Positions 1-49,840 of a stretch of DNA of 49,840 bases are shown piece after piece (position 1 is the stretch's first letter; every line of letters begins with the position of its first letter). The notes below the pieces were generated by a model, which saw only the letters and a list, made by a program, of their open reading frames with translations, did not search any database and was not told where the DNA came from. The stretch is from an uncultured Bacilli bacterium (lineage in GTDB: Bacteria; Bacillota_I; Bacilli_A; RFN20; CAG-449). The translations under genes and the position numbers were made by a program. Location of the stretch: the NCBI GenBank assembly GCA_944332525.1, contig CALVKD010000001.1, positions 1-49,840 of the forward strand. The letters are read 5' to 3'.

Positions 1-351
1 CACATAATGGAAAATATTATTTACAATGAGCTAATTATTCGCGGATATAACGTTGATGTAGGAGTTATCACAATTAGCGAAAAAAACCAAAACAATAACT
101 ATGTAAGAAAACAAATAGAAGTCGATTTTGTTTGTAATTTAGGATATGAAAGATATTATATACAATCTGCTTTAAATATTGATAGTATCAAAAAAAGAAA
201 TCAAGAAGAAAGACCATTAATTAAAATAGATGATAGTTTTAGAAAAATTATTATTGTAAAAAACAATATAAAAAAATGGAAAGATGATAATGGTGTGCTT
301 TTTCTAGGCTTAAAAGAGTTTTTGTTGAATCCAGATTCTATAAAAGCTTAA
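1..351 (+). CDS. C-terminal fragment of a DUF4143-type ATP-binding protein (5' truncated)
   Basis: The reading frame is open to the left edge, so only the C-terminal end of the gene is present; the ATG at position 7 is an internal methionine. The text HIMENIIYNELIIRGYNVDVG, followed by a segment with EVDFVC, matches the C-terminal DUF4143 domain of the widespread AAA ATPases of the DUF4143 family. In these a nuclease-like fold carries an E-V-D-F strand. The N-terminal AAA domain would lie upstream of the window. Function in the family is poorly known; members are common in accessory regions of gut anaerobes. The gene is followed by an AT-rich spacer and a strong hairpin terminator at 498-526. 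Confidence in the family is good; no function is claimed. Confidence 0.7.
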   Translation, partial: HIMENIIYNELIIRGYNVDVGVITISEKNQNNNYVRKQIEVDFVCNLGYERYYIQSALNIDSIKKRNQEERPLIKIDDSFRKIIIVKNNIKKWKDDNGVLFLGLKEFLLNPDSIKA

Positions 352-497
352 CTTATATTGTTATGTTTTAGCGTTAATACGAGTTTGCTTTTTAAAAAAA
401 TCAAAGGCACTTTTGAACTTTAATTTTTACGCCGTGTAAAATGGTTAGGGGTGTGCATTATATTAAAAGTGCAGCATGTTGGCATGTAAAAAAATTT

Positions 498-526
498 CTC
501 TAATGCATTAGCATTAGAGTTTTTTT
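498..526 (+). terminator. Rho-independent terminator
   Basis: A perfect 9-bp stem, CTCTAATGC / GCATTAGAG with a 4-base loop ATTA, is followed by seven T. It lies about 150 bases after the ATPase fragment and is read on the plus strand. Confidence 0.85.
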
Positions 527-716
527 GTATAATGACTGTATTGTTTCAAAAAAATTATTAAAATATGAATGGTAAATTGATAGTTTTACTATAACATAGC
601 AAATATCTTTCAAAGTTAAAACTTGCTATCAGAAAATAAATAGTTGATAACAATCAATTCTTTTCTTATCACCATATTTAGATAGTAAAATTTAACATTT
701 AATTATTAGGTTAAGC

Positions 717-780
717 TTTATGCCTAAATATTGTAAAAAGTCTTCAAAATTGTACAATAATAGTATAAGAAAGGCATAAA
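717..780. repeat. Nested inverted repeat upstream of the SUFU-family gene
   Basis: The outer arms TTTATGCCT (717-725) and AGGCATAAA (772-780) are perfect reverse complements. Inside them TATTGTA (729-735) pairs with TACAATA (753-759). The RNA could fold into a long imperfect hairpin in the 5' leader of the gene starting at 801. Alternatively, it is a small mobile-element remnant or an operator region. No target-site duplication is evident. Confidence 0.45.
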
Positions 781-800
781 ATAGTCATTAAATAAAAATA

Positions 801-1444
801 ATGAATGCAATAAGAAATTCTAGACACAAAATTCTATATGAACACTATTTGAAAATTTTTCATCAGGAGCCTAATTTTAGCATACAATAAAAAAAGAAAT
901 CAGAAAAAGAGATGAATTAAAACCTATAACCACTTATATTTTTTGTCCAACTAAAGAAATGCCGTTTTGGAAGTTATGCACTATTGGAGCAAGTGATTAT
1001 TTGATGCCAAGGCGCGATATAGGTTGTGGAAGATTGTCGAATAGACGTAATGAATATATGATGTTTATTTCGCCAAATGTTGATATTAATGAATCATCTA
1101 CTGAATGGCTTAAACTAAATGCAATGCTTTGGCATACGGCTGCATATGCTTATAGAGAAGAAAAGAACATTACTGTTTCTGACACATTAGAAATTAATTT
1201 ACTCAATAAATATTGCGGTGTTGTATTGTTACTGCCGGAGCTACTAAATTCTTCAAGTTCAATAAAATGTTATACTTCTAAAAATAAGTTTGTGAGCATT
1301 TTTCAAATTATGCCAGTGACAAATGAGATGATGAAAGAAAAATTGCGTAGAGGACAAGAAGGTATTTATTGGCTAATGGAACAATTCTATACTCACGATG
1401 ATGAGTATAAAATTATTTCAACTAATGCTTTAGCAAATTTATAA
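801..1444 (+). pseudogene. Suppressor-of-fused (SUFU)-family protein, frameshifted
   Basis: Bacterial SUFU-domain proteins are often immunity proteins of polymorphic toxin loci. The frame from 959 gives 161 residues with the family pattern: PFWKLCTIGASDYLMP, then a motif around YCGVVLLLPELL, then a C-terminal helix. Homology continues upstream in the same frame (ITTYIFCPTKE just before the ATG at 959) until a TAG at 878-880, with no start codon. A matching N-terminus lies in another frame: ATG at 801 encoding MNAIRNSRHKILYEHYLKIF up to a TAA at 888. Joining the two needs a -1 shift between about 880 and 888, consistent with one lost base. The gene is therefore probably inactive, unless the shift is programmed or is a sequencing error near the seven-A run at 889-895. 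A separate 161-residue protein from 959 would lack its conserved N-terminal helix. Confidence 0.6.
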
Positions 1445-1499
1445 AGTTAGCATTTAATAATAAATTTTCGATAATATAAATATATAGAAAGGAATTATC

Positions 1500-1667
1500 A
1501 TGATTATGAAATGTACTAATTGCGGTTCACAAAAACTTAAAGAAACACAATCTCCTATCCAAATTTTTGAAAACGATAGTGGATATTTTATTGACGATTT
1601 AAAAGTATATATATACACAGAATGTGGTCATTATGAATTTTTTAACACAAAATATAATCAGAAATAA
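1500..1667 (+). CDS. Small zinc-ribbon-like protein (55 aa)
   Basis: A short open frame starts MIMKCTNCGSQKL and contains one CxxC pair near the N-terminus and a second, partial knuckle (ECGHYEF) near the C-terminus. This is the layout of a minimal zinc ribbon, although the second half has one Cys plus His instead of CxxC. A good ribosome binding site (AAAGGA at 1488-1493) lies seven bases before the ATG at 1500. It sits between the SUFU-family remnant and the PH-like membrane protein. Function unknown. The clear RBS and metal-binding pattern argue for a real gene. Confidence 0.6.
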   Translation: MIMKCTNCGSQKLKETQSPIQIFENDSGYFIDDLKVYIYTECGHYEFFNTKYNQK

Positions 1668-1777
1668 ATGTAGTAACTATTAAAAAATATAATTTTGGCA
1701 TGCATAAAAAATTATTCGATACTTGATGAAGCACACCATAAAATATTTTATACTAAAATAAAGAAAGAAATTAATAT

Positions 1778-2419
1778 ATGAAAAAAGTAGATGATAAGTA
1801 TTTTATTAAACCTGAAAAAGATTATTCAGAACAAACAATTGAATCAGTTATTGGTGAAGATGAAAATATACTATGGAAAGATAAGCCACGTAGATTATCA
1901 TTCATTTTAAGTGCTATTTTGAAAATGGCTCCAATTGCTATTATTTGGCTAGGATTCGATATTTTCTTTATCTGTGTTATGATTTCCTCAATTGGAGCTA
2001 TCCCAAGCGGATTAATTGCGTTTATTGTTATCTTCTTTGCCTTCCATTTAATCCCGGTTTGGATGTGGATTTATTCAATCTTATCTGCATCACGCAGACA
2101 AAAGTTAGAGGAATACGCCTTTACTAATCTAAGAATTATCATTAAAAGAGGTTTTATTGGATCAGAGATTAAATCAATTTACTATTCTTCGCTTAATTCT
2201 GTAAATTTAAAAGTAGGTATTATTGAAAAACTTTGTAAAGTTGGAGATATTTATCTTGTCGCAAATAATGAAAAAATTATTTTAGAAGATGTCAAAGATC
2301 CATACTTTATTTCTCAAAAACTTCAAAAAATTGCTTTGGACATTAAAACCGATATTATTTATCCTAATGATCTCCGTCCAAAAACCAATCATGGATATAA
2401 AACTGATTACAAAGAATAA
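1778..2419 (+). CDS. Membrane protein with bacterial PH-like domain
   Basis: The protein has 213 residues. The N-terminal 40 are polar with an E-D-E-N-I-L-W-K motif typical of the approach to a PH domain. Two hydrophobic membrane segments follow (about residues 40-65 and 75-105), then YAFTNLRIIIKRGFIGSEI, the characteristic beta-strand signature of bacterial PH domains (bPH_2, formerly DUF304; YdbS/YdbT type). The C-terminus after the PH domain is short and charged. Proteins of this kind sit in the inner membrane, and their molecular role is mostly unknown. The ribosome binding site is weak and purine-rich. A hairpin terminator starts immediately at the stop codon. No operon partner is visible. 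Confidence 0.7.
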   Translation: MKKVDDKYFIKPEKDYSEQTIESVIGEDENILWKDKPRRLSFILSAILKMAPIAIIWLGFDIFFICVMISSIGAIPSGLIAFIVIFFAFHLIPVWMWIYSILSASRRQKLEEYAFTNLRIIIKRGFIGSEIKSIYYSSLNSVNLKVGIIEKLCKVGDIYLVANNEKIILEDVKDPYFISQKLQKIALDIKTDIIYPNDLRPKTNHGYKTDYKE

Positions 2420-2440
2420 GGTGCTTAGGCACCTTTTTTT
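2418..2440 (+). terminator. Rho-independent terminator overlapping the opposing gene's stop
   Basis: The stem AAGGTGC / GCACCTT with loop TTAG is followed by a T-run ending at 2440. It terminates the PH-like gene. The last codons and stop of the convergent glycerophosphodiesterase gene (ending at 2425) are encoded within the same hairpin. Confidence 0.85.
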
Positions 2441-3153
2441 ACTGATGATAATGGAAGAAATTGAAACGTCAAAATATCGCTGGTAGCAAGAGCTAATTTA
2501 GCCTTTTCTTGATTATCAATTGTCCAAGACATCGTTAAACGTTTGGAAATCGATTTTTGATATTTTTCTTCTTTAAGAAGTTCAATATCAAGGTCAACGC
2601 CCTCAAAGAAATTTCTGAGTACATAAGTAGAAGGATTATCTTTGCCGACTAATAAGCATCTAACGATATTAAGATGTTTTAAATATAATAATGTCTGCGG
2701 ATAGAAACTAATTAAAATAAAGTTTCTTGTATCTTTGATATTGCTTAATTCCTCTTCAACCTTTTCTGCAATTTGTCGGTAATTCTTTCTTTTTGCATCT
2801 GGTTTAATTTCAATTACCATTCCGACTTTTTCATCAATTAAGGAAAGAACTTCCTTTAATGTAGGAACTCTATCTCCATTGAAAAGTTGGTAGTTTTCTT
2901 TGATTTCTTTACTAGTTAAATCTTCAATAATTCCTTCTTTGCCCGTTGTTCTCTTTAAAGAAGCATCATGGCAAACAAATAATTCATTATCCTTGCTAAT
3001 ATGAACGTCTAGTTCTAAAGATATATTATGTTCAAGAGCGTTTTTAAAGGCTGATGGTGAATTCTCGGTAATAGTTTCTGTATGGAGTCCGCGATGGGCT
3101 ACTCCGTTAAAAAATATAGGATTAATCATTGAAAGAACTTTATCTTTTCTCAT
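2425..3153 (-). CDS. Glycerophosphodiester phosphodiesterase (GDPD family)
   Basis: The enzyme hydrolyses deacylated phospholipids (glycerophosphodiesters) to glycerol-3-phosphate and an alcohol. Family motifs are in order: VAHRG near residue 18-22 (first catalytic His), ENSPSAF, ELDVHIS with the metal ligands, CHDASLKRTTG with the second catalytic His, and VIEIKPD. The length of 242 residues is normal for a cytosolic GDPD. No signal peptide is visible, so it should act inside the cell. Its start codon overlaps the stop of the upstream MFS transporter gene by one base (TAATG), so the two are translationally coupled. That suggests the transporter may bring in a glycerophosphodiester or related compound, but this is inference. 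Confidence 0.88.
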   Translation of the reverse strand: MRKDKVLSMINPIFFNGVAHRGLHTETITENSPSAFKNALEHNISLELDVHISKDNELFVCHDASLKRTTGKEGIIEDLTSKEIKENYQLFNGDRVPTLKEVLSLIDEKVGMVIEIKPDAKRKNYRQIAEKVEEELSNIKDTRNFILISFYPQTLLYLKHLNIVRCLLVGKDNPSTYVLRNFFEGVDLDIELLKEEKYQKSISKRLTMSWTIDNQEKAKLALATSDILTFQFLPLSSVKKGA

Positions 3154-4562
3154 TAATCTTCATCTCCAATTGCTTCAAGACCTTTTTTGAAGGTGGTTTT
3201 AACAGTTTTTACATTTTTAATAAATAAGAAAACTATTAAAGAAATAATTACGCAGGCTAAGGCATAGAAAGGAAGAACGCCGAAATCAAAAGACGGAATT
3301 AATAAGATTGAACCGAGCAAGATAGGTGTGACTGTTTGAGCGGCCATACTTGATGCATAGTAATAACCCGTGAATTTTCCAATTTTTTTACTATTGCAGA
3401 GTTCTACGACCATCGGATAGGAGTTAACATGGACAAGAGACATACCAAATCCTTTGACAAACCAAATTATATATAGATAAATTGGGAATGTTCCTGATCC
3501 TGGTTGGAAACCCAATAATACACCTGATAGAATCGCCCAAATTAAATATGATAATAGGGTCAAAGATAGCCCGGAAACAACAGTCCACTTTCTGCCGATT
3601 TTACTAGCGATGACTCCACCAATAGCAAATCCAATAACAGACCCGACACCTCCGATGATGGTATTAATCATCGTTGAAGATGATGAGGCTTCAAAATAAT
3701 AAATTGTATAGTTTGTCATGAAAGTAGAGATGCCATTATCGGCCATGAACCAGAAAAATTCTGCGACTAAGATTAAAATAAGCATTATTTTATTACCGCG
3801 CGATAATGGTTTGTCATCTTCAACTTTTTCAGTTAAATCGCTAAGTTCCTCACCAATTTTCATTTCGTTAGCCGTCTCTTTTTCAATTTTATTTTCTTTA
3901 ATTGTTAAGAATAAAACTAAGCAAGAGATAACCATTAACACTGAAGCGAGAAGAAATGGAACTTCAATTGCCCAAATGTTATGATATTGCCAAGTATCAA
4001 CTCCATTTGTACCTAAATAATCTGATAATACGAAAAAGATACCGACGACTGTGGCAAATGCCCCACCGATATAACCCATAATATTAATAATGCCGTTAGC
4101 CTTACTTCTTAATGGTTTAGGTGTCATATCAGGCATTAAAGCAACTGCAGGATTACGGTACATCATCATAAAAAAAACGACAATTGCCATCATAGAAATA
4201 ACGCCGCCTACATTATTGTAATAAAAGAAAACCGGAACAAAAGGGAAGGCAATTGCACAAACTAATGTGCCGACGATAATATAAGGCATTCTTTTACCGA
4301 TTGGTGTTTTTGTCTTATCTGAAAGATTACCAAATATTGGCAAAAGAATTAATGCCGCTAAATTATCAAGAGCCATAATAATACCTACTAGATATTGAAC
4401 TTGCTCTGATTCTGTAATGTTAAAAGAATTCTTAAATAGCTCAGTTAGAAATGTTGGACACCATGAATCATAGACTTGCCAAAGAAGCAAAATCCCGAAA
4501 AAGGCGAAACCGATGATAAATGTCCGTTTCCAATTGAGTTTTAATGCTACATTATTGTTCAT
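3153..4562 (-). CDS. MFS / GPH-like transporter
   Basis: This 469-residue integral membrane protein has about 12 hydrophobic segments and a charged central loop (about residues 222-252, rich in Glu and Lys). The loop after the second segment reads GNLSDKTKTPIGKRMPYI, the conserved cytoplasmic signature of the MFS/GPH sugar-cation and SLC45-type transporters. A second copy-like motif (GGVIASKIGRKW) occurs in the C-terminal half. The substrate cannot be read from sequence. Position between a HAD phosphatase and a GDPD hints at a phosphorylated or glycoside substrate. It lies 14 bases after the HAD gene, with a GGAG ribosome binding site. Confidence 0.82.
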   Translation of the reverse strand: MNNNVALKLNWKRTFIIGFAFFGILLLWQVYDSWCPTFLTELFKNSFNITESEQVQYLVGIIMALDNLAALILLPIFGNLSDKTKTPIGKRMPYIIVGTLVCAIAFPFVPVFFYYNNVGGVISMMAIVVFFMMMYRNPAVALMPDMTPKPLRSKANGIINIMGYIGGAFATVVGIFFVLSDYLGTNGVDTWQYHNIWAIEVPFLLASVLMVISCLVLFLTIKENKIEKETANEMKIGEELSDLTEKVEDDKPLSRGNKIMLILILVAEFFWFMADNGISTFMTNYTIYYFEASSSSTMINTIIGGVGSVIGFAIGGVIASKIGRKWTVVSGLSLTLLSYLIWAILSGVLLGFQPGSGTFPIYLYIIWFVKGFGMSLVHVNSYPMVVELCNSKKIGKFTGYYYASSMAAQTVTPILLGSILLIPSFDFGVLPFYALACVIISLIVFLFIKNVKTVKTTFKKGLEAIGDED

Positions 4563-4576
4563 AGAAAAACTCCATT

Positions 4577-5212
4577 CTATCTATCAAGCAGATCATCAGC
4601 AAGCTTCAGTAATTGCTTGAGATCTGAAATAGCCAACACTTTGTCAGAAATTGTGCCAAAGCCATATTTGGCATGAATAAAAATGCCATTAGCTTTTTTA
4701 GTCTCTATATAATCTTTGTTAGTGTCTCCGACATATAGATATTTATCGAGATGGTATTTATCCTTAACCATTAAAATATTGTCATGTTTATCTTTATCTG
4801 TATCACCGGCACATAAATGACCAGAGAAATATTTTTCAAAATGATAAGTTTGAAGATAATTTTCAATGTATCCTTTATCGCTATTTGAAACGACAAAAAG
4901 TAAATATTTTTTTGACAGAGTGGATAAAACTTCTTCTTCATCAGCATACAAAACACCTGGATTGTGTTTTAAAAAGATTATTTCATCATCGACACATTGT
5001 TTAAAAATTTTTAATCCTTTGGAAAGCGATAAATCTGGAAAAGCCAGGTGTACCGTTTCTTCTGGTGTTAATCCCATATGCGATTTGATATCTAAATATG
5101 AAAAACGATAGGGAAGAGCAAGTCTTTCCATCGTCTGATTCCAACTATTTTTTATTTGCTCAACGGCATCCCAAAGAGTGCCATCGAGATCAAATAGTAT
5201 CCCTTTTCTCAT
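4577..5212 (-). CDS. HAD-family hydrolase (phosphoglycolate phosphatase-like)
   Basis: This is a haloacid-dehalogenase superfamily phosphatase. Motif I is FDLDGTLWD near the N-terminus, with the nucleophilic and acid/base Asp. Motif II is VVSNSD, and motif IV is YVGDTNKDYI. The helical cap after motif I is about 65-80 residues (type C1), as in phosphoglycolate phosphatases and beta-phosphoglucomutases. The start is placed at the ATG at 5212 (MRKGILFD), not at the upstream ATG at 5224. The latter lies inside an extended -10 box (TGATATAAT), so transcription should begin only a few bases before 5212. It is the first gene of a three-gene minus-strand operon. Substrate unknown. Confidence 0.85.
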   Translation of the reverse strand: MRKGILFDLDGTLWDAVEQIKNSWNQTMERLALPYRFSYLDIKSHMGLTPEETVHLAFPDLSLSKGLKIFKQCVDDEIIFLKHNPGVLYADEEEVLSTLSKKYLLFVVSNSDKGYIENYLQTYHFEKYFSGHLCAGDTDKDKHDNILMVKDKYHLDKYLYVGDTNKDYIETKKANGIFIHAKYGFGTISDKVLAISDLKQLLKLADDLLDR

Positions 5213-5222
5213 GATTATTATC

Positions 5223-5228
5223 ATTATA
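5223..5228 (-). promoter_or_regulatory. Extended -10 promoter box of the HAD-MFS-GDPD operon
   Basis: On the minus strand the text reads TG-A-TATAAT, an extended -10 element, with a poor -35 (TTAATA) 17 bases upstream. The box ends 10 bases before the ATG at 5212 and there is no Shine-Dalgarno sequence, so the mRNA is probably leaderless or nearly so. Confidence 0.6.
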
Positions 5229-5296
5229 TCACTAGAAAAAAGAATTATTAATACGCGACTTTAAAAAACTTACTATAAAGTTGTAAATAAGTGTGA

Positions 5297-5302
5297 TAAA
5301 TT
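5297..5302 (+). promoter_or_regulatory. Putative extended -10 box of the TIR-NTPase-LRR gene
   Basis: TG-A-TAAATT lies six bases before the ATG at 5309, and no Shine-Dalgarno sequence is present. This suggests a leaderless start, divergent from the HAD promoter. A TATAAA at 5274-5279 is an alternative -10 or a poor -35. Confidence 0.35.
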
Positions 5303-5308
5303 AATGGT

Positions 5309-8300
5309 ATGGGATCAATATTTATATCGTATTGTCATCGAGACGCACATTTAGTTCTACCTTTTTGTGAATTGTTAAGAAAAAGGAATTATTTATGTTG
5401 GTTTGATAAGAAAAATATTGATGATGGAGATTTTTGGGACGAACATATCAAAACTGCGATAGCTTCTTGCCGTGTCTTTATTGCGTTTTTATCAAATGAA
5501 TATAATAATTCAATTTATTGCCGTGAGGAATTTGCTCGCGCAAAAAGAAATGATCACTGCAAAATTTTTGTTATTACAATCGGTAATGTCATGAATAATC
5601 TCAATATTCTAGATGAATACTCAGCTTATCAAGTTATTACATTAGATGGTGAAAATTTTGATCAAAATCTTTTAAATAGATTGTCAAGAAAAGAGGAATT
5701 TAATGAATGCCGCTTAATCGCTACAAATAGAAACATTGATACAGATAAGTGTAAATCTTTTTTAACATATTTAGGGCAAAACAAAGAAAGAAATTTATTA
5801 AATTATTTAAAAATGTTTTTGCAAATTTTATTAAGAATCAGCGATTTAAATTATGCTGGTCATTATTTGAATAAGCAGGCAGATTTTTCTTCGCTAGTAA
5901 TAGACGAAACTAATTCTCCAAATCCTGAGGCTTTCTTTATTAATGAAGTAGATTTTAATAAAGATTATGATGATAAAAATAGTCAAAATAATTTTATAAA
6001 AAATGTTTATATTAATTTATTTACTTTATTTCAAAATCCTTTCGCCCAAAATCTTAAAATTGAAAATATATCTTTAAGCAAAGCTTTCCTAGACTATTTA
6101 GAAAAACATTATTCAAAGCGCAGTTGCTTTAAAGGTAAGAATATTAGTCTTTTTATCAATGAAGTTTTAAAATATTTTGAAAATGAATTAAATAATCTTT
6201 TTAATGACAGCTTATTATTAGATGATTTAATCATTAAAGTATCTAATATCTATAATGCGTATGCAACTTTTATCAATATTCTTAAAAGAATAAATTTTGA
6301 GTCATCATTTGTTGATGCTAGCGTCAATGAAAAATGTTTTGAAGTTTTAAAAATCTATTACAAATATTTTTATTTAAATATAAAGATTATCAATGAATGC
6401 TTGCCAAATTTGAAAGATGAAGCAAGTGGAAAAATCTTAAGTGAAAACTTCCTAAATAAAAATATTTCTAAAAATAGCAATTTTTATTTATATGGCAATT
6501 ATGGCTGCGGGGCATCTTGCTTGTTGATTTCAGTTTTTTTTAAAACTTCTAATGTCCTTTATTTAGATTTGAGTAAAGTTGTCGAATATGCTGAGTCTGA
6601 GGAGAATTTAATTAAACATTCATTTACATTAACATACAAAAATACCTTAGGTTTAAATTATGCTCCGCTGAGCAACTACTCTTCATACTATTCGCGAGTT
6701 ACATTAATTCTTGATAATTTTGATTATTTGAATTCTGAAAATAAGAAGAGAATTTTAAAAGAATTAGATGAATTAGAAGATAGTTTTAATATTTGCTTTT
6801 ATTCGCGTAAAAGAAATATTGATAATAAAGTATATCTCGATAATCAATCCAGTAATATCTTTCAAAAGTTTTCTTATTTAGAAGTATTGCCGTTAGATTC
6901 TACAAAAATTTTAACTTATTTAGAAACATGCAATGCTGACGAAGATTTAATTAGTCAATTGAAAAATAACGATAGCCAATCATTTTTTGAATTCTTTAAC
7001 TCATTTTCAAAATTGAATATTTTTATTTCACTTAATCAAGATAATGAAATTGCTGATGAAAGAGAAACATTGATATCACCTATTAAAATGTATCAATTAT
7101 TTTTTGATAGCAAAGAGGAATTTTCTTTATCAAAAAATATTAGTACGCTGTTTGAAAACGATCTCGCGGATATCAAAGATATTATCTCGTCAGCCGTTCA
7201 AGATGAAATTGGAAAAATTGAACAAATAGCTTTCTATGGTAATTATGATGAACTAACAAAAAAACGCTTTAGGAATCTTTTTGTGAAATATAATGTTTTA
7301 TATGAAAAGGATGGAAAATATTATATTGTCGATGATTTGAAAGTGTATTTTAAAGCTAGTTATTTAAGTCATCAATTAAGAGAGAGCATCACTAATTATG
7401 ATTTTGAAAATCTTGAAAAGATGCTACTACCTTTTGCAAATCAGTATCAAGTTTTAGACTACTTGTCTGAGATGAAACTATTTGATGATAATTTTTATTT
7501 TTCTTTGGGTCAAACCCAAGAAAACAAATTTGAATGTTTAAAGGAGATAATTTATAAAATTTCTCTATATAATGATGAAGAAGAAGTTCTTAGATTAATG
7601 AGTTTAATATCACTTACCGAAATCTCTGAACATGCTTTTCTTAACTGCGAAAACTTAGAAACGATTTATTTACCAAATAATCTAAAAAAAGTCGGTCATG
7701 CGGCATTCGCTAATATGTCAAGATTGAAAAAATTAGTGTTATCTTCATTTAGCGATGAACTGATTGTATCGGCTTTTGCTATCGTAAATTGTCAGAATCT
7801 TCAAACGATTATTCTTGGTGATAACTATAAAAAATATCATCATCCTCTGTTCTTTAATTTAAAAAATTTGAAGAAAATTATCGTATCGGAAAATAATTTA
7901 TTTTTTGCTTCTTTATTAGATAATAAAATTTTGTATTCTTTTGATGGAAAAATTCTATATATCGCTGCAAATTCCTTGCAAGGAGAAATAACTTTGCCGG
8001 CAACAACTGAAGTTATTACCGAGCATTCACTTGCTTATTTAGATAAGATTACTAAGCTATCAATCAATAAAAATTGCGTTTCAATTTCTAGTGACTTTAC
8101 TGATTTTGATTTAATGCTAACTGAATATGAAGTCGATCAAAAAAATCCTTTTTTCTTTACATCTTCCGGTATTCTTTATAAAAAAGAAGATAAACTTATA
8201 CTTTTTAGATTACCACCTGGGTACAGTGGTGATGTAAAGATTAATGACGATGTAAAAGTTATTGGCGGGGATTCTCTTTCAACTTGTCAAAAAGTTAAAA

Positions 8301-8944
8301 AGATTATTTTAAATCGCGGATTAGAAAAAATCGGAAGTTATGCATTCGCAGATATTTATAATCTTGAAGAAGTTGACTTTACCGAGTCTGACATTAGAAA
8401 AATTCAGCTAGGAAATTATTTGTTTTTATCAAGCAATGATGATGTCAAAATTATTATTAAATCATTTGATGAGTTAAAAAGACTAAATCTAAAACAATTT
8501 AATAGCGTGTATAATCAAAATAATATTCATTCTATTGAATATCGGTTTAACCAACCACAAAAAATCAATATCGAATTTCTAGCGAGCAACTTTGAGATAA
8601 TTTCTAATCCGAAAAACGATAAAGAATATGCTCGAGTTGTCCTATTAAGAAATACAAAACAGTTTAGAGATGTTATTAGCATTAAAGAAACGAATTACAA
8701 CATTCTTTTAATTGGTTTAGCCGAATACAATTTAATTAATTGCAAAAGCCATGAGGAAATTATAAATTATCTCGACGATTTAATTGTTAATAGCCACATT
8801 GCCATGATGGTGTTTTTGCGCGATTTACCTATTATTGAAGAGTTCTTGTCTTTTAAAAATAAAATAGCTTTAATCAGATCTGAAAGAGACTTTCTAAAGG
8901 GATCTGCTTTATTAATCGATATGTTTAAGGAGGAAATAAAATGA
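5309..8944 (+). CDS. NLR-like protein: TIR domain - NTPase-like region - BspA-type leucine-rich repeats
   Basis: The protein is 1211 residues with three recognisable parts. Residues 1-125 are a TIR domain: it starts GSIFISYCHRD, has CWFD in strand B, and carries SIYCREEFARA, where Cys71-x-x-Glu74 matches the catalytic-Glu motif of NAD-consuming TIR enzymes. Residues about 390-620 look like a STAND/AAA-type NTPase. The P-loop position reads GNYGCGAS (near 396), with Ala replacing the usual Lys, and a Walker-B-like LILDNFDYL follows near 466-474. Residues about 765-1095 hold BspA-type leucine-rich repeats (AFLNCENLETIYLP, YAFADIYNLEEVDF). The last 100 residues (from about 1110) form an unrecognised alpha/beta-looking tail. 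This order resembles plant TIR-NBS-LRR receptors and bacterial NLR-like antiphage proteins. It overlaps the following GNAT gene by four bases (ATGA), so both are made from one message. No signal peptide is seen. An abortive-infection sensor is the favoured reading; the sensed ligand is unknown. Confidence 0.82.
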   Translation: MGSIFISYCHRDAHLVLPFCELLRKRNYLCWFDKKNIDDGDFWDEHIKTAIASCRVFIAFLSNEYNNSIYCREEFARAKRNDHCKIFVITIGNVMNNLNILDEYSAYQVITLDGENFDQNLLNRLSRKEEFNECRLIATNRNIDTDKCKSFLTYLGQNKERNLLNYLKMFLQILLRISDLNYAGHYLNKQADFSSLVIDETNSPNPEAFFINEVDFNKDYDDKNSQNNFIKNVYINLFTLFQNPFAQNLKIENISLSKAFLDYLEKHYSKRSCFKGKNISLFINEVLKYFENELNNLFNDSLLLDDLIIKVSNIYNAYATFINILKRINFESSFVDASVNEKCFEVLKIYYKYFYLNIKIINECLPNLKDEASGKILSENFLNKNISKNSNFYLYGNYGCGASCLLISVFFKTSNVLYLDLSKVVEYAESEENLIKHSFTLTYKNTLGLNYAPLSNYSSYYSRVTLILDNFDYLNSENKKRILKELDELEDSFNICFYSRKRNIDNKVYLDNQSSNIFQKFSYLEVLPLDSTKILTYLETCNADEDLISQLKNNDSQSFFEFFNSFSKLNIFISLNQDNEIADERETLISPIKMYQLFFDSKEEFSLSKNISTLFENDLADIKDIISSAVQDEIGKIEQIAFYGNYDELTKKRFRNLFVKYNVLYEKDGKYYIVDDLKVYFKASYLSHQLRESITNYDFENLEKMLLPFANQYQVLDYLSEMKLFDDNFYFSLGQTQENKFECLKEIIYKISLYNDEEEVLRLMSLISLTEISEHAFLNCENLETIYLPNNLKKVGHAAFANMSRLKKLVLSSFSDELIVSAFAIVNCQNLQTIILGDNYKKYHHPLFFNLKNLKKIIVSENNLFFASLLDNKILYSFDGKILYIAANSLQGEITLPATTEVITEHSLAYLDKITKLSINKNCVSISSDFTDFDLMLTEYEVDQKNPFFFTSSGILYKKEDKLILFRLPPGYSGDVKINDDVKVIGGDSLSTCQKVKKIILNRGLEKIGSYAFADIYNLEEVDFTESDIRKIQLGNYLFLSSNDDVKIIIKSFDELKRLNLKQFNSVYNQNNIHSIEYRFNQPQKINIEFLASNFEIISNPKNDKEYARVVLLRNTKQFRDVISIKETNYNILLIGLAEYNLINCKSHEEIINYLDDLIVNSHIAMMVFLRDLPIIEEFLSFKNKIALIRSERDFLKGSALLIDMFKEEIK

Positions 8945-10047
8945 TTATCAGAAAGGGAAGAATTGGAGAAAATGAAAATATCGTCTCTTGCGCGAATGCG
9001 GCATTTATCCCGGTTAGATATCCTGAATTTGATTTCCATATTAACATGAAAAAAATTTATGATAGCAATATCGATTATTCCCCTGAACATTTTATTGTTG
9101 AAGAAGATAATAAAATTGTTGGTGTGGCCGGTAATATTTTAAGAAAATTCTCTTGCCGAGGACAGGAGTATTTGACATCATTTGTCGGTTCCGTTGCAGT
9201 TATTCCAGAGTATCAAAATCGTTTTATTATGCGAAAAATGATGGAACAAATTGAAAAAGAAAATAAGGAAAAAGGTGTTGTTTTTTCTGTTCTAACTGGG
9301 GATAGAACGCGTTATAACCATTATGGATATGAAAAAATTGGATTTGATTATTATCTAACAGTCAATCGCCGGAGAATCAAACAAGATGATTTAAACTTAG
9401 ACATTATAGAAATTAAAGATAATTGCAATCAAATAAAAGAGGCGTTTCATATCTATTTGGAAAATGATTTTTTCAAGACCCGTGAAGAAGATAGTTTTTA
9501 TGATTACTTAATTACCGGAAAACGAAAAGTCTATATTTTAAAAATTGAAGATCGACTTATTGGTTATTTCGCGTTAAATAAAAACCTCCAGCAAATTGAT
9601 GAGTTTTATCTTACGACACTTGATTTGCTAAATGCATCCTTAAAAGGCATTTTTAATTTTTTTGAAAATGACGAATTAACATTTGTTATCTCCTCACTAA
9701 ATAAACCGTATTTATTGGCTTTCAATGATTTTGCTGAAACAACAGCAATAAAAGATAATCTCCTAGTAAAAGTTTATGATTTAAAAGCGTTTCTTAAGTT
9801 AGCTTTTAATCTTAATAAAACAGTTAAAAAGTTCGAGGATAAAGAATATATTTATCGAATTGAAGATGAAATTTATAAAATTACTATTAAGAATCAAACA
9901 ATTGATATTATTAATGGTGAATACGCCTATCAAAAATATTATCCAACGCGTAAGGATTTCCTCAGACACATTTTTACTTTAGGAAGCATTTACGATGAAA
10001 GAGATTTAAGTTTGCTCTTCTCTATTTCCTATGCCGACTTATTCTAA
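8941..10047 (+). CDS. GNAT-family N-acetyltransferase, coupled to the TIR-LRR gene
   Basis: The protein has 368 residues. The N-terminal half is a GNAT domain: IRKGRIGENENIVSCANAAF, then FVGSVAVIPEYQNRFIMRKM at the acetyl-CoA site and RYNHYGYEKIGFDYYL near residue 130. The usual Q/R-x-x-G-x-G/A pyrophosphate loop is degenerate here (YQNRFIMRK has no glycine), so cofactor binding needs testing. The C-terminal half is a second domain with the length and order of Eis-like acetyltransferases, but identity is low by eye. A strong ribosome binding site (AAGGAGG) lies inside the end of the TIR gene, and the start overlaps the TIR stop as ATGA. It could modify or restrain the TIR protein, or be an unrelated passenger; nothing in the sequence decides this. 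Confidence 0.75.
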   Translation: MIIRKGRIGENENIVSCANAAFIPVRYPEFDFHINMKKIYDSNIDYSPEHFIVEEDNKIVGVAGNILRKFSCRGQEYLTSFVGSVAVIPEYQNRFIMRKMMEQIEKENKEKGVVFSVLTGDRTRYNHYGYEKIGFDYYLTVNRRRIKQDDLNLDIIEIKDNCNQIKEAFHIYLENDFFKTREEDSFYDYLITGKRKVYILKIEDRLIGYFALNKNLQQIDEFYLTTLDLLNASLKGIFNFFENDELTFVISSLNKPYLLAFNDFAETTAIKDNLLVKVYDLKAFLKLAFNLNKTVKKFEDKEYIYRIEDEIYKITIKNQTIDIINGEYAYQKYYPTRKDFLRHIFTLGSIYDERDLSLLFSISYADLF

Positions 10048-10635
10048 CCGGTATTGCTTTAGAAGACGATAGAAAGTACCCTTTGAAACTTTAAGAACTT
10101 CTAAACATTCGTATAAGGTTAGATAGCGATGCTCATAGCAAAAAAGTATTTCTTTATAATTATCTGGAAGTTCTTTTTTAGGTCTACCAAAGCGAATACC
10201 TTTTTCTTTGGCGATACGGATTCCTTCGGCTTGTCTTTGACGAATATTTTTTCTTTCATTTTCAGCGACAAAGGATAGTATTTGTAAAACGATGTCACCG
10301 ATAAATCTTCCGACGAGATTTTTTTCGTCATCACGAGTATCTAATAAAGGCATATCAATCACTAGAATATCCGCGTGAATGGTTTTAGTAATTTTTCTCC
10401 ACTCATCTAATATCATTTGGTAATTTCTTCCAAGTCGGTCAATCGATTTAATGATTAGCAAATCACCCTCTTTAAGTTTTTTTATTAATTTCTGATAATT
10501 GCTGCGATTGAAATCTTTTCCCGATTCTTTATCTACATAGATATGTCGTGGATTTTGAACATATTTTTTTATTTCTTCAAGTTGTCTATCGATATTTTGC
10601 TGCTTACTCGAAACGCGAACGTATCCATATCTCAT
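10039..10635 (-). CDS. Serine recombinase (resolvase/invertase family)
   Basis: This site-specific recombinase has 198 residues, the normal size for small resolvases and invertases. The N-terminus MRYGYVRVSSKQQNIDRQ carries the catalytic Ser (YVRVSS). IKSIDRLGRNYQMI and the helix ENERKNIRQRQAEGI follow, then FGRPKKE and a C-terminal helix-turn-helix (YLTLYECLEVLKVSKGTFYR). The start at 10635 has AGGTGG as ribosome binding site; the longer in-frame start at 10689 lies beyond the promoter. Its 3' end overlaps the convergent GNAT gene by nine bases. No terminal inverted repeats or tnpB/tnpA partner are visible, so a whole transposon is not supported. It may act on a nearby site or be a domesticated remnant of island insertion. 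Confidence 0.9.
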   Translation of the reverse strand: MRYGYVRVSSKQQNIDRQLEEIKKYVQNPRHIYVDKESGKDFNRSNYQKLIKKLKEGDLLIIKSIDRLGRNYQMILDEWRKITKTIHADILVIDMPLLDTRDDEKNLVGRFIGDIVLQILSFVAENERKNIRQRQAEGIRIAKEKGIRFGRPKKELPDNYKEILFCYEHRYLTLYECLEVLKVSKGTFYRLLKQYRLE

Positions 10636-10668
10636 TTTGAAACACCACCTGCCTGCTGACCTTACAAA

Positions 10669-10696
10669 ATTATATACTATAGGCGGCAAGTATCAA
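10669..10696 (-). promoter_or_regulatory. Promoter of the serine recombinase gene
   Basis: On the minus strand TTGATA (10691-10696) and TATAAT (10669-10674) are separated by 16 bases, a near-consensus sigma-A promoter. It is divergent from the methyltransferase promoter about 80 bases away. Confidence 0.65.
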
Positions 10697-10748
10697 AAAT
10701 TATAAGATATTAAACTTAAATTGTCGGTTATTTTTTTGTTTGAAAATG

Positions 10749-10777
10749 GTAACAAATGTAACTTTTTTTGATATAAT
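10749..10777 (+). promoter_or_regulatory. Promoter of the DNA methyltransferase gene
   Basis: An extended -10 (TG-A-TATAAT, box at 10772-10777) has a weak -35 GTAACA at 10749-10754 with 17-base spacing. The -35 lies in a short direct repeat GTAAC-AAAT-GTAAC (10749-10762) that could be an operator. Confidence 0.5.
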
Positions 10778-10842
10778 TATTACTACAAGTGGAGTTGAAA
10801 AAGGTATACATTTTTATACTTATGGGGATTGATGAGGTTAAA

Positions 10843-12267
10843 TTGAGCGATAAGATAGTCGATAATTATCACTTAGATATTGATAAATATGGCTTTTCTG
10901 AAGTATGGGAAAAGTATCTTTTTATTATAAAAAATGATTCTCAAAAATTTATTAATCGCTATTTTCCATTAGAATTCATCGGTTTTATGTATGAAAATGG
11001 ATATTTATATTCGCAAACCGGCGATAATAAATTGCCACAATCACAATTTACTCCTAGTGATGTTTCACGTATCGTGGCAGAACTAATAGCCGATAGCGAT
11101 ATAAAGACTATTTCTGATGTTTGCTGCGGAAATGGAAATTTAATTATTAGCATTCTATCGGAAGTTAAAAAAATTGATATACAATTATTAAATAATTTAA
11201 ATGATAAAATTTATCTTTACGATATTGATCCATTAGCTTTAAAAGTAGCGGCTGTCAGAATAAAAAGCCTTTTTTCGCTGAACATTCCAGAAAAAAATTT
11301 ACTTCTTGGAGATTTTTTAAGCGAAGATATTAAATTACCTCCATATACATACGCGGTATGTAATCCACCTTTAGATAATAAAGGATACAATAAAGACTAT
11401 TTTCTCTTTTTCTTTGATAAGATACTAAAATCAGCTTCAAAGTTTGTCTTTATTGGTCCTCAAACCATAGTAGATGAACAAAAGTATTCTGATTTTAGAA
11501 AGAAGTTAATGAATAATTCTTTTGGGGATATATTTTGCTTTGACAATGTTCCCGATGCCCTCTACCCAATTGAAAAAGGTAATTTCGGAATGAAAACTTG
11601 CATTATTAATGGAGAATGCGATTTTTCACATCGCGGATACCGTCTCACCCATTTAATAAGATTTAATAAAAATGAGCGAGCTAAAGTTTTAACAATAGAT
11701 TATCTACTATCATGTTTAGGAACAATTAGACAAGATTTAGTTAAGCCATTAAAACTTCATAGAAAAACTGAAGATTTCGTTGTTTCTTGCTATCAAGGCG
11801 AGGACACATTAGCATCGCTTTGCTCTGAAAATAAAAATGAATTTTCTTTAAATGTTATTAATTCTGGACGTTACTATTTAGCGGCTTGTAAGCATGAAAT
11901 AAAAAGACATGGGGCATTTAAAATATATGCCAAGGATAGTGATTCTTTTGTTATTTTATATCTGCTTCTTAATTCTTCGTATTGTTACTTGTTTTTCCGT
12001 TCAATCGGTAATGGTTCAATACTTTCTAAAAAAGAACTATTATCTTATCCATACCCAAAAGTTGTTTTGACAGAGGAATTGCGAACCATAGTTAAATTTA
12101 TGATTAATCAAGAGAACAAATTGATAAAATCAAAATTTGTTCAAGGTGAACTGCAAGAGCATTTAAAATTTCCTGAAATATACTGTGAATTTATAGATAA
12201 TTTATTATTTGAAAAAAATTTCAAATTTCTTCATAAAAACTACGAAATCTCTGATAAGAGCGATTAA
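10843..12267 (+). CDS. N6-adenine DNA methyltransferase (HsdM-like, with specificity-like C-terminus)
   Basis: The gene encodes a SAM-dependent DNA methyltransferase of the type I/IIG class. It shows QSQFTPSDVSRIVAEL (the pre-motif-I segment of HsdM proteins), motif I DVCCGNGNLI and a YDIDPLAL segment. The catalytic motif reads CNPPLDNKG: Leu sits where N6-methylases normally have Phe, Tyr or Trp, so activity may be reduced. The C-terminal 150 residues contain FFRSIGNGSILSKKELLSYP, resembling target-recognition segments of HsdS or type IIG enzymes. No hsdR or separate hsdS is nearby. Start choice is uncertain: TTG at 10843 has GAGG five bases upstream; in-frame ATG 10822 and GTG 10789 are alternatives with no usable RBS. 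It borders the TIR island, fitting a role in self-marking. Confidence 0.78.
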   Translation: MSDKIVDNYHLDIDKYGFSEVWEKYLFIIKNDSQKFINRYFPLEFIGFMYENGYLYSQTGDNKLPQSQFTPSDVSRIVAELIADSDIKTISDVCCGNGNLIISILSEVKKIDIQLLNNLNDKIYLYDIDPLALKVAAVRIKSLFSLNIPEKNLLLGDFLSEDIKLPPYTYAVCNPPLDNKGYNKDYFLFFFDKILKSASKFVFIGPQTIVDEQKYSDFRKKLMNNSFGDIFCFDNVPDALYPIEKGNFGMKTCIINGECDFSHRGYRLTHLIRFNKNERAKVLTIDYLLSCLGTIRQDLVKPLKLHRKTEDFVVSCYQGEDTLASLCSENKNEFSLNVINSGRYYLAACKHEIKRHGAFKIYAKDSDSFVILYLLLNSSYCYLFFRSIGNGSILSKKELLSYPYPKVVLTEELRTIVKFMINQENKLIKSKFVQGELQEHLKFPEIYCEFIDNLLFEKNFKFLHKNYEISDKSD

Positions 12268-12279
12268 AGATTCTTTTGA

Positions 12280-12308
12280 TTGTAAAGATTTTTTCTATTA
12301 GCTATAAT
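12280..12308 (+). promoter_or_regulatory. Promoter of the cyclophilin gene
   Basis: TTGTAA (12280-12285), 17 bases and TATAAT (12303-12308) form a good sigma-A promoter 35 bases before the ATG at 12343. Confidence 0.65.
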
Positions 12309-12342
12309 CTATATAATTATTTATTCAATAGGAGAAACAGAC

Positions 12343-12846
12343 ATGATCAGAATTACTATATGCAAATTCGGAGAAATCGATATTAAACTCGATTATCAGA
12401 ATGCGCCTAACACTGCGGCTAATTTTGCAGAATTAGCTAGAAATCATTTTTATGATGGTCTGACGTTTCACCGTATCATTAAAGGATTTATGATTCAAGG
12501 TGGCGATCCGAGAGGAAATGGAACCGGTGGAGCGGATTATAATATTCGCGGCGAGTTTAAGCTTAATGGTTTTGACAATAAGCTCTCTCATAAGCGCGGA
12601 GTGATATCAATGGCTCGGGCGATGGATTTTGATTCAGCTAGTAGTCAATTTTTTATCATGCATAAAGACGGCGAATATTTAGATAATCAATACGCAGCTT
12701 TTGGAAAAGTTATCAAAGGAATGGAGATTGTTGACCGAATAGCTAATGTAAAAACTGATCGTTACGACCGGCCATTAGAAAAAGTTGTGATTGAAAAAAT
12801 TGAAGTTATCGATGAAGAACCAAGAAATGTTGAGAAGATTAAGTAG
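12343..12846 (+). CDS. ppiB: Peptidyl-prolyl cis-trans isomerase, cyclophilin type
   Basis: This short bacterial cyclophilin of 167 residues catalyses proline cis-trans isomerisation. The active-site Arg is R44 in TFHRII, followed by FMIQGGDPRGNGTGG, SMARAMDFDSASSQFFI and NQYAAFGKVIKGMEIVD. The usual Trp of the cyclosporin pocket is not present in this short form. There is no signal peptide, so it is cytosolic. An AGGAGA ribosome binding site precedes it. It lies 12 bases upstream of the CofE-like gene, so the two are probably cotranscribed. Confidence 0.92.
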   Translation: MIRITICKFGEIDIKLDYQNAPNTAANFAELARNHFYDGLTFHRIIKGFMIQGGDPRGNGTGGADYNIRGEFKLNGFDNKLSHKRGVISMARAMDFDSASSQFFIMHKDGEYLDNQYAAFGKVIKGMEIVDRIANVKTDRYDRPLEKVVIEKIEVIDEEPRNVEKIK

Positions 12847-12858
12847 GAGGAAAATAAC

Positions 12859-14061
12859 ATGGAAAGAATGGTTGGAACAGTCGTAAGGGGAATTCGCGGA
12901 CCAATTATTAAAGAAGGTGATGATTTAGTAAAAATCGTTGTCGATTCTTTATTAGAGGCAAGTGAATCAGACATGGGTTTTCAAATTCGCGATAAGGATG
13001 TTTTAGCAATTACCGAAGCGGTTGTTGCTAGAAGTCAAGGCAATTATGCTACCTTAGATGATATTGCTGAAGATGTTCATCAGAAATTTGGTGATGCTGA
13101 TGTCGGTATTATTTTTCCAATTCTCTCGCGTAACCGTTTTGCGATGTGCTTAAAAGCTTTTGCTCGCGGCTTAAAGAAAATTACTTTAATGTTATCCTAT
13201 CCTACCGATGAAGTAGGTAATGCTCTTATCAGCATTGACGATGTTGATTCTAAAGATGTAAATCCTTATTCAGATGTTTTAAGCGAAGAAGAATTCATTG
13301 CTAAATTTGGACATCCTAAACATATTTTTACAGGTGTTGATTATGTCGCCTATTACCGCGAACTAATTGAAAAACAAGATTGTCAATGCAGGATAATCTT
13401 TGCAAATAACCCTCGCGCGATACTTTCTTATACGAAGAATGTTCTTAACTGCGACATTCATACGCGTAAAAGAACTAAAAAAATCTTGTTAGAAAATGGT
13501 GCGGAAAAAGTCTATTCTCTCGATGATATTCTCACTAAATCAATTAATGGTTCTGGATATAATGAAAAATATGGATTACTCGGTTCAAATAAAGCAACTG
13601 AGGAAAGAGTAAAACTCTTCCCAATCCACTGCCAGGAATTTGTTGATGCTGTTCAAAAGAAGATTAGAGAATTAACTTCAAAAGAAGTTGAAGTTATGGT
13701 TTATGGTGATGGAGCTTTTAAAGATCCAGTTGGCGGAATTTGGGAATTAGCTGATCCAGTGGTATCGCCTGGATACACTAAAGGACTTGAAGGAACACCT
13801 AATGAAGTTAAATTAAAATATCTTGCCGATAATGATTTTGCTTCTTTACATGGTGACGAACTTAAGAAAGCTATTAAAGATTATATTACATTAAAGGATT
13901 CTAAAAACTCTTCACTCAAAGGACAGATGGTATCGCAGGGAACTACTCCGAGAAGATTAACGGATTTAATCGGTTCTCTTTGCGATTTAACTTCTGGCTC
14001 TGGTGATAAGGGTACACCATTTGTTTATATTCAAGGATATTTCGATAATTATACAAAATAG
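12859..14061 (+). CDS. CofE-like protein (coenzyme F420-0:L-glutamate ligase domain family)
   Basis: The protein has 400 residues. The N-terminal part matches the F420 ligase (CofE) family: [20 protein letters not shown], then [20 protein letters not shown], the conserved pocket region in which CofE binds nucleotide and metal. Near residue 275, [20 protein letters not shown] provides an acidic G-D-G-A-F-K-D motif. The protein is longer than archaeal CofE, and the C-terminal half is not a known nitroreductase-like CofE partner by eye. No other F420 gene is in the window, and low-GC Bacilli are not known F420 producers. It may ligate glutamate to a different substrate. It follows the cyclophilin gene closely with an AGGAGG ribosome binding site. 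Confidence 0.72.
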
Positions 14062-14071
14062 AATCTTCTTC

Positions 14072-14100
14072 TTAAAAAAATCTATGAAAAAAGGTAAAAT
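14072..14100 (+). promoter_or_regulatory. Putative promoter of the nuclease-helicase gene (leaderless start)
   Basis: TTAAAA (14072-14077), 17 bases and TAAAAT (14095-14100) precede the ATG at 14109 by only eight bases. The nearest purine run (14087-14094) is too far from the ATG for a standard ribosome binding site, so the transcript may be leaderless. Confidence 0.4.
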
Positions 14101-14108
14101 TAATTGGT

Positions 14109-16457
14109 ATGCCAATTAAAGTTGATTTATCTGTTCATGGACTAGTAGATTTTGTTCTTAGACGCGGATCAATCGATTCGCGTTCTTTTAATAATGACAC
14201 CATGGCAGAAGGAACAAGAATCCATATGCGCTATCAATCGCTTCAAGATGGTAGCTATCAAAGCGAAGTTCCTCTTGAAGAAGATATTGAACGCGATGGT
14301 TATCTCTTTCATTTGCATGGAAGAGCGGATGGAATTATCCATTCAAAAAATTATGATATTATCGATGAAATCAAGTCTTGCAATGTCGACTTAGACACAT
14401 TTTTTATGGAACAAGGCGAATGGCACTTGGGGCAGGCTATCTGCTATGCTTATTTATTAGCGAAAAGCAATAATTATTCGCAAGTTGGTATCAAATTAAC
14501 CTATATCTCGCAAGTAGACGAAGATGACAATGAGATTATCAAGAGAAGAAGGATGGTTAAAGATTTTCTTTTTTCTTATGATGAATTAGAAAAAAGGGTA
14601 TTATCTCTTCTTGATAATTATCTTGATTTCTATCAACAGATAGAAAATTATCATCAAAAAAGAAATCAAACAGCGGAGAGTATCACCTTTCCATTTCCTC
14701 AGTTTAGGAAAGGACAAAGAGAAGCGGCAAAATATGTTTATCAAGTTTCTCATGATGGCGGGCTATTCTTCTTTGAAGCTCCAACCGGCACTGGAAAAAC
14801 GATGTCGAGCATTTTTCCAGCAATCAAAACTTATGTTGATGATATCAATGAAAAGATTTTTTATTTGACTGCAAAAACACAAGCAAAAATCGTTGCTGAG
14901 CAAGCCATTAATCTATTAATTAAAAATGGTTTATATTTGCATTCAATTACGTTATCTAGCAAGGAAACTCTTTGCCAATTAGATGAAAGCAAGTGCAATC
15001 CTGAAGACTGTCCATTTGCTAAGGAATACTATAATAAAGTTAACGATTTGATTAAGTTGATTCTTTTAAAAGAAAATAATATTACCAAGGAAAAAGTTTT
15101 GACTTACGCTTTAAGCGAAAATATTTGTCCATTTGAATTTCAACTAGATGTTTCTTTGTACTGTGATTTTATTATTTGTGACTATAATTATATTTTTGAT
15201 CCATTAGTATATTTAAAACGGTTCTTTGATGAAGGGAATACAGATTATTTTGCCTTAATCGATGAAGCTCATAACCTCAGCGAGAGAACAAAAGATATGT
15301 ATACAGCATCGATAAACTATTCGCAGCTCGATAGTTTATCACATAAACTTCGCAGCATAAAAAAACCTGGATTAAAACGTCATTTAACTAATTTAAAAAG
15401 CTATATGAAAATGACAATAGTTGATGAACATGCAATCTTTGAAAAGGATTTTGATCAACACTTTTATCAACTTCTAGAAAATCTTTACCAATCTCTTCAA
15501 GATTTTTTGAAAGATGATGAATACGATGTTAAAGAGGCTCTTGAAACTTTTAGAATGATTAATAGATTTTTAAAGATACATGATTATTTAAATAGCGATT
15601 TTGTTTGCTATACAGAAAATGGCAGTGATATATCTTATGTTATCCGTTGCTTAAACGCAAGCGACTTAATTCGTTATTGCCTTAGTAAATTGCGCGGTGC
15701 TGTTTTTTTCTCAGCAACATTATCTCCGATGGAATATTATGTAAACACTTTAGGCGGTGATGCTCAAACCCCATATTTACGAATTGATTCACCTTTTAAT
15801 CCAAATCATTTATTGGTGATGGTTCAAGATAATATTTCAACCCGGTATCGCGACCGCGATTTATCCTATAGCGACATCGCCAGCTCGATAAAAGCTTTCA
15901 TATCGGAAAAAATTGGAAACTATCTAGTGTTTTTCTCTTCTTATGCATATCTTCAAAATGTTTTGAAATATTACAAAACTGATGATGAAGAAATACTAAT
16001 CCAAGAACGAGATATGGATTTAAACAAACGCGATTTTTTCTTATCAAGATTTATTGAAAATCCTGACCATACTGTCGTCGGGTTTGCTGTTTTAGGCGGA
16101 TCATTCTCAGAAGGAATTGATTTAACTTCTTCGAGATTAATCGGCGCGGTAATCGTCGGAACTGGATTACCGATGGTGTCCTTTGAACGCGGATTAATAA
16201 AAGATTATTATGATAAAAAAGGATTGTCTGGCTTTGATTATGCCTATACTAATCCGGGAAAAAATAAGGTGATGCAAGCGTCAGGTCGAGTAATACGTAC
16301 AGATGATGATATCGGAGCTTTGCTTTTTATTGATGAGCGCTTTGCATCTCGCAAGTACTCTGATATGTTTCGCGGGCAATATAAAAATTATGTATTAGTT
16401 CGCGATGGTGACCAAATCAGCTATTTTTTAGAGCAGTTTTGGCATAATAATTCTTGA
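14109..16457 (+). CDS. RecB/Cas4-like nuclease fused to a DinG/XPD-type DNA helicase
   Basis: The protein has 782 residues. Residues 1-190 form a PD-(D/E)xK nuclease: GRADGII (about 72-78), DEIKS (about 85-89, with the catalytic E-x-K) and GQAICYAYLLA (about 106-116). From about 195 an XPD/DinG (Rad3-related) superfamily 2 helicase follows: the Q-like FRKGQREAA, the P-loop EAPTGTGKT, and a Cys-rich insert with four cysteines (LCQLDESKCNPEDCPF then ENICPF) as in iron-sulfur XPD helicases. Then come IDEAHNL (DEAH box), FSATLSP, GSFSEGIDL and QASGRVIRTDDD. It should unwind and trim DNA during repair. Similar fusions are known in Bacillota and are not by themselves type IV CRISPR proteins. It is followed by lepA after 47 bases. 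Confidence 0.85.
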   Translation: MPIKVDLSVHGLVDFVLRRGSIDSRSFNNDTMAEGTRIHMRYQSLQDGSYQSEVPLEEDIERDGYLFHLHGRADGIIHSKNYDIIDEIKSCNVDLDTFFMEQGEWHLGQAICYAYLLAKSNNYSQVGIKLTYISQVDEDDNEIIKRRRMVKDFLFSYDELEKRVLSLLDNYLDFYQQIENYHQKRNQTAESITFPFPQFRKGQREAAKYVYQVSHDGGLFFFEAPTGTGKTMSSIFPAIKTYVDDINEKIFYLTAKTQAKIVAEQAINLLIKNGLYLHSITLSSKETLCQLDESKCNPEDCPFAKEYYNKVNDLIKLILLKENNITKEKVLTYALSENICPFEFQLDVSLYCDFIICDYNYIFDPLVYLKRFFDEGNTDYFALIDEAHNLSERTKDMYTASINYSQLDSLSHKLRSIKKPGLKRHLTNLKSYMKMTIVDEHAIFEKDFDQHFYQLLENLYQSLQDFLKDDEYDVKEALETFRMINRFLKIHDYLNSDFVCYTENGSDISYVIRCLNASDLIRYCLSKLRGAVFFSATLSPMEYYVNTLGGDAQTPYLRIDSPFNPNHLLVMVQDNISTRYRDRDLSYSDIASSIKAFISEKIGNYLVFFSSYAYLQNVLKYYKTDDEEILIQERDMDLNKRDFFLSRFIENPDHTVVGFAVLGGSFSEGIDLTSSRLIGAVIVGTGLPMVSFERGLIKDYYDKKGLSGFDYAYTNPGKNKVMQASGRVIRTDDDIGALLFIDERFASRKYSDMFRGQYKNYVLVRDGDQISYFLEQFWHNNS

Positions 16458-16504
16458 TTAATAATCAATTGATTTTTTAGAATATATTAGATTGGGTGGT
16501 AATG

Positions 16505-18325
16505 ATGCGTAAATACAGTTTGTCACATATTCGCAATTTTTCAATTATTGCACATATAGATCATGGTAAGTCGACTTTAGCCGATAGAATCCTTGAACTT
16601 ACCCATGCCTTGGATAAAAGAGAGATGAAAGACCAATATCTCGATAGCATGGATTTAGAGAGAGAAAGAGGGATTACGATTAAATTAAATTCGGTCTCTC
16701 TTAATTATCATGCTAAAGATGGTCAAGATTATCTGTTTAATTTAATCGACACTCCAGGTCATGTCGACTTTTCTTATGAAGTTTCTCGTTCCTTAGCAGC
16801 TTGTGAAGGAGCTCTGTTAGTCGTTGATGCTACACAAGGCGTTGAGGCTCAAACCTTAGCTAATGTCTATTTAGCGTTAGATAATAATTTAGAAATTATT
16901 CCAATTATTAATAAAATTGATTTGCCAAGCGCTGATTTTGATAAGGCCTGCAAAGAAATCGAAGATACGATAGGATTACCTTGCGACGAAGCAATTGGAG
17001 TAAGTGCAAAAACTGGATTAAATGTTGACTTAGTCCTTGAAGAAATTGTTAAAAAGATACCTGCTCCTAACGGAGATGACACAAAACCATTGCAGGCTTT
17101 GATCTTCGATTCATATTATGATTCATATCGCGGCGTTGTCGCTTTAGTTACAATTAAAGAAGGTACATTAAAAGTCGGAGACCATATCAAGATGATGTCA
17201 AACGGCTATACTTATGAAGTTACTGAACTAGGTATCCGCCGGCCACATAATGAAAGTGTTGAAGCTCTTTATGCCGGAGAAGTTGGATATGTGGCAGCTT
17301 CAATTAAAGAAATTGGCCATGTTAGACCTGGTGATACAATCACATCTCTTGAACATGAAGCAACTGAAGCTTTACCTGGCTATCGAAAAATGAACCCGAT
17401 GGTCTATTGCGGACTTTATCCATGTGATTCGAAAAAATATGGCGATTTGAAAGATGCACTTGAAAAATTATCGCTAAATGATGCTTCTCTCCATTTTGAA
17501 CCAGAGACATCGCAAGCGCTTGGATTTGGATTCCGCTGCGGATTCCTCGGATTATTACATATGGACGTTGTTCAAGAAAGATTAGAAAGAGAATATAATA
17601 TTGATTTGATTTTAACGGCTCCATCGGTTATTTACCACGTTTATTTATCTAATGGAGAAATGATTAGCTTGGATAATCCTTCTAAAATGCCGGATATTGG
17701 AACGGTTGACAGAATTGAAGAACCAATCGTTAAAGCGAGCATTATGACTCCAAAAGAATATATTGGTCCAATTATGACATTATGTCAGGAAAGAAGAGGC
17801 AATTATGTCGATATGGTATATCTTGATGATAGCCGTGTTGATATCATCTATAAACTTCCTCTTTCAGAAATTGTTTATAATTTCTTTGATAAACTAAAAT
17901 CTTATTCAAAAGGCTATGCCTCTTTTGATTATGAATTAGATGGTTACCAGGCAGCTAACTTGGTCAAAATGGATATTTTACTTAACGGACAACCAATTGA
18001 TGCCCTTTCTTCGATTGTCTTCCGCGATTTCGCTTATCAACGCGGGTTAGTTATTGTTAAAAAACTAAAAGATATAATTCCGCGTCAACAATTTGAAGTA
18101 CCTATTCAAGCAGCAATTGGCGGAAAGATTATCGCTCGCTCTGATATCAAAGCAGTTAGAAAAGATGTTTTAGCAAAATGCTATGGCGGTGATATATCTC
18201 GTAAGAAGAAACTCTTGGAAAAACAAAAAGAAGGTAAAAAGCGGATGAAGGCAGTTGGTACTGTTGAAGTGCCTCAAGAAGCTTTCATGGCGATTCTTTC
18301 TGTTGATGACGAAGAAAATAATTAA
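16505..18325 (+). CDS. lepA: Elongation factor 4 (LepA), ribosome back-translocase GTPase
   Basis: This translational GTPase of 606 residues acts on the ribosome under stress and in initiation. It shows the G1 motif [15 protein letters not shown] (G2), DTPGHVDFS (G3), NKIDLP (G4) and the LepA-specific C-terminal domain ending in [20 protein letters not shown]. The start is placed at ATG 16505, since GGGTGG at 16494-16499 serves as ribosome binding site five bases upstream. A GTG in the same frame at 16496 overlaps that site. Position upstream of hemW and the hrcA operon is the order seen in Bacillus-type genomes. Confidence 0.97.
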
Positions 18326-18333
18326 CAGTTGCT

Positions 18334-18387
18334 AATTAGTAGAAAATTAGTATTTAATCTAGACAACGTCTAGATTTCTCTTATAAA
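18334..18387 (+). promoter_or_regulatory. Promoter with palindromic operator and direct repeats before the Fic-like gene
   Basis: The promoter reads TAGACA (18360-18365), 16 bases, TATAAA (18382-18387). A perfect palindrome AATCTAGAC-AAC-GTCTAGATT (18356-18376) covers the -35. Upstream, the 8-base direct repeat AATTAGTA occurs at 18334-18341 and 18345-18352, one helical turn (11 bases) apart. The palindrome could also act as a weak terminator of lepA, but its T-tract is interrupted. Confidence 0.5.
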
Positions 18388-18409
18388 ATATAGGGGATGA
18401 GGTGAGATT

Positions 18410-19762
18410 TTGGAACTCGATTTCGCTCTCCGCTTTAGCGAAGACAGCTACTTAACAATTGACGAAATCAGAACTGCTCTTAAAACGTCTTCAGTTGACT
18501 TGATTTGGGAGAAGGTTCAAGCATATCGCCATCTTTATAGCGTTTCTATCGATTTACCTAATTGCGAGGATAAACTTTTTTCTTATACTTTAACTCGTTC
18601 ATTGGTAAAAAAAATAATCCGTTTAGAACGCGAGATGACGTCTTTAATCGTGTCATTTGATCATCTTGATTCCGAAGCTCAAAAGTCATTAGTTAACAAT
18701 CATCTATTTGCAATAGCGGCTACTTATGCCAAAATAAATTCTTTAACTATTTCTAATGATGAGTTAAACAATATTATCTATAATCAAACTGTCGAAATTC
18801 CTCAAGCTTTCCGCTCATTAAGAAATTATCTAAATCTAATCAAGACATATATGTTTTCTGATCAAGAAGAGTTGACTATTAATGAGATAGCTTCGGTATA
18901 TGGTCAGTTTGTTAGAAAAGATTTCAATGGCAGCTTTGAAAACTTATTCCGTGAGACTGATTTAATAAATCCTGATGAGCATAAGGAAAAAGGCAGTCAT
19001 TATGAAGCTGCTCCACTCGATAAGATTAAATCGATGCTCAGCGATTTATTAAGTTATCTTTCAAATAAAGAAGAAATACCATTAATAAAAAGCAGTATTT
19101 TGCTTTTTTATCTAACATATATCGTCCCGTTTAATTATTTCAATGAAGAATGTAATTTAATTTTATTTAAGTATATTTTAGGCGGTAAAAATTATAAAAT
19201 ATTAACCATGCTGATAAACTTTGAAGAAGAATTTCTCGAATGCAATTCATCTTCCTTTAAATCAGCCTTCCTGAGCAGCGAAAAGACTTTAGATTTAACA
19301 TATTTTGTTAATTATGTTATCGATAGAGTTTCTAAAGCTCTTGAAGACTTCTCTTCGGTGAAACAAGTAATGTTTAATAAAGAAATAATTTCTCCAAAAA
19401 AGGAAGAAATAAAAGAAGTAGAAACCTTTAATCAAGAATCTCCGACTATTATTGTTGAACGCAAGGTAGCCTTGCCGACTCTTCCAGAAGGATTGAAAGC
19501 TGATGAAATTGAATTAGTTGCTAATTCCTTAGTTGAACTTTATCCTTCGCTCAAGTCAGGTCAAGCCTATTTTTACGCCGCGCATTGCGTTGTCGGCAAA
19601 TACTATACAATCGCTCAATATAAAAAAGAGATGAACGTCGCTTACGAGACAGCCAGAACAAGTATGGACAATCTGGCTAATCTCGGATTATATAAAAAAG
19701 AAAATGTAAAAAATAAGTTTGTCTATACACCAGTAATTCAAAAAGAGGAGGAAGAATTATGA
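18410..19762 (+). CDS. Degenerate Fic-fold protein with C-terminal winged helix
   Basis: The protein has 450 residues. Around residues 195-260, YEAAPLDKIKSMLSDLLSYL followed by LLFYLTYIVPFNYFNEECNL aligns with the Fic core, where active enzymes have HPFxxGNGR. The catalytic His and the GNGR glycines are missing here (VPFNYFNEECN), so AMP transfer is unlikely. The N-terminal half is helical, like the linker of Fic regulators. The C-terminal 80 residues (YYTIAQYKKEMNVAYETART) look like a winged helix-turn-helix. The start is TTG at 18410, with GAGGTGAG as ribosome binding site. It overlaps the next small gene by four bases. A DNA-binding pseudo-Fic regulator is the best guess; the palindrome on its own promoter fits autoregulation. 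Confidence 0.6.
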   Translation: MELDFALRFSEDSYLTIDEIRTALKTSSVDLIWEKVQAYRHLYSVSIDLPNCEDKLFSYTLTRSLVKKIIRLEREMTSLIVSFDHLDSEAQKSLVNNHLFAIAATYAKINSLTISNDELNNIIYNQTVEIPQAFRSLRNYLNLIKTYMFSDQEELTINEIASVYGQFVRKDFNGSFENLFRETDLINPDEHKEKGSHYEAAPLDKIKSMLSDLLSYLSNKEEIPLIKSSILLFYLTYIVPFNYFNEECNLILFKYILGGKNYKILTMLINFEEEFLECNSSSFKSAFLSSEKTLDLTYFVNYVIDRVSKALEDFSSVKQVMFNKEIISPKKEEIKEVETFNQESPTIIVERKVALPTLPEGLKADEIELVANSLVELYPSLKSGQAYFYAAHCVVGKYYTIAQYKKEMNVAYETARTSMDNLANLGLYKKENVKNKFVYTPVIQKEEEEL

Positions 19763-20043
19763 TTTACTTAGCTGCAGGTTCCGGATGGTGGGTATTTTTA
19801 ATTATCGGTGTCTTCGCTGTCATCGGTATTGTTGTTTTCTTACTGAGAAAATACATTCCAGGTCTAGCTAACTACGAAAAAGAAGATGAAGAAAAGATTG
19901 CTAAAGATAATCTCGACCGCATTTTAGTTGATGTCGATGATGAAAAAAAGCAAGAAGAATTCAATAAGCAATTCAAGAATAAGCCAGAAGAAGCCGAGGA
20001 AAAGGAAGAAAAATCATCAGACGACGATGAAAAAAATTCTTAA
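19759..20043 (+). CDS. Small single-pass membrane protein with acidic tail
   Basis: The protein has 94 residues. Residues 9-30 are one hydrophobic segment (WWVFLIIGVFAVIGIVVFLL), followed by RKY, so the tail is probably cytoplasmic. The remaining 60 residues are almost entirely charged, mostly Glu, Asp and Lys, and likely disordered. Its ATG overlaps the Fic-like stop (ATGA), with GAGGAGG upstream, so the two are translationally coupled. hemW starts inside its last 17 bases. No family is recognised. Confidence 0.65.
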   Translation: MIYLAAGSGWWVFLIIGVFAVIGIVVFLLRKYIPGLANYEKEDEEKIAKDNLDRILVDVDDEKKQEEFNKQFKNKPEEAEEKEEKSSDDDEKNS

Positions 20044-21124
20044 GCCGGGTCTTTATGTTCATATTCCGTTCTGCAATTACATCTGTCCGTATTGCAGTTT
20101 TACCAAAGTTTTTTATGATCAAGATTTTGCTGATCGCTATTTAACATACTTAGAAAAAGAATTGACTAAATATTCTGATTTTCTTTTTCAGTCGATTTAT
20201 ATCGGTGGAGGGACACCGACTAGCCTTTCTCATACTCAGCTTGAAAGGCTTTTTTTGATTTTAAGAAAATACCAAAGCGAAAATTTTTTCATAACAATTG
20301 AATCTAATCCAGAATTAACCGAAGATAAAATTGAAATTCTCGAAAAATATAATGTTAAAAGAATTTCGATTGGAGTCCAAACGTTTAATGAAATTTTTCA
20401 AAAGCAAATTAATCGCTTTACAACACCTGAAGAAATTGGAAATTTAATTAATTGTCTTCATAATCATGGAATTTCTGATATTAACCTAGACTTGATTTAC
20501 GGATTTGATAATGAGAAAGTTATCGATGTCATCAATGATTTAAAAATTTATACCTCTTTTGATATCAAGCATATTTCGACTTATTGCTTGCAAGTAGAGG
20601 AAATGTCGGTTTTTTATAATAAAAAATATCCTGCGCCTGACCAAGACGAAGCAAGAAAACAATATGATGCGATCTGTGATTATCTAAAAATAAAGGATTT
20701 CTATCGCTATGAAGTTAGTAATTTTGCTAAAAAGGGATTTGAATCTAAACATAATTTAATTTATTGGAATGATGAAGAATATGGCGGAGTTGGTTTAGGT
20801 GCCTCTTCTTATATAAATAGGATAAGAAGGACATCAACCAAATCTTTGAGTTTATATTTAAAAGGCCAATACGATGATTACGAAGAATCTGTCGACGACG
20901 ATTCGGATAAGTTTTATTTCATAATGCTCGGATTGCGCCTCGAGAAAGGTTTTTCGTTAGAAGAATATAAGCGTCGCTTCAAAACGGATTTTTTAGATGA
21001 ATACCGTGATAAGGTTTCACCATTATTGGAAGATGGCAATTTAATCATTAAAAATGGATATATCGCTTTGCGCGAGGATGACTTGTATATAGCTGATTAT
21101 TTTTTAAGAAAAATATTATTTTAA
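20027..21124 (+). CDS. hemW: Radical SAM heme chaperone HemW (HemN-like)
   Basis: This radical-SAM protein has 365 residues. The iron-sulfur motif CNYICPYCSF (C16, C20, C23) is followed by IYIGGGTPT and RISIGVQTFN, the SAM-binding region of HemN/HemW. DLIYGFDNE and the C-terminal domain follow. The position between lepA and hrcA is the same as in Bacillus. HemW proteins transfer heme to respiratory proteins. In an organism with few or no heme proteins the role is unclear. The start at 20027 overlaps the preceding gene by 17 bases; upstream in-frame ATGs from 19928 lie within that gene and lack family similarity. Confidence 0.93.
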   Translation: MKKILKPGLYVHIPFCNYICPYCSFTKVFYDQDFADRYLTYLEKELTKYSDFLFQSIYIGGGTPTSLSHTQLERLFLILRKYQSENFFITIESNPELTEDKIEILEKYNVKRISIGVQTFNEIFQKQINRFTTPEEIGNLINCLHNHGISDINLDLIYGFDNEKVIDVINDLKIYTSFDIKHISTYCLQVEEMSVFYNKKYPAPDQDEARKQYDAICDYLKIKDFYRYEVSNFAKKGFESKHNLIYWNDEEYGGVGLGASSYINRIRRTSTKSLSLYLKGQYDDYEESVDDDSDKFYFIMLGLRLEKGFSLEEYKRRFKTDFLDEYRDKVSPLLEDGNLIIKNGYIALREDDLYIADYFLRKILF

Positions 21125-21138
21125 AAAAATATAAAAAA

Positions 21139-21165
21139 TTAGCACCAAGGACTTGACAGTGCTAA
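21139..21165 (+). promoter_or_regulatory. Upstream CIRCE-like operator overlapping the -35
   Basis: TTAGCACCA, nine bases and CAGTGCTAA form a CIRCE-like element with seven perfectly paired outer bases on each arm. It covers the TTGACA (-35) box at 21153-21158. Confidence 0.75.
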
Positions 21166-21180
21166 AAAATCACATATAAT
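21153..21180 (+). promoter_or_regulatory. Sigma-A promoter of the hrcA-grpE-dnaK operon
   Basis: Consensus TTGACA (21153-21158), 16 bases and TATAAT (21175-21180). It is flanked and overlapped by two CIRCE elements. Confidence 0.9.
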
Positions 21181-21184
21181 ATGT

Positions 21185-21211
21185 TTAGCACTGAAAGATA
21201 GTGAGTGCTAG
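21185..21211 (+). promoter_or_regulatory. CIRCE operator (HrcA binding site)
   Basis: TTAGCACTG, nine bases and GAGTGCTAG lie just after the -10 box and before the hrcA ribosome binding site. This is close to the consensus TTAGCACTC-N9-GAGTGCTAA and is the standard HrcA target. Confidence 0.93.
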
Positions 21212-21226
21212 AGGAGGCGAAAAAAG

Positions 21227-22273
21227 ATGTTATCACGTCAGGATATGATCTTAAAATATATCGTCGAATCTTTTATCAAGACCGCTGTTCCAGTCGGTTC
21301 AAAAACTTTGATTGAACAGTATCAGCTTCCATATTCTTCGGCAACAATCCGTAATGAAATGGCAGCTCTTGAAGAAAAAGGCTTGTTAGAAAAAACTCAT
21401 GCTTCATCAGGAAGAGTACCTTCTAGCGAAGGATATCGCTACTACGTTAAGTATCTTCGCGATGAGCAGCAAGATGTCGATAGCCAGTTAAAGATGCAAC
21501 TTTCACTGATTATTGACCAGCATAATAAGTCGATTGAAGACGTCTTGAAAGAGTCGTGTAAAATTTTATCTCATATGACTAACTTAGCCTCGGTGGTTTT
21601 AGGGCCATCAGCTGATCAAGAACATCTCGCATCTATTCAGCTAGTGCCTATCTCGACTAATAGTGCCGCATGTGTCTTTGTTACTGATACCGGTTATGTT
21701 GAAAATAAGACTTTCGTCTTTGATGAAAGCGTCAACATGAGCGATGTTAAAAAGTGCGTCAATATCATCAATGATCGAATGAAAGGTACAGCGATTTCTG
21801 AACTATCAGATAAAATGGAAGTCGTTAAACCATTGATTCAAACCCTCATTCAATCAAATGATGCTATCTATCGCGCTTTTGCTGAAGCTTTCTTGAAATT
21901 TACATCTGATCGAATTGCTTTCTATGGCAAGGAAAATTTGTTAGATCAGCCAGAGTTCACTTCAGATCTCAGCAAATTCAAGAAGTTGCTGGAGTTTATC
22001 GATTCTCCATCCAAGATGCGTGACATTATCGATAGCGATGAATCTCTTGATGTCCATATCGGAAAAGATGAAGAAGGAAATGGATTTGATGATGTTTCCT
22101 TTGTCACAAAGAAGATTTCTATCGGTAATGACAATGAAGGAACAATCACTTTGGTTGGTCCGACGAGAATGGATTATGATCGAATCGTTAATGCTCTGGA
22201 ATATCTAGCTAAGAAGATCGATGAAATCTATAACAAAGAAAGCGAAAGAAAGGAGCAAAGCGATGAAGGATAA
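21227..22273 (+). CDS. hrcA: Heat-inducible transcription repressor HrcA
   Basis: The repressor binds CIRCE DNA and controls grpE, dnaK and dnaJ; GroEL is its usual co-factor. The 348-residue protein has the N-terminal winged helix (SRQDMILKYIVESFI, then VGSKTLIEQYQLPYSSATIR) and an EKTHASSGRVPSSEGYRYYV segment, typical of HrcA. The rest is the dimerisation/GAF-like domain. The ribosome binding site is GAGGAGG. Two CIRCE sites upstream mean it represses its own operon. It overlaps grpE by 11 bases. Confidence 0.97.
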   Translation: MLSRQDMILKYIVESFIKTAVPVGSKTLIEQYQLPYSSATIRNEMAALEEKGLLEKTHASSGRVPSSEGYRYYVKYLRDEQQDVDSQLKMQLSLIIDQHNKSIEDVLKESCKILSHMTNLASVVLGPSADQEHLASIQLVPISTNSAACVFVTDTGYVENKTFVFDESVNMSDVKKCVNIINDRMKGTAISELSDKMEVVKPLIQTLIQSNDAIYRAFAEAFLKFTSDRIAFYGKENLLDQPEFTSDLSKFKKLLEFIDSPSKMRDIIDSDESLDVHIGKDEEGNGFDDVSFVTKKISIGNDNEGTITLVGPTRMDYDRIVNALEYLAKKIDEIYNKESERKEQSDEG

Positions 22274-22892
22274 AAACAAAGATAAGAAAAGTGAAACCTT
22301 AGAAGAAACTCAGGAAAAGAAACCTGAAACATCTGAGGAAAAAGAAGAAAAAATTGATCCAAATCTCGCGAAGATTGAAGCTTTGGAAAAAGAATTAGCA
22401 GAATGGAAAGACAAAGCTTATCGGACAGTTGCTGATTGCGATAATTTACGTAAATCTTATGAAAAAGATCATCAGATAATGGTAAAGTATCGCGGACAAC
22501 CATTCGTCGAAAAACTACTTCCAACTCTTGATACATTCTATCTGGTTTTAAAAAATGAACCAACTGATCCAAATCTTAAAGCTTATCTAGCAGGATTCCA
22601 GATGATTTATAAATCAATGCTTCAAGCTTTAGAAAGCGAAGGTGTCAAATTGATTATGCCGACAATCGGTAAAGAATTTGATCACCAGACGATGCAAGCT
22701 ATCGAAGTTGTCGATGGCGAAAAAGATAATATTGTGGTTGAGATAAGAAAACCTGGTTATCTGCTTCGCGACCGTTTAGTAAGTCCAGCTTCCGTAGTTG
22801 TATCGAAAGTAAAAGTTGAAAAAGCTGAAACAAAAGAAGAGAAAACTGAAAATAACGATGATGCTTTTGCTGATACAGAACATCAAGCATAA
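22263..22892 (+). CDS. grpE: Nucleotide exchange factor GrpE
   Basis: GrpE releases ADP from DnaK. The protein has 209 residues. The first 45 are a charged Lys/Glu tail, followed by the long coiled coil (about 48-90, ALEKELAEWKDKAYRTVADC) and the beta domain with HQTMQAIEVVDGEKDNIVVE. The start at 22263 has AGGAG seven bases upstream. The in-frame ATG at 22221 lies deep in hrcA. The C-terminus is again charged and likely flexible. Confidence 0.96.
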   Translation: MKDKNKDKKSETLEETQEKKPETSEEKEEKIDPNLAKIEALEKELAEWKDKAYRTVADCDNLRKSYEKDHQIMVKYRGQPFVEKLLPTLDTFYLVLKNEPTDPNLKAYLAGFQMIYKSMLQALESEGVKLIMPTIGKEFDHQTMQAIEVVDGEKDNIVVEIRKPGYLLRDRLVSPASVVVSKVKVEKAETKEEKTENNDDAFADTEHQA

Positions 22893-22910
22893 AGAAAAAG
22901 GAGAAATTAA

Positions 22911-24737
<1,827 letters not shown>

Positions 24738-24747
24738 TAAATCACTT

Positions 24748-24768
24748 GGAGGTATGCTAAATACCTCC
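24748..24768 (+). terminator. Hairpin between dnaK and dnaJ (attenuator or processing site)
   Basis: The stem GGAGGTAT / ATACCTCC with loop GCTAA is followed by a short U-run (ATTTTGT). The U-run is too weak for full termination, so it may lower dnaJ expression or protect the dnaK 3' end. Confidence 0.55.
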
Positions 24769-24792
24769 ATTTTGTAAGGGAAAGGAGTAATT

Positions 24793-25911
24793 ATGGCCCA
24801 AAAGAGAGATCCATATGAGGTTTTAGGTGTTTCTAAGAGCGCATCAGCTGATGAAATAAAATCAGCTTATCGTAAACTCGCAAAAAAATACCATCCTGAT
24901 CTAAATAAGGAGCCGGGTGCTGAAGAAAAATTTAAAGAAGTTCAAGAGGCATACGATATCTTATCAGATCCAAATAAAAAAGTTAAATACGATCAATTTG
25001 GCTATGCTGCTTTCGATCCAAATAGCGGTGGATTCGGTGGCGGAAATCCTTTCGGAGATTTCGGTGATGTCGATTTAGGCGATATCTTTGGTAGTTTCTT
25101 TGGCGGTGGCCGTTCGCGGAGAAGTCAGTCATCTGGCCCAGTTCGCGGCGCAGATAATTTAATGCGCGTGAGAATTTCTTTCATGGATGCGATAAACGGC
25201 AAGAAGATTGTCATTAATCCAGTTGTTGAAGAAACATGCCCGCATTGTAACGGAACTGGTGCTGAGACACCTAGTGATATTCAATCATGTCCAGATTGCC
25301 ACGGAACTGGTAGAATTAGAAGCGTCCAAAATACTATTTTTGGCCGGATGCAAAGCGAGAGAGCTTGTCCGCGTTGTAATGGAACTGGCAAGATCATCAA
25401 TAAGCGTTGTAGCGTTTGCCAAGGCAAGGGATATACTTCTAAGAAAGAAGAATTGGAAGTCAATATTCCAGCCGGCATATCATCAGGGCAACAAGTTGTT
25501 GTTCGCGGAAAAGGTCAACGCGGTCAAAATGGTGGACCTAATGGTGATCTTTACATCGAAGTTGTGGTCGATGATAGCAAGATTTTCACCCGTGAAGGCA
25601 ATGATATACATATTTATAAAGATGTTTCATATATTGATGCGATTCTCGGCTGCGAAGTTGAAGTCGATACTGTATATGGCAAAGTAAGTATGAAGATTCC
25701 AGCGGGAACTCAGCCGAATACAATTCTTAGATTATCCGGCAAAGGTGTTAAAGATTTGCGTTCGAGTTCTTATGGTGATGAATTAGTTCATATTAACATC
25801 AAATTGCCAACATCAATTAGCAAAGAAGAAAAGGATTTATTGTTGCAATTACGCGATAAATCAAGTAAAAAAAGCAATAATATCTTCTCATCAATCTTCG
25901 GAAAGAAATAA
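24793..25911 (+). CDS. dnaJ: Chaperone DnaJ (Hsp40)
   Basis: The DnaK co-chaperone has 372 residues. The J domain has the HPD motif at residues 34-36 (KKYHPDLN). A Gly/Phe region follows, then the zinc domain with four C-x-x-C-x-G-x-G repeats ([32 protein letters not shown]), and the C-terminal substrate domain. This is a complete type I DnaJ. It is followed by a hairpin terminator, so it is the last gene of the heat-shock operon. Confidence 0.98.
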
Positions 25912-25924
25912 AATTAAATCTAAA

Positions 25925-25952
25925 GGAAGCTCATTTCGAGTTTCCTTTTTTT
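25925..25952 (+). terminator. Rho-independent terminator after dnaJ
   Basis: GGAAGCTC / GAGTTTCC with a five-base loop ATTTC (one G-T pair in the stem), followed by seven T. Confidence 0.85.
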
Positions 25953-25980
25953 GTTAAAATGATAGGTATGATTTTGGCAA

Positions 25981-26007
25981 AATAAAAAGTCCCAGTAATG
26001 GGACTTT
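25981..26007 (-). terminator. Rho-independent terminator of the tRNA operon
   Basis: On the minus strand AAAGTCCC, loop ATTACT and GGGACTTT are followed by TTATT. This ends the three-tRNA transcript about 45 bases after tRNA-Ser. Confidence 0.75.
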
Positions 26008-26050
26008 ATTAATCATTTTGCTACGATGTAACAAAATGCTAGTTATGAGA

Positions 26051-26141
26051 TGGCGGAGAAACAGAGATTTGAACTCTGGCGGGACGCGAATCCCCTATCG
26101 GTTTTCAAGACCGACCCCTTCAGCCACTTGGGTATTTCTCC
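26051..26141 (-). tRNA. tRNA-Ser (TGA)
   Basis: A 91-base class II tRNA read on the minus strand. The acceptor GGAGAAA pairs with TTTCTCC, the anticodon loop CTTGAAA gives anticodon TGA, and the variable arm is long (GATAGGGGATTCGCGTCCC). The T-arm is AGAGTTCAAATCTCT and the 3' CCA is encoded. The length and the variable arm fix it as serine. Confidence 0.95.
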
Positions 26142-26163
26142 ACATATATATCATATCGCAAGT

Positions 26164-26240
26164 TGGTGGACCCGGAGGGGCTCGAACCCACGACCCGCGG
26201 TTTATGAGACCGCTGCTCTAACCAACTGCGCTACGGGTCC
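26164..26240 (-). tRNA. tRNA with CAT anticodon (Met or lysidine-modified Ile2)
   Basis: A 77-base tRNA on the minus strand. The acceptor is GGACCCG, the anticodon stem GCGGT / ACCGC and the loop CTCATAA with anticodon CAT; CCA is encoded. The anticodon stem lacks the three G-C pairs of an initiator. The acceptor and body (GGACC, then GGTTAGAGCAG) are closer to the CAT-reading isoleucine tRNA that TilS modifies than to elongator Met, but only a TilS-substrate comparison would decide. Confidence 0.85.
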
Positions 26241-26246
26241 AAATAA

Positions 26247-26323
26247 TGGTGGCGGCGGAGGGACTCGGACCCCCGACATACCGGGTATGAGACGGTTGCT
26301 CTAACCAACTGGGCTACGCCGCC
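26247..26323 (-). tRNA. tRNA-Met (CAT), elongator type
   Basis: A 77-base tRNA on the minus strand. The acceptor is GGCGGCG, the loop CTCATAC has anticodon CAT, the T-arm is GGGGGTCCGAGTCCC and CCA is encoded. The acceptor and T-arm resemble Bacillus elongator tRNA-Met. The last base pair of the anticodon stem would be T-C, a mismatch that slightly enlarges the loop. It is the first gene of the tRNA operon, six bases before the next tRNA. Confidence 0.88.
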
Positions 26324-26345
26324 ATAACACTTAACGCGCCTTATA

Positions 26346-26374
26346 ATAATATGAGATATATGATATAAAATCAA
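26346..26374 (-). promoter_or_regulatory. Promoter of the tRNA operon
   Basis: On the minus strand TTGATT (26369-26374), 17 bases and TATTAT (26346-26351) precede the first tRNA by about 22 bases. Confidence 0.65.
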
Positions 26375-26563
26375 GCGTTTTTTTAATTTTTTTAAAATAA
26401 AAAAACTAATATTTTCTCTCATATTAAAATGACTGGTTAAATTTTAATTATATAAAAATAATTATTATTCAAAATGTTTTGCAGTTAAGAAATAGTATCG
26501 CATTCTTTCAATTTTTTCATGATAGTGCTATTATTAAAATAGAAGATAACTTGGAGGAATAAT

Positions 26564-27094
26564 ATGAAAAAATTATTAATAGTTGTCGATTATCAAAAGG
26601 ATTTTGTCGATGGCGCATTAGGATTTGAGGCGGCTAAAAAAATTGAATCTTATATTTCTGATTTAATTAAAGAATATCGGGCAAACGGTGATGAAGTCAT
26701 GTTTACAATGGATACTCATGATGACGATTATTTAAAAACTGAAGAGGGAAAATATATTCCTACTAAGCACTGCATTAGAGGGACTGATGGATATAAACTC
26801 TATGGAAAAGTTGCTCGTTTATCAGGTGGTTCATTAATCTTTGAAAAGCGCGCATTCCCATCATCTCAGCTCTGTTTCTATCTTAGAGGATCGGGCTATA
26901 CTGAAGTGACACTTGTCGGAGTCGTTACCAATGTCTGCGTATTAGCAAATGCAATCATGGTGAAGGCAGCATTACCATATGCTCATATCATTATCGATGC
27001 TAAGGGATGTGCCTCAAATAATCCTGAACTTGAACAGAAGGCTTTCGATATTTGTAAAGACTTATTAATTGAGGTTAAAAATAGTGATAGATAA
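26564..27094 (+). CDS. Cysteine hydrolase of the isochorismatase/nicotinamidase family
   Basis: The protein has 176 residues. The catalytic triad is visible: D9 in VVDYQKDF, K95 in FEKRAF and C125 in VVTNVCVLAN. Possible metal ligands are D50, H52 (MDTHDDDY) and H69 (TKHCIRG), as in nicotinamidases. The probable reaction is nicotinamide to nicotinate in NAD salvage; other amide substrates cannot be excluded. The ribosome binding site is GGAGG. The next gene starts inside its last bases, so they are coupled. Confidence 0.85.
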   Translation: MKKLLIVVDYQKDFVDGALGFEAAKKIESYISDLIKEYRANGDEVMFTMDTHDDDYLKTEEGKYIPTKHCIRGTDGYKLYGKVARLSGGSLIFEKRAFPSSQLCFYLRGSGYTEVTLVGVVTNVCVLANAIMVKAALPYAHIIIDAKGCASNNPELEQKAFDICKDLLIEVKNSDR

Positions 27095-27518
27095 ACTATC
27101 TAATTTCTTTAAAGAATTTTTTACTAAACAAACTCAAATACTATTTTTTAGGACAATGATTGTGTCACTTGTCCTTTTTGTCATTTTATCTGTTTTCTTC
27201 TTTTTCTCATTGATGGGGATTCCACTTGGATTTCTCTTGGGAGTTGTTGCTTCTTTTGGAGGATATTTGCTCCGTTATATCTATAAGAAAAACGATCGAG
27301 ACAATTCTAAAAGCATCATAATTGAAACAGCAGCATCGTTCCTCTTAGGCATTTTAGTAGTTATTTATTATTTGTTTTTTATTGTACTGGCCTTATTTTT
27401 ATATCATTCCGGAATAACTGCATTTAATTATGTAACAGTATTAATCGGATTAGCGATGATTGATATAGTTAGATACTTAACAAAATATTTTTTTCGAAAT
27501 GAAGGAGGGAAGGCATGA
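27084..27518 (+). CDS. Four-helix membrane protein of unknown function
   Basis: The protein has 144 residues with four hydrophobic segments, two before and two after a short charged loop (RYIYKKNDRDNSK, roughly residues 64-76). The GTG start at 27084 is chosen because GAGG at 27071-27074 lies nine bases upstream; an earlier TTG in frame at 27069 has no RBS. It overlaps the hydrolase gene by 11 bases and the pyrophosphatase gene by four (ATGA), so all three are coupled. The layout is loosely reminiscent of AtpI-like small membrane proteins, but no family motif is certain. Confidence 0.6.
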   Translation: MIDKLSNFFKEFFTKQTQILFFRTMIVSLVLFVILSVFFFFSLMGIPLGFLLGVVASFGGYLLRYIYKKNDRDNSKSIIIETAASFLLGILVVIYYLFFIVLALFLYHSGITAFNYVTVLIGLAMIDIVRYLTKYFFRNEGGKA

Positions 27519-28060
27519 ATATTTGGCATGACATAGATCCTAAACGCGTGACATCAAAAGAGTTTGTTGCAGTTGTGGAAATCACATCAGGAAGCAAAAA
27601 TAAATATGAATTAGATAAGGAAACGGGGCTATTAAGGTTGGACAGAGTCCTCTATACCGCGACTCATTATCCTGCTAATTATGGATTTATTCCTTTAACC
27701 TATGCAGAAGACCACGATCCTCTTGATGTTTTAATAATTTGTTCGCAACCATTGCTTCCATTAACTTTGGTTCGCTGTCGCCCGATTGGCATTTTGAAGA
27801 TGAAAGATGATGGAGAAGGCGATGAAAAGATTATTGCTGTGTGCCTAGATGATCCGGCCTATGAATACATAACTACCATTCATGAATTGCCTTTGCATGT
27901 TTTTAAAGAGTTCAAACATTTCTTTGAAGTTTATAAAATTCTTGAAGGTAAAAAAACAGTAGTTGAACATATTCATAATGCTGATGTTGCTGAACAAATT
28001 ATTCAAGAATGCATAGATCGCTACATTTCTGTCTTCGGAGATAAAAAAGAAATTAAATAA
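27515..28060 (+). CDS. ppa: Inorganic pyrophosphatase, family I
   Basis: Family I pyrophosphatase hydrolyses pyrophosphate to phosphate and pulls biosynthesis forward. The 181-residue protein has HYPANYGFIP and AEDHDPLDVLII, with the conserved Asp cluster, and further metal/phosphate-binding charges in KMKDDGEGDEKIIAV. The length is that of bacterial soluble forms. GGAGG precedes the ATG. It is coupled to the membrane protein upstream and lies 21 bases before tex. Confidence 0.95.
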   Translation: MNIWHDIDPKRVTSKEFVAVVEITSGSKNKYELDKETGLLRLDRVLYTATHYPANYGFIPLTYAEDHDPLDVLIICSQPLLPLTLVRCRPIGILKMKDDGEGDEKIIAVCLDDPAYEYITTIHELPLHVFKEFKHFFEVYKILEGKKTVVEHIHNADVAEQIIQECIDRYISVFGDKKEIK

Positions 28061-28081
28061 ATTAGAAGGTACTACAAAATT

Positions 28082-30238
28082 ATGGAAATTAATAAAAAAT
28101 TAGCTGAAGAATTAAATATTAAAATTAGTCAAGTCGACGCGGTTTTAAAATTATTAAGTGAAGGTGATACTATCCCTTTTATCGCTCGTTATCGGAAAGA
28201 AGTAACTGGATCGCTTGATGATGAAATTTTAAGAAAATTTGAAGAGAGATTAGCTTATCTCAATAATTTACAAGATCGCATGAATACAGTTATCGGAACT
28301 ATTGAAGAACAAGGTAAGATGACTGATGAATTACGCGAAAAGATTGATAATTGCCAAACTCTCAGTGAACTGGAGGATTTGTATCGACCATATAAACCTA
28401 AAAAGAAAACTCGCGCGGTTATCGCTAAGCAAAAGGGCTTAGAGCCATTAAGCGAATATATTCTTGAGCAAGTAGAAGAAAAGCCATTAATGGAAAAATG
28501 TGCAGAGTTTATCGATGAAGAAAAAGGTGTCAAGACAGCTGAAGAAGCATTGCAAGGCGCTAAAGATATCATTGCTGAAAAAATTAGCGATGATCCAGAT
28601 TATCGTAAGGTAATTAAAAGACTCGATCAGAAGAAAGCTTTAATTACTTCTAAAGAAGTTAAAAAAGCGGAAAATGATGTCTACGGCATGTATAGCGATT
28701 ATCAAGAATTAATTTCTAAAATTCCTCCTCATCGAATCCTTGCGTTAAACCGCGGTGAGAAAGAAAAATGCCTAAGGGTAGCAATTGAAACACCTGAAGA
28801 AGAAATTTTAAATTATCTTGAGTTACGCATAATTAATGAAAAATCTCCTTTTGAAGATGTGTTAAAAGAGACAATTAAAGACGCTTATGAAAGATTGATC
28901 GCTCCGTCAATTGAAAATGAAATCCGTAATGATTTAGAAGAAAAAGCTGAAGATGAGAGCATGGAAGTTTTCAAAGATAATTTAGTGCAGGTTTTACTTC
29001 AATCGCCGATTAAGGATAAAGTAGTTCTCGGATTTGACCCAGGTTATTCCCATGGCTGCAAGCTAGCGGTTGTCGATGGTACGGGAAAAGTTTTAGCTAC
29101 TGACGTCATCCGTCCTACATTGAAATCAGATAAAGAAGCTGAAAAAGCTAAAAAAGTTTTACTTGATTTAATTAAACGTTATCATATCGATTTAATCGCC
29201 TTAGGAAATGGAACAGCTTCGCGTGAATCTGAAAATTTCTTAAAGAATTTAATAAAAGAAAATAATTTAGAAAAACAAATTAAATATTTAATCGTTTCTG
29301 AGGCAGGAGCTTCCGTTTATTCTGCTACTGATTTAGCCAAAAAAGAATTCCCGGATTTCGATGTTAATCTTCGTTCAGCAGTATCTATCGCTCGGAGATT
29401 ACAAGATCCTCTCGCTGAATTAGTTAAAATTCCTCCAGAATCGATAGGTGTCGGTCAATATCAGCACGATATGAACCAAAAGCGCTTAAAAGAAGTCTTA
29501 GGAAATGTTGTTGAAGACTGTGTTAACTCAGTCGGTGTTAATCTTAATTCTGCATCGGTATCTTTGCTTAATTATGTTTCAGGAATTTCACCGAGCATCG
29601 CTAAAAACATTGTTGCTTACCGCGATGAGCATGGTAATTTCCGTAATAGAGAAGAGTTATTATCGGTCAAAATGCTCGGACAAAAAGCCTATGAGCAATG
29701 CGCTGGATTTTTAAGGCTTGAAGGCGATAACCCTCTCGATAATACCGCGGTTCACCCTGAATCCTATGAGACAGCAAAAAAACTTTTGAAATCTCTTAAT
29801 TTAGCTTTAAAAGATTTAGGAAGCGAAGAGTTAATTTCTTCTTTAAACCATATTAATGACATTAATGCTTTAGCCAAATCTCTTAATGTTGGAGTTCCAA
29901 CTTTAGAAGATATCATCGCTGAATTAAAGCGTCCAGGAAGAGATATCCGCGAAGATTATAAACAAGTTGAATATTCTAACGATATTATGGATATCAGCGA
30001 TTTAAAGGTCGGTATGCAGCTTTATGGAACGGTTAGAAATATTATGGATTTTGGTTGCTTTGTCGATTTAGGTGTTCATGTCGACGGACTAGTCCATATT
30101 TCAGAACTTTCTAATAAGTTTATAAAAAATCCACGTGAAGTTGTCCACGTTAACGATGTCGTTAAAGTAAAGGTTATTTCAGTTGATGTCGAGAAAAAGA
30201 GGATTGGTCTCTCGATGAAACAAGTTTCTAATGCCTAA
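28082..30238 (+). CDS. tex: Tex-family RNA-binding transcription factor
   Basis: The protein has 718 residues with a complete Tex architecture: the N-terminal helical domain (IPFIARYRKEVTGSLDDEIL), a YqgF/RNase-H-like core (VLGFDPGYSHGCKLAVVDG), helix-hairpin-helix repeats (LNYVSGISPSIAKNIVAYRD) and a C-terminal S1 domain (GTVRNIMDFGCFVDLGVHVD). Tex proteins bind RNA polymerase and nucleic acids and affect transcription and stress tolerance. The gene ends in a bidirectional terminator shared with thrS. Confidence 0.95.
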   Translation: MEINKKLAEELNIKISQVDAVLKLLSEGDTIPFIARYRKEVTGSLDDEILRKFEERLAYLNNLQDRMNTVIGTIEEQGKMTDELREKIDNCQTLSELEDLYRPYKPKKKTRAVIAKQKGLEPLSEYILEQVEEKPLMEKCAEFIDEEKGVKTAEEALQGAKDIIAEKISDDPDYRKVIKRLDQKKALITSKEVKKAENDVYGMYSDYQELISKIPPHRILALNRGEKEKCLRVAIETPEEEILNYLELRIINEKSPFEDVLKETIKDAYERLIAPSIENEIRNDLEEKAEDESMEVFKDNLVQVLLQSPIKDKVVLGFDPGYSHGCKLAVVDGTGKVLATDVIRPTLKSDKEAEKAKKVLLDLIKRYHIDLIALGNGTASRESENFLKNLIKENNLEKQIKYLIVSEAGASVYSATDLAKKEFPDFDVNLRSAVSIARRLQDPLAELVKIPPESIGVGQYQHDMNQKRLKEVLGNVVEDCVNSVGVNLNSASVSLLNYVSGISPSIAKNIVAYRDEHGNFRNREELLSVKMLGQKAYEQCAGFLRLEGDNPLDNTAVHPESYETAKKLLKSLNLALKDLGSEELISSLNHINDINALAKSLNVGVPTLEDIIAELKRPGRDIREDYKQVEYSNDIMDISDLKVGMQLYGTVRNIMDFGCFVDLGVHVDGLVHISELSNKFIKNPREVVHVNDVVKVKVISVDVEKKRIGLSMKQVSNA

Positions 30239-30275
30239 CAAAAAAAAGCAGAATCAAGCGATTCTGCTTTTTTTT
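30239..30275. terminator. Bidirectional terminator between tex and thrS
   Basis: The stem GCAGAATC (30248-30255), loop AAGC and GATTCTGC (30260-30267) is flanked by an A-run on the left and a T-run on the right. It therefore terminates both convergent transcripts. Confidence 0.9.
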
Positions 30276-30287
30276 ATGATTGATAGA

Positions 30288-32198
30288 TTATTTTTCAGTT
30301 AAGAGAGTTTTCTTTTCGATTTCGTCTTTAATTAATTTAACGAATTCCTCAACAGAAACAGTGATTTGTTCTTTTGAGCCATACTTACGATATGTTACGG
30401 TGTGATCTTTAACTTCATTGTCGCCGATGACGAGAGTATACGGAATCTTATGGGTTTGAGCTTCTCTTAAGCGGTAGCCTAATTTCTCTTCGCGTTCATC
30501 GACTTCACTTCTCAAATGAAGATCCATAAATTGTTCATTTAATTTTTCAGCGTATTCGTTATGGACGGAAGCGACTGGTAAAATCTTAACTTGAACTGGA
30601 GCTAACCAAGTTGGGAAAGCACCGGCGAAGTTTTCGGTGATAATTGCAATGAATCTTTCAAGCGAACCAAAGCAAGCGCGGTGAATCATAACCGGAGTAA
30701 CTTTATTGCCGTCTTTATCAATGTAGAAGCAATTGAAACGTCCTGGTAATTGCATATCGAGTTGGATTGTGCCGCATTGCCAAATTCTATTCATTGAATC
30801 GCGAAGTTTGAAATCGAGTTTTGGACCATAGAAAGCTCCATCACCTGGATTAATCTTGAATTCGCGTCCGGTTGCTTTGCAGGCTGCGATTAAATCAGCT
30901 TCAGCCTTGTCCCAAACAGCGATATCACCGATGAAGTTATCTTCTGGACGAGTTGATAATTCGATGTGGTAATTTAGGTGGAACAAGGAATAAATGTGGT
31001 CATAAACCTTGATGATATTGGTGATTTCTTCACCGATTTGATCTTCTCTTAATAAGATATGAGCATCATCTTGAGTAAAGGTTCTAACGCGGAATAAGCC
31101 GTTTAAAGCACCTGATGCTTCGTGACGGTGTACGTGACCGAGTTCAGCAATTCTAACAGGTAAATCTTTATAAGAATGTAAAGAATTATTGTAGATAAGG
31201 ATTGCTCCTGGGCAGTTCATCGGCTTAATCGCATATGGTGTATCATCGACCATTGTGATATACATATCATCTTTATAGTGATCCCAGTGTCCTGAAATTT
31301 CCCATAATTCTTTACTGAGCATCATTGGGGTCTCGCAGACGAGGTAACCATGTTTACGGTGGAAATCAATCCAATAATTCTCTAATTCTCTCTTAATAGC
31401 GTATCCATTAGGAAGGAAGAATGGTAATCCTGGACCACATTCACTCATCATGAAGAGACCGAGTTCTTTACCAATCTTTCTGTGGTCTCTCTTCTTTCTT
31501 TCCTCTAAATCGTGAAGGTGATTTTGTAATTCTTCTTCAGTGAAGAAAGAAGTACCATAGATTCTAGTTAACATTTTATTGTTAACATTGCCTCTCCAGT
31601 AAGCCCCGGCAACTGATAAAAGTTTGAAGTGTTGAATTTGTGAAACTTTTTCAACGTGTGGGCCAGAGCATAAATCATAAAAATCGCCTTGACGGTAGAT
31701 AGTAATTTCTCCATCAATTCCGTCGATTAATTCTAATTTATATGGATTATTTGCAAATAATTTCTTAGCTTCTTCTTTGCTTACGATTTCTCTGACGATT
31801 TCTTTTCCGGAAGAAGCAATTTTTTTCATTTCCTTTTCAATCTTTGGAAAATCGGCATCGGTAATTTTTTCATCACCGAAATCGACATCATAATAGAAAC
31901 CTTCTTCAATACTTGGTCCAAAGCCAAATTTAGCATTTGGATAGAGGTGAGAAATAGCTTCTGCCATTAAGTGGGAAGTTGAGTGATTTAAGACATCATA
32001 AGATTCTTCATCACCTTTTTTAATAATTTCAAAATGTCCTTCGTGTTCAATAGGGCGTTTTAAATCGAAAATTTCTCCATCGAGTTTATAAGCGATAGCT
32101 TGCTTAGCAAGCGAGGAAGAAATTTTTTTTGCGATATCTTCGCCATTTTCATTGGCTTGGACTTCAAGTTCGCGATCATCGAGTAAATATACTTTCAT
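30288..32198 (-). CDS. thrS: Threonyl-tRNA synthetase
   Basis: This class II synthetase of 636 residues charges tRNA-Thr. Domains in order: an N-terminal TGS domain (MKVYLLDDRELEV), the editing/second additional domain with HSTSHLMAEAI and the zinc/His motif SGPHVEK, the catalytic core (PMNCPGAILIY, YRVRTFTQDDAH-like segment, HRACFGSLERF) and the anticodon-binding C-terminus. A T-box riboswitch lies directly upstream, so it is induced when uncharged tRNA-Thr accumulates. The ribosome binding site is AAAGGAG. Confidence 0.97.
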   Translation of the reverse strand: MKVYLLDDRELEVQANENGEDIAKKISSSLAKQAIAYKLDGEIFDLKRPIEHEGHFEIIKKGDEESYDVLNHSTSHLMAEAISHLYPNAKFGFGPSIEEGFYYDVDFGDEKITDADFPKIEKEMKKIASSGKEIVREIVSKEEAKKLFANNPYKLELIDGIDGEITIYRQGDFYDLCSGPHVEKVSQIQHFKLLSVAGAYWRGNVNNKMLTRIYGTSFFTEEELQNHLHDLEERKKRDHRKIGKELGLFMMSECGPGLPFFLPNGYAIKRELENYWIDFHRKHGYLVCETPMMLSKELWEISGHWDHYKDDMYITMVDDTPYAIKPMNCPGAILIYNNSLHSYKDLPVRIAELGHVHRHEASGALNGLFRVRTFTQDDAHILLREDQIGEEITNIIKVYDHIYSLFHLNYHIELSTRPEDNFIGDIAVWDKAEADLIAACKATGREFKINPGDGAFYGPKLDFKLRDSMNRIWQCGTIQLDMQLPGRFNCFYIDKDGNKVTPVMIHRACFGSLERFIAIITENFAGAFPTWLAPVQVKILPVASVHNEYAEKLNEQFMDLHLRSEVDEREEKLGYRLREAQTHKIPYTLVIGDNEVKDHTVTYRKYGSKEQITVSVEEFVKLIKDEIEKKTLLTEK

Positions 32199-32213
32199 AA
32201 TGTTCTCCTTTCA

Positions 32214-32445
32214 TAAAAAAATCCTTATGGAAATAAAAACCATAAGGACGAATTTACCGCGGTACCACCTTAGTTCATTTATATAAAAAACAATAAATGC
32301 ACTTCATTAATTGCTTTTAACGCAAGCGACGTCTTATTACTAAGAAAGCTCCATAGTGGTATTCAGAGTTTTGTTTGCTGCTTTCACCAACTGCAGCAAT
32401 CTCTGGAAAGTTTCTCTGAACGTGTCTACTTCATTGCTCGGCTAT
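32214..32445 (-). promoter_or_regulatory. T-box riboswitch of thrS
   Basis: Read on the minus strand, the leader shows a stem I region with CTCTGAATACCACT, where ACC is a threonine specifier codon. It also has a distal loop with GGTGAAAGCAGC and the conserved T-box AAGGTGGTACCGCGG, whose TGGT should pair with the tRNA 3' end. A terminator hairpin follows. Uncharged tRNA-Thr binding is expected to favour antitermination. Boundaries are approximate. Confidence 0.93.
32215..32248 (-). terminator. T-box leader terminator of thrS
   Basis: On the minus strand TCCTTATGG pairs with CCATAAGGA around an AT-rich loop, followed by seven T. The T-box bases immediately upstream can form the competing antiterminator. 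Confidence 0.85.
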
Positions 32446-32474
32446 ATTATTTGCTAGTTGCTTTTTATTTGCAA
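32446..32474 (-). promoter_or_regulatory. Putative thrS promoter
   Basis: TTGCAA (32469-32474) and an A/T-rich -10 around 32446-32456 sit just upstream of the T-box and next to the 3' end of the ROK gene. The exact -10 is ambiguous. Confidence 0.35.
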
Positions 32475-32488
32475 GAGATTTTTATCTT

Positions 32489-33358
32489 TTATTTGTCAAA
32501 ATAGAAACCAACAGCTGCTCCACCCATCAATCCGGCATCTTGATCGAATTTAGCAAAGACAAATGCTGGGGATTTTAAAGGGAATTTTTCAATATATTGA
32601 TAGAAACGGTGCTTAAGCTCCTCAACGAAGACAGAACTTGATAACATAACTCCACCAGATAAAACAATGCAATCGACATTGTACATGATTTGAATATTGG
32701 CAATTAATTTTGCAACATGCTCAAGCCAGAGATCATAAAGTCTTAGGGCTCGAGAATTTCTTTTAGCGACGAGTTCAAAGAATTCTTTTGCATTTTCAAT
32801 CATAAATTGATGTTTATGGCAGAGTCTTTTGATTCCGTTACCAGAAAGATATTCTTCTACCTCGTGATAGTTATGTTCAATATAAATATAAGTATGACCA
32901 ATTTCGAAAGGTAAATTGAGGAGCTTGTGGTTATAGACAAAGCCTCCTCCGATACCAGAAGAAATGGTGATGAAGAAGGAAGAATTATATTCTTTACTGC
33001 TTCCAAAAATTGATTCGGAAAAAGCAGTAGCATTAGCATCATTAACAACTTTCACCGTTAACGAAGGAAAAGCCTCTTCAATAACTTTTTTGAGATTAAA
33101 ATCATTAATATATAAGTTAGGCGAAGCGGTGATGATTCCGTTTTCAACAAATCCGCACGCAGAAACACCGACTGTATCAATATCGTATTCTGAATAATTT
33201 AATGAAGAAATCATTCGAATAATTTGCTGTCCGAGGGCTTCTTTATCATACTTAAGAGAATGCTCGCGGAGCACTTTAACAATTGTGCAATCGTTTTTTA
33301 CTATTCCAACGCGCACATTGGTTCCGCCTAAATCGACAGATATTACGTACTCTTTCAT
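32489..33358 (-). CDS. ROK-family sugar kinase (probable glucokinase) without the zinc motif
   Basis: ROK kinases phosphorylate glucose or related sugars with ATP. The 289-residue protein has the ATP-site SVDLGGTNVRVG, VNDANATAFSE with the catalytic Asp region, ISSGIGGGFVYN and the substrate-side EIGHTYI. The usual C-G-C-G-x-x-G-C zinc cluster that follows the Glu-His pair in most ROK enzymes is missing (EHNYHEVEEYLSGNGIK). It lies two bases downstream of pyk on the same strand, so the first and last steps of glycolysis may share a transcript. Substrate specificity is an inference. Confidence 0.83.
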   Translation of the reverse strand: MKEYVISVDLGGTNVRVGIVKNDCTIVKVLREHSLKYDKEALGQQIIRMISSLNYSEYDIDTVGVSACGFVENGIITASPNLYINDFNLKKVIEEAFPSLTVKVVNDANATAFSESIFGSSKEYNSSFFITISSGIGGGFVYNHKLLNLPFEIGHTYIYIEHNYHEVEEYLSGNGIKRLCHKHQFMIENAKEFFELVAKRNSRALRLYDLWLEHVAKLIANIQIMYNVDCIVLSGGVMLSSSVFVEELKHRFYQYIEKFPLKSPAFVFAKFDQDAGLMGGAAVGFYFDK

Positions 33359-33360
33359 AA

Positions 33361-34830
33361 TTAGATATCTAAGTTTCTAGGTTTATTCACAGTAATAATC
33401 TTCATGAAATTAGTGTTTTCAGATCCAGATGGATTGCTTCCTGTGATGATAATTCTTGTGCCTGGTTCCATATTTAATTTTCTAGCTTGGAGCAAGGCGA
33501 TAACTTCCATCTCTTCAATGAATTGAGGAACATGTGGAATTAAGACCGGATAAACACCCCAGTTTAAAGCTGAAGTGAAAGCCTCAGTGCGGTTATCAGT
33601 AACGAAGAGAATTGGGCAGCATGGACGTGATTTAGAAATAAGCTTTGCTGATGCCGATGAAGAAGAGAAGCAAATAATTAATTTTGTATCAGTTAAGACA
33701 GCAGTTTGAGTTAATGTATTTGCCATAGCTGCATTGATATTTTTAATCTTTTCATTTTGGTGAGCAGTGATATTAAATTCTTCACTTGCCAATGTATAGT
33801 AGTTAAGATATTTTTCCATTCTTGAAGAAATCTTAGCTTGCATAGCAGCAGCGAGAACCGGATATTCACCATTAGCGGATTCAGCAGAAAGCATGACGCA
33901 GTCACTTGATTCAAGAACAGCATTAGCAACATCGGAAACCTCAGCTCTAGTTGGGTTTGGATTAGTCTTCATGCTATCAAGCATTTGGGTAGCAGTAATA
34001 ACTGGCTTACCAGCGATACGGCATTTCTCGATTAATTCTCTTTGAACAACTGGTACGTCTTCCGCTGGAATCTCAACTCCTAAATCACCACGGGCAACCA
34101 TAATGGCATCAGTTGCTTCAATGATAGAATCAATATTCTTGACAGCCATTGGGTTTTCAATTTTGGAAATAATTTTGATATCAGGACGGCCATTGTCAAT
34201 CAAGATTTTTCTGATTGCGTTAACGTCATCAGCATTTCTGACGAACGATGCAGCGATGAAGTTAAATCTTTGGGTGCATCCCCAAACCAAGTCATCGCGG
34301 TCTTTTTCAGAGATGAATTCCATAGATACTTCGGTATCTGGGCAATTGACACCTCTCTTGTTTTTGATAACCATGTGGTTAAGTGCTTTTGTGACGAGTT
34401 CGCGGTGTTCATCATCTTTTTCGATGACTTCAAGAGTTAAATTACCATCATCGAGTTTGATTCTATGACCGACTTGGATATCATCATAAAGACCAGGATA
34501 AGTGATAGAGAATTTTTTATTAGTTCCGAGGCATTCAGTCATTGAAATTCTGATAATATCACCGATCTGGACAGAAATTTGTCCACCTTCAAAATCATGG
34601 GTACGGATTTCTGGTCCCTTTGTATCGAGGATAACCGGCATGATAATGCCATCTTCACTTTCAAGTTTAGCTGAGATATCAAGCTTTTTTTGATGTTCTT
34701 CATGCGTGCCGTGAGAAAAATTACAACGCATGCAGTTCATACCTGCATAATAAAGTTCTTTACATGTTTCATACGTATCGGAAGCAGGACCGATAGTACA
34801 AATAATTTTTGTATTCTTGCTAATATTCAT
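33361..34830 (-). CDS. pyk: Pyruvate kinase
   Basis: The enzyme converts phosphoenolpyruvate and ADP to pyruvate and ATP. The 489-residue protein has TKIICTIGPASDTY, NFSHGTHEEH and VILDTKGPEIRT. The beta-barrel B domain follows, then IISKIENPMAV, the signature MVARGDLGVEIP with TATQMLDSM, and the C-terminal regulatory domain. There is no extra C-terminal PEP-utiliser-like domain of the kind found in some Bacillus enzymes. The ribosome binding site is AGGAGA. A palindrome lies between its -35 and -10 boxes. Confidence 0.97.
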   Translation of the reverse strand: MNISKNTKIICTIGPASDTYETCKELYYAGMNCMRCNFSHGTHEEHQKKLDISAKLESEDGIIMPVILDTKGPEIRTHDFEGGQISVQIGDIIRISMTECLGTNKKFSITYPGLYDDIQVGHRIKLDDGNLTLEVIEKDDEHRELVTKALNHMVIKNKRGVNCPDTEVSMEFISEKDRDDLVWGCTQRFNFIAASFVRNADDVNAIRKILIDNGRPDIKIISKIENPMAVKNIDSIIEATDAIMVARGDLGVEIPAEDVPVVQRELIEKCRIAGKPVITATQMLDSMKTNPNPTRAEVSDVANAVLESSDCVMLSAESANGEYPVLAAAMQAKISSRMEKYLNYYTLASEEFNITAHQNEKIKNINAAMANTLTQTAVLTDTKLIICFSSSSASAKLISKSRPCCPILFVTDNRTEAFTSALNWGVYPVLIPHVPQFIEEMEVIALLQARKLNMEPGTRIIITGSNPSGSENTNFMKIITVNKPRNLDI

Positions 34831-34867
34831 GCTAATCTCCTATATAAAAAGCAATTTTTACACTAAG

Positions 34868-34896
34868 AATATAGCATGACAAAGTCATAAATTAAA
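34868..34896 (-). promoter_or_regulatory. pyk promoter with palindromic operator in the spacer
   Basis: On the minus strand TTTAAT (34891-34896), 17 bases and TATATT (34868-34873). The spacer contains the perfect inverted repeat ATGAC-AAA-GTCAT (34876-34888), a candidate repressor site for the glycolytic pyk-ROK operon. Confidence 0.5.
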
Positions 34897-34930
34897 CAAT
34901 TTAAATCTATAAACTACAAATTATTTTTGC

Positions 34931-34936
34931 TATGAT
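34931..34936 (+). promoter_or_regulatory. Extended -10 of the dnaB-dnaI operon
   Basis: TG-C-TATGAT (box 34931-34936) covers the first ATG of the long open frame, which shows that translation must start downstream, at GTG 34956. Confidence 0.55.
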
Positions 34937-34955
34937 ATCACTAGAGGTTACTAGA

Positions 34956-36212
34956 GTGAAAGAAATTAATTACTTAAGTAAAGATGACTTTTTTGAAGTG
35001 AAACTAGGGTCGATGCTAGCTAGTTATGATCGCGATATTTTGACGACCCTTTATCAACCTATTATCGGTTACAAAGCATTGGCTTTATATTTTACTTTAT
35101 GGAGTGAAGTTAAACGAATGGAATATTCACCTTTAACTAAACATGAGATTTTGTTAAAGGAAATGGATATTGGAATCGATGAACTATATGCTGCCCGGCT
35201 AAAACTTGAAGGAATTGGGCTTTTGCGTTCGTATCGCTCAAAAGTTGGTAAATCTGCAGCTACATATCTTTATGAATTATATGCCCCAAAAACACCGCAG
35301 GAATTCTTTGAAGATATTATCTTCAAAGGATTATTAGCTAGAAAAATTGGCGAACGTGAAGTTCAAAAATTAACGATGATTTTCTCATCGCCAGAAATAA
35401 GCCATGGTGATTATGAGGAGATTTCTGCAAGTTTTTCCTCAGTTTATTCACTTGATGAAGAAGAAAGTTTAAAGACAATAACTATCAAATCGTCGCGTGG
35501 AAGAAAGACGATTAACATCAGGAGTAATTTTGCAATTGGCGAGTTCCTAAAAGAAATTTCTCAAACTGCTAAAATATCTAAATCTTCATTTTTACCTGAT
35601 GATTTAGAAGAAATTTCAAGAATTGCTGTTCTTTTTGGATTTGATGTATCTGAAATGAGCGATATTGTTTCTCGGATATACGATCCCAACGTAATTAATC
35701 ACATAGACTATGATGAACTTTATGAACTTGCTAAAAAATATAAAGAAGGAAACTCTTTAGTTTTTGATTCAAAAGAAGAAGTTAATAAAGAATATACAGG
35801 CGATCAAGAGTTTGCTAAAAAACTAAATATGATGACGCAGTGTTCACCTATTGATTATTTAAGAATTAAGCAAAATTATACGAATCCTTCACCAGCTGAT
35901 GTTAATATATTGAATATACTTTCATCAAAATATCAATTAACTGCTCCGGTAATTAATGCTTTGGTCGATTTTACATTGGCGATGTGCGATAATGAATTAC
36001 CTAAATCATATATTGAGAAGGTCGGAGCTTCGTTAAAGAGAAAAGGAGTTACGACAGCTTTGGCTGCTTGCAATGCTTTAACAAGAAAAAGAAAGCCGAA
36101 ACCTGTGGAAGATAGCTCATATCACGTTGAAAATCAAAATCAAACTACACGTGAAAATTCCGAAGAACATATTTCTGATGAAGAATTAAATAAACTACTC
36201 GAGGGATTTTAA
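34956..36212 (+). CDS. dnaB: Replication initiation protein DnaB (Bacillus-type helicase loader)
   Basis: The protein has 418 residues. The N-terminal winged-helix part (DRDILTTLYQPIIGYKALAL) and a C-terminal DnaD/DnaB2-like domain (IDYLRIKQNYTNPSPADVNI) are those of Bacillus DnaB, not of the E. coli hexameric helicase. With DnaI it loads the replicative helicase at origins and stalled forks. The GTG at 34956 has AGAGG about eight bases upstream; the ATG at 34932 lies in the -10 box. dnaI follows after three bases. Confidence 0.85.
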   Translation: MKEINYLSKDDFFEVKLGSMLASYDRDILTTLYQPIIGYKALALYFTLWSEVKRMEYSPLTKHEILLKEMDIGIDELYAARLKLEGIGLLRSYRSKVGKSAATYLYELYAPKTPQEFFEDIIFKGLLARKIGEREVQKLTMIFSSPEISHGDYEEISASFSSVYSLDEEESLKTITIKSSRGRKTINIRSNFAIGEFLKEISQTAKISKSSFLPDDLEEISRIAVLFGFDVSEMSDIVSRIYDPNVINHIDYDELYELAKKYKEGNSLVFDSKEEVNKEYTGDQEFAKKLNMMTQCSPIDYLRIKQNYTNPSPADVNILNILSSKYQLTAPVINALVDFTLAMCDNELPKSYIEKVGASLKRKGVTTALAACNALTRKRKPKPVEDSSYHVENQNQTTRENSEEHISDEELNKLLEGF

Positions 36213-36215
36213 AAT

Positions 36216-37124
36216 ATGAAAGAAGTAAAAATCGAAAAAATTATCGCTGAAGATCAAATTAAAGACTTAAAGAAAAAATACTTGGATATTGTCTGTTCAG
36301 ATTTAGAATGTTCTGATTTTATTAAAAGTAATCATCTTAGCGAAAAAAAGGTTTCTGATAATTTATCAAGTTTTTTGAAATATCTCGAATCGCGTGAAAA
36401 ATGCGAAAATTGTAATGATTTAGCCACTTGTCCGTTGCAATTACAGGGTGTTAGACCTTATTTAGACTATGATTTAATTTCTAATCAAATATCCTTGCAG
36501 TTCAGAAAATGCCAACTCAATTATTTTACTGACGAGTTAGAACATAATTTCATGATTCATGATTTTCCTAAATCTTTTTTGAAATATCGTTTGACTGATA
36601 CTCTGAATGATGATTATCGCTTGGTTAGAGCAAATGTTGTTGGCTATTTAGCAAAAATATTAAGAGGTAATGCTGATAAAGGAGCTTTTATATATGGACC
36701 TAGACAGGTTGGTAAAACATTTATAGCTGTTACATTTTGCAAAACTTTTATTGAAACATCACATAAAATGGTGGCTTTTATCTCTCCCGATTATATCCAA
36801 TATTTATCTAATATATCATTTCAAGCTCCTGATGAACTCAAGAAGATTTTAAAAACTCTGACTGATGTTGATTTATTAGTTTTTGATGATTTTGGCAATG
36901 AATACTTGACTGGTTATGTACGTGATAATATCGTTTATCCATTACTTGATGGTCGCCTTAAATCTGATAAAATAACCTGTTTTACTTCCTGCTATAGCCC
37001 TTCTGAAATTCAGAGTATCTATTCTCTAAAAGATCGCTTCTCGCCAAAAGGAAAACAGATTAGAGAGTTAATCGCCGCATTAAGTAAACCATTTGAAATT
37101 TCTGGACTTCCTTATCAAGAATAA
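36216..37124 (+). CDS. dnaI: Primosomal helicase loader DnaI
   Basis: This 302-residue AAA+ helicase loader is the partner of DnaB. The N-terminal region contains a cysteine cluster (KCENCNDLATCPLQ) typical of the DnaI zinc site, which contacts the helicase. The ATPase part has IYGPRQVGKTFIAV (P-loop, near residue 160), LLVFDDFGNEY (Walker B) and a CYSPSEIQS sensor segment. It directly follows dnaB, as in Bacillus-like genomes. Confidence 0.93.
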   Translation: MKEVKIEKIIAEDQIKDLKKKYLDIVCSDLECSDFIKSNHLSEKKVSDNLSSFLKYLESREKCENCNDLATCPLQLQGVRPYLDYDLISNQISLQFRKCQLNYFTDELEHNFMIHDFPKSFLKYRLTDTLNDDYRLVRANVVGYLAKILRGNADKGAFIYGPRQVGKTFIAVTFCKTFIETSHKMVAFISPDYIQYLSNISFQAPDELKKILKTLTDVDLLVFDDFGNEYLTGYVRDNIVYPLLDGRLKSDKITCFTSCYSPSEIQSIYSLKDRFSPKGKQIRELIAALSKPFEISGLPYQE

Positions 37125-37172
37125 TTAATAAAAATATTATTGTTTCCCCTATATAGTTAGTAGGAGGAACGC

Positions 37173-38351
37173 ATGAAATATTTTGTAAGACAAAATTTCC
37201 CTAAGGAATGTGGTTTTGTTTGTCTGAAGATTCTTTTAAGTAATTTAAATAATGATGAGAATTACTTGTTTTTGCCATCTCCAGAAATTAATGAAGATTA
37301 CTCATTTTATGATTTAATTAAGGAAGGTGAAAAATATAATTTAACATTGAAAGGCTATGCCATAGATACCCTAGAAGAAATCACTTTGCCCTGCATAGCT
37401 TTGATAAGGTTAGATTCGACAGATCATTATGTTGTAATCTATAATAGCAATAAAAAATATTTTCGGATTTTTGACCCTGGTTTAGGAAAAACAAAAATTC
37501 TAAAAAAGAAATTTCAAAGTCTTTCAAAAAAATGTTATTTATTGGTTGAAAGCCATCACAAGACAAAAATTAAATCACAATTTTTCTATAGTCAAAAATA
37601 CTATCATTTCCTACAAATTATTAGTGCGTTTCTTCAAGTCTTTTTTCTATTTTTAATATCGTTTCAAACTCAGAAAATTAATATTATATTTTTTATTAGT
37701 ATAATTTTATTTGTTTTGTCTATTATATTTAGTCAAATAACACATTCAGTTTTCATGAGAAAGTTTGATAGAAAAATTATCTATCCATTTTTAAAATTGA
37801 TTGATAATGTTAGCTATCGACAGGCGCATAAATATATTGAAAACGAGTATGAATTAAAGAAATCTTTATTCATGCAAAATATTTCTTTATTAAATTGTTG
37901 CTTGTATATTGGATTTGTTCTTGTGATTTTGATGATTAATGATTATTGGAATATTATTAGCGTAATCTTTATATTAATATGTAGTATTTTCAAGTGTTAT
38001 TTCACATATTGCCATCAAAGAAAACTTCTCTCAAAAATTGAATCCTTAGAGCATAGTGAAAAAAATTATTCCTATAATTACCGGATTGCGGATGAATTAT
38101 CTTACAATTATGCCTTTTCAATAAAAATTATAGATTATATTTCAATAGTCGTAATTGTTGCGATTAATATTGCTATTTGCCATTTTCGCAGTTATATCCA
38201 TCTATTTATTTATTATTTTTTCTTAGGCAAACTTCTTTACGAAAATATGTATAATGTCTATAACCTTAAAGATAAAAAGGACTTAATTCGAAAAAGAATA
38301 GCTTATCACGTAACGGTAAGTCATTACTATAATAGTAAATCAAATTCATAG
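37173..38351 (+). CDS. Peptidase C39-like membrane protein lacking the ABC ATPase
   Basis: The protein has 392 residues. The N-terminal 130 look like a C39 bacteriocin-processing peptidase: QNFPKECGFVCLKILL with the candidate catalytic Cys13, DHYVVIYN with His and FDPGLGKT with Asp. From about residue 145 there are about five or six hydrophobic segments, laid out like the membrane domain of a C39-type ABC exporter. The protein ends without any Walker A or ABC signature. It may be a degenerate exporter needing a separate ATPase, or a stand-alone membrane protease. The DNA is notably AT-rich compared with dnaI and ybeY on either side. The ribosome binding site is AGGAGG. Confidence 0.65.
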   Translation: MKYFVRQNFPKECGFVCLKILLSNLNNDENYLFLPSPEINEDYSFYDLIKEGEKYNLTLKGYAIDTLEEITLPCIALIRLDSTDHYVVIYNSNKKYFRIFDPGLGKTKILKKKFQSLSKKCYLLVESHHKTKIKSQFFYSQKYYHFLQIISAFLQVFFLFLISFQTQKINIIFFISIILFVLSIIFSQITHSVFMRKFDRKIIYPFLKLIDNVSYRQAHKYIENEYELKKSLFMQNISLLNCCLYIGFVLVILMINDYWNIISVIFILICSIFKCYFTYCHQRKLLSKIESLEHSEKNYSYNYRIADELSYNYAFSIKIIDYISIVVIVAINIAICHFRSYIHLFIYYFFLGKLLYENMYNVYNLKDKKDLIRKRIAYHVTVSHYYNSKSNS

Positions 38352-38410
38352 TCATAATTACATAGATATTTTTGGGGTTTTTCGTTACAATTATTCATGA
38401 GGTAAAATCC

Positions 38411-38878
38411 ATGAATATTGAACTTACTTTTGAAAATCAGACAAGTGAAGAATTGTCTGAATATGAAAAAAAATATCATTTATTAATTGAAACTATTTTG
38501 AAACATCTTAAGCTTGATGGTAATTTTATGTTAGAAATTGATTTAGTTGATGGTGAGACTATTCATCAAATCAATAAACAATATCGAAATATTGATCGAG
38601 AGACTGATGTGATTTCATTTGCGTTTGAAGATAGTAAAGAAAATTTAAATGCTCCAAGTGATTATCCTCGCGATCTCGGAGAAATTTTTATTTGCGTTCC
38701 TGTAGCCCATCGCCAGAGCGAAGAATATCAACATTCTTTCGAAAGGGAGATGATGTTCTTAGCTTGCCATGGCGTGCTTCATTTACTCGGATATGACCAT
38801 ATGAAGCCAGAAGACGAAAAAGTGATGTTTGCTATTCAAGACGAAATAATGAAAATTTTAAATTTGGAGGTTAAATAG
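38411..38878 (+). CDS. ybeY: Endoribonuclease YbeY
   Basis: YbeY matures 16S rRNA and helps ribosome quality control. The 155-residue protein shows RETDVISFAF, DLGEIFI and the zinc motif HGVLHLLGYDH with its three His ligands. The start at 38411 has GAGG upstream (GAGGTAAAATCC). A longer frame from TTG 38372 runs into the promoter region (TACAAT at 38386-38391). It is the first gene of the ybeY - cdd - era - recO block. Confidence 0.95.
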   Translation: MNIELTFENQTSEELSEYEKKYHLLIETILKHLKLDGNFMLEIDLVDGETIHQINKQYRNIDRETDVISFAFEDSKENLNAPSDYPRDLGEIFICVPVAHRQSEEYQHSFEREMMFLACHGVLHLLGYDHMKPEDEKVMFAIQDEIMKILNLEVK

Positions 38879-39283
38879 ATGCTTTCTATCGAAGAGATGA
38901 TTTCTGAAGCAAAAAAAGCGCGTGAACTTAGTTACTCACCATATTCTAAATTCGCTGTTGGGGCGGCTATTGAATGCAAGGATGGAACATTAATTTACGG
39001 AGCAAATATTGAAAATGCGGCCTATGGATTATGTATGTGCGCGGAAAGAAATGCTGTTTTTCAGGGATATTTGAAAGGATACCGTCAAAAAGATTACGTT
39101 CAAATTTGTATTATTGCTGATTCTGAAGGTATTACTTCGCCATGTGGTTCCTGTAGACAAGTCTTAAGCGAATTATTTTCACATGAAGCTAAAGTCATAT
39201 GCGCAAATATGGACGGAGAATATTTAGTTTCTAATATTGATGAACTCCTTCCGTATTCATTTAGTAAAGGAAATATGAGATGA
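38879..39283 (+). CDS. cdd: Cytidine deaminase
   Basis: Converts cytidine and deoxycytidine to uridine forms. The 134-residue protein has SPYSKFAVGAAI, GLCMCAERNAV with C54 and catalytic E56, and SPCGSCRQVL with C89 and C92 as the other zinc ligands. This is a complete homotetramer-type enzyme. It starts right after ybeY and overlaps era by four bases. Confidence 0.96.
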   Translation: MLSIEEMISEAKKARELSYSPYSKFAVGAAIECKDGTLIYGANIENAAYGLCMCAERNAVFQGYLKGYRQKDYVQICIIADSEGITSPCGSCRQVLSELFSHEAKVICANMDGEYLVSNIDELLPYSFSKGNMR

Positions 39284-40176
39284 AAAAAGTTGGCTTTGTT
39301 TCAATTGTCGGAAAAACTAACGCCGGCAAATCAACATTATTAAATTTAATTCTTGGTAAGAAAGTATCTATTGCAACAAATAAACCGCAAACGACGCGTA
39401 ATGCTATTCAAGGTATTTATAATGATGAGGATTCTCAAATTATTTTTATTGATACACCGGGCTTAGTTAAGGCGCATCAACGGTTAGACCGCTATATGAA
39501 TAAACAAATTTCTTCTTCGTTGATTGATGTCGATGCCTTAATTATTTTAGTTGATGCATCTATTCCTTTTAATAAGGAAAAAGATCAAATTATCAAGGAC
39601 CGTTTTGAACGCGATTGTCCAACTTTTATCGTTTTCAATAAAATTGATTTGACAAATATCTTTTTAATTGAAAATCTGAAAAAAAAATATCATGAGCTTC
39701 TTCCAAAGGCAGAAATTCTTGAAATATCTTGCAAGGACAAATTTAATATCGATGTTTTATTGCAGAAGATTAAAGCTGTATTACCTAAAGGAGAAAAATA
39801 TTATCCTGAAGAAATGTCCAGTGATCATCCAATGTCTTTTCTTATGGGTGAAATTATCCGCGAGAAGATTTTATTGTTTACTGAAGAAGAAGTACCGCAT
39901 AGCGCTGCTGTTAAAATTGATTCAATCAAAAAAATTAATGACACTTTGCACATTGATGCGACAATACTTGTCGAAAAGCAGTCACAGAAAAAAATTATTA
40001 TTGGAAAAGGTGGCTGGCTGATTAAAAAAATTGGAATTGCAGCTAGAAAAGATATTGAAGAGCTTCTTGGAAGAAAAATTAACCTTACAACATTTGTCCG
40101 CGTGGAAGAAAATTGGCGAGATTCTGCAAATTATCTCGATGAATTTGGTTACGGGTTAAATAAGCGGGATGAATAG
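39280..40176 (+). CDS. era: GTPase Era
   Basis: This GTPase of 298 residues matures 16S rRNA. The N-terminal G domain contains GKTNAGKSTLLN (G1), PQTTRN (G2), DTPGLVKAHQRLDRYM (G3) and NKIDL (G4). The C-terminal KH domain has KKIIIGKGGWLIKKIG. It is coupled to cdd (ATGA) and overlaps recO by eight bases. Confidence 0.97.
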   Translation: MKKVGFVSIVGKTNAGKSTLLNLILGKKVSIATNKPQTTRNAIQGIYNDEDSQIIFIDTPGLVKAHQRLDRYMNKQISSSLIDVDALIILVDASIPFNKEKDQIIKDRFERDCPTFIVFNKIDLTNIFLIENLKKKYHELLPKAEILEISCKDKFNIDVLLQKIKAVLPKGEKYYPEEMSSDHPMSFLMGEIIREKILLFTEEEVPHSAAVKIDSIKKINDTLHIDATILVEKQSQKKIIIGKGGWLIKKIGIAARKDIEELLGRKINLTTFVRVEENWRDSANYLDEFGYGLNKRDE

Positions 40177-40897
40177 TGATAGTGAATTAATAAAAGGATA
40201 TGTTATACGAAATGTTCCCTATGGTGAAAGTGATGCAATCATCAGCGTTCTTACCGAAAAGGGAATTATTTCTTTTAAAGCGCGCGGAATCAAAAAAATA
40301 ACTAGTAAAAATGCCGCATCATGTCTTTTATATGCTTTTTCTGAGTTTGAATGCACAACAAAAGGCAACTATAAATATTTGATGCGTGGAAGCTTAATTT
40401 CTTCTAATTATCAGCTCTACGAAGACATTGATAGGATGTGTATCTGTGGGTTGATTAGTGAAACGATTCTTACATTTTTGCCTGAGCCTAGTAAGCAAAT
40501 TTATATTTTGTTTGAATATTTGATGCGCGTCGTAAATGGAGAGTTTGAATTGTTTTCTTTTGCGGCGATTTTCTTAGCAAAAATCATTGTTGAATGTGGA
40601 TTTGGGCTAGATGTCGATGGCTGCGTTAAATGCCATACAAAGAATAAAATAGTTTCAATTAACTATGCTGAGGGAGGTCTTATTTGCTATAAATGCCGAG
40701 AAAATGAAAATATCGAATCGCCTCTATATTTAAAAACGGTACGGTATATTTTTAAGGTTGATGAGCAAAATTACTTTCATCATGTGATTGAAAGACCATT
40801 AGCGATTCGCTTAATAAAAGAATTAATGAACTATTTGAAAAATCAATATGATTATCGTAAATTAGTTTTTTGCGAAATGTTTTTCGAAACATATTAA
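40169..40897 (+). CDS. recO: DNA repair protein RecO
   Basis: RecO helps load RecA on single-strand gaps. The 242-residue protein has an N-terminal OB fold (GYVIRNVPYGESDAIISVLT), a helical C-terminus and a zinc motif made of CVKCHTKN and CYKC. The context era-recO-glyS matches Bacillus. The start codon overlaps the era stop region. Confidence 0.93.
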   Translation: MNSDSELIKGYVIRNVPYGESDAIISVLTEKGIISFKARGIKKITSKNAASCLLYAFSEFECTTKGNYKYLMRGSLISSNYQLYEDIDRMCICGLISETILTFLPEPSKQIYILFEYLMRVVNGEFELFSFAAIFLAKIIVECGFGLDVDGCVKCHTKNKIVSINYAEGGLICYKCRENENIESPLYLKTVRYIFKVDEQNYFHHVIERPLAIRLIKELMNYLKNQYDYRKLVFCEMFFETY

Positions 40898-40913
40898 ACA
40901 CACTTATAATAGG

Positions 40914-40942
40914 TTGACAAATTGTATACTATAATATTAAAT
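40914..40942 (+). promoter_or_regulatory. Possible promoter of glyS
   Basis: A perfect TTGACA (40914-40919) lies upstream, but the best -10 at 17 bases is only TTAAAT (40937-40942). A TATAAT at 40930-40935 is just 10 bases away from the TTGACA. No T-box motif was found upstream of glyS. Confidence 0.35.
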
Positions 40943-40970
40943 CATGAGAGTATTTTACTATGGAGGAAAT

Positions 40971-42335
40971 ATGGAAGATAAACTTTTTAAGGAAATCGTA
41001 ACACATTTACAAGTTCAAGGTTACGTATATCCTGGTTCACAAATATATGGTGGATTAGCAAATGCTTGGGATTATGGCCCACTTGGAGTTTTAATTAAAA
41101 ATAATGTAAAGAGCCTTTGGTGGCAAAAATTTGTTACTGAACAACCGATGAATGTCGGATTGGATCCGGCAATTATTATGAATACTAAAGTTTGGGAAGC
41201 AACTGGACACATCTCAAATTTTAATGATCCATTAATCGATTGCAAAAAATGTAAATCACGTCATCGGGCTGATGATTTAATTGAACAGCAAGCGCATATT
41301 TCATGCGATGGCTGGAGCAATGAACAAATGATGAATTATATCCGTGAAAATCATGTTAAGTGCCCGGTTTGCGGATCAAGTGATTTCACTGATATTCGTC
41401 AATTTCAATTAATGTTCAAGACGCACATGGGCGTCACTGAAGATGCAAAAAGCGAAGTTTATCTCCGTCCGGAAACCGCTCAAGGAATCTTTGTTAACTT
41501 TAGTAATGTCGCTCGTTCGTCTAGAAAGAAATTACCTTTTGGTATCTGCGATATCGGCAAAGCTTTTAGAAACGAGATTACTCCAGGTAACTTTACATTC
41601 CGCACTAGAGAATTTGAACAAATGGAAATGGAATTCTTCTGCCATCCTGGAGAAGATTTAAAATGGTTTGAGTATTGGAAGACATACTGCCATGATTTTC
41701 TCTTAATGCTCGGAATTAAAGATGAGCATTTACGTTTACGCGATCACGATAAAGCAGCCTTAGCTTTCTATTCTAAAGCTACTACTGATATTGAATATCT
41801 CTTCCCATTTGGATGGGGCGAATTATGGGGCATTGCTGATCGTACTGATTACGATTTAAAACGCCACCAAGAATATAGCGGAGAAAATCTTACTTATCTC
41901 GATCCGTTTACCAATGAGCGTTTCACCCCATTCTGCGTCGAACCTTCAGTTGGTGTTGATAGAGTCGTCTTAGCTTGTCTTTGCGATAGTTATGAGGTTG
42001 AACAACTCGAAAAGGATACGAGAATAGTTATGCATTTGCATCCAGCTTTAGCTCCATATAAAGTTGCAGTTCTTCCTCTTTCAAAGCAATTAAAAGAAGA
42101 AGCTGAAGGCGTCTTAAATAGATTAGTTAAAGAATTTTCCTGCACCTATGACGATGCTGGAGCAATCGGAAGAAGGTATAGAAGACAAGATTCTATTGGA
42201 ACTCCTTTCTGCTTAACAGTTGACTTTGATTCACAAGGTCAATCCTATACACTCAGAAACCGCGATACCATGGAACAATTCCGCGGTTCGTTAGACGAAA
42301 TAATTGAATACGTTAAGAAAGCGATAAAATTATAG
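40971..42335 (+). CDS. glyS: Glycyl-tRNA synthetase (single-chain, class II)
   Basis: The alpha2-type glycyl-tRNA synthetase charges tRNA-Gly. The 454-residue protein has [20 protein letters not shown], a zinc insert with CKKC and [19 protein letters not shown] (motif 2), [10 protein letters not shown] and the motif-3 region [12 protein letters not shown]; the anticodon-binding domain follows. The start at 40971 has GGAGG before it; the upstream ATG at 40944 lies before that site. This is not the alpha2-beta2 enzyme of many Gram-negatives. Confidence 0.96.
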
Positions 42336-42339
42336 ATTC

Positions 42340-44091
42340 ATGATTCCTAGAGAAGTTATTGATGACATCCTTAGCAAAGCGGATATCGTTCAAATTATTG
42401 GAAGTTATATCAATCTAGTTAAACGAGGAAATAACTACTGGGCTCTCTGCCCGTTCCATAATGATCGGCATCCATCTTTAAGCGTGTCACCTTCTAAGCA
42501 AATATATTCTTGTTTTGTCTGCCATGAAGGTGGTAACGTTTTTACCTTTGTCCAAAACTATGAAAAAATATCTTATATTGACGCGGTAAAAAAAGTGGCT
42601 AAGATGATTGGCTATTCCTCACCTTCTCTGAACGTTGAGCAACGCCATGTCGATGACATGACAAAAGGAATACTTAACTGCTTGAAAGATGCGAATGAGT
42701 TTTATCATTATGTCGTTTTTACCGAAGCTGGTAAACGCGGATATGATTATCTGCAGTCGAGAAATATCGATAATGAAATGATCAATTATTTCTCTCTTGG
42801 GTATTCTCCAAATAACGGAGATATAACAATTAGACAATTGCGCGGAAAAAATCATTCTGTTGATGAAATTGATCAATCCGGCATTCTCGTTAGAAACGTA
42901 AATACTTTCTCAGATCGCTTTCAAGGAAGAATCACCTTTCCAATTTTTAACGAGTATAGCGAAGTAATTGGCTTCTCAGCGCGAAAAATTGATAACTCAT
43001 CAGACGACGCGAAGTTTATTAATTCACCGGCAACTAAGGTTTTTAATAAATCAGCAATTCTTTATAATTATCAAAACGCTAGCAAAGAGGCGCGCCGCGA
43101 AGGTTATATTTACATAGTTGAAGGATTTATGGATGTCTTTGCTTTTTATAGAGCTGGGATTAAGTCTTGTATAGCCTTAATGGGAACAGCGTTTACAAGT
43201 GAGCACGCAAAAATATTAAGAAGATTAAATGTTCCATTGCGATTATGTTTGGATGGTGATGATGCTGGGCAACACGGCATCCTATTAATGACAAAAATTC
43301 TTGATGAATATCATATTTCCTATCAAATAGTCGATTATCACGGCGATAAACGCGATCCCGATGATATATTCAATCAGGACGGCAAAGAAAAATTTATCGC
43401 ATTAGTTAGCAAATTAATTAAGAAAAATGATTTTCTCATAAATTATTTTACAAATAGACATGATCTATCATCAATTGATGGCAAAAAAGATTTTCTCGAT
43501 GATGTAATCAAAAATTATTCTTCGTTTAGCGATGATATCGAAAAAAAATTATTTCTCAGTCAGGTGAGCGCATTAGTTAACCTCGACATATCATCACTGA
43601 AGGAATTATTCAAGGATAAAAAAGTCGATGATGCGTTCACATTTGGCGACTTTAGAATAAAAAAACAAAGATTAACAAAAATTGAAAACTCTGAACAGCA
43701 TTTAATACGTTATATGCTTCAATCAATGGAAGCAGTTGAATATATCAAAGAAAGTTCAATCCCAGTTTTCATTGATGATATCTACAACTTATTAGCTAAG
43801 TATATTATTGAATACAAAAGCGAGAAACCAGACATTGATATCAAAGATTTAATTAATCTTATTCAGCAGACTGGTGGCGATCAAAAAATGATTAATCTGT
43901 TAATCTCAATTAGCGAGATGAAAGATATGTCACCTTATAGCAGGAAGTCAGCTGATGAATATATTGATGTCATACAAAAAAATTTATCAGATAAAGAATT
44001 TCTCAATCAGTTTGAGGATGCTAAAAGAAAACAAGATCCAGTATTGCAGGCTAAATTATTAGACATGCGAATGAAGAAAAAAAGGCAATAA
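42340..44091 (+). CDS. dnaG: DNA primase DnaG
   Basis: The primase makes RNA primers at the fork. The 583-residue protein has the N-terminal CHC2 zinc domain (CPFHNDRHPSLSV, then CFVCHEGG), the RNA-polymerase core with a TOPRIM fold (VEGFMDVFAFYRAG with its Glu, and DGDDAGQ) and a C-terminal helicase-interaction region. It follows glyS after four bases and precedes rpoD, the classical macromolecular synthesis operon order. Confidence 0.96.
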   Translation: MIPREVIDDILSKADIVQIIGSYINLVKRGNNYWALCPFHNDRHPSLSVSPSKQIYSCFVCHEGGNVFTFVQNYEKISYIDAVKKVAKMIGYSSPSLNVEQRHVDDMTKGILNCLKDANEFYHYVVFTEAGKRGYDYLQSRNIDNEMINYFSLGYSPNNGDITIRQLRGKNHSVDEIDQSGILVRNVNTFSDRFQGRITFPIFNEYSEVIGFSARKIDNSSDDAKFINSPATKVFNKSAILYNYQNASKEARREGYIYIVEGFMDVFAFYRAGIKSCIALMGTAFTSEHAKILRRLNVPLRLCLDGDDAGQHGILLMTKILDEYHISYQIVDYHGDKRDPDDIFNQDGKEKFIALVSKLIKKNDFLINYFTNRHDLSSIDGKKDFLDDVIKNYSSFSDDIEKKLFLSQVSALVNLDISSLKELFKDKKVDDAFTFGDFRIKKQRLTKIENSEQHLIRYMLQSMEAVEYIKESSIPVFIDDIYNLLAKYIIEYKSEKPDIDIKDLINLIQQTGGDQKMINLLISISEMKDMSPYSRKSADEYIDVIQKNLSDKEFLNQFEDAKRKQDPVLQAKLLDMRMKKKRQ

Positions 44092-44112
44092 ACATTAGAA
44101 AGGAAGAATTTT

Positions 44113-45408
44113 ATGCTAGAAAAAGACAGAGATGATTTAGAGATGGAAAACGAACTCGATGAAGATGAAGAAATCGATGATTCCCCAGTAGAGATTGAAG
44201 ATGTTCACGATGATATCGAATCTCTTGATTCCATCAAAAAGAAGTTTGAAAAACAAGGGCTGAAAGATGGATATATCAACCAAGAAGACCTTCTTGATTC
44301 GACTCAACATCTCGATTTAAAAGATGACGATATCGAATCTTTAATTAAATATTTCCAAGATAAAAATATTAAAGTTATCTCCGATACTGATGATGAGCAA
44401 GATTTTGATAACATGGATGTCTCGGAAGAAGAATTAGAGAAGATGGATAATCAAGACGATCTCACCGAAGTCTTTGAAGATGATAGCGGAGATTTTAGCG
44501 ATGATCAAGCGGCAGATGTTGATACTTCTGCTCTCGATTTCGATACCGACTTATATGCGACCGATTCTAGTAAAATTAATGATCCGGTTAAGATGTATCT
44601 TAAGCAAATAGGCTGCTATAAATTATTAACATCACAAGAAGAAATTGAATTAGCTAAGAGAATTAAACAAGGTGATCAACAAGCTAAAAACAAATTAACT
44701 CAAGCCAACTTAAGATTGGTTGTTTCTATTGCTAAACACTATGTTGGTCGCGGCATGCTCTTCCTCGATTTGATTCAAGAGGGTAATTTAGGTTTGATGA
44801 AGGCTGTTGAAAAATTTGATTATACAAAAGGTTTTAAATTTTCAACTTATGCTACTTGGTGGATTAAGCAAGCTATTACGAGAGCAATCGCTGATCAAGC
44901 TAGAACAATTAGAATTCCTGTCCATATGGTCGAAACAATTAATAAAATAACCCGTATCCAAAGAAAACTTGTTCAAGAAAAGGGACGTGAGCCAACAGCT
45001 GAGGAAATTGCAGCCGAATTAAAAAATGATGCTATCACCCCAGAAAGAGTTAGAGAAATTCAAAAAATTGCTCTTGATCCTGTTTCATTGGAAACACCTA
45101 TCGGTGAAGAAGATGATTCCCACTTAGGTGATTTTATTGAGGATAAAGATGCTGTATCACCATCGGAATATACGACAAAATCATTATTGAAAGATGAACT
45201 AAGATCGGTAATGAAAGAATTAACTGACCGCGAAGAAAGAGTTTTAAGACTTAGATATGGACTTGATGATGACCGACCAAGAACACTTGAAGAAGTCGGT
45301 AAAGAATTTGGTGTTACAAGAGAAAGAATTCGTCAAATTGAAGCAAAAGCCATTAGAAAATTAAGACACCCGGCTCGGGCAAAACGTTTTGGTGATTTCC
45401 GTGACTAA
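44113..45408 (+). CDS. rpoD: RNA polymerase primary sigma factor RpoD/SigA
   Basis: The housekeeping sigma-70 factor has 431 residues. The N-terminal 150 are strongly acidic. Region 1.2 starts at [12 protein letters not shown]. Region 2 ([20 protein letters not shown], then [16 protein letters not shown]) includes the -10 recognition helix. Region 4.2 ([20 protein letters not shown]) reads the -35. Its targets fit the TTGACA/TATAAT boxes seen in this window. The ribosome binding site is AAAGGAAG. Confidence 0.97.
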
Positions 45409-46066
45409 AAATATTTCTGCCAGATTAAAAGAAATTAGCGAATATATTTCTCCTGATGATAGAGTTGCCGATATCGGCTCCGATCATGGATATCTTCTCC
45501 TTCTTTTGCTTGATAAAGGATGTAAACGACTCTTGGGGATTGAAAATAAAAACGGACCGTTTTTGCATTTAAAGGAAAATCTTGATCAATATTTGAATGA
45601 TAAAATTGAAATTTCTTTTTCTGACGGACTCTCTTATCTTCCAAGCGACATTAATACTTTAGCATTTGCTGGAATGGGCGGAAAAAACATTATTTCTATC
45701 TTATCAAATAATGAAAGCAAGCTAGAGCAAATTGAAAAGATTGTTGTATCACCGCATATTGATATTCCTGCTTTAAGAAGATACTTAAGTGAAAAAGGTT
45801 ATTATATTGAAAGTGAAGATATCATTTTCGATGAAAAATATTATTTTATTGATGTCTATAAAAAAGGCTCTAAATCTTATACTGACGAAGAAATTTATTT
45901 TGGACCAATTCTCTTGAGCGTTCAACCATACTTATTTCGCAAATATTATCAAGAATTAGCAGATCACTATCGTCATCTACTATTAACTGCTCCTCTTGAT
46001 AGCGTAAGGAAAAAAGAGCTTAATGATAAGATAAGCTACATTAAGGAGTATGTCCGTGAAAAGTAA
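45401..46066 (+). CDS. trmK: tRNA (adenine(22)-N1)-methyltransferase TrmK
   Basis: This SAM-dependent enzyme methylates A22 of tRNA. The 221-residue protein has the motif [17 protein letters not shown] and [12 protein letters not shown], both characteristic of the TrmK/YqfN family. The GTG at 45401 has GGTGAT five bases upstream and overlaps the rpoD end by eight bases; a TTG at 45389 is in that RBS. The following gene overlaps in turn. Confidence 0.9.
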
Positions 46067-46826
46067 AAAATTGATTAGAAAGCTTTTTTCATTATATCCG
46101 ACTAGCATAGCAAAAAAATATCATGATTACGTCGGTAAGATGCTTCCATGTCTACGCGAGGAAGTCAATAAAATAATTGTTTGCCTAGATGTAACAAAAA
46201 AGGTTGTCGAAACTGCAATTGCTAAGGAGGCCGATTTAATTATTTCCCATCATCCGTTTATCTATGGTAAGAAGAAAGATGTCTTATTAGACCCATATAA
46301 GGCTGATTTATATAATCGTTTGCTTTCTCATAATATTTGCGTCTATTCTTTCCATACGAATTTTGACGAAGGAAGAAATGGAATGAATGACGCTTTACTA
46401 AGCGCGTTAGGGTTAGAAAATATTCATCCTCTTGAAAGCATTCCAATGGCGAGAATTGGTATGCTTACTGAAGAAGTCGATATCAATGTCTTTGCTAAAA
46501 ATGCTATAAAAAGTTTAAAACTAAATTATGGGCAATTACTTCCTTATGGCAAAAGCAAAATTAAAACCGTTGCTATTATCGGAGGAGCTGGAGCAAGAGA
46601 ATGCTTCTTAGCTTATAATGAAGGCGCGGATTTATTTATCTCCGGTGACACACCTTACCACATTCGCCGGGAAATTATCGATAAAGGATATAATTATTTG
46701 CATCTCGATCATGAAATTGAAAAAATATTTATTCCGTCTTTTGCAAAAGTTCTTTCACAAATCGATTCGTCATTAGAAATTATTCCTGTAGATGATGTCG
46801 TGCAAATGGAATTAATAACTCTTTAA
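46056..46826 (+). CDS. Nif3-like dinuclear metal protein (YqfO family)
   Basis: The protein has 256 residues. The putative metal ligands of the Nif3 family are present: ISHHPFIYG, SFHTNFDEG and, near the C-terminus, GDTPYHIRRE with LHLDHE. The PII-like insertion domain found in Bacillus YqfO is missing, so this is the short form. Reported functions (GTP cyclohydrolase type 2, NAD-binding) remain debated. The GTG at 46056 has AAGGAG seven bases upstream; an ATG at 46050 is too close to that site. It converges on ispH with a 15-base overlap. Confidence 0.88.
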   Translation: MKSKKLIRKLFSLYPTSIAKKYHDYVGKMLPCLREEVNKIIVCLDVTKKVVETAIAKEADLIISHHPFIYGKKKDVLLDPYKADLYNRLLSHNICVYSFHTNFDEGRNGMNDALLSALGLENIHPLESIPMARIGMLTEEVDINVFAKNAIKSLKLNYGQLLPYGKSKIKTVAIIGGAGARECFLAYNEGADLFISGDTPYHIRREIIDKGYNYLHLDHEIEKIFIPSFAKVLSQIDSSLEIIPVDDVVQMELITL

Positions 46827-47669
46827 ATATTCAATAATTGGATTTATCACTTCTTTTGGAGTTGATGCTCCCGCGGTGATAAATCCTTTTTCATTTTCTG
46901 AAAAATTAATTCTTTTTACTTCATCAAGAGAATTAACCAAAAAGACGCGTTTGTTTGGATATTTATGCTTTGCTAATTCAAATAATCTCGTCGAATTAGA
47001 AGATATTTTATCACCGATTACAATAATAAAATCCTCATCGCTTACTTCATCTAGAGCTTGCTGCCGTTTTTTCGTGGCAAAACAGATATCGTTAATAATT
47101 TTGACTCGTGAATAATATTTTTTTATTTCATCATATATCGGATTCAAAGCATCTTGAATAAGTGTTGTCTGATTATGAACTGAGGCGCATTCGCCTTTTT
47201 TTAAAACCGAATAATCAGGATTTTTAAAATCGAGAAATATAATATTTTTATCAAGTGACAATGAAGCTAAAGTCTCAGGATGATTTTTGATGCCGATAAA
47301 AATGACATCATCACCTTCCTCAAGAGCTTTTTCGATTGATTTAAAGTTCGCTTTAACGCGTGGACACGTCGTATCGATGATTTTTAATCCCTTATTTATC
47401 GCTAGTTGATCAAGGCTTTTATCATGACCATGCGCGGAAAAAACGATTGTCCCATGGTCAAGTGAATTGATTTTTTCTGCTAGAGATCTGTTATCATCAA
47501 GAACAAAATAACCATCTTTAGCAATATTTTCCATTATTAAAGAATTATGAACGATAGGTGAAAGTAACGTAATTTTTTCCTGATTATCTTTTTTTGCTTG
47601 GCGTAAAATTCTTAAAGCATTTTCAACGCCTAAACAGAAACCATAACAGCTCGCTAATGTTATTTTCAT
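46812..47669 (-). CDS. ispH: 4-hydroxy-3-methylbut-2-enyl diphosphate reductase IspH
   Basis: This is the last enzyme of the MEP isoprenoid pathway, reducing HMBPP to IPP and DMAPP with a [4Fe-4S] cluster. The 285-residue protein has the three cluster cysteines: C12 (YGFCLGVENA), C102 (DTTCPRVK) and C196 (DICFATKKRQ). It also has conserved His residues including H41 (SPIVHNS) and FSAHGHDK. Its presence indicates the MEP pathway rather than mevalonate. The predicted transcription start coincides with the ATG, so the mRNA may be leaderless. Confidence 0.96.
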   Translation of the reverse strand: MKITLASCYGFCLGVENALRILRQAKKDNQEKITLLSPIVHNSLIMENIAKDGYFVLDDNRSLAEKINSLDHGTIVFSAHGHDKSLDQLAINKGLKIIDTTCPRVKANFKSIEKALEEGDDVIFIGIKNHPETLASLSLDKNIIFLDFKNPDYSVLKKGECASVHNQTTLIQDALNPIYDEIKKYYSRVKIINDICFATKKRQQALDEVSDEDFIIVIGDKISSNSTRLFELAKHKYPNKRVFLVNSLDEVKRINFSENEKGFITAGASTPKEVINPIIEYLKSY

Positions 47670-47675
47670 AAGTTT

Positions 47676-47703
47676 AATGTATCACAGATGAAAATAATAA
47701 CAA
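47676..47703 (-). promoter_or_regulatory. ispH promoter (leaderless start)
   Basis: On the minus strand TTGTTA (47698-47703), 16 bases and an extended -10, TG-A-TACATT (box 47676-47681). The ATG is at 47669, six bases after the box. No ribosome binding site lies between. Confidence 0.5.
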
Positions 47704-47741
47704 GCAAATACTAGAAAAAAGATGAGAATAGAAATGAAAAT

Positions 47742-47776
47742 TATACAAAATACACCTTATTGATATATAATATCAA
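47742..47776 (+). promoter_or_regulatory. apt promoter with palindrome over the -10
   Basis: A -10 TATAAT (47766-47771) with a weak -35 TATACA (47742-47747). The perfect palindrome TTGATAT-ATA-ATATCAA (47760-47776) covers the -10 and could bind a repressor. Confidence 0.5.
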
Positions 47777-47798
47777 TGCAATGTGCAGGGAGGTTATT

Positions 47799-48329
47799 AT
47801 GAATTTAAACGATTATATTGCGGTTATTGATAATTATCCAAAAAAAGGAATTTCTTTTAAAGATATCACACCGTTAGTAAAAGATCCTGACGCTTTTGCT
47901 GAAGCTTGCTCACAGCTTGCTGAATTTGCTAAGAGCGTTGGAGCTAATATAATTGTCGGTCCAGAAGCTCGCGGATTTATTTTCGGCGCACCGACGGCAA
48001 TTATGGCCCATATGGGATTCGTCCCGGTTAGAAAGCCAAATAAATTACCGCGTGAAGTTATCACGTATACTTATCAACTTGAATACGGTACCGACACTCT
48101 CTGCATGCATCGAGATGCAATTAAAAAAGGTGACAAAGTAGTTATTATTGATGATTTAGTCGCTGTCGGCGGAACAATTAATGCCGTTGCTCACATGGTT
48201 GAAGAACTTGGCGGCGAAGTAGCCGGCGTTGGCTGCGTTATCGCCTTAGAAGGTTTATCCGGTATTAAAGAATTACCAGAAAAATATCCATTTAAAGCTT
48301 TGCTCACCCTCACGGATGAGGTGAAGTAA
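47799..48329 (+). CDS. apt: Adenine phosphoribosyltransferase
   Basis: Salvages adenine to AMP with PRPP. The 176-residue protein has IVGPEARGFIFGAPTA and VPVRKPNKLPRE, as in APRT enzymes, and the PRPP loop VVIIDDLVAVGGTINA. The start at 47799 has GGGAGG six bases upstream; the earlier ATG at 47760 lies in the promoter. The next gene (RelA) begins four bases after its stop, so adenine salvage and stringent response are cotranscribed, as in Bacillus. Confidence 0.95.
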   Translation: MNLNDYIAVIDNYPKKGISFKDITPLVKDPDAFAEACSQLAEFAKSVGANIIVGPEARGFIFGAPTAIMAHMGFVPVRKPNKLPREVITYTYQLEYGTDTLCMHRDAIKKGDKVVIIDDLVAVGGTINAVAHMVEELGGEVAGVGCVIALEGLSGIKELPEKYPFKALLTLTDEVK

Positions 48330-48332
48330 TTA

Positions 48333-49840
48333 ATGGGGAAATTCGTTTATCCAAAACACACTTATCAGGATGTAAAAAATAAATTTGAAAATTACATCCA
48401 TAATCCTGATGACATCGATAGAATCGATAAGGCTTACCAATTTGCTTGCGAAAAGCATGCTGGTCAATTTAGAAAATCCGGTGAACCATATATCGTTCAT
48501 CTAATTGAAGTAGCTTATATCGTAACTGAGTTCAATGTCGGACCGACGACGATTATCGTCGCTCTTTTGCATGACACGGTTGAAGATTGCCAGGTCACAT
48601 TAGAAGAATTAGCCAATACTTTTTCTCCAGAAGTGGCGACAATGGTCGATGCCTTAACAAAAATTAAGGCTCTTTCAAAGCGGAAAGATAAAGAATTTTT
48701 AGCAGAATCGCATCGAAAGATTTTCATTGCGATGTCGCGCGATGTCAGAGTTATTATCGTCAAATTAGCGGATCGCTTGCATAATATGCGGACATTGGAC
48801 TTTATGCCTGAGGATAAAAGAAAGCGGATCGCGACTGAGACTCTTGAAGTCTATGCTCCGATTGCCCACCGCTTAGGTATTAATATCATCAAAAGCGAAT
48901 TAGAAGATTTATCTCTTTATTATCTCGAACCTGAAAAATATTTAGAGATTGAATCGCTTTTGAATAACAATACGATTAACCGACAAAATAATATAAAAAT
49001 AATGGAAAAGAAAATCGCGGATATGTTGATTTCTAAAAATATTAAGTTTGAAATTTCCGCGCGTATTAAATCGATTTATTCCATTTATAAAAAAATCCAT
49101 GTTAAGGGTCGGAAATTTGATGAAATTTACGATATCATGGCGATTAGAATTATTACTGAAACCGAGGTTAACTGCTATGAAGTTTTAGGATATATCCATA
49201 GTATTTATAAGCCAATTCCGGGCCGCTTTAAAGATTATATCGCTATGCCTAAGCCAAATATGTATCAATCTCTACATACGACAATTGTCGCTAATGATGG
49301 CAACATTTATGAAATTCAAATCAGAACTAAAGAAATGGATGAGATTGCTGAAAACGGTGTTGCTGCGCACTGGAGATATAAAGAAGGCGAAAAATACGAT
49401 CCTAAACGCGAACAAAAAGAAATTGAGGAAAAACTTCATTGGTTGGGAGAATTTAAATCATATGAATCGGATAGCAAAGATGCTCGAGATTATATGACTG
49501 CCCTCCAACATGATATTTTCGACGCTAACGTTTATGTATTTACGCCTCTTGGAAAAGTTATAGATCTACCAACAGGTGCTACGCCTCTTGATTTTGCTTA
49601 TAAAGTCCATACAAAGGTTGGCGATCAAGCTGTTGGAGCATTGGTTAATGGTCTGCTTGTTCCATTGACATATCAATTAAAAACCGGTGATGTCTGCGAG
49701 ATTAAAACCAGTAAAAATTCGCCTGGTCCAAATGAAGGCTGGTTAAACATTGTCAAAACGAGTTTTGCAAGAAATCATATCAGAAAATATTTAGCAAAGA
49801 AAAATGTTCAAGTAAACCGCGAAATCAATATTCAAAAAGG
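48333..49840 (+). CDS. relA: RelA/SpoT-family (p)ppGpp synthetase/hydrolase, 3' truncated
   Basis: This bifunctional stringent-response enzyme has 502 codons in the window and runs off the right edge. The N-terminal HD domain is intact, with VALLHDTVED and LADRLHNMRT, so hydrolase activity is likely. The synthetase domain follows (RIKSIYSIYKKI, YDIMAIRIITE), and then the TGS domain (VYVFTPLGKVIDLPTGATPL). The HD site suggests a long Rel protein, not a small synthetase. The start ATG at 48333 has GAGGTG upstream, inside the apt 3' end. Confidence 0.95.
   Translation, partial: MGKFVYPKHTYQDVKNKFENYIHNPDDIDRIDKAYQFACEKHAGQFRKSGEPYIVHLIEVAYIVTEFNVGPTTIIVALLHDTVEDCQVTLEELANTFSPEVATMVDALTKIKALSKRKDKEFLAESHRKIFIAMSRDVRVIIVKLADRLHNMRTLDFMPEDKRKRIATETLEVYAPIAHRLGINIIKSELEDLSLYYLEPEKYLEIESLLNNNTINRQNNIKIMEKKIADMLISKNIKFEISARIKSIYSIYKKIHVKGRKFDEIYDIMAIRIITETEVNCYEVLGYIHSIYKPIPGRFKDYIAMPKPNMYQSLHTTIVANDGNIYEIQIRTKEMDEIAENGVAAHWRYKEGEKYDPKREQKEIEEKLHWLGEFKSYESDSKDARDYMTALQHDIFDANVYVFTPLGKVIDLPTGATPLDFAYKVHTKVGDQAVGALVNGLLVPLTYQLKTGDVCEIKTSKNSPGPNEGWLNIVKTSFARNHIRKYLAKKNVQVNREINIQK

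What the first reader, a model, noticed from the sequence alone, without database searches (positions are those of the whole stretch)
5309..8944. A bacterial TIR-NTPase-LRR protein resembling plant TNL immune receptors
The sequence shows an N-terminal TIR domain with the catalytic-Glu pattern (Cys71-x-x-Glu74), a central NTPase-like region, and BspA-type leucine-rich repeats. TIR enzymes that consume NAD and STAND or NACHT sensors are established antiphage effectors, but the exact order TIR - NTPase - BspA LRR is, as far as I know, seldom reported in bacteria. An abortive-infection sensor that triggers NAD loss through the LRR is the inference.
Basis: partly seen in the sequence, partly recalled or inferred. 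Interest (0 to 1): 0.78.

Follow-up and report, generated by a model that had tools for sequence, protein, structure and literature searches.

The report
Composite TIR receptor with acetyltransferase partner
A small-genome bacterium carries a large protein laid out rather like a plant immune receptor, with an NAD-cutting type head, a part that looks like a dead kinase, a worn-out ATP-binding part and leucine-rich repeats, next to the same acetyltransferase gene in all four genomes where it was found, so it is probably an infection alarm of an unusual build.

Summary
Window 5309-8944 is an intact 1211-residue gene with an N-terminal TIR (Cys71-x-x-Glu74, invariant in the four family members found) and BspA-type LRRs. 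The centre is P-loop NTPase-like, but the Walker A lysine is Ala, Ala, Thr or Glu in the four members.

Residues ~133-331 are predicted to resemble a kinase C-lobe without catalytic residues (pTM 0.75; all 50 rows listed are kinases, Z up to 10.7; no sequence support). Residues 1078-1211 resemble the HPr-kinase N-terminal domain. The gene overlaps a GNAT acetyltransferase gene; of 18 family genomes, the same four hold both genes, side by side.

No other real match was found in 279 order genomes or in class and phylum samples. Shorter TIR-LRR proteins without an NTPase match occur elsewhere in the order. Between the two closest members the kinase-like part, not the LRR, differs most.

Most likely a two-gene sensor-effector unit of abortive-infection type that works like, but fails tested membership features of, STAND switches and plant TNLs. 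NADase activity, trigger and phage defence are inferred. New variant of a known kind.

The parts
5309..8944 (+). 1211-aa composite protein: TIR / kinase-like region / degenerate P-loop / helical / BspA LRR / HprK_N-like
5309..5683 (+). TIR domain (residues 1-125); only solved relative at E <= 0.01 is the CRISPR-associated TIR Cat1
   Evidence: Pfam TIR_2 E 5.5e-19; Cat1 9mud E 6.6e-9 over residues 3-102, C71 and E74 aligned to C and E of Cat1
5519..5530 (+). Cys71-x-x-Glu74, putative catalytic glutamate
   Evidence: invariant in 4 of 4 family members
5705..6301 (+). region predicted to resemble a kinase C-lobe without catalytic residues (residues ~133-331); most divergent segment between G000 and G001
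   Evidence: AF2 of residues 115-385: pTM 0.75, mean pLDDT 68; VIA-align best Z 10.7, rmsd 2.4 A, 149 residues; Foldseek best E 0.029, none <= 0.001; no sequence-profile signal; dN 0.213
6476..6988 (+). P-loop NTPase-like domain (residues ~390-560), Walker A lysine missing
6494..6517 (+). degenerate Walker A GNYGCGAS (residues 396-403)
   Evidence: same in G001, GSEGSGTS in G002, GDVGCGER in G014
6704..6724 (+). Walker B-like LILDNFD (466-472); L466, L468 and D469-D472 invariant
6989..7600 (+). mostly helical region (residues 561-764)
   Evidence: DSSP on the low-confidence model
7601..8539 (+). BspA-type LRR region (residues 765-1077)
   Evidence: LRR_5 E 2.2e-18; solved LRR proteins 4fs7, 4cp6, 4gt6
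8540..8941 (+). HPr-kinase N-terminal-like domain (residues 1078-1211)
   Evidence: Pfam PF02603 in 3 of 4 members, best E 2.1e-5, window member E 0.0029 and below cut-off; profile comparison 25.6 over 99 columns against a shuffle maximum of 22.0
8941..10047 (+). GNAT acetyltransferase (Acetyltransf_9), overlaps the TIR gene by 4 bases
   Evidence: Pfam E 1.4e-16; full-length or nearly full-length copies in exactly the 4 TIR-bearing genomes of 18

Best explanation
A cytoplasmic two-gene immune unit. The large protein is both sensor and effector: in the resting state its TIR domain is held apart by the kinase-like region, the degenerate P-loop scaffold and the LRR; an infection-related partner makes the protein assemble so that TIR domains pair and hydrolyse NAD (or make an ADP-ribose signal), ending in growth arrest or death. 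Because the P-loop lacks its lysine, the NTPase-like part is more likely an assembly scaffold, or a nucleotide binder without hydrolysis, than a true ATP switch. The overlapping GNAT is most likely a partner that modifies or restrains the receptor, or a second effector. Shown: TIR and LRR domains, missing lysine, invariant Glu, gene pair in four genomes, purifying selection. Predicted only: kinase-like fold. Inferred: NADase activity, trigger, phage defence, role of GNAT.
For: TIR with invariant C71 and E74; only solved relative Cat1. The TIR starts at the first residues, read as cytoplasmic (no signal-peptide program was run). TIR-NLR proteins protect E. coli against phages (PMC9122126, passages seen). 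Patchy presence: 4 of 18 family genomes. TIR and GNAT side by side with overlapping ORFs in 4 of 4. In G002 two more LRR genes, one a TIR-LRR, lie directly downstream. TIR, GNAT, resolvase and methyltransferase genes have dS 0.95-1.04; the seven other genes compared have 0.26-0.67. A resolvase and an N6-type methyltransferase gene lie just downstream.
Against: No functional data. For the TIR protein, PADLOC and NCBIfam give only weak matches to TIR parts. No copy found in viral contigs, plasmids or phages. The TIR Glu also occurs in non-enzymatic TIRs (PMC7075850). The HprK_N-like end could point to metabolic regulation. High dS of the block could also reflect weaker codon bias. Three of the four members are one genus, so the gene-pair link rests on few independent events.
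Confidence: 0.45

Rival explanations
1. Toxin-and-restraint or signal-and-effector pair: the TIR protein makes an NAD-derived signal or is toxic, and the GNAT either acetylates and silences it or is itself the effector switched on by the signal (Thoeris-like logic with a GNAT effector).
For: GNAT in exactly the 4 TIR-bearing genomes of 18, directly downstream with overlapping ORFs; both genes similarly constrained between G000 and G001, dN/dS 0.09 and 0.06.
Against: No ADP-ribose-binding family in the GNAT by Pfam; the acetyl-CoA loop glycine (motif recalled) is Phe in G000 and G001 (QNRFIM), Gly in G002 and G014, so GNAT activity itself is uncertain.
Confidence: 0.2
2. Non-enzymatic regulator: the TIR is an interaction module and the protein senses carbon or phosphate state through its HPr-kinase-N-like end; it has nothing to do with phages.
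For: HprK_N-like C-terminus; a true HPr kinase gene is present in the genome; neighbours in three of the four genomes are metabolic (MFS, GDPD, HAD).
Against: Those three neighbours were not found in the 20 kb taken around the G014 copy; patchy distribution and high divergence fit conflict genes better; TIR Glu invariant.
Confidence: 0.15
3. A conventional STAND/NLR switch in which a non-lysine Walker A still binds and turns over ATP.
For: Walker B-like D469-D472, L466 and L468 invariant, as are S499, K501 and R502; the low-confidence model has rows for Avs4 (Z 5.4), NOD2 (4.5) and NLRP3 (4.3).
Against: The lysine position is A, A, T, E and no GxxxxGK[ST] occurs anywhere in the four proteins; no NACHT, NB-ARC or nSTAND match.
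Confidence: 0.1
4. Inter-bacterial or host-directed factor (BspA LRR proteins are often adhesins, recalled) rather than an internal sensor.
For: BspA-type LRR; LRR-part matches to other proteins in many relatives.
Against: No N-terminal extension for export is seen by eye: the TIR match starts at residue 4.
Confidence: 0.05

Closest known systems
Bacterial TIR-NLR / TIR-STAND proteins (E. coli P4 TIR-NLR, PMC9122126; L004 in this same genome)
   Same: N-terminal TIR joined to a P-loop NTPase-type centre in one large chain (for L004; details of the E. coli protein recalled)
   Different: Degenerate Walker A, no NACHT/nSTAND match, BspA LRR and HprK_N-like end, inserted kinase-like region, GNAT partner
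Plant TNL immune receptors (TIR-NB-ARC-LRR)
   Same: Order TIR, NTPase-like, LRR; NADase-type Glu
   Different: No NB-ARC match, Walker A lysine missing, BspA-type LRR, extra domains, LRR not the most divergent part in the pair compared; I read the resemblance as convergent (inference, no tree was made)
Short bacterial TIR-BspA LRR proteins of the same order (L121, L122, L123, L127, and G002 554 aa)
   Same: TIR followed by LRR_5 in one chain; one lies downstream of the homologue in G002
   Different: 416-734 residues; no NTPase or kinase match by Pfam
CRISPR-associated TIR Cat1 (PDB 9mud)
   Same: Only solved TIR found by sequence at E <= 0.01 (E 6.6e-9), C and E aligned
   Different: 263-residue chain of a CRISPR-linked filament; only residues 3-102 align
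HPr kinase/phosphorylase N-terminal domain (PF02603)
   Same: The C-terminal 134 residues align over 99 columns
   Different: No HPr kinase catalytic domain matched; window member below Pfam's cut-off (18.0 against 24 bits)

Membership tests
TIR domain family (PF13676) | profile match over curated cut-off | tested here: met
   69.3 bits against 28
TIR NADase | conserved catalytic Glu | tested here: met
   E74 invariant in 4 of 4; the Glu is also frequent in TIRs without reported activity (PMC7075850)
TIR NADase | NAD cleavage dependent on that Glu | not testable with these tools
   needs an enzyme assay
STAND NTPase (NACHT, NB-ARC, nSTAND) | Walker A GxxxxGK[ST] | tested here: not met
   GNYGCGAS, GNYGCGAS, GSEGSGTS, GDVGCGER; no intact motif in any of the four proteins
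STAND NTPase (NACHT, NB-ARC, nSTAND) | match to a STAND family profile | tested here: not met
   none at E up to 1 for the window protein, none at E up to 10 for the middle regions of the 4 members, filters dropping most weak matches; L004 as positive control matches NACHT and nSTAND1
STAND NTPase (NACHT, NB-ARC, nSTAND) | P-loop fold with Walker B | tested here: inconclusive
   short sequence-profile match to P-loops; model of pLDDT 58 gives AAA+/STAND rows at Z 5.5 or less
Plant-type TNL | NB-ARC domain between TIR and LRR | tested here: not met
   no NB-ARC match; Walker A lysine absent
BspA-type LRR (PF13306) | profile match over cut-off | tested here: met
   66.8 bits against 27.7
Protein kinase fold | kinase-like C-lobe fold | tested here: inconclusive
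   for: pTM 0.75, all 50 listed rows kinases in Foldseek and in VIA-align, best Z 10.7. Against: Foldseek best E 0.029, TM-scores 0.37 or less; Z under about 13 may mean little for helical parts (tool's note); VIA-align re-ranks Foldseek's own list; no sequence-profile signal to 21 bacterial kinases
Active protein kinase | HRD Asp, catalytic Asn, DFG, N-lobe lysine | tested here: not met
   by my own register on the model (motifs recalled): Asp position Q/Q/K/E, Asn position S/S/T/S, no Gly after the conserved F, most of the N-lobe absent; holds only if the fold is right
HPr kinase N-terminal domain (PF02603) | profile match | tested here: inconclusive
   3 of 4 members match at E up to 10, best 2.1e-5, window member 0.0029 below cut-off; full-length G014 19.4 bits against 24, full-length G002 none at E 0.1; profile comparison above all 200 shuffles but E 0.0013, probability 18%, and the window sequence alone scores only 15.7; at E up to 1 this model also rings in 9 of 14 control genomes
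Known antiphage systems (PADLOC 2.0.0, NCBIfam) | match of the TIR protein to a system-specific model | tested here: not met
   only weak matches to TIR parts, e.g. ThcB4 27.9 bits against a cut-off of 220

The most novel reading that the evidence does not exclude
A bacterial receptor with an integrated pseudokinase bait: the fast-changing, catalytically dead kinase-like lobe between TIR and scaffold is what phage proteins (or phage kinases) bind or modify, and the degenerate P-loop plus LRR form a non-switching scaffold that releases the TIR, with the GNAT resetting or licensing it. This would be an independent bacterial invention of the integrated-decoy logic known from plant receptors (recalled), in a TIR-scaffold-LRR frame. 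Odds lowered from 0.12 to 0.10 on re-check, because the kinase fold is inconclusive by the aligner's own rule for helical parts.
Probability: 0.1. Interest if true: 0.85.

Novelty: new variant of a known kind. Interest (0 to 1): 0.56.

Why it matters
As far as I recall, bacterial TIR sensors are usually coupled to intact STAND switches or to separate sensor proteins. A TIR receptor that keeps a plant-like order with LRRs, has no P-loop lysine in any of the four members found and carries a dead kinase-like part would suggest that the TNL layout arose more than once and that the NTPase part can serve as a mere scaffold. The GNAT next door adds a possible new partner type and gives a directly testable gene pair.

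Tried and rejected
The peptide-pattern search of one-genome-per-species contigs (close relatives only) confirmed 2 of 20 candidate stretches: L042, apparently the same contig as G001:C3 (same length), and L043, a short match inside an unrelated 796-aa ORF that reads to me like a penicillin acylase, rejected. The class-wide profile hit G607 lies in a 46-codon frame with five stops: rejected as chance. Viral contigs, plasmids, phages: nothing. PDB sequence search with the middle-region profile: nothing at E up to 10. Kinase identity by sequence profile against 21 bacterial kinases (of 30 loci, chosen by HRD/DFG pattern): E 0.56, no signal. C-terminal profile against solved structures: nothing below E 1. 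GNAT: no solved relative at E <= 0.01. Promoter-like (29, shuffles 33.6) and terminator-like sites (2, shuffles 1.6) are about as many as in shuffles. Considered and rejected: pseudogene (no stops, dN/dS 0.09); sequencing error at the lysine (Ala, Thr, Glu in different genomes). No tree was made.

Literature: (open-licence PMC library only). None of the listings or passages that I saw describes a bacterial TIR-NTPase-BspA-LRR protein. Passages were seen in PMC12169576, PMC11291487, PMC11249213, PMC10907252, PMC9122126, PMC10952713, PMC7075850, PMC8195603, PMC13174449 and PMC12847820; the others were seen as listing entries only. The paper on bacterial NLR-related proteins (PMC10294775) is not held, so prior report there is not excluded.
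Full report
The gene. Window 5309-8944 (+) is an intact 1211-codon ORF. Pfam finds TIR_2 at 4-121 (E 5.5e-19) and LRR_5 with a best stretch at 768-863 (E 2.2e-18); AAA is only suggested at 393-503 (E 0.026, below cut-off). Solved LRR proteins match the LRR region and Cat1 matches the TIR. C71 and E74 are invariant in the four family members. A published TIR survey says that the frequency of this Glu does not necessarily follow reported activity (PMC7075850, passages seen), so NADase activity stays inferred.

Homologues. In 196 relatives, 149 had some match at E <= 0.001; in the rows listed (the list was cut) only three others span the whole protein: G001 (85%), G002 (37%) and G014 (36%); most other rows match the LRR part. 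A profile of residues 126-765 found these 4 of 279 genomes in the order. In a class sample of 395 it found 3 of them plus one chance match, and in a phylum sample of 392 it found 3; G014 is not among the matches of these two samples, which overlap with each other and with the order. Viral contigs, plasmids and phages gave none. So, as far as searched, the full architecture is a narrow, patchy family within one bacterial family.

The NTPase. The expected P-loop is GNYGCGAS here and in G001, GSEGSGTS in G002 and GDVGCGER in G014; no GxxxxGK[ST] occurs anywhere in the four proteins. A profile comparison with ten P-loop NTPases of mixed families aligns this stretch to genuine Walker A motifs (24.9 against a maximum of 18.3 in 200 shuffles), but over 17 columns only, E 0.0046, probability 7.6%. 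In the Walker B-like LILDNFDY, L466, L468 and D469-Y473 are invariant. The model of 126-765 is of low confidence (pLDDT 58), with alternating strands and helices in this part and weak AAA+/STAND similarity. I read it as a degenerate P-loop domain. As a control, another TIR protein of the same genome, L004, has GEIGSGKS and matches NACHT and nSTAND1.

The kinase-like region. Predicted alone (115-385) the region gave pTM 0.75 and mean pLDDT 68, 55 of 271 residues below 50. All 50 rows listed by Foldseek are kinases or kinase complexes (best E 0.029, none below 0.001, TM-scores 0.37 or less, most rmsd above 10 A). All 50 rows listed by VIA-align are kinase-fold proteins, many of them entries of the same few kinases (best Z 10.7, rmsd 2.4 A, 149 residues). 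Only the C-lobe and a little of the N-lobe are covered, and by my register the catalytic Asp, Asn and DFG Gly are missing. Against this: VIA-align re-ranks Foldseek's list, its notes warn that Z under about 13 may mean little for helical parts, a sequence profile of 21 bacterial kinases gives no signal, and the alignment has four sequences, two of them close. I call it likely but unproven.

The C-terminus. Residues 1078-1211 match HPr kinase N in 3 of 4 members (best E 2.1e-5; window member 0.0029, below cut-off). A profile comparison with 17 HPr kinases (of 30 loci, those with a recognisable motif) scores 25.6 over 99 columns (E 0.0013, probability 18%); 200 shuffles reach 22.0 at most, the reversed profile 12.4. 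Singly, the members score 15.7 (window), 20.1, 16.3 and 29.5 (G014), so the signal comes mainly from G014 and from the profile.

The partner. The next gene, a GNAT (Acetyltransf_9), overlaps by 4 bases. In 18 family genomes, 7 had a match: four full-length or nearly so (G014 over 3-354 of 368), exactly the TIR-bearing genomes, and three weak partial ones (E 3e-5 to 1e-4). In all four the pair is side by side with overlapping ORFs as called from the first start (4, 4, 35 and 8 bases). The surroundings differ in G014 and are rearranged in G002. Three of the four are one genus, so independence is limited. In G002 two more genes follow: a TIR-LRR of 554 aa (TIR_2 27.6 bits, just under the cut-off of 28) and a 622-aa LRR protein whose N-terminus looks to me like a degenerate TIR without the Glu (Pfam finds no TIR there).

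TIR-LRR elsewhere. Searching 273 genomes of the order with the 554-aa protein, 101 had a match at E <= 1e-12, most listed rows in the LRR part only. Four loci whose match covers the TIR were inspected (L121, L122, L123, L127): all four have TIR_2 (27.0, 29.0, 40.2 and 37.7 bits; the first is under the cut-off) and LRR_5, and no NTPase match. Other rows were not inspected. So TIR-BspA LRR recurs in this order; the NTPase-containing form is the rare one.

Evolution. Between G000 and G001 (my own NG86 script, one pair of genomes), dN/dS of the TIR gene is 0.09. Amino-acid identity per segment: TIR 94.4%, kinase-like 65.8%, linker 74.4%, NTPase 83.6%, helical 90.7%, LRR 90.7%, HprK_N-like 88.8%; dN/dS 0.05-0.19, nowhere above 1. 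The TIR, GNAT, resolvase (187 codons compared) and methyltransferase genes have dS 0.95-1.04; the seven other genes compared have 0.26-0.67. The most divergent part is the kinase-like region, also with the highest dN/dS (0.19), which argues mildly against the LRR as the main recognition surface; relaxed constraint is an alternative.

Mechanism. I commit to a two-gene sensor-effector unit of abortive-infection type: TIR as effector, degenerate P-loop and LRR as scaffold, the kinase-like region as the likeliest recognition or control surface, GNAT as regulator or second effector. NADase activity, trigger and phage defence are inferred from known TIR systems (TIR-NLR in PMC9122126, SpbK in PMC12847820; passages seen).

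Comparison. It works like a TIR-NLR or, in layout, like a plant TNL, but fails tested defining features of STAND and TNL (Walker A, family profiles). I file it as a new variant of the bacterial TIR receptor kind.

Noticed in passing
L004 (G000:C20:12581-15928): A second TIR protein in the same genome with an intact P-loop and NACHT/nSTAND1 match, an ordinary TIR-STAND protein.
   Followed up: partly
L002 (G000:C34) and L005 (G000:C2): Two proteins in frames of 439 and 454 codons in which a TIR domain seems fused to what reads to me like a SAM-dependent methyltransferase; such a fusion occurs twice in this genome.
   Followed up: no
L059:4233-7767 (G002): Two tandem LRR_5 genes directly downstream of the TIR-GNAT pair, one with a TIR, the other with what looks like a degenerate TIR lacking the glutamate.
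   Followed up: partly
window 10039-12267: Serine recombinase (resolvase) beside a lone N6-type DNA methyltransferase (PADLOC MTase_II E 4.6e-25), also present in G001 and with dS near 1 between the two genomes.
   Followed up: partly
window 959-1444: A SUFU-domain protein (Pfam E 3.1e-7) near the contig end.
   Followed up: no
window 37173-38351: Membrane protein with an N-terminal segment that reads to me like a C39-type peptidase domain, without an ABC transporter part in the frame.
   Followed up: no
window 8941-10047: In G000 and G001 the GNAT acetyl-CoA loop reads QNRFIM, where G002 and G014 have a glycine (QNRGYM, SNKGYM).
   Followed up: partly
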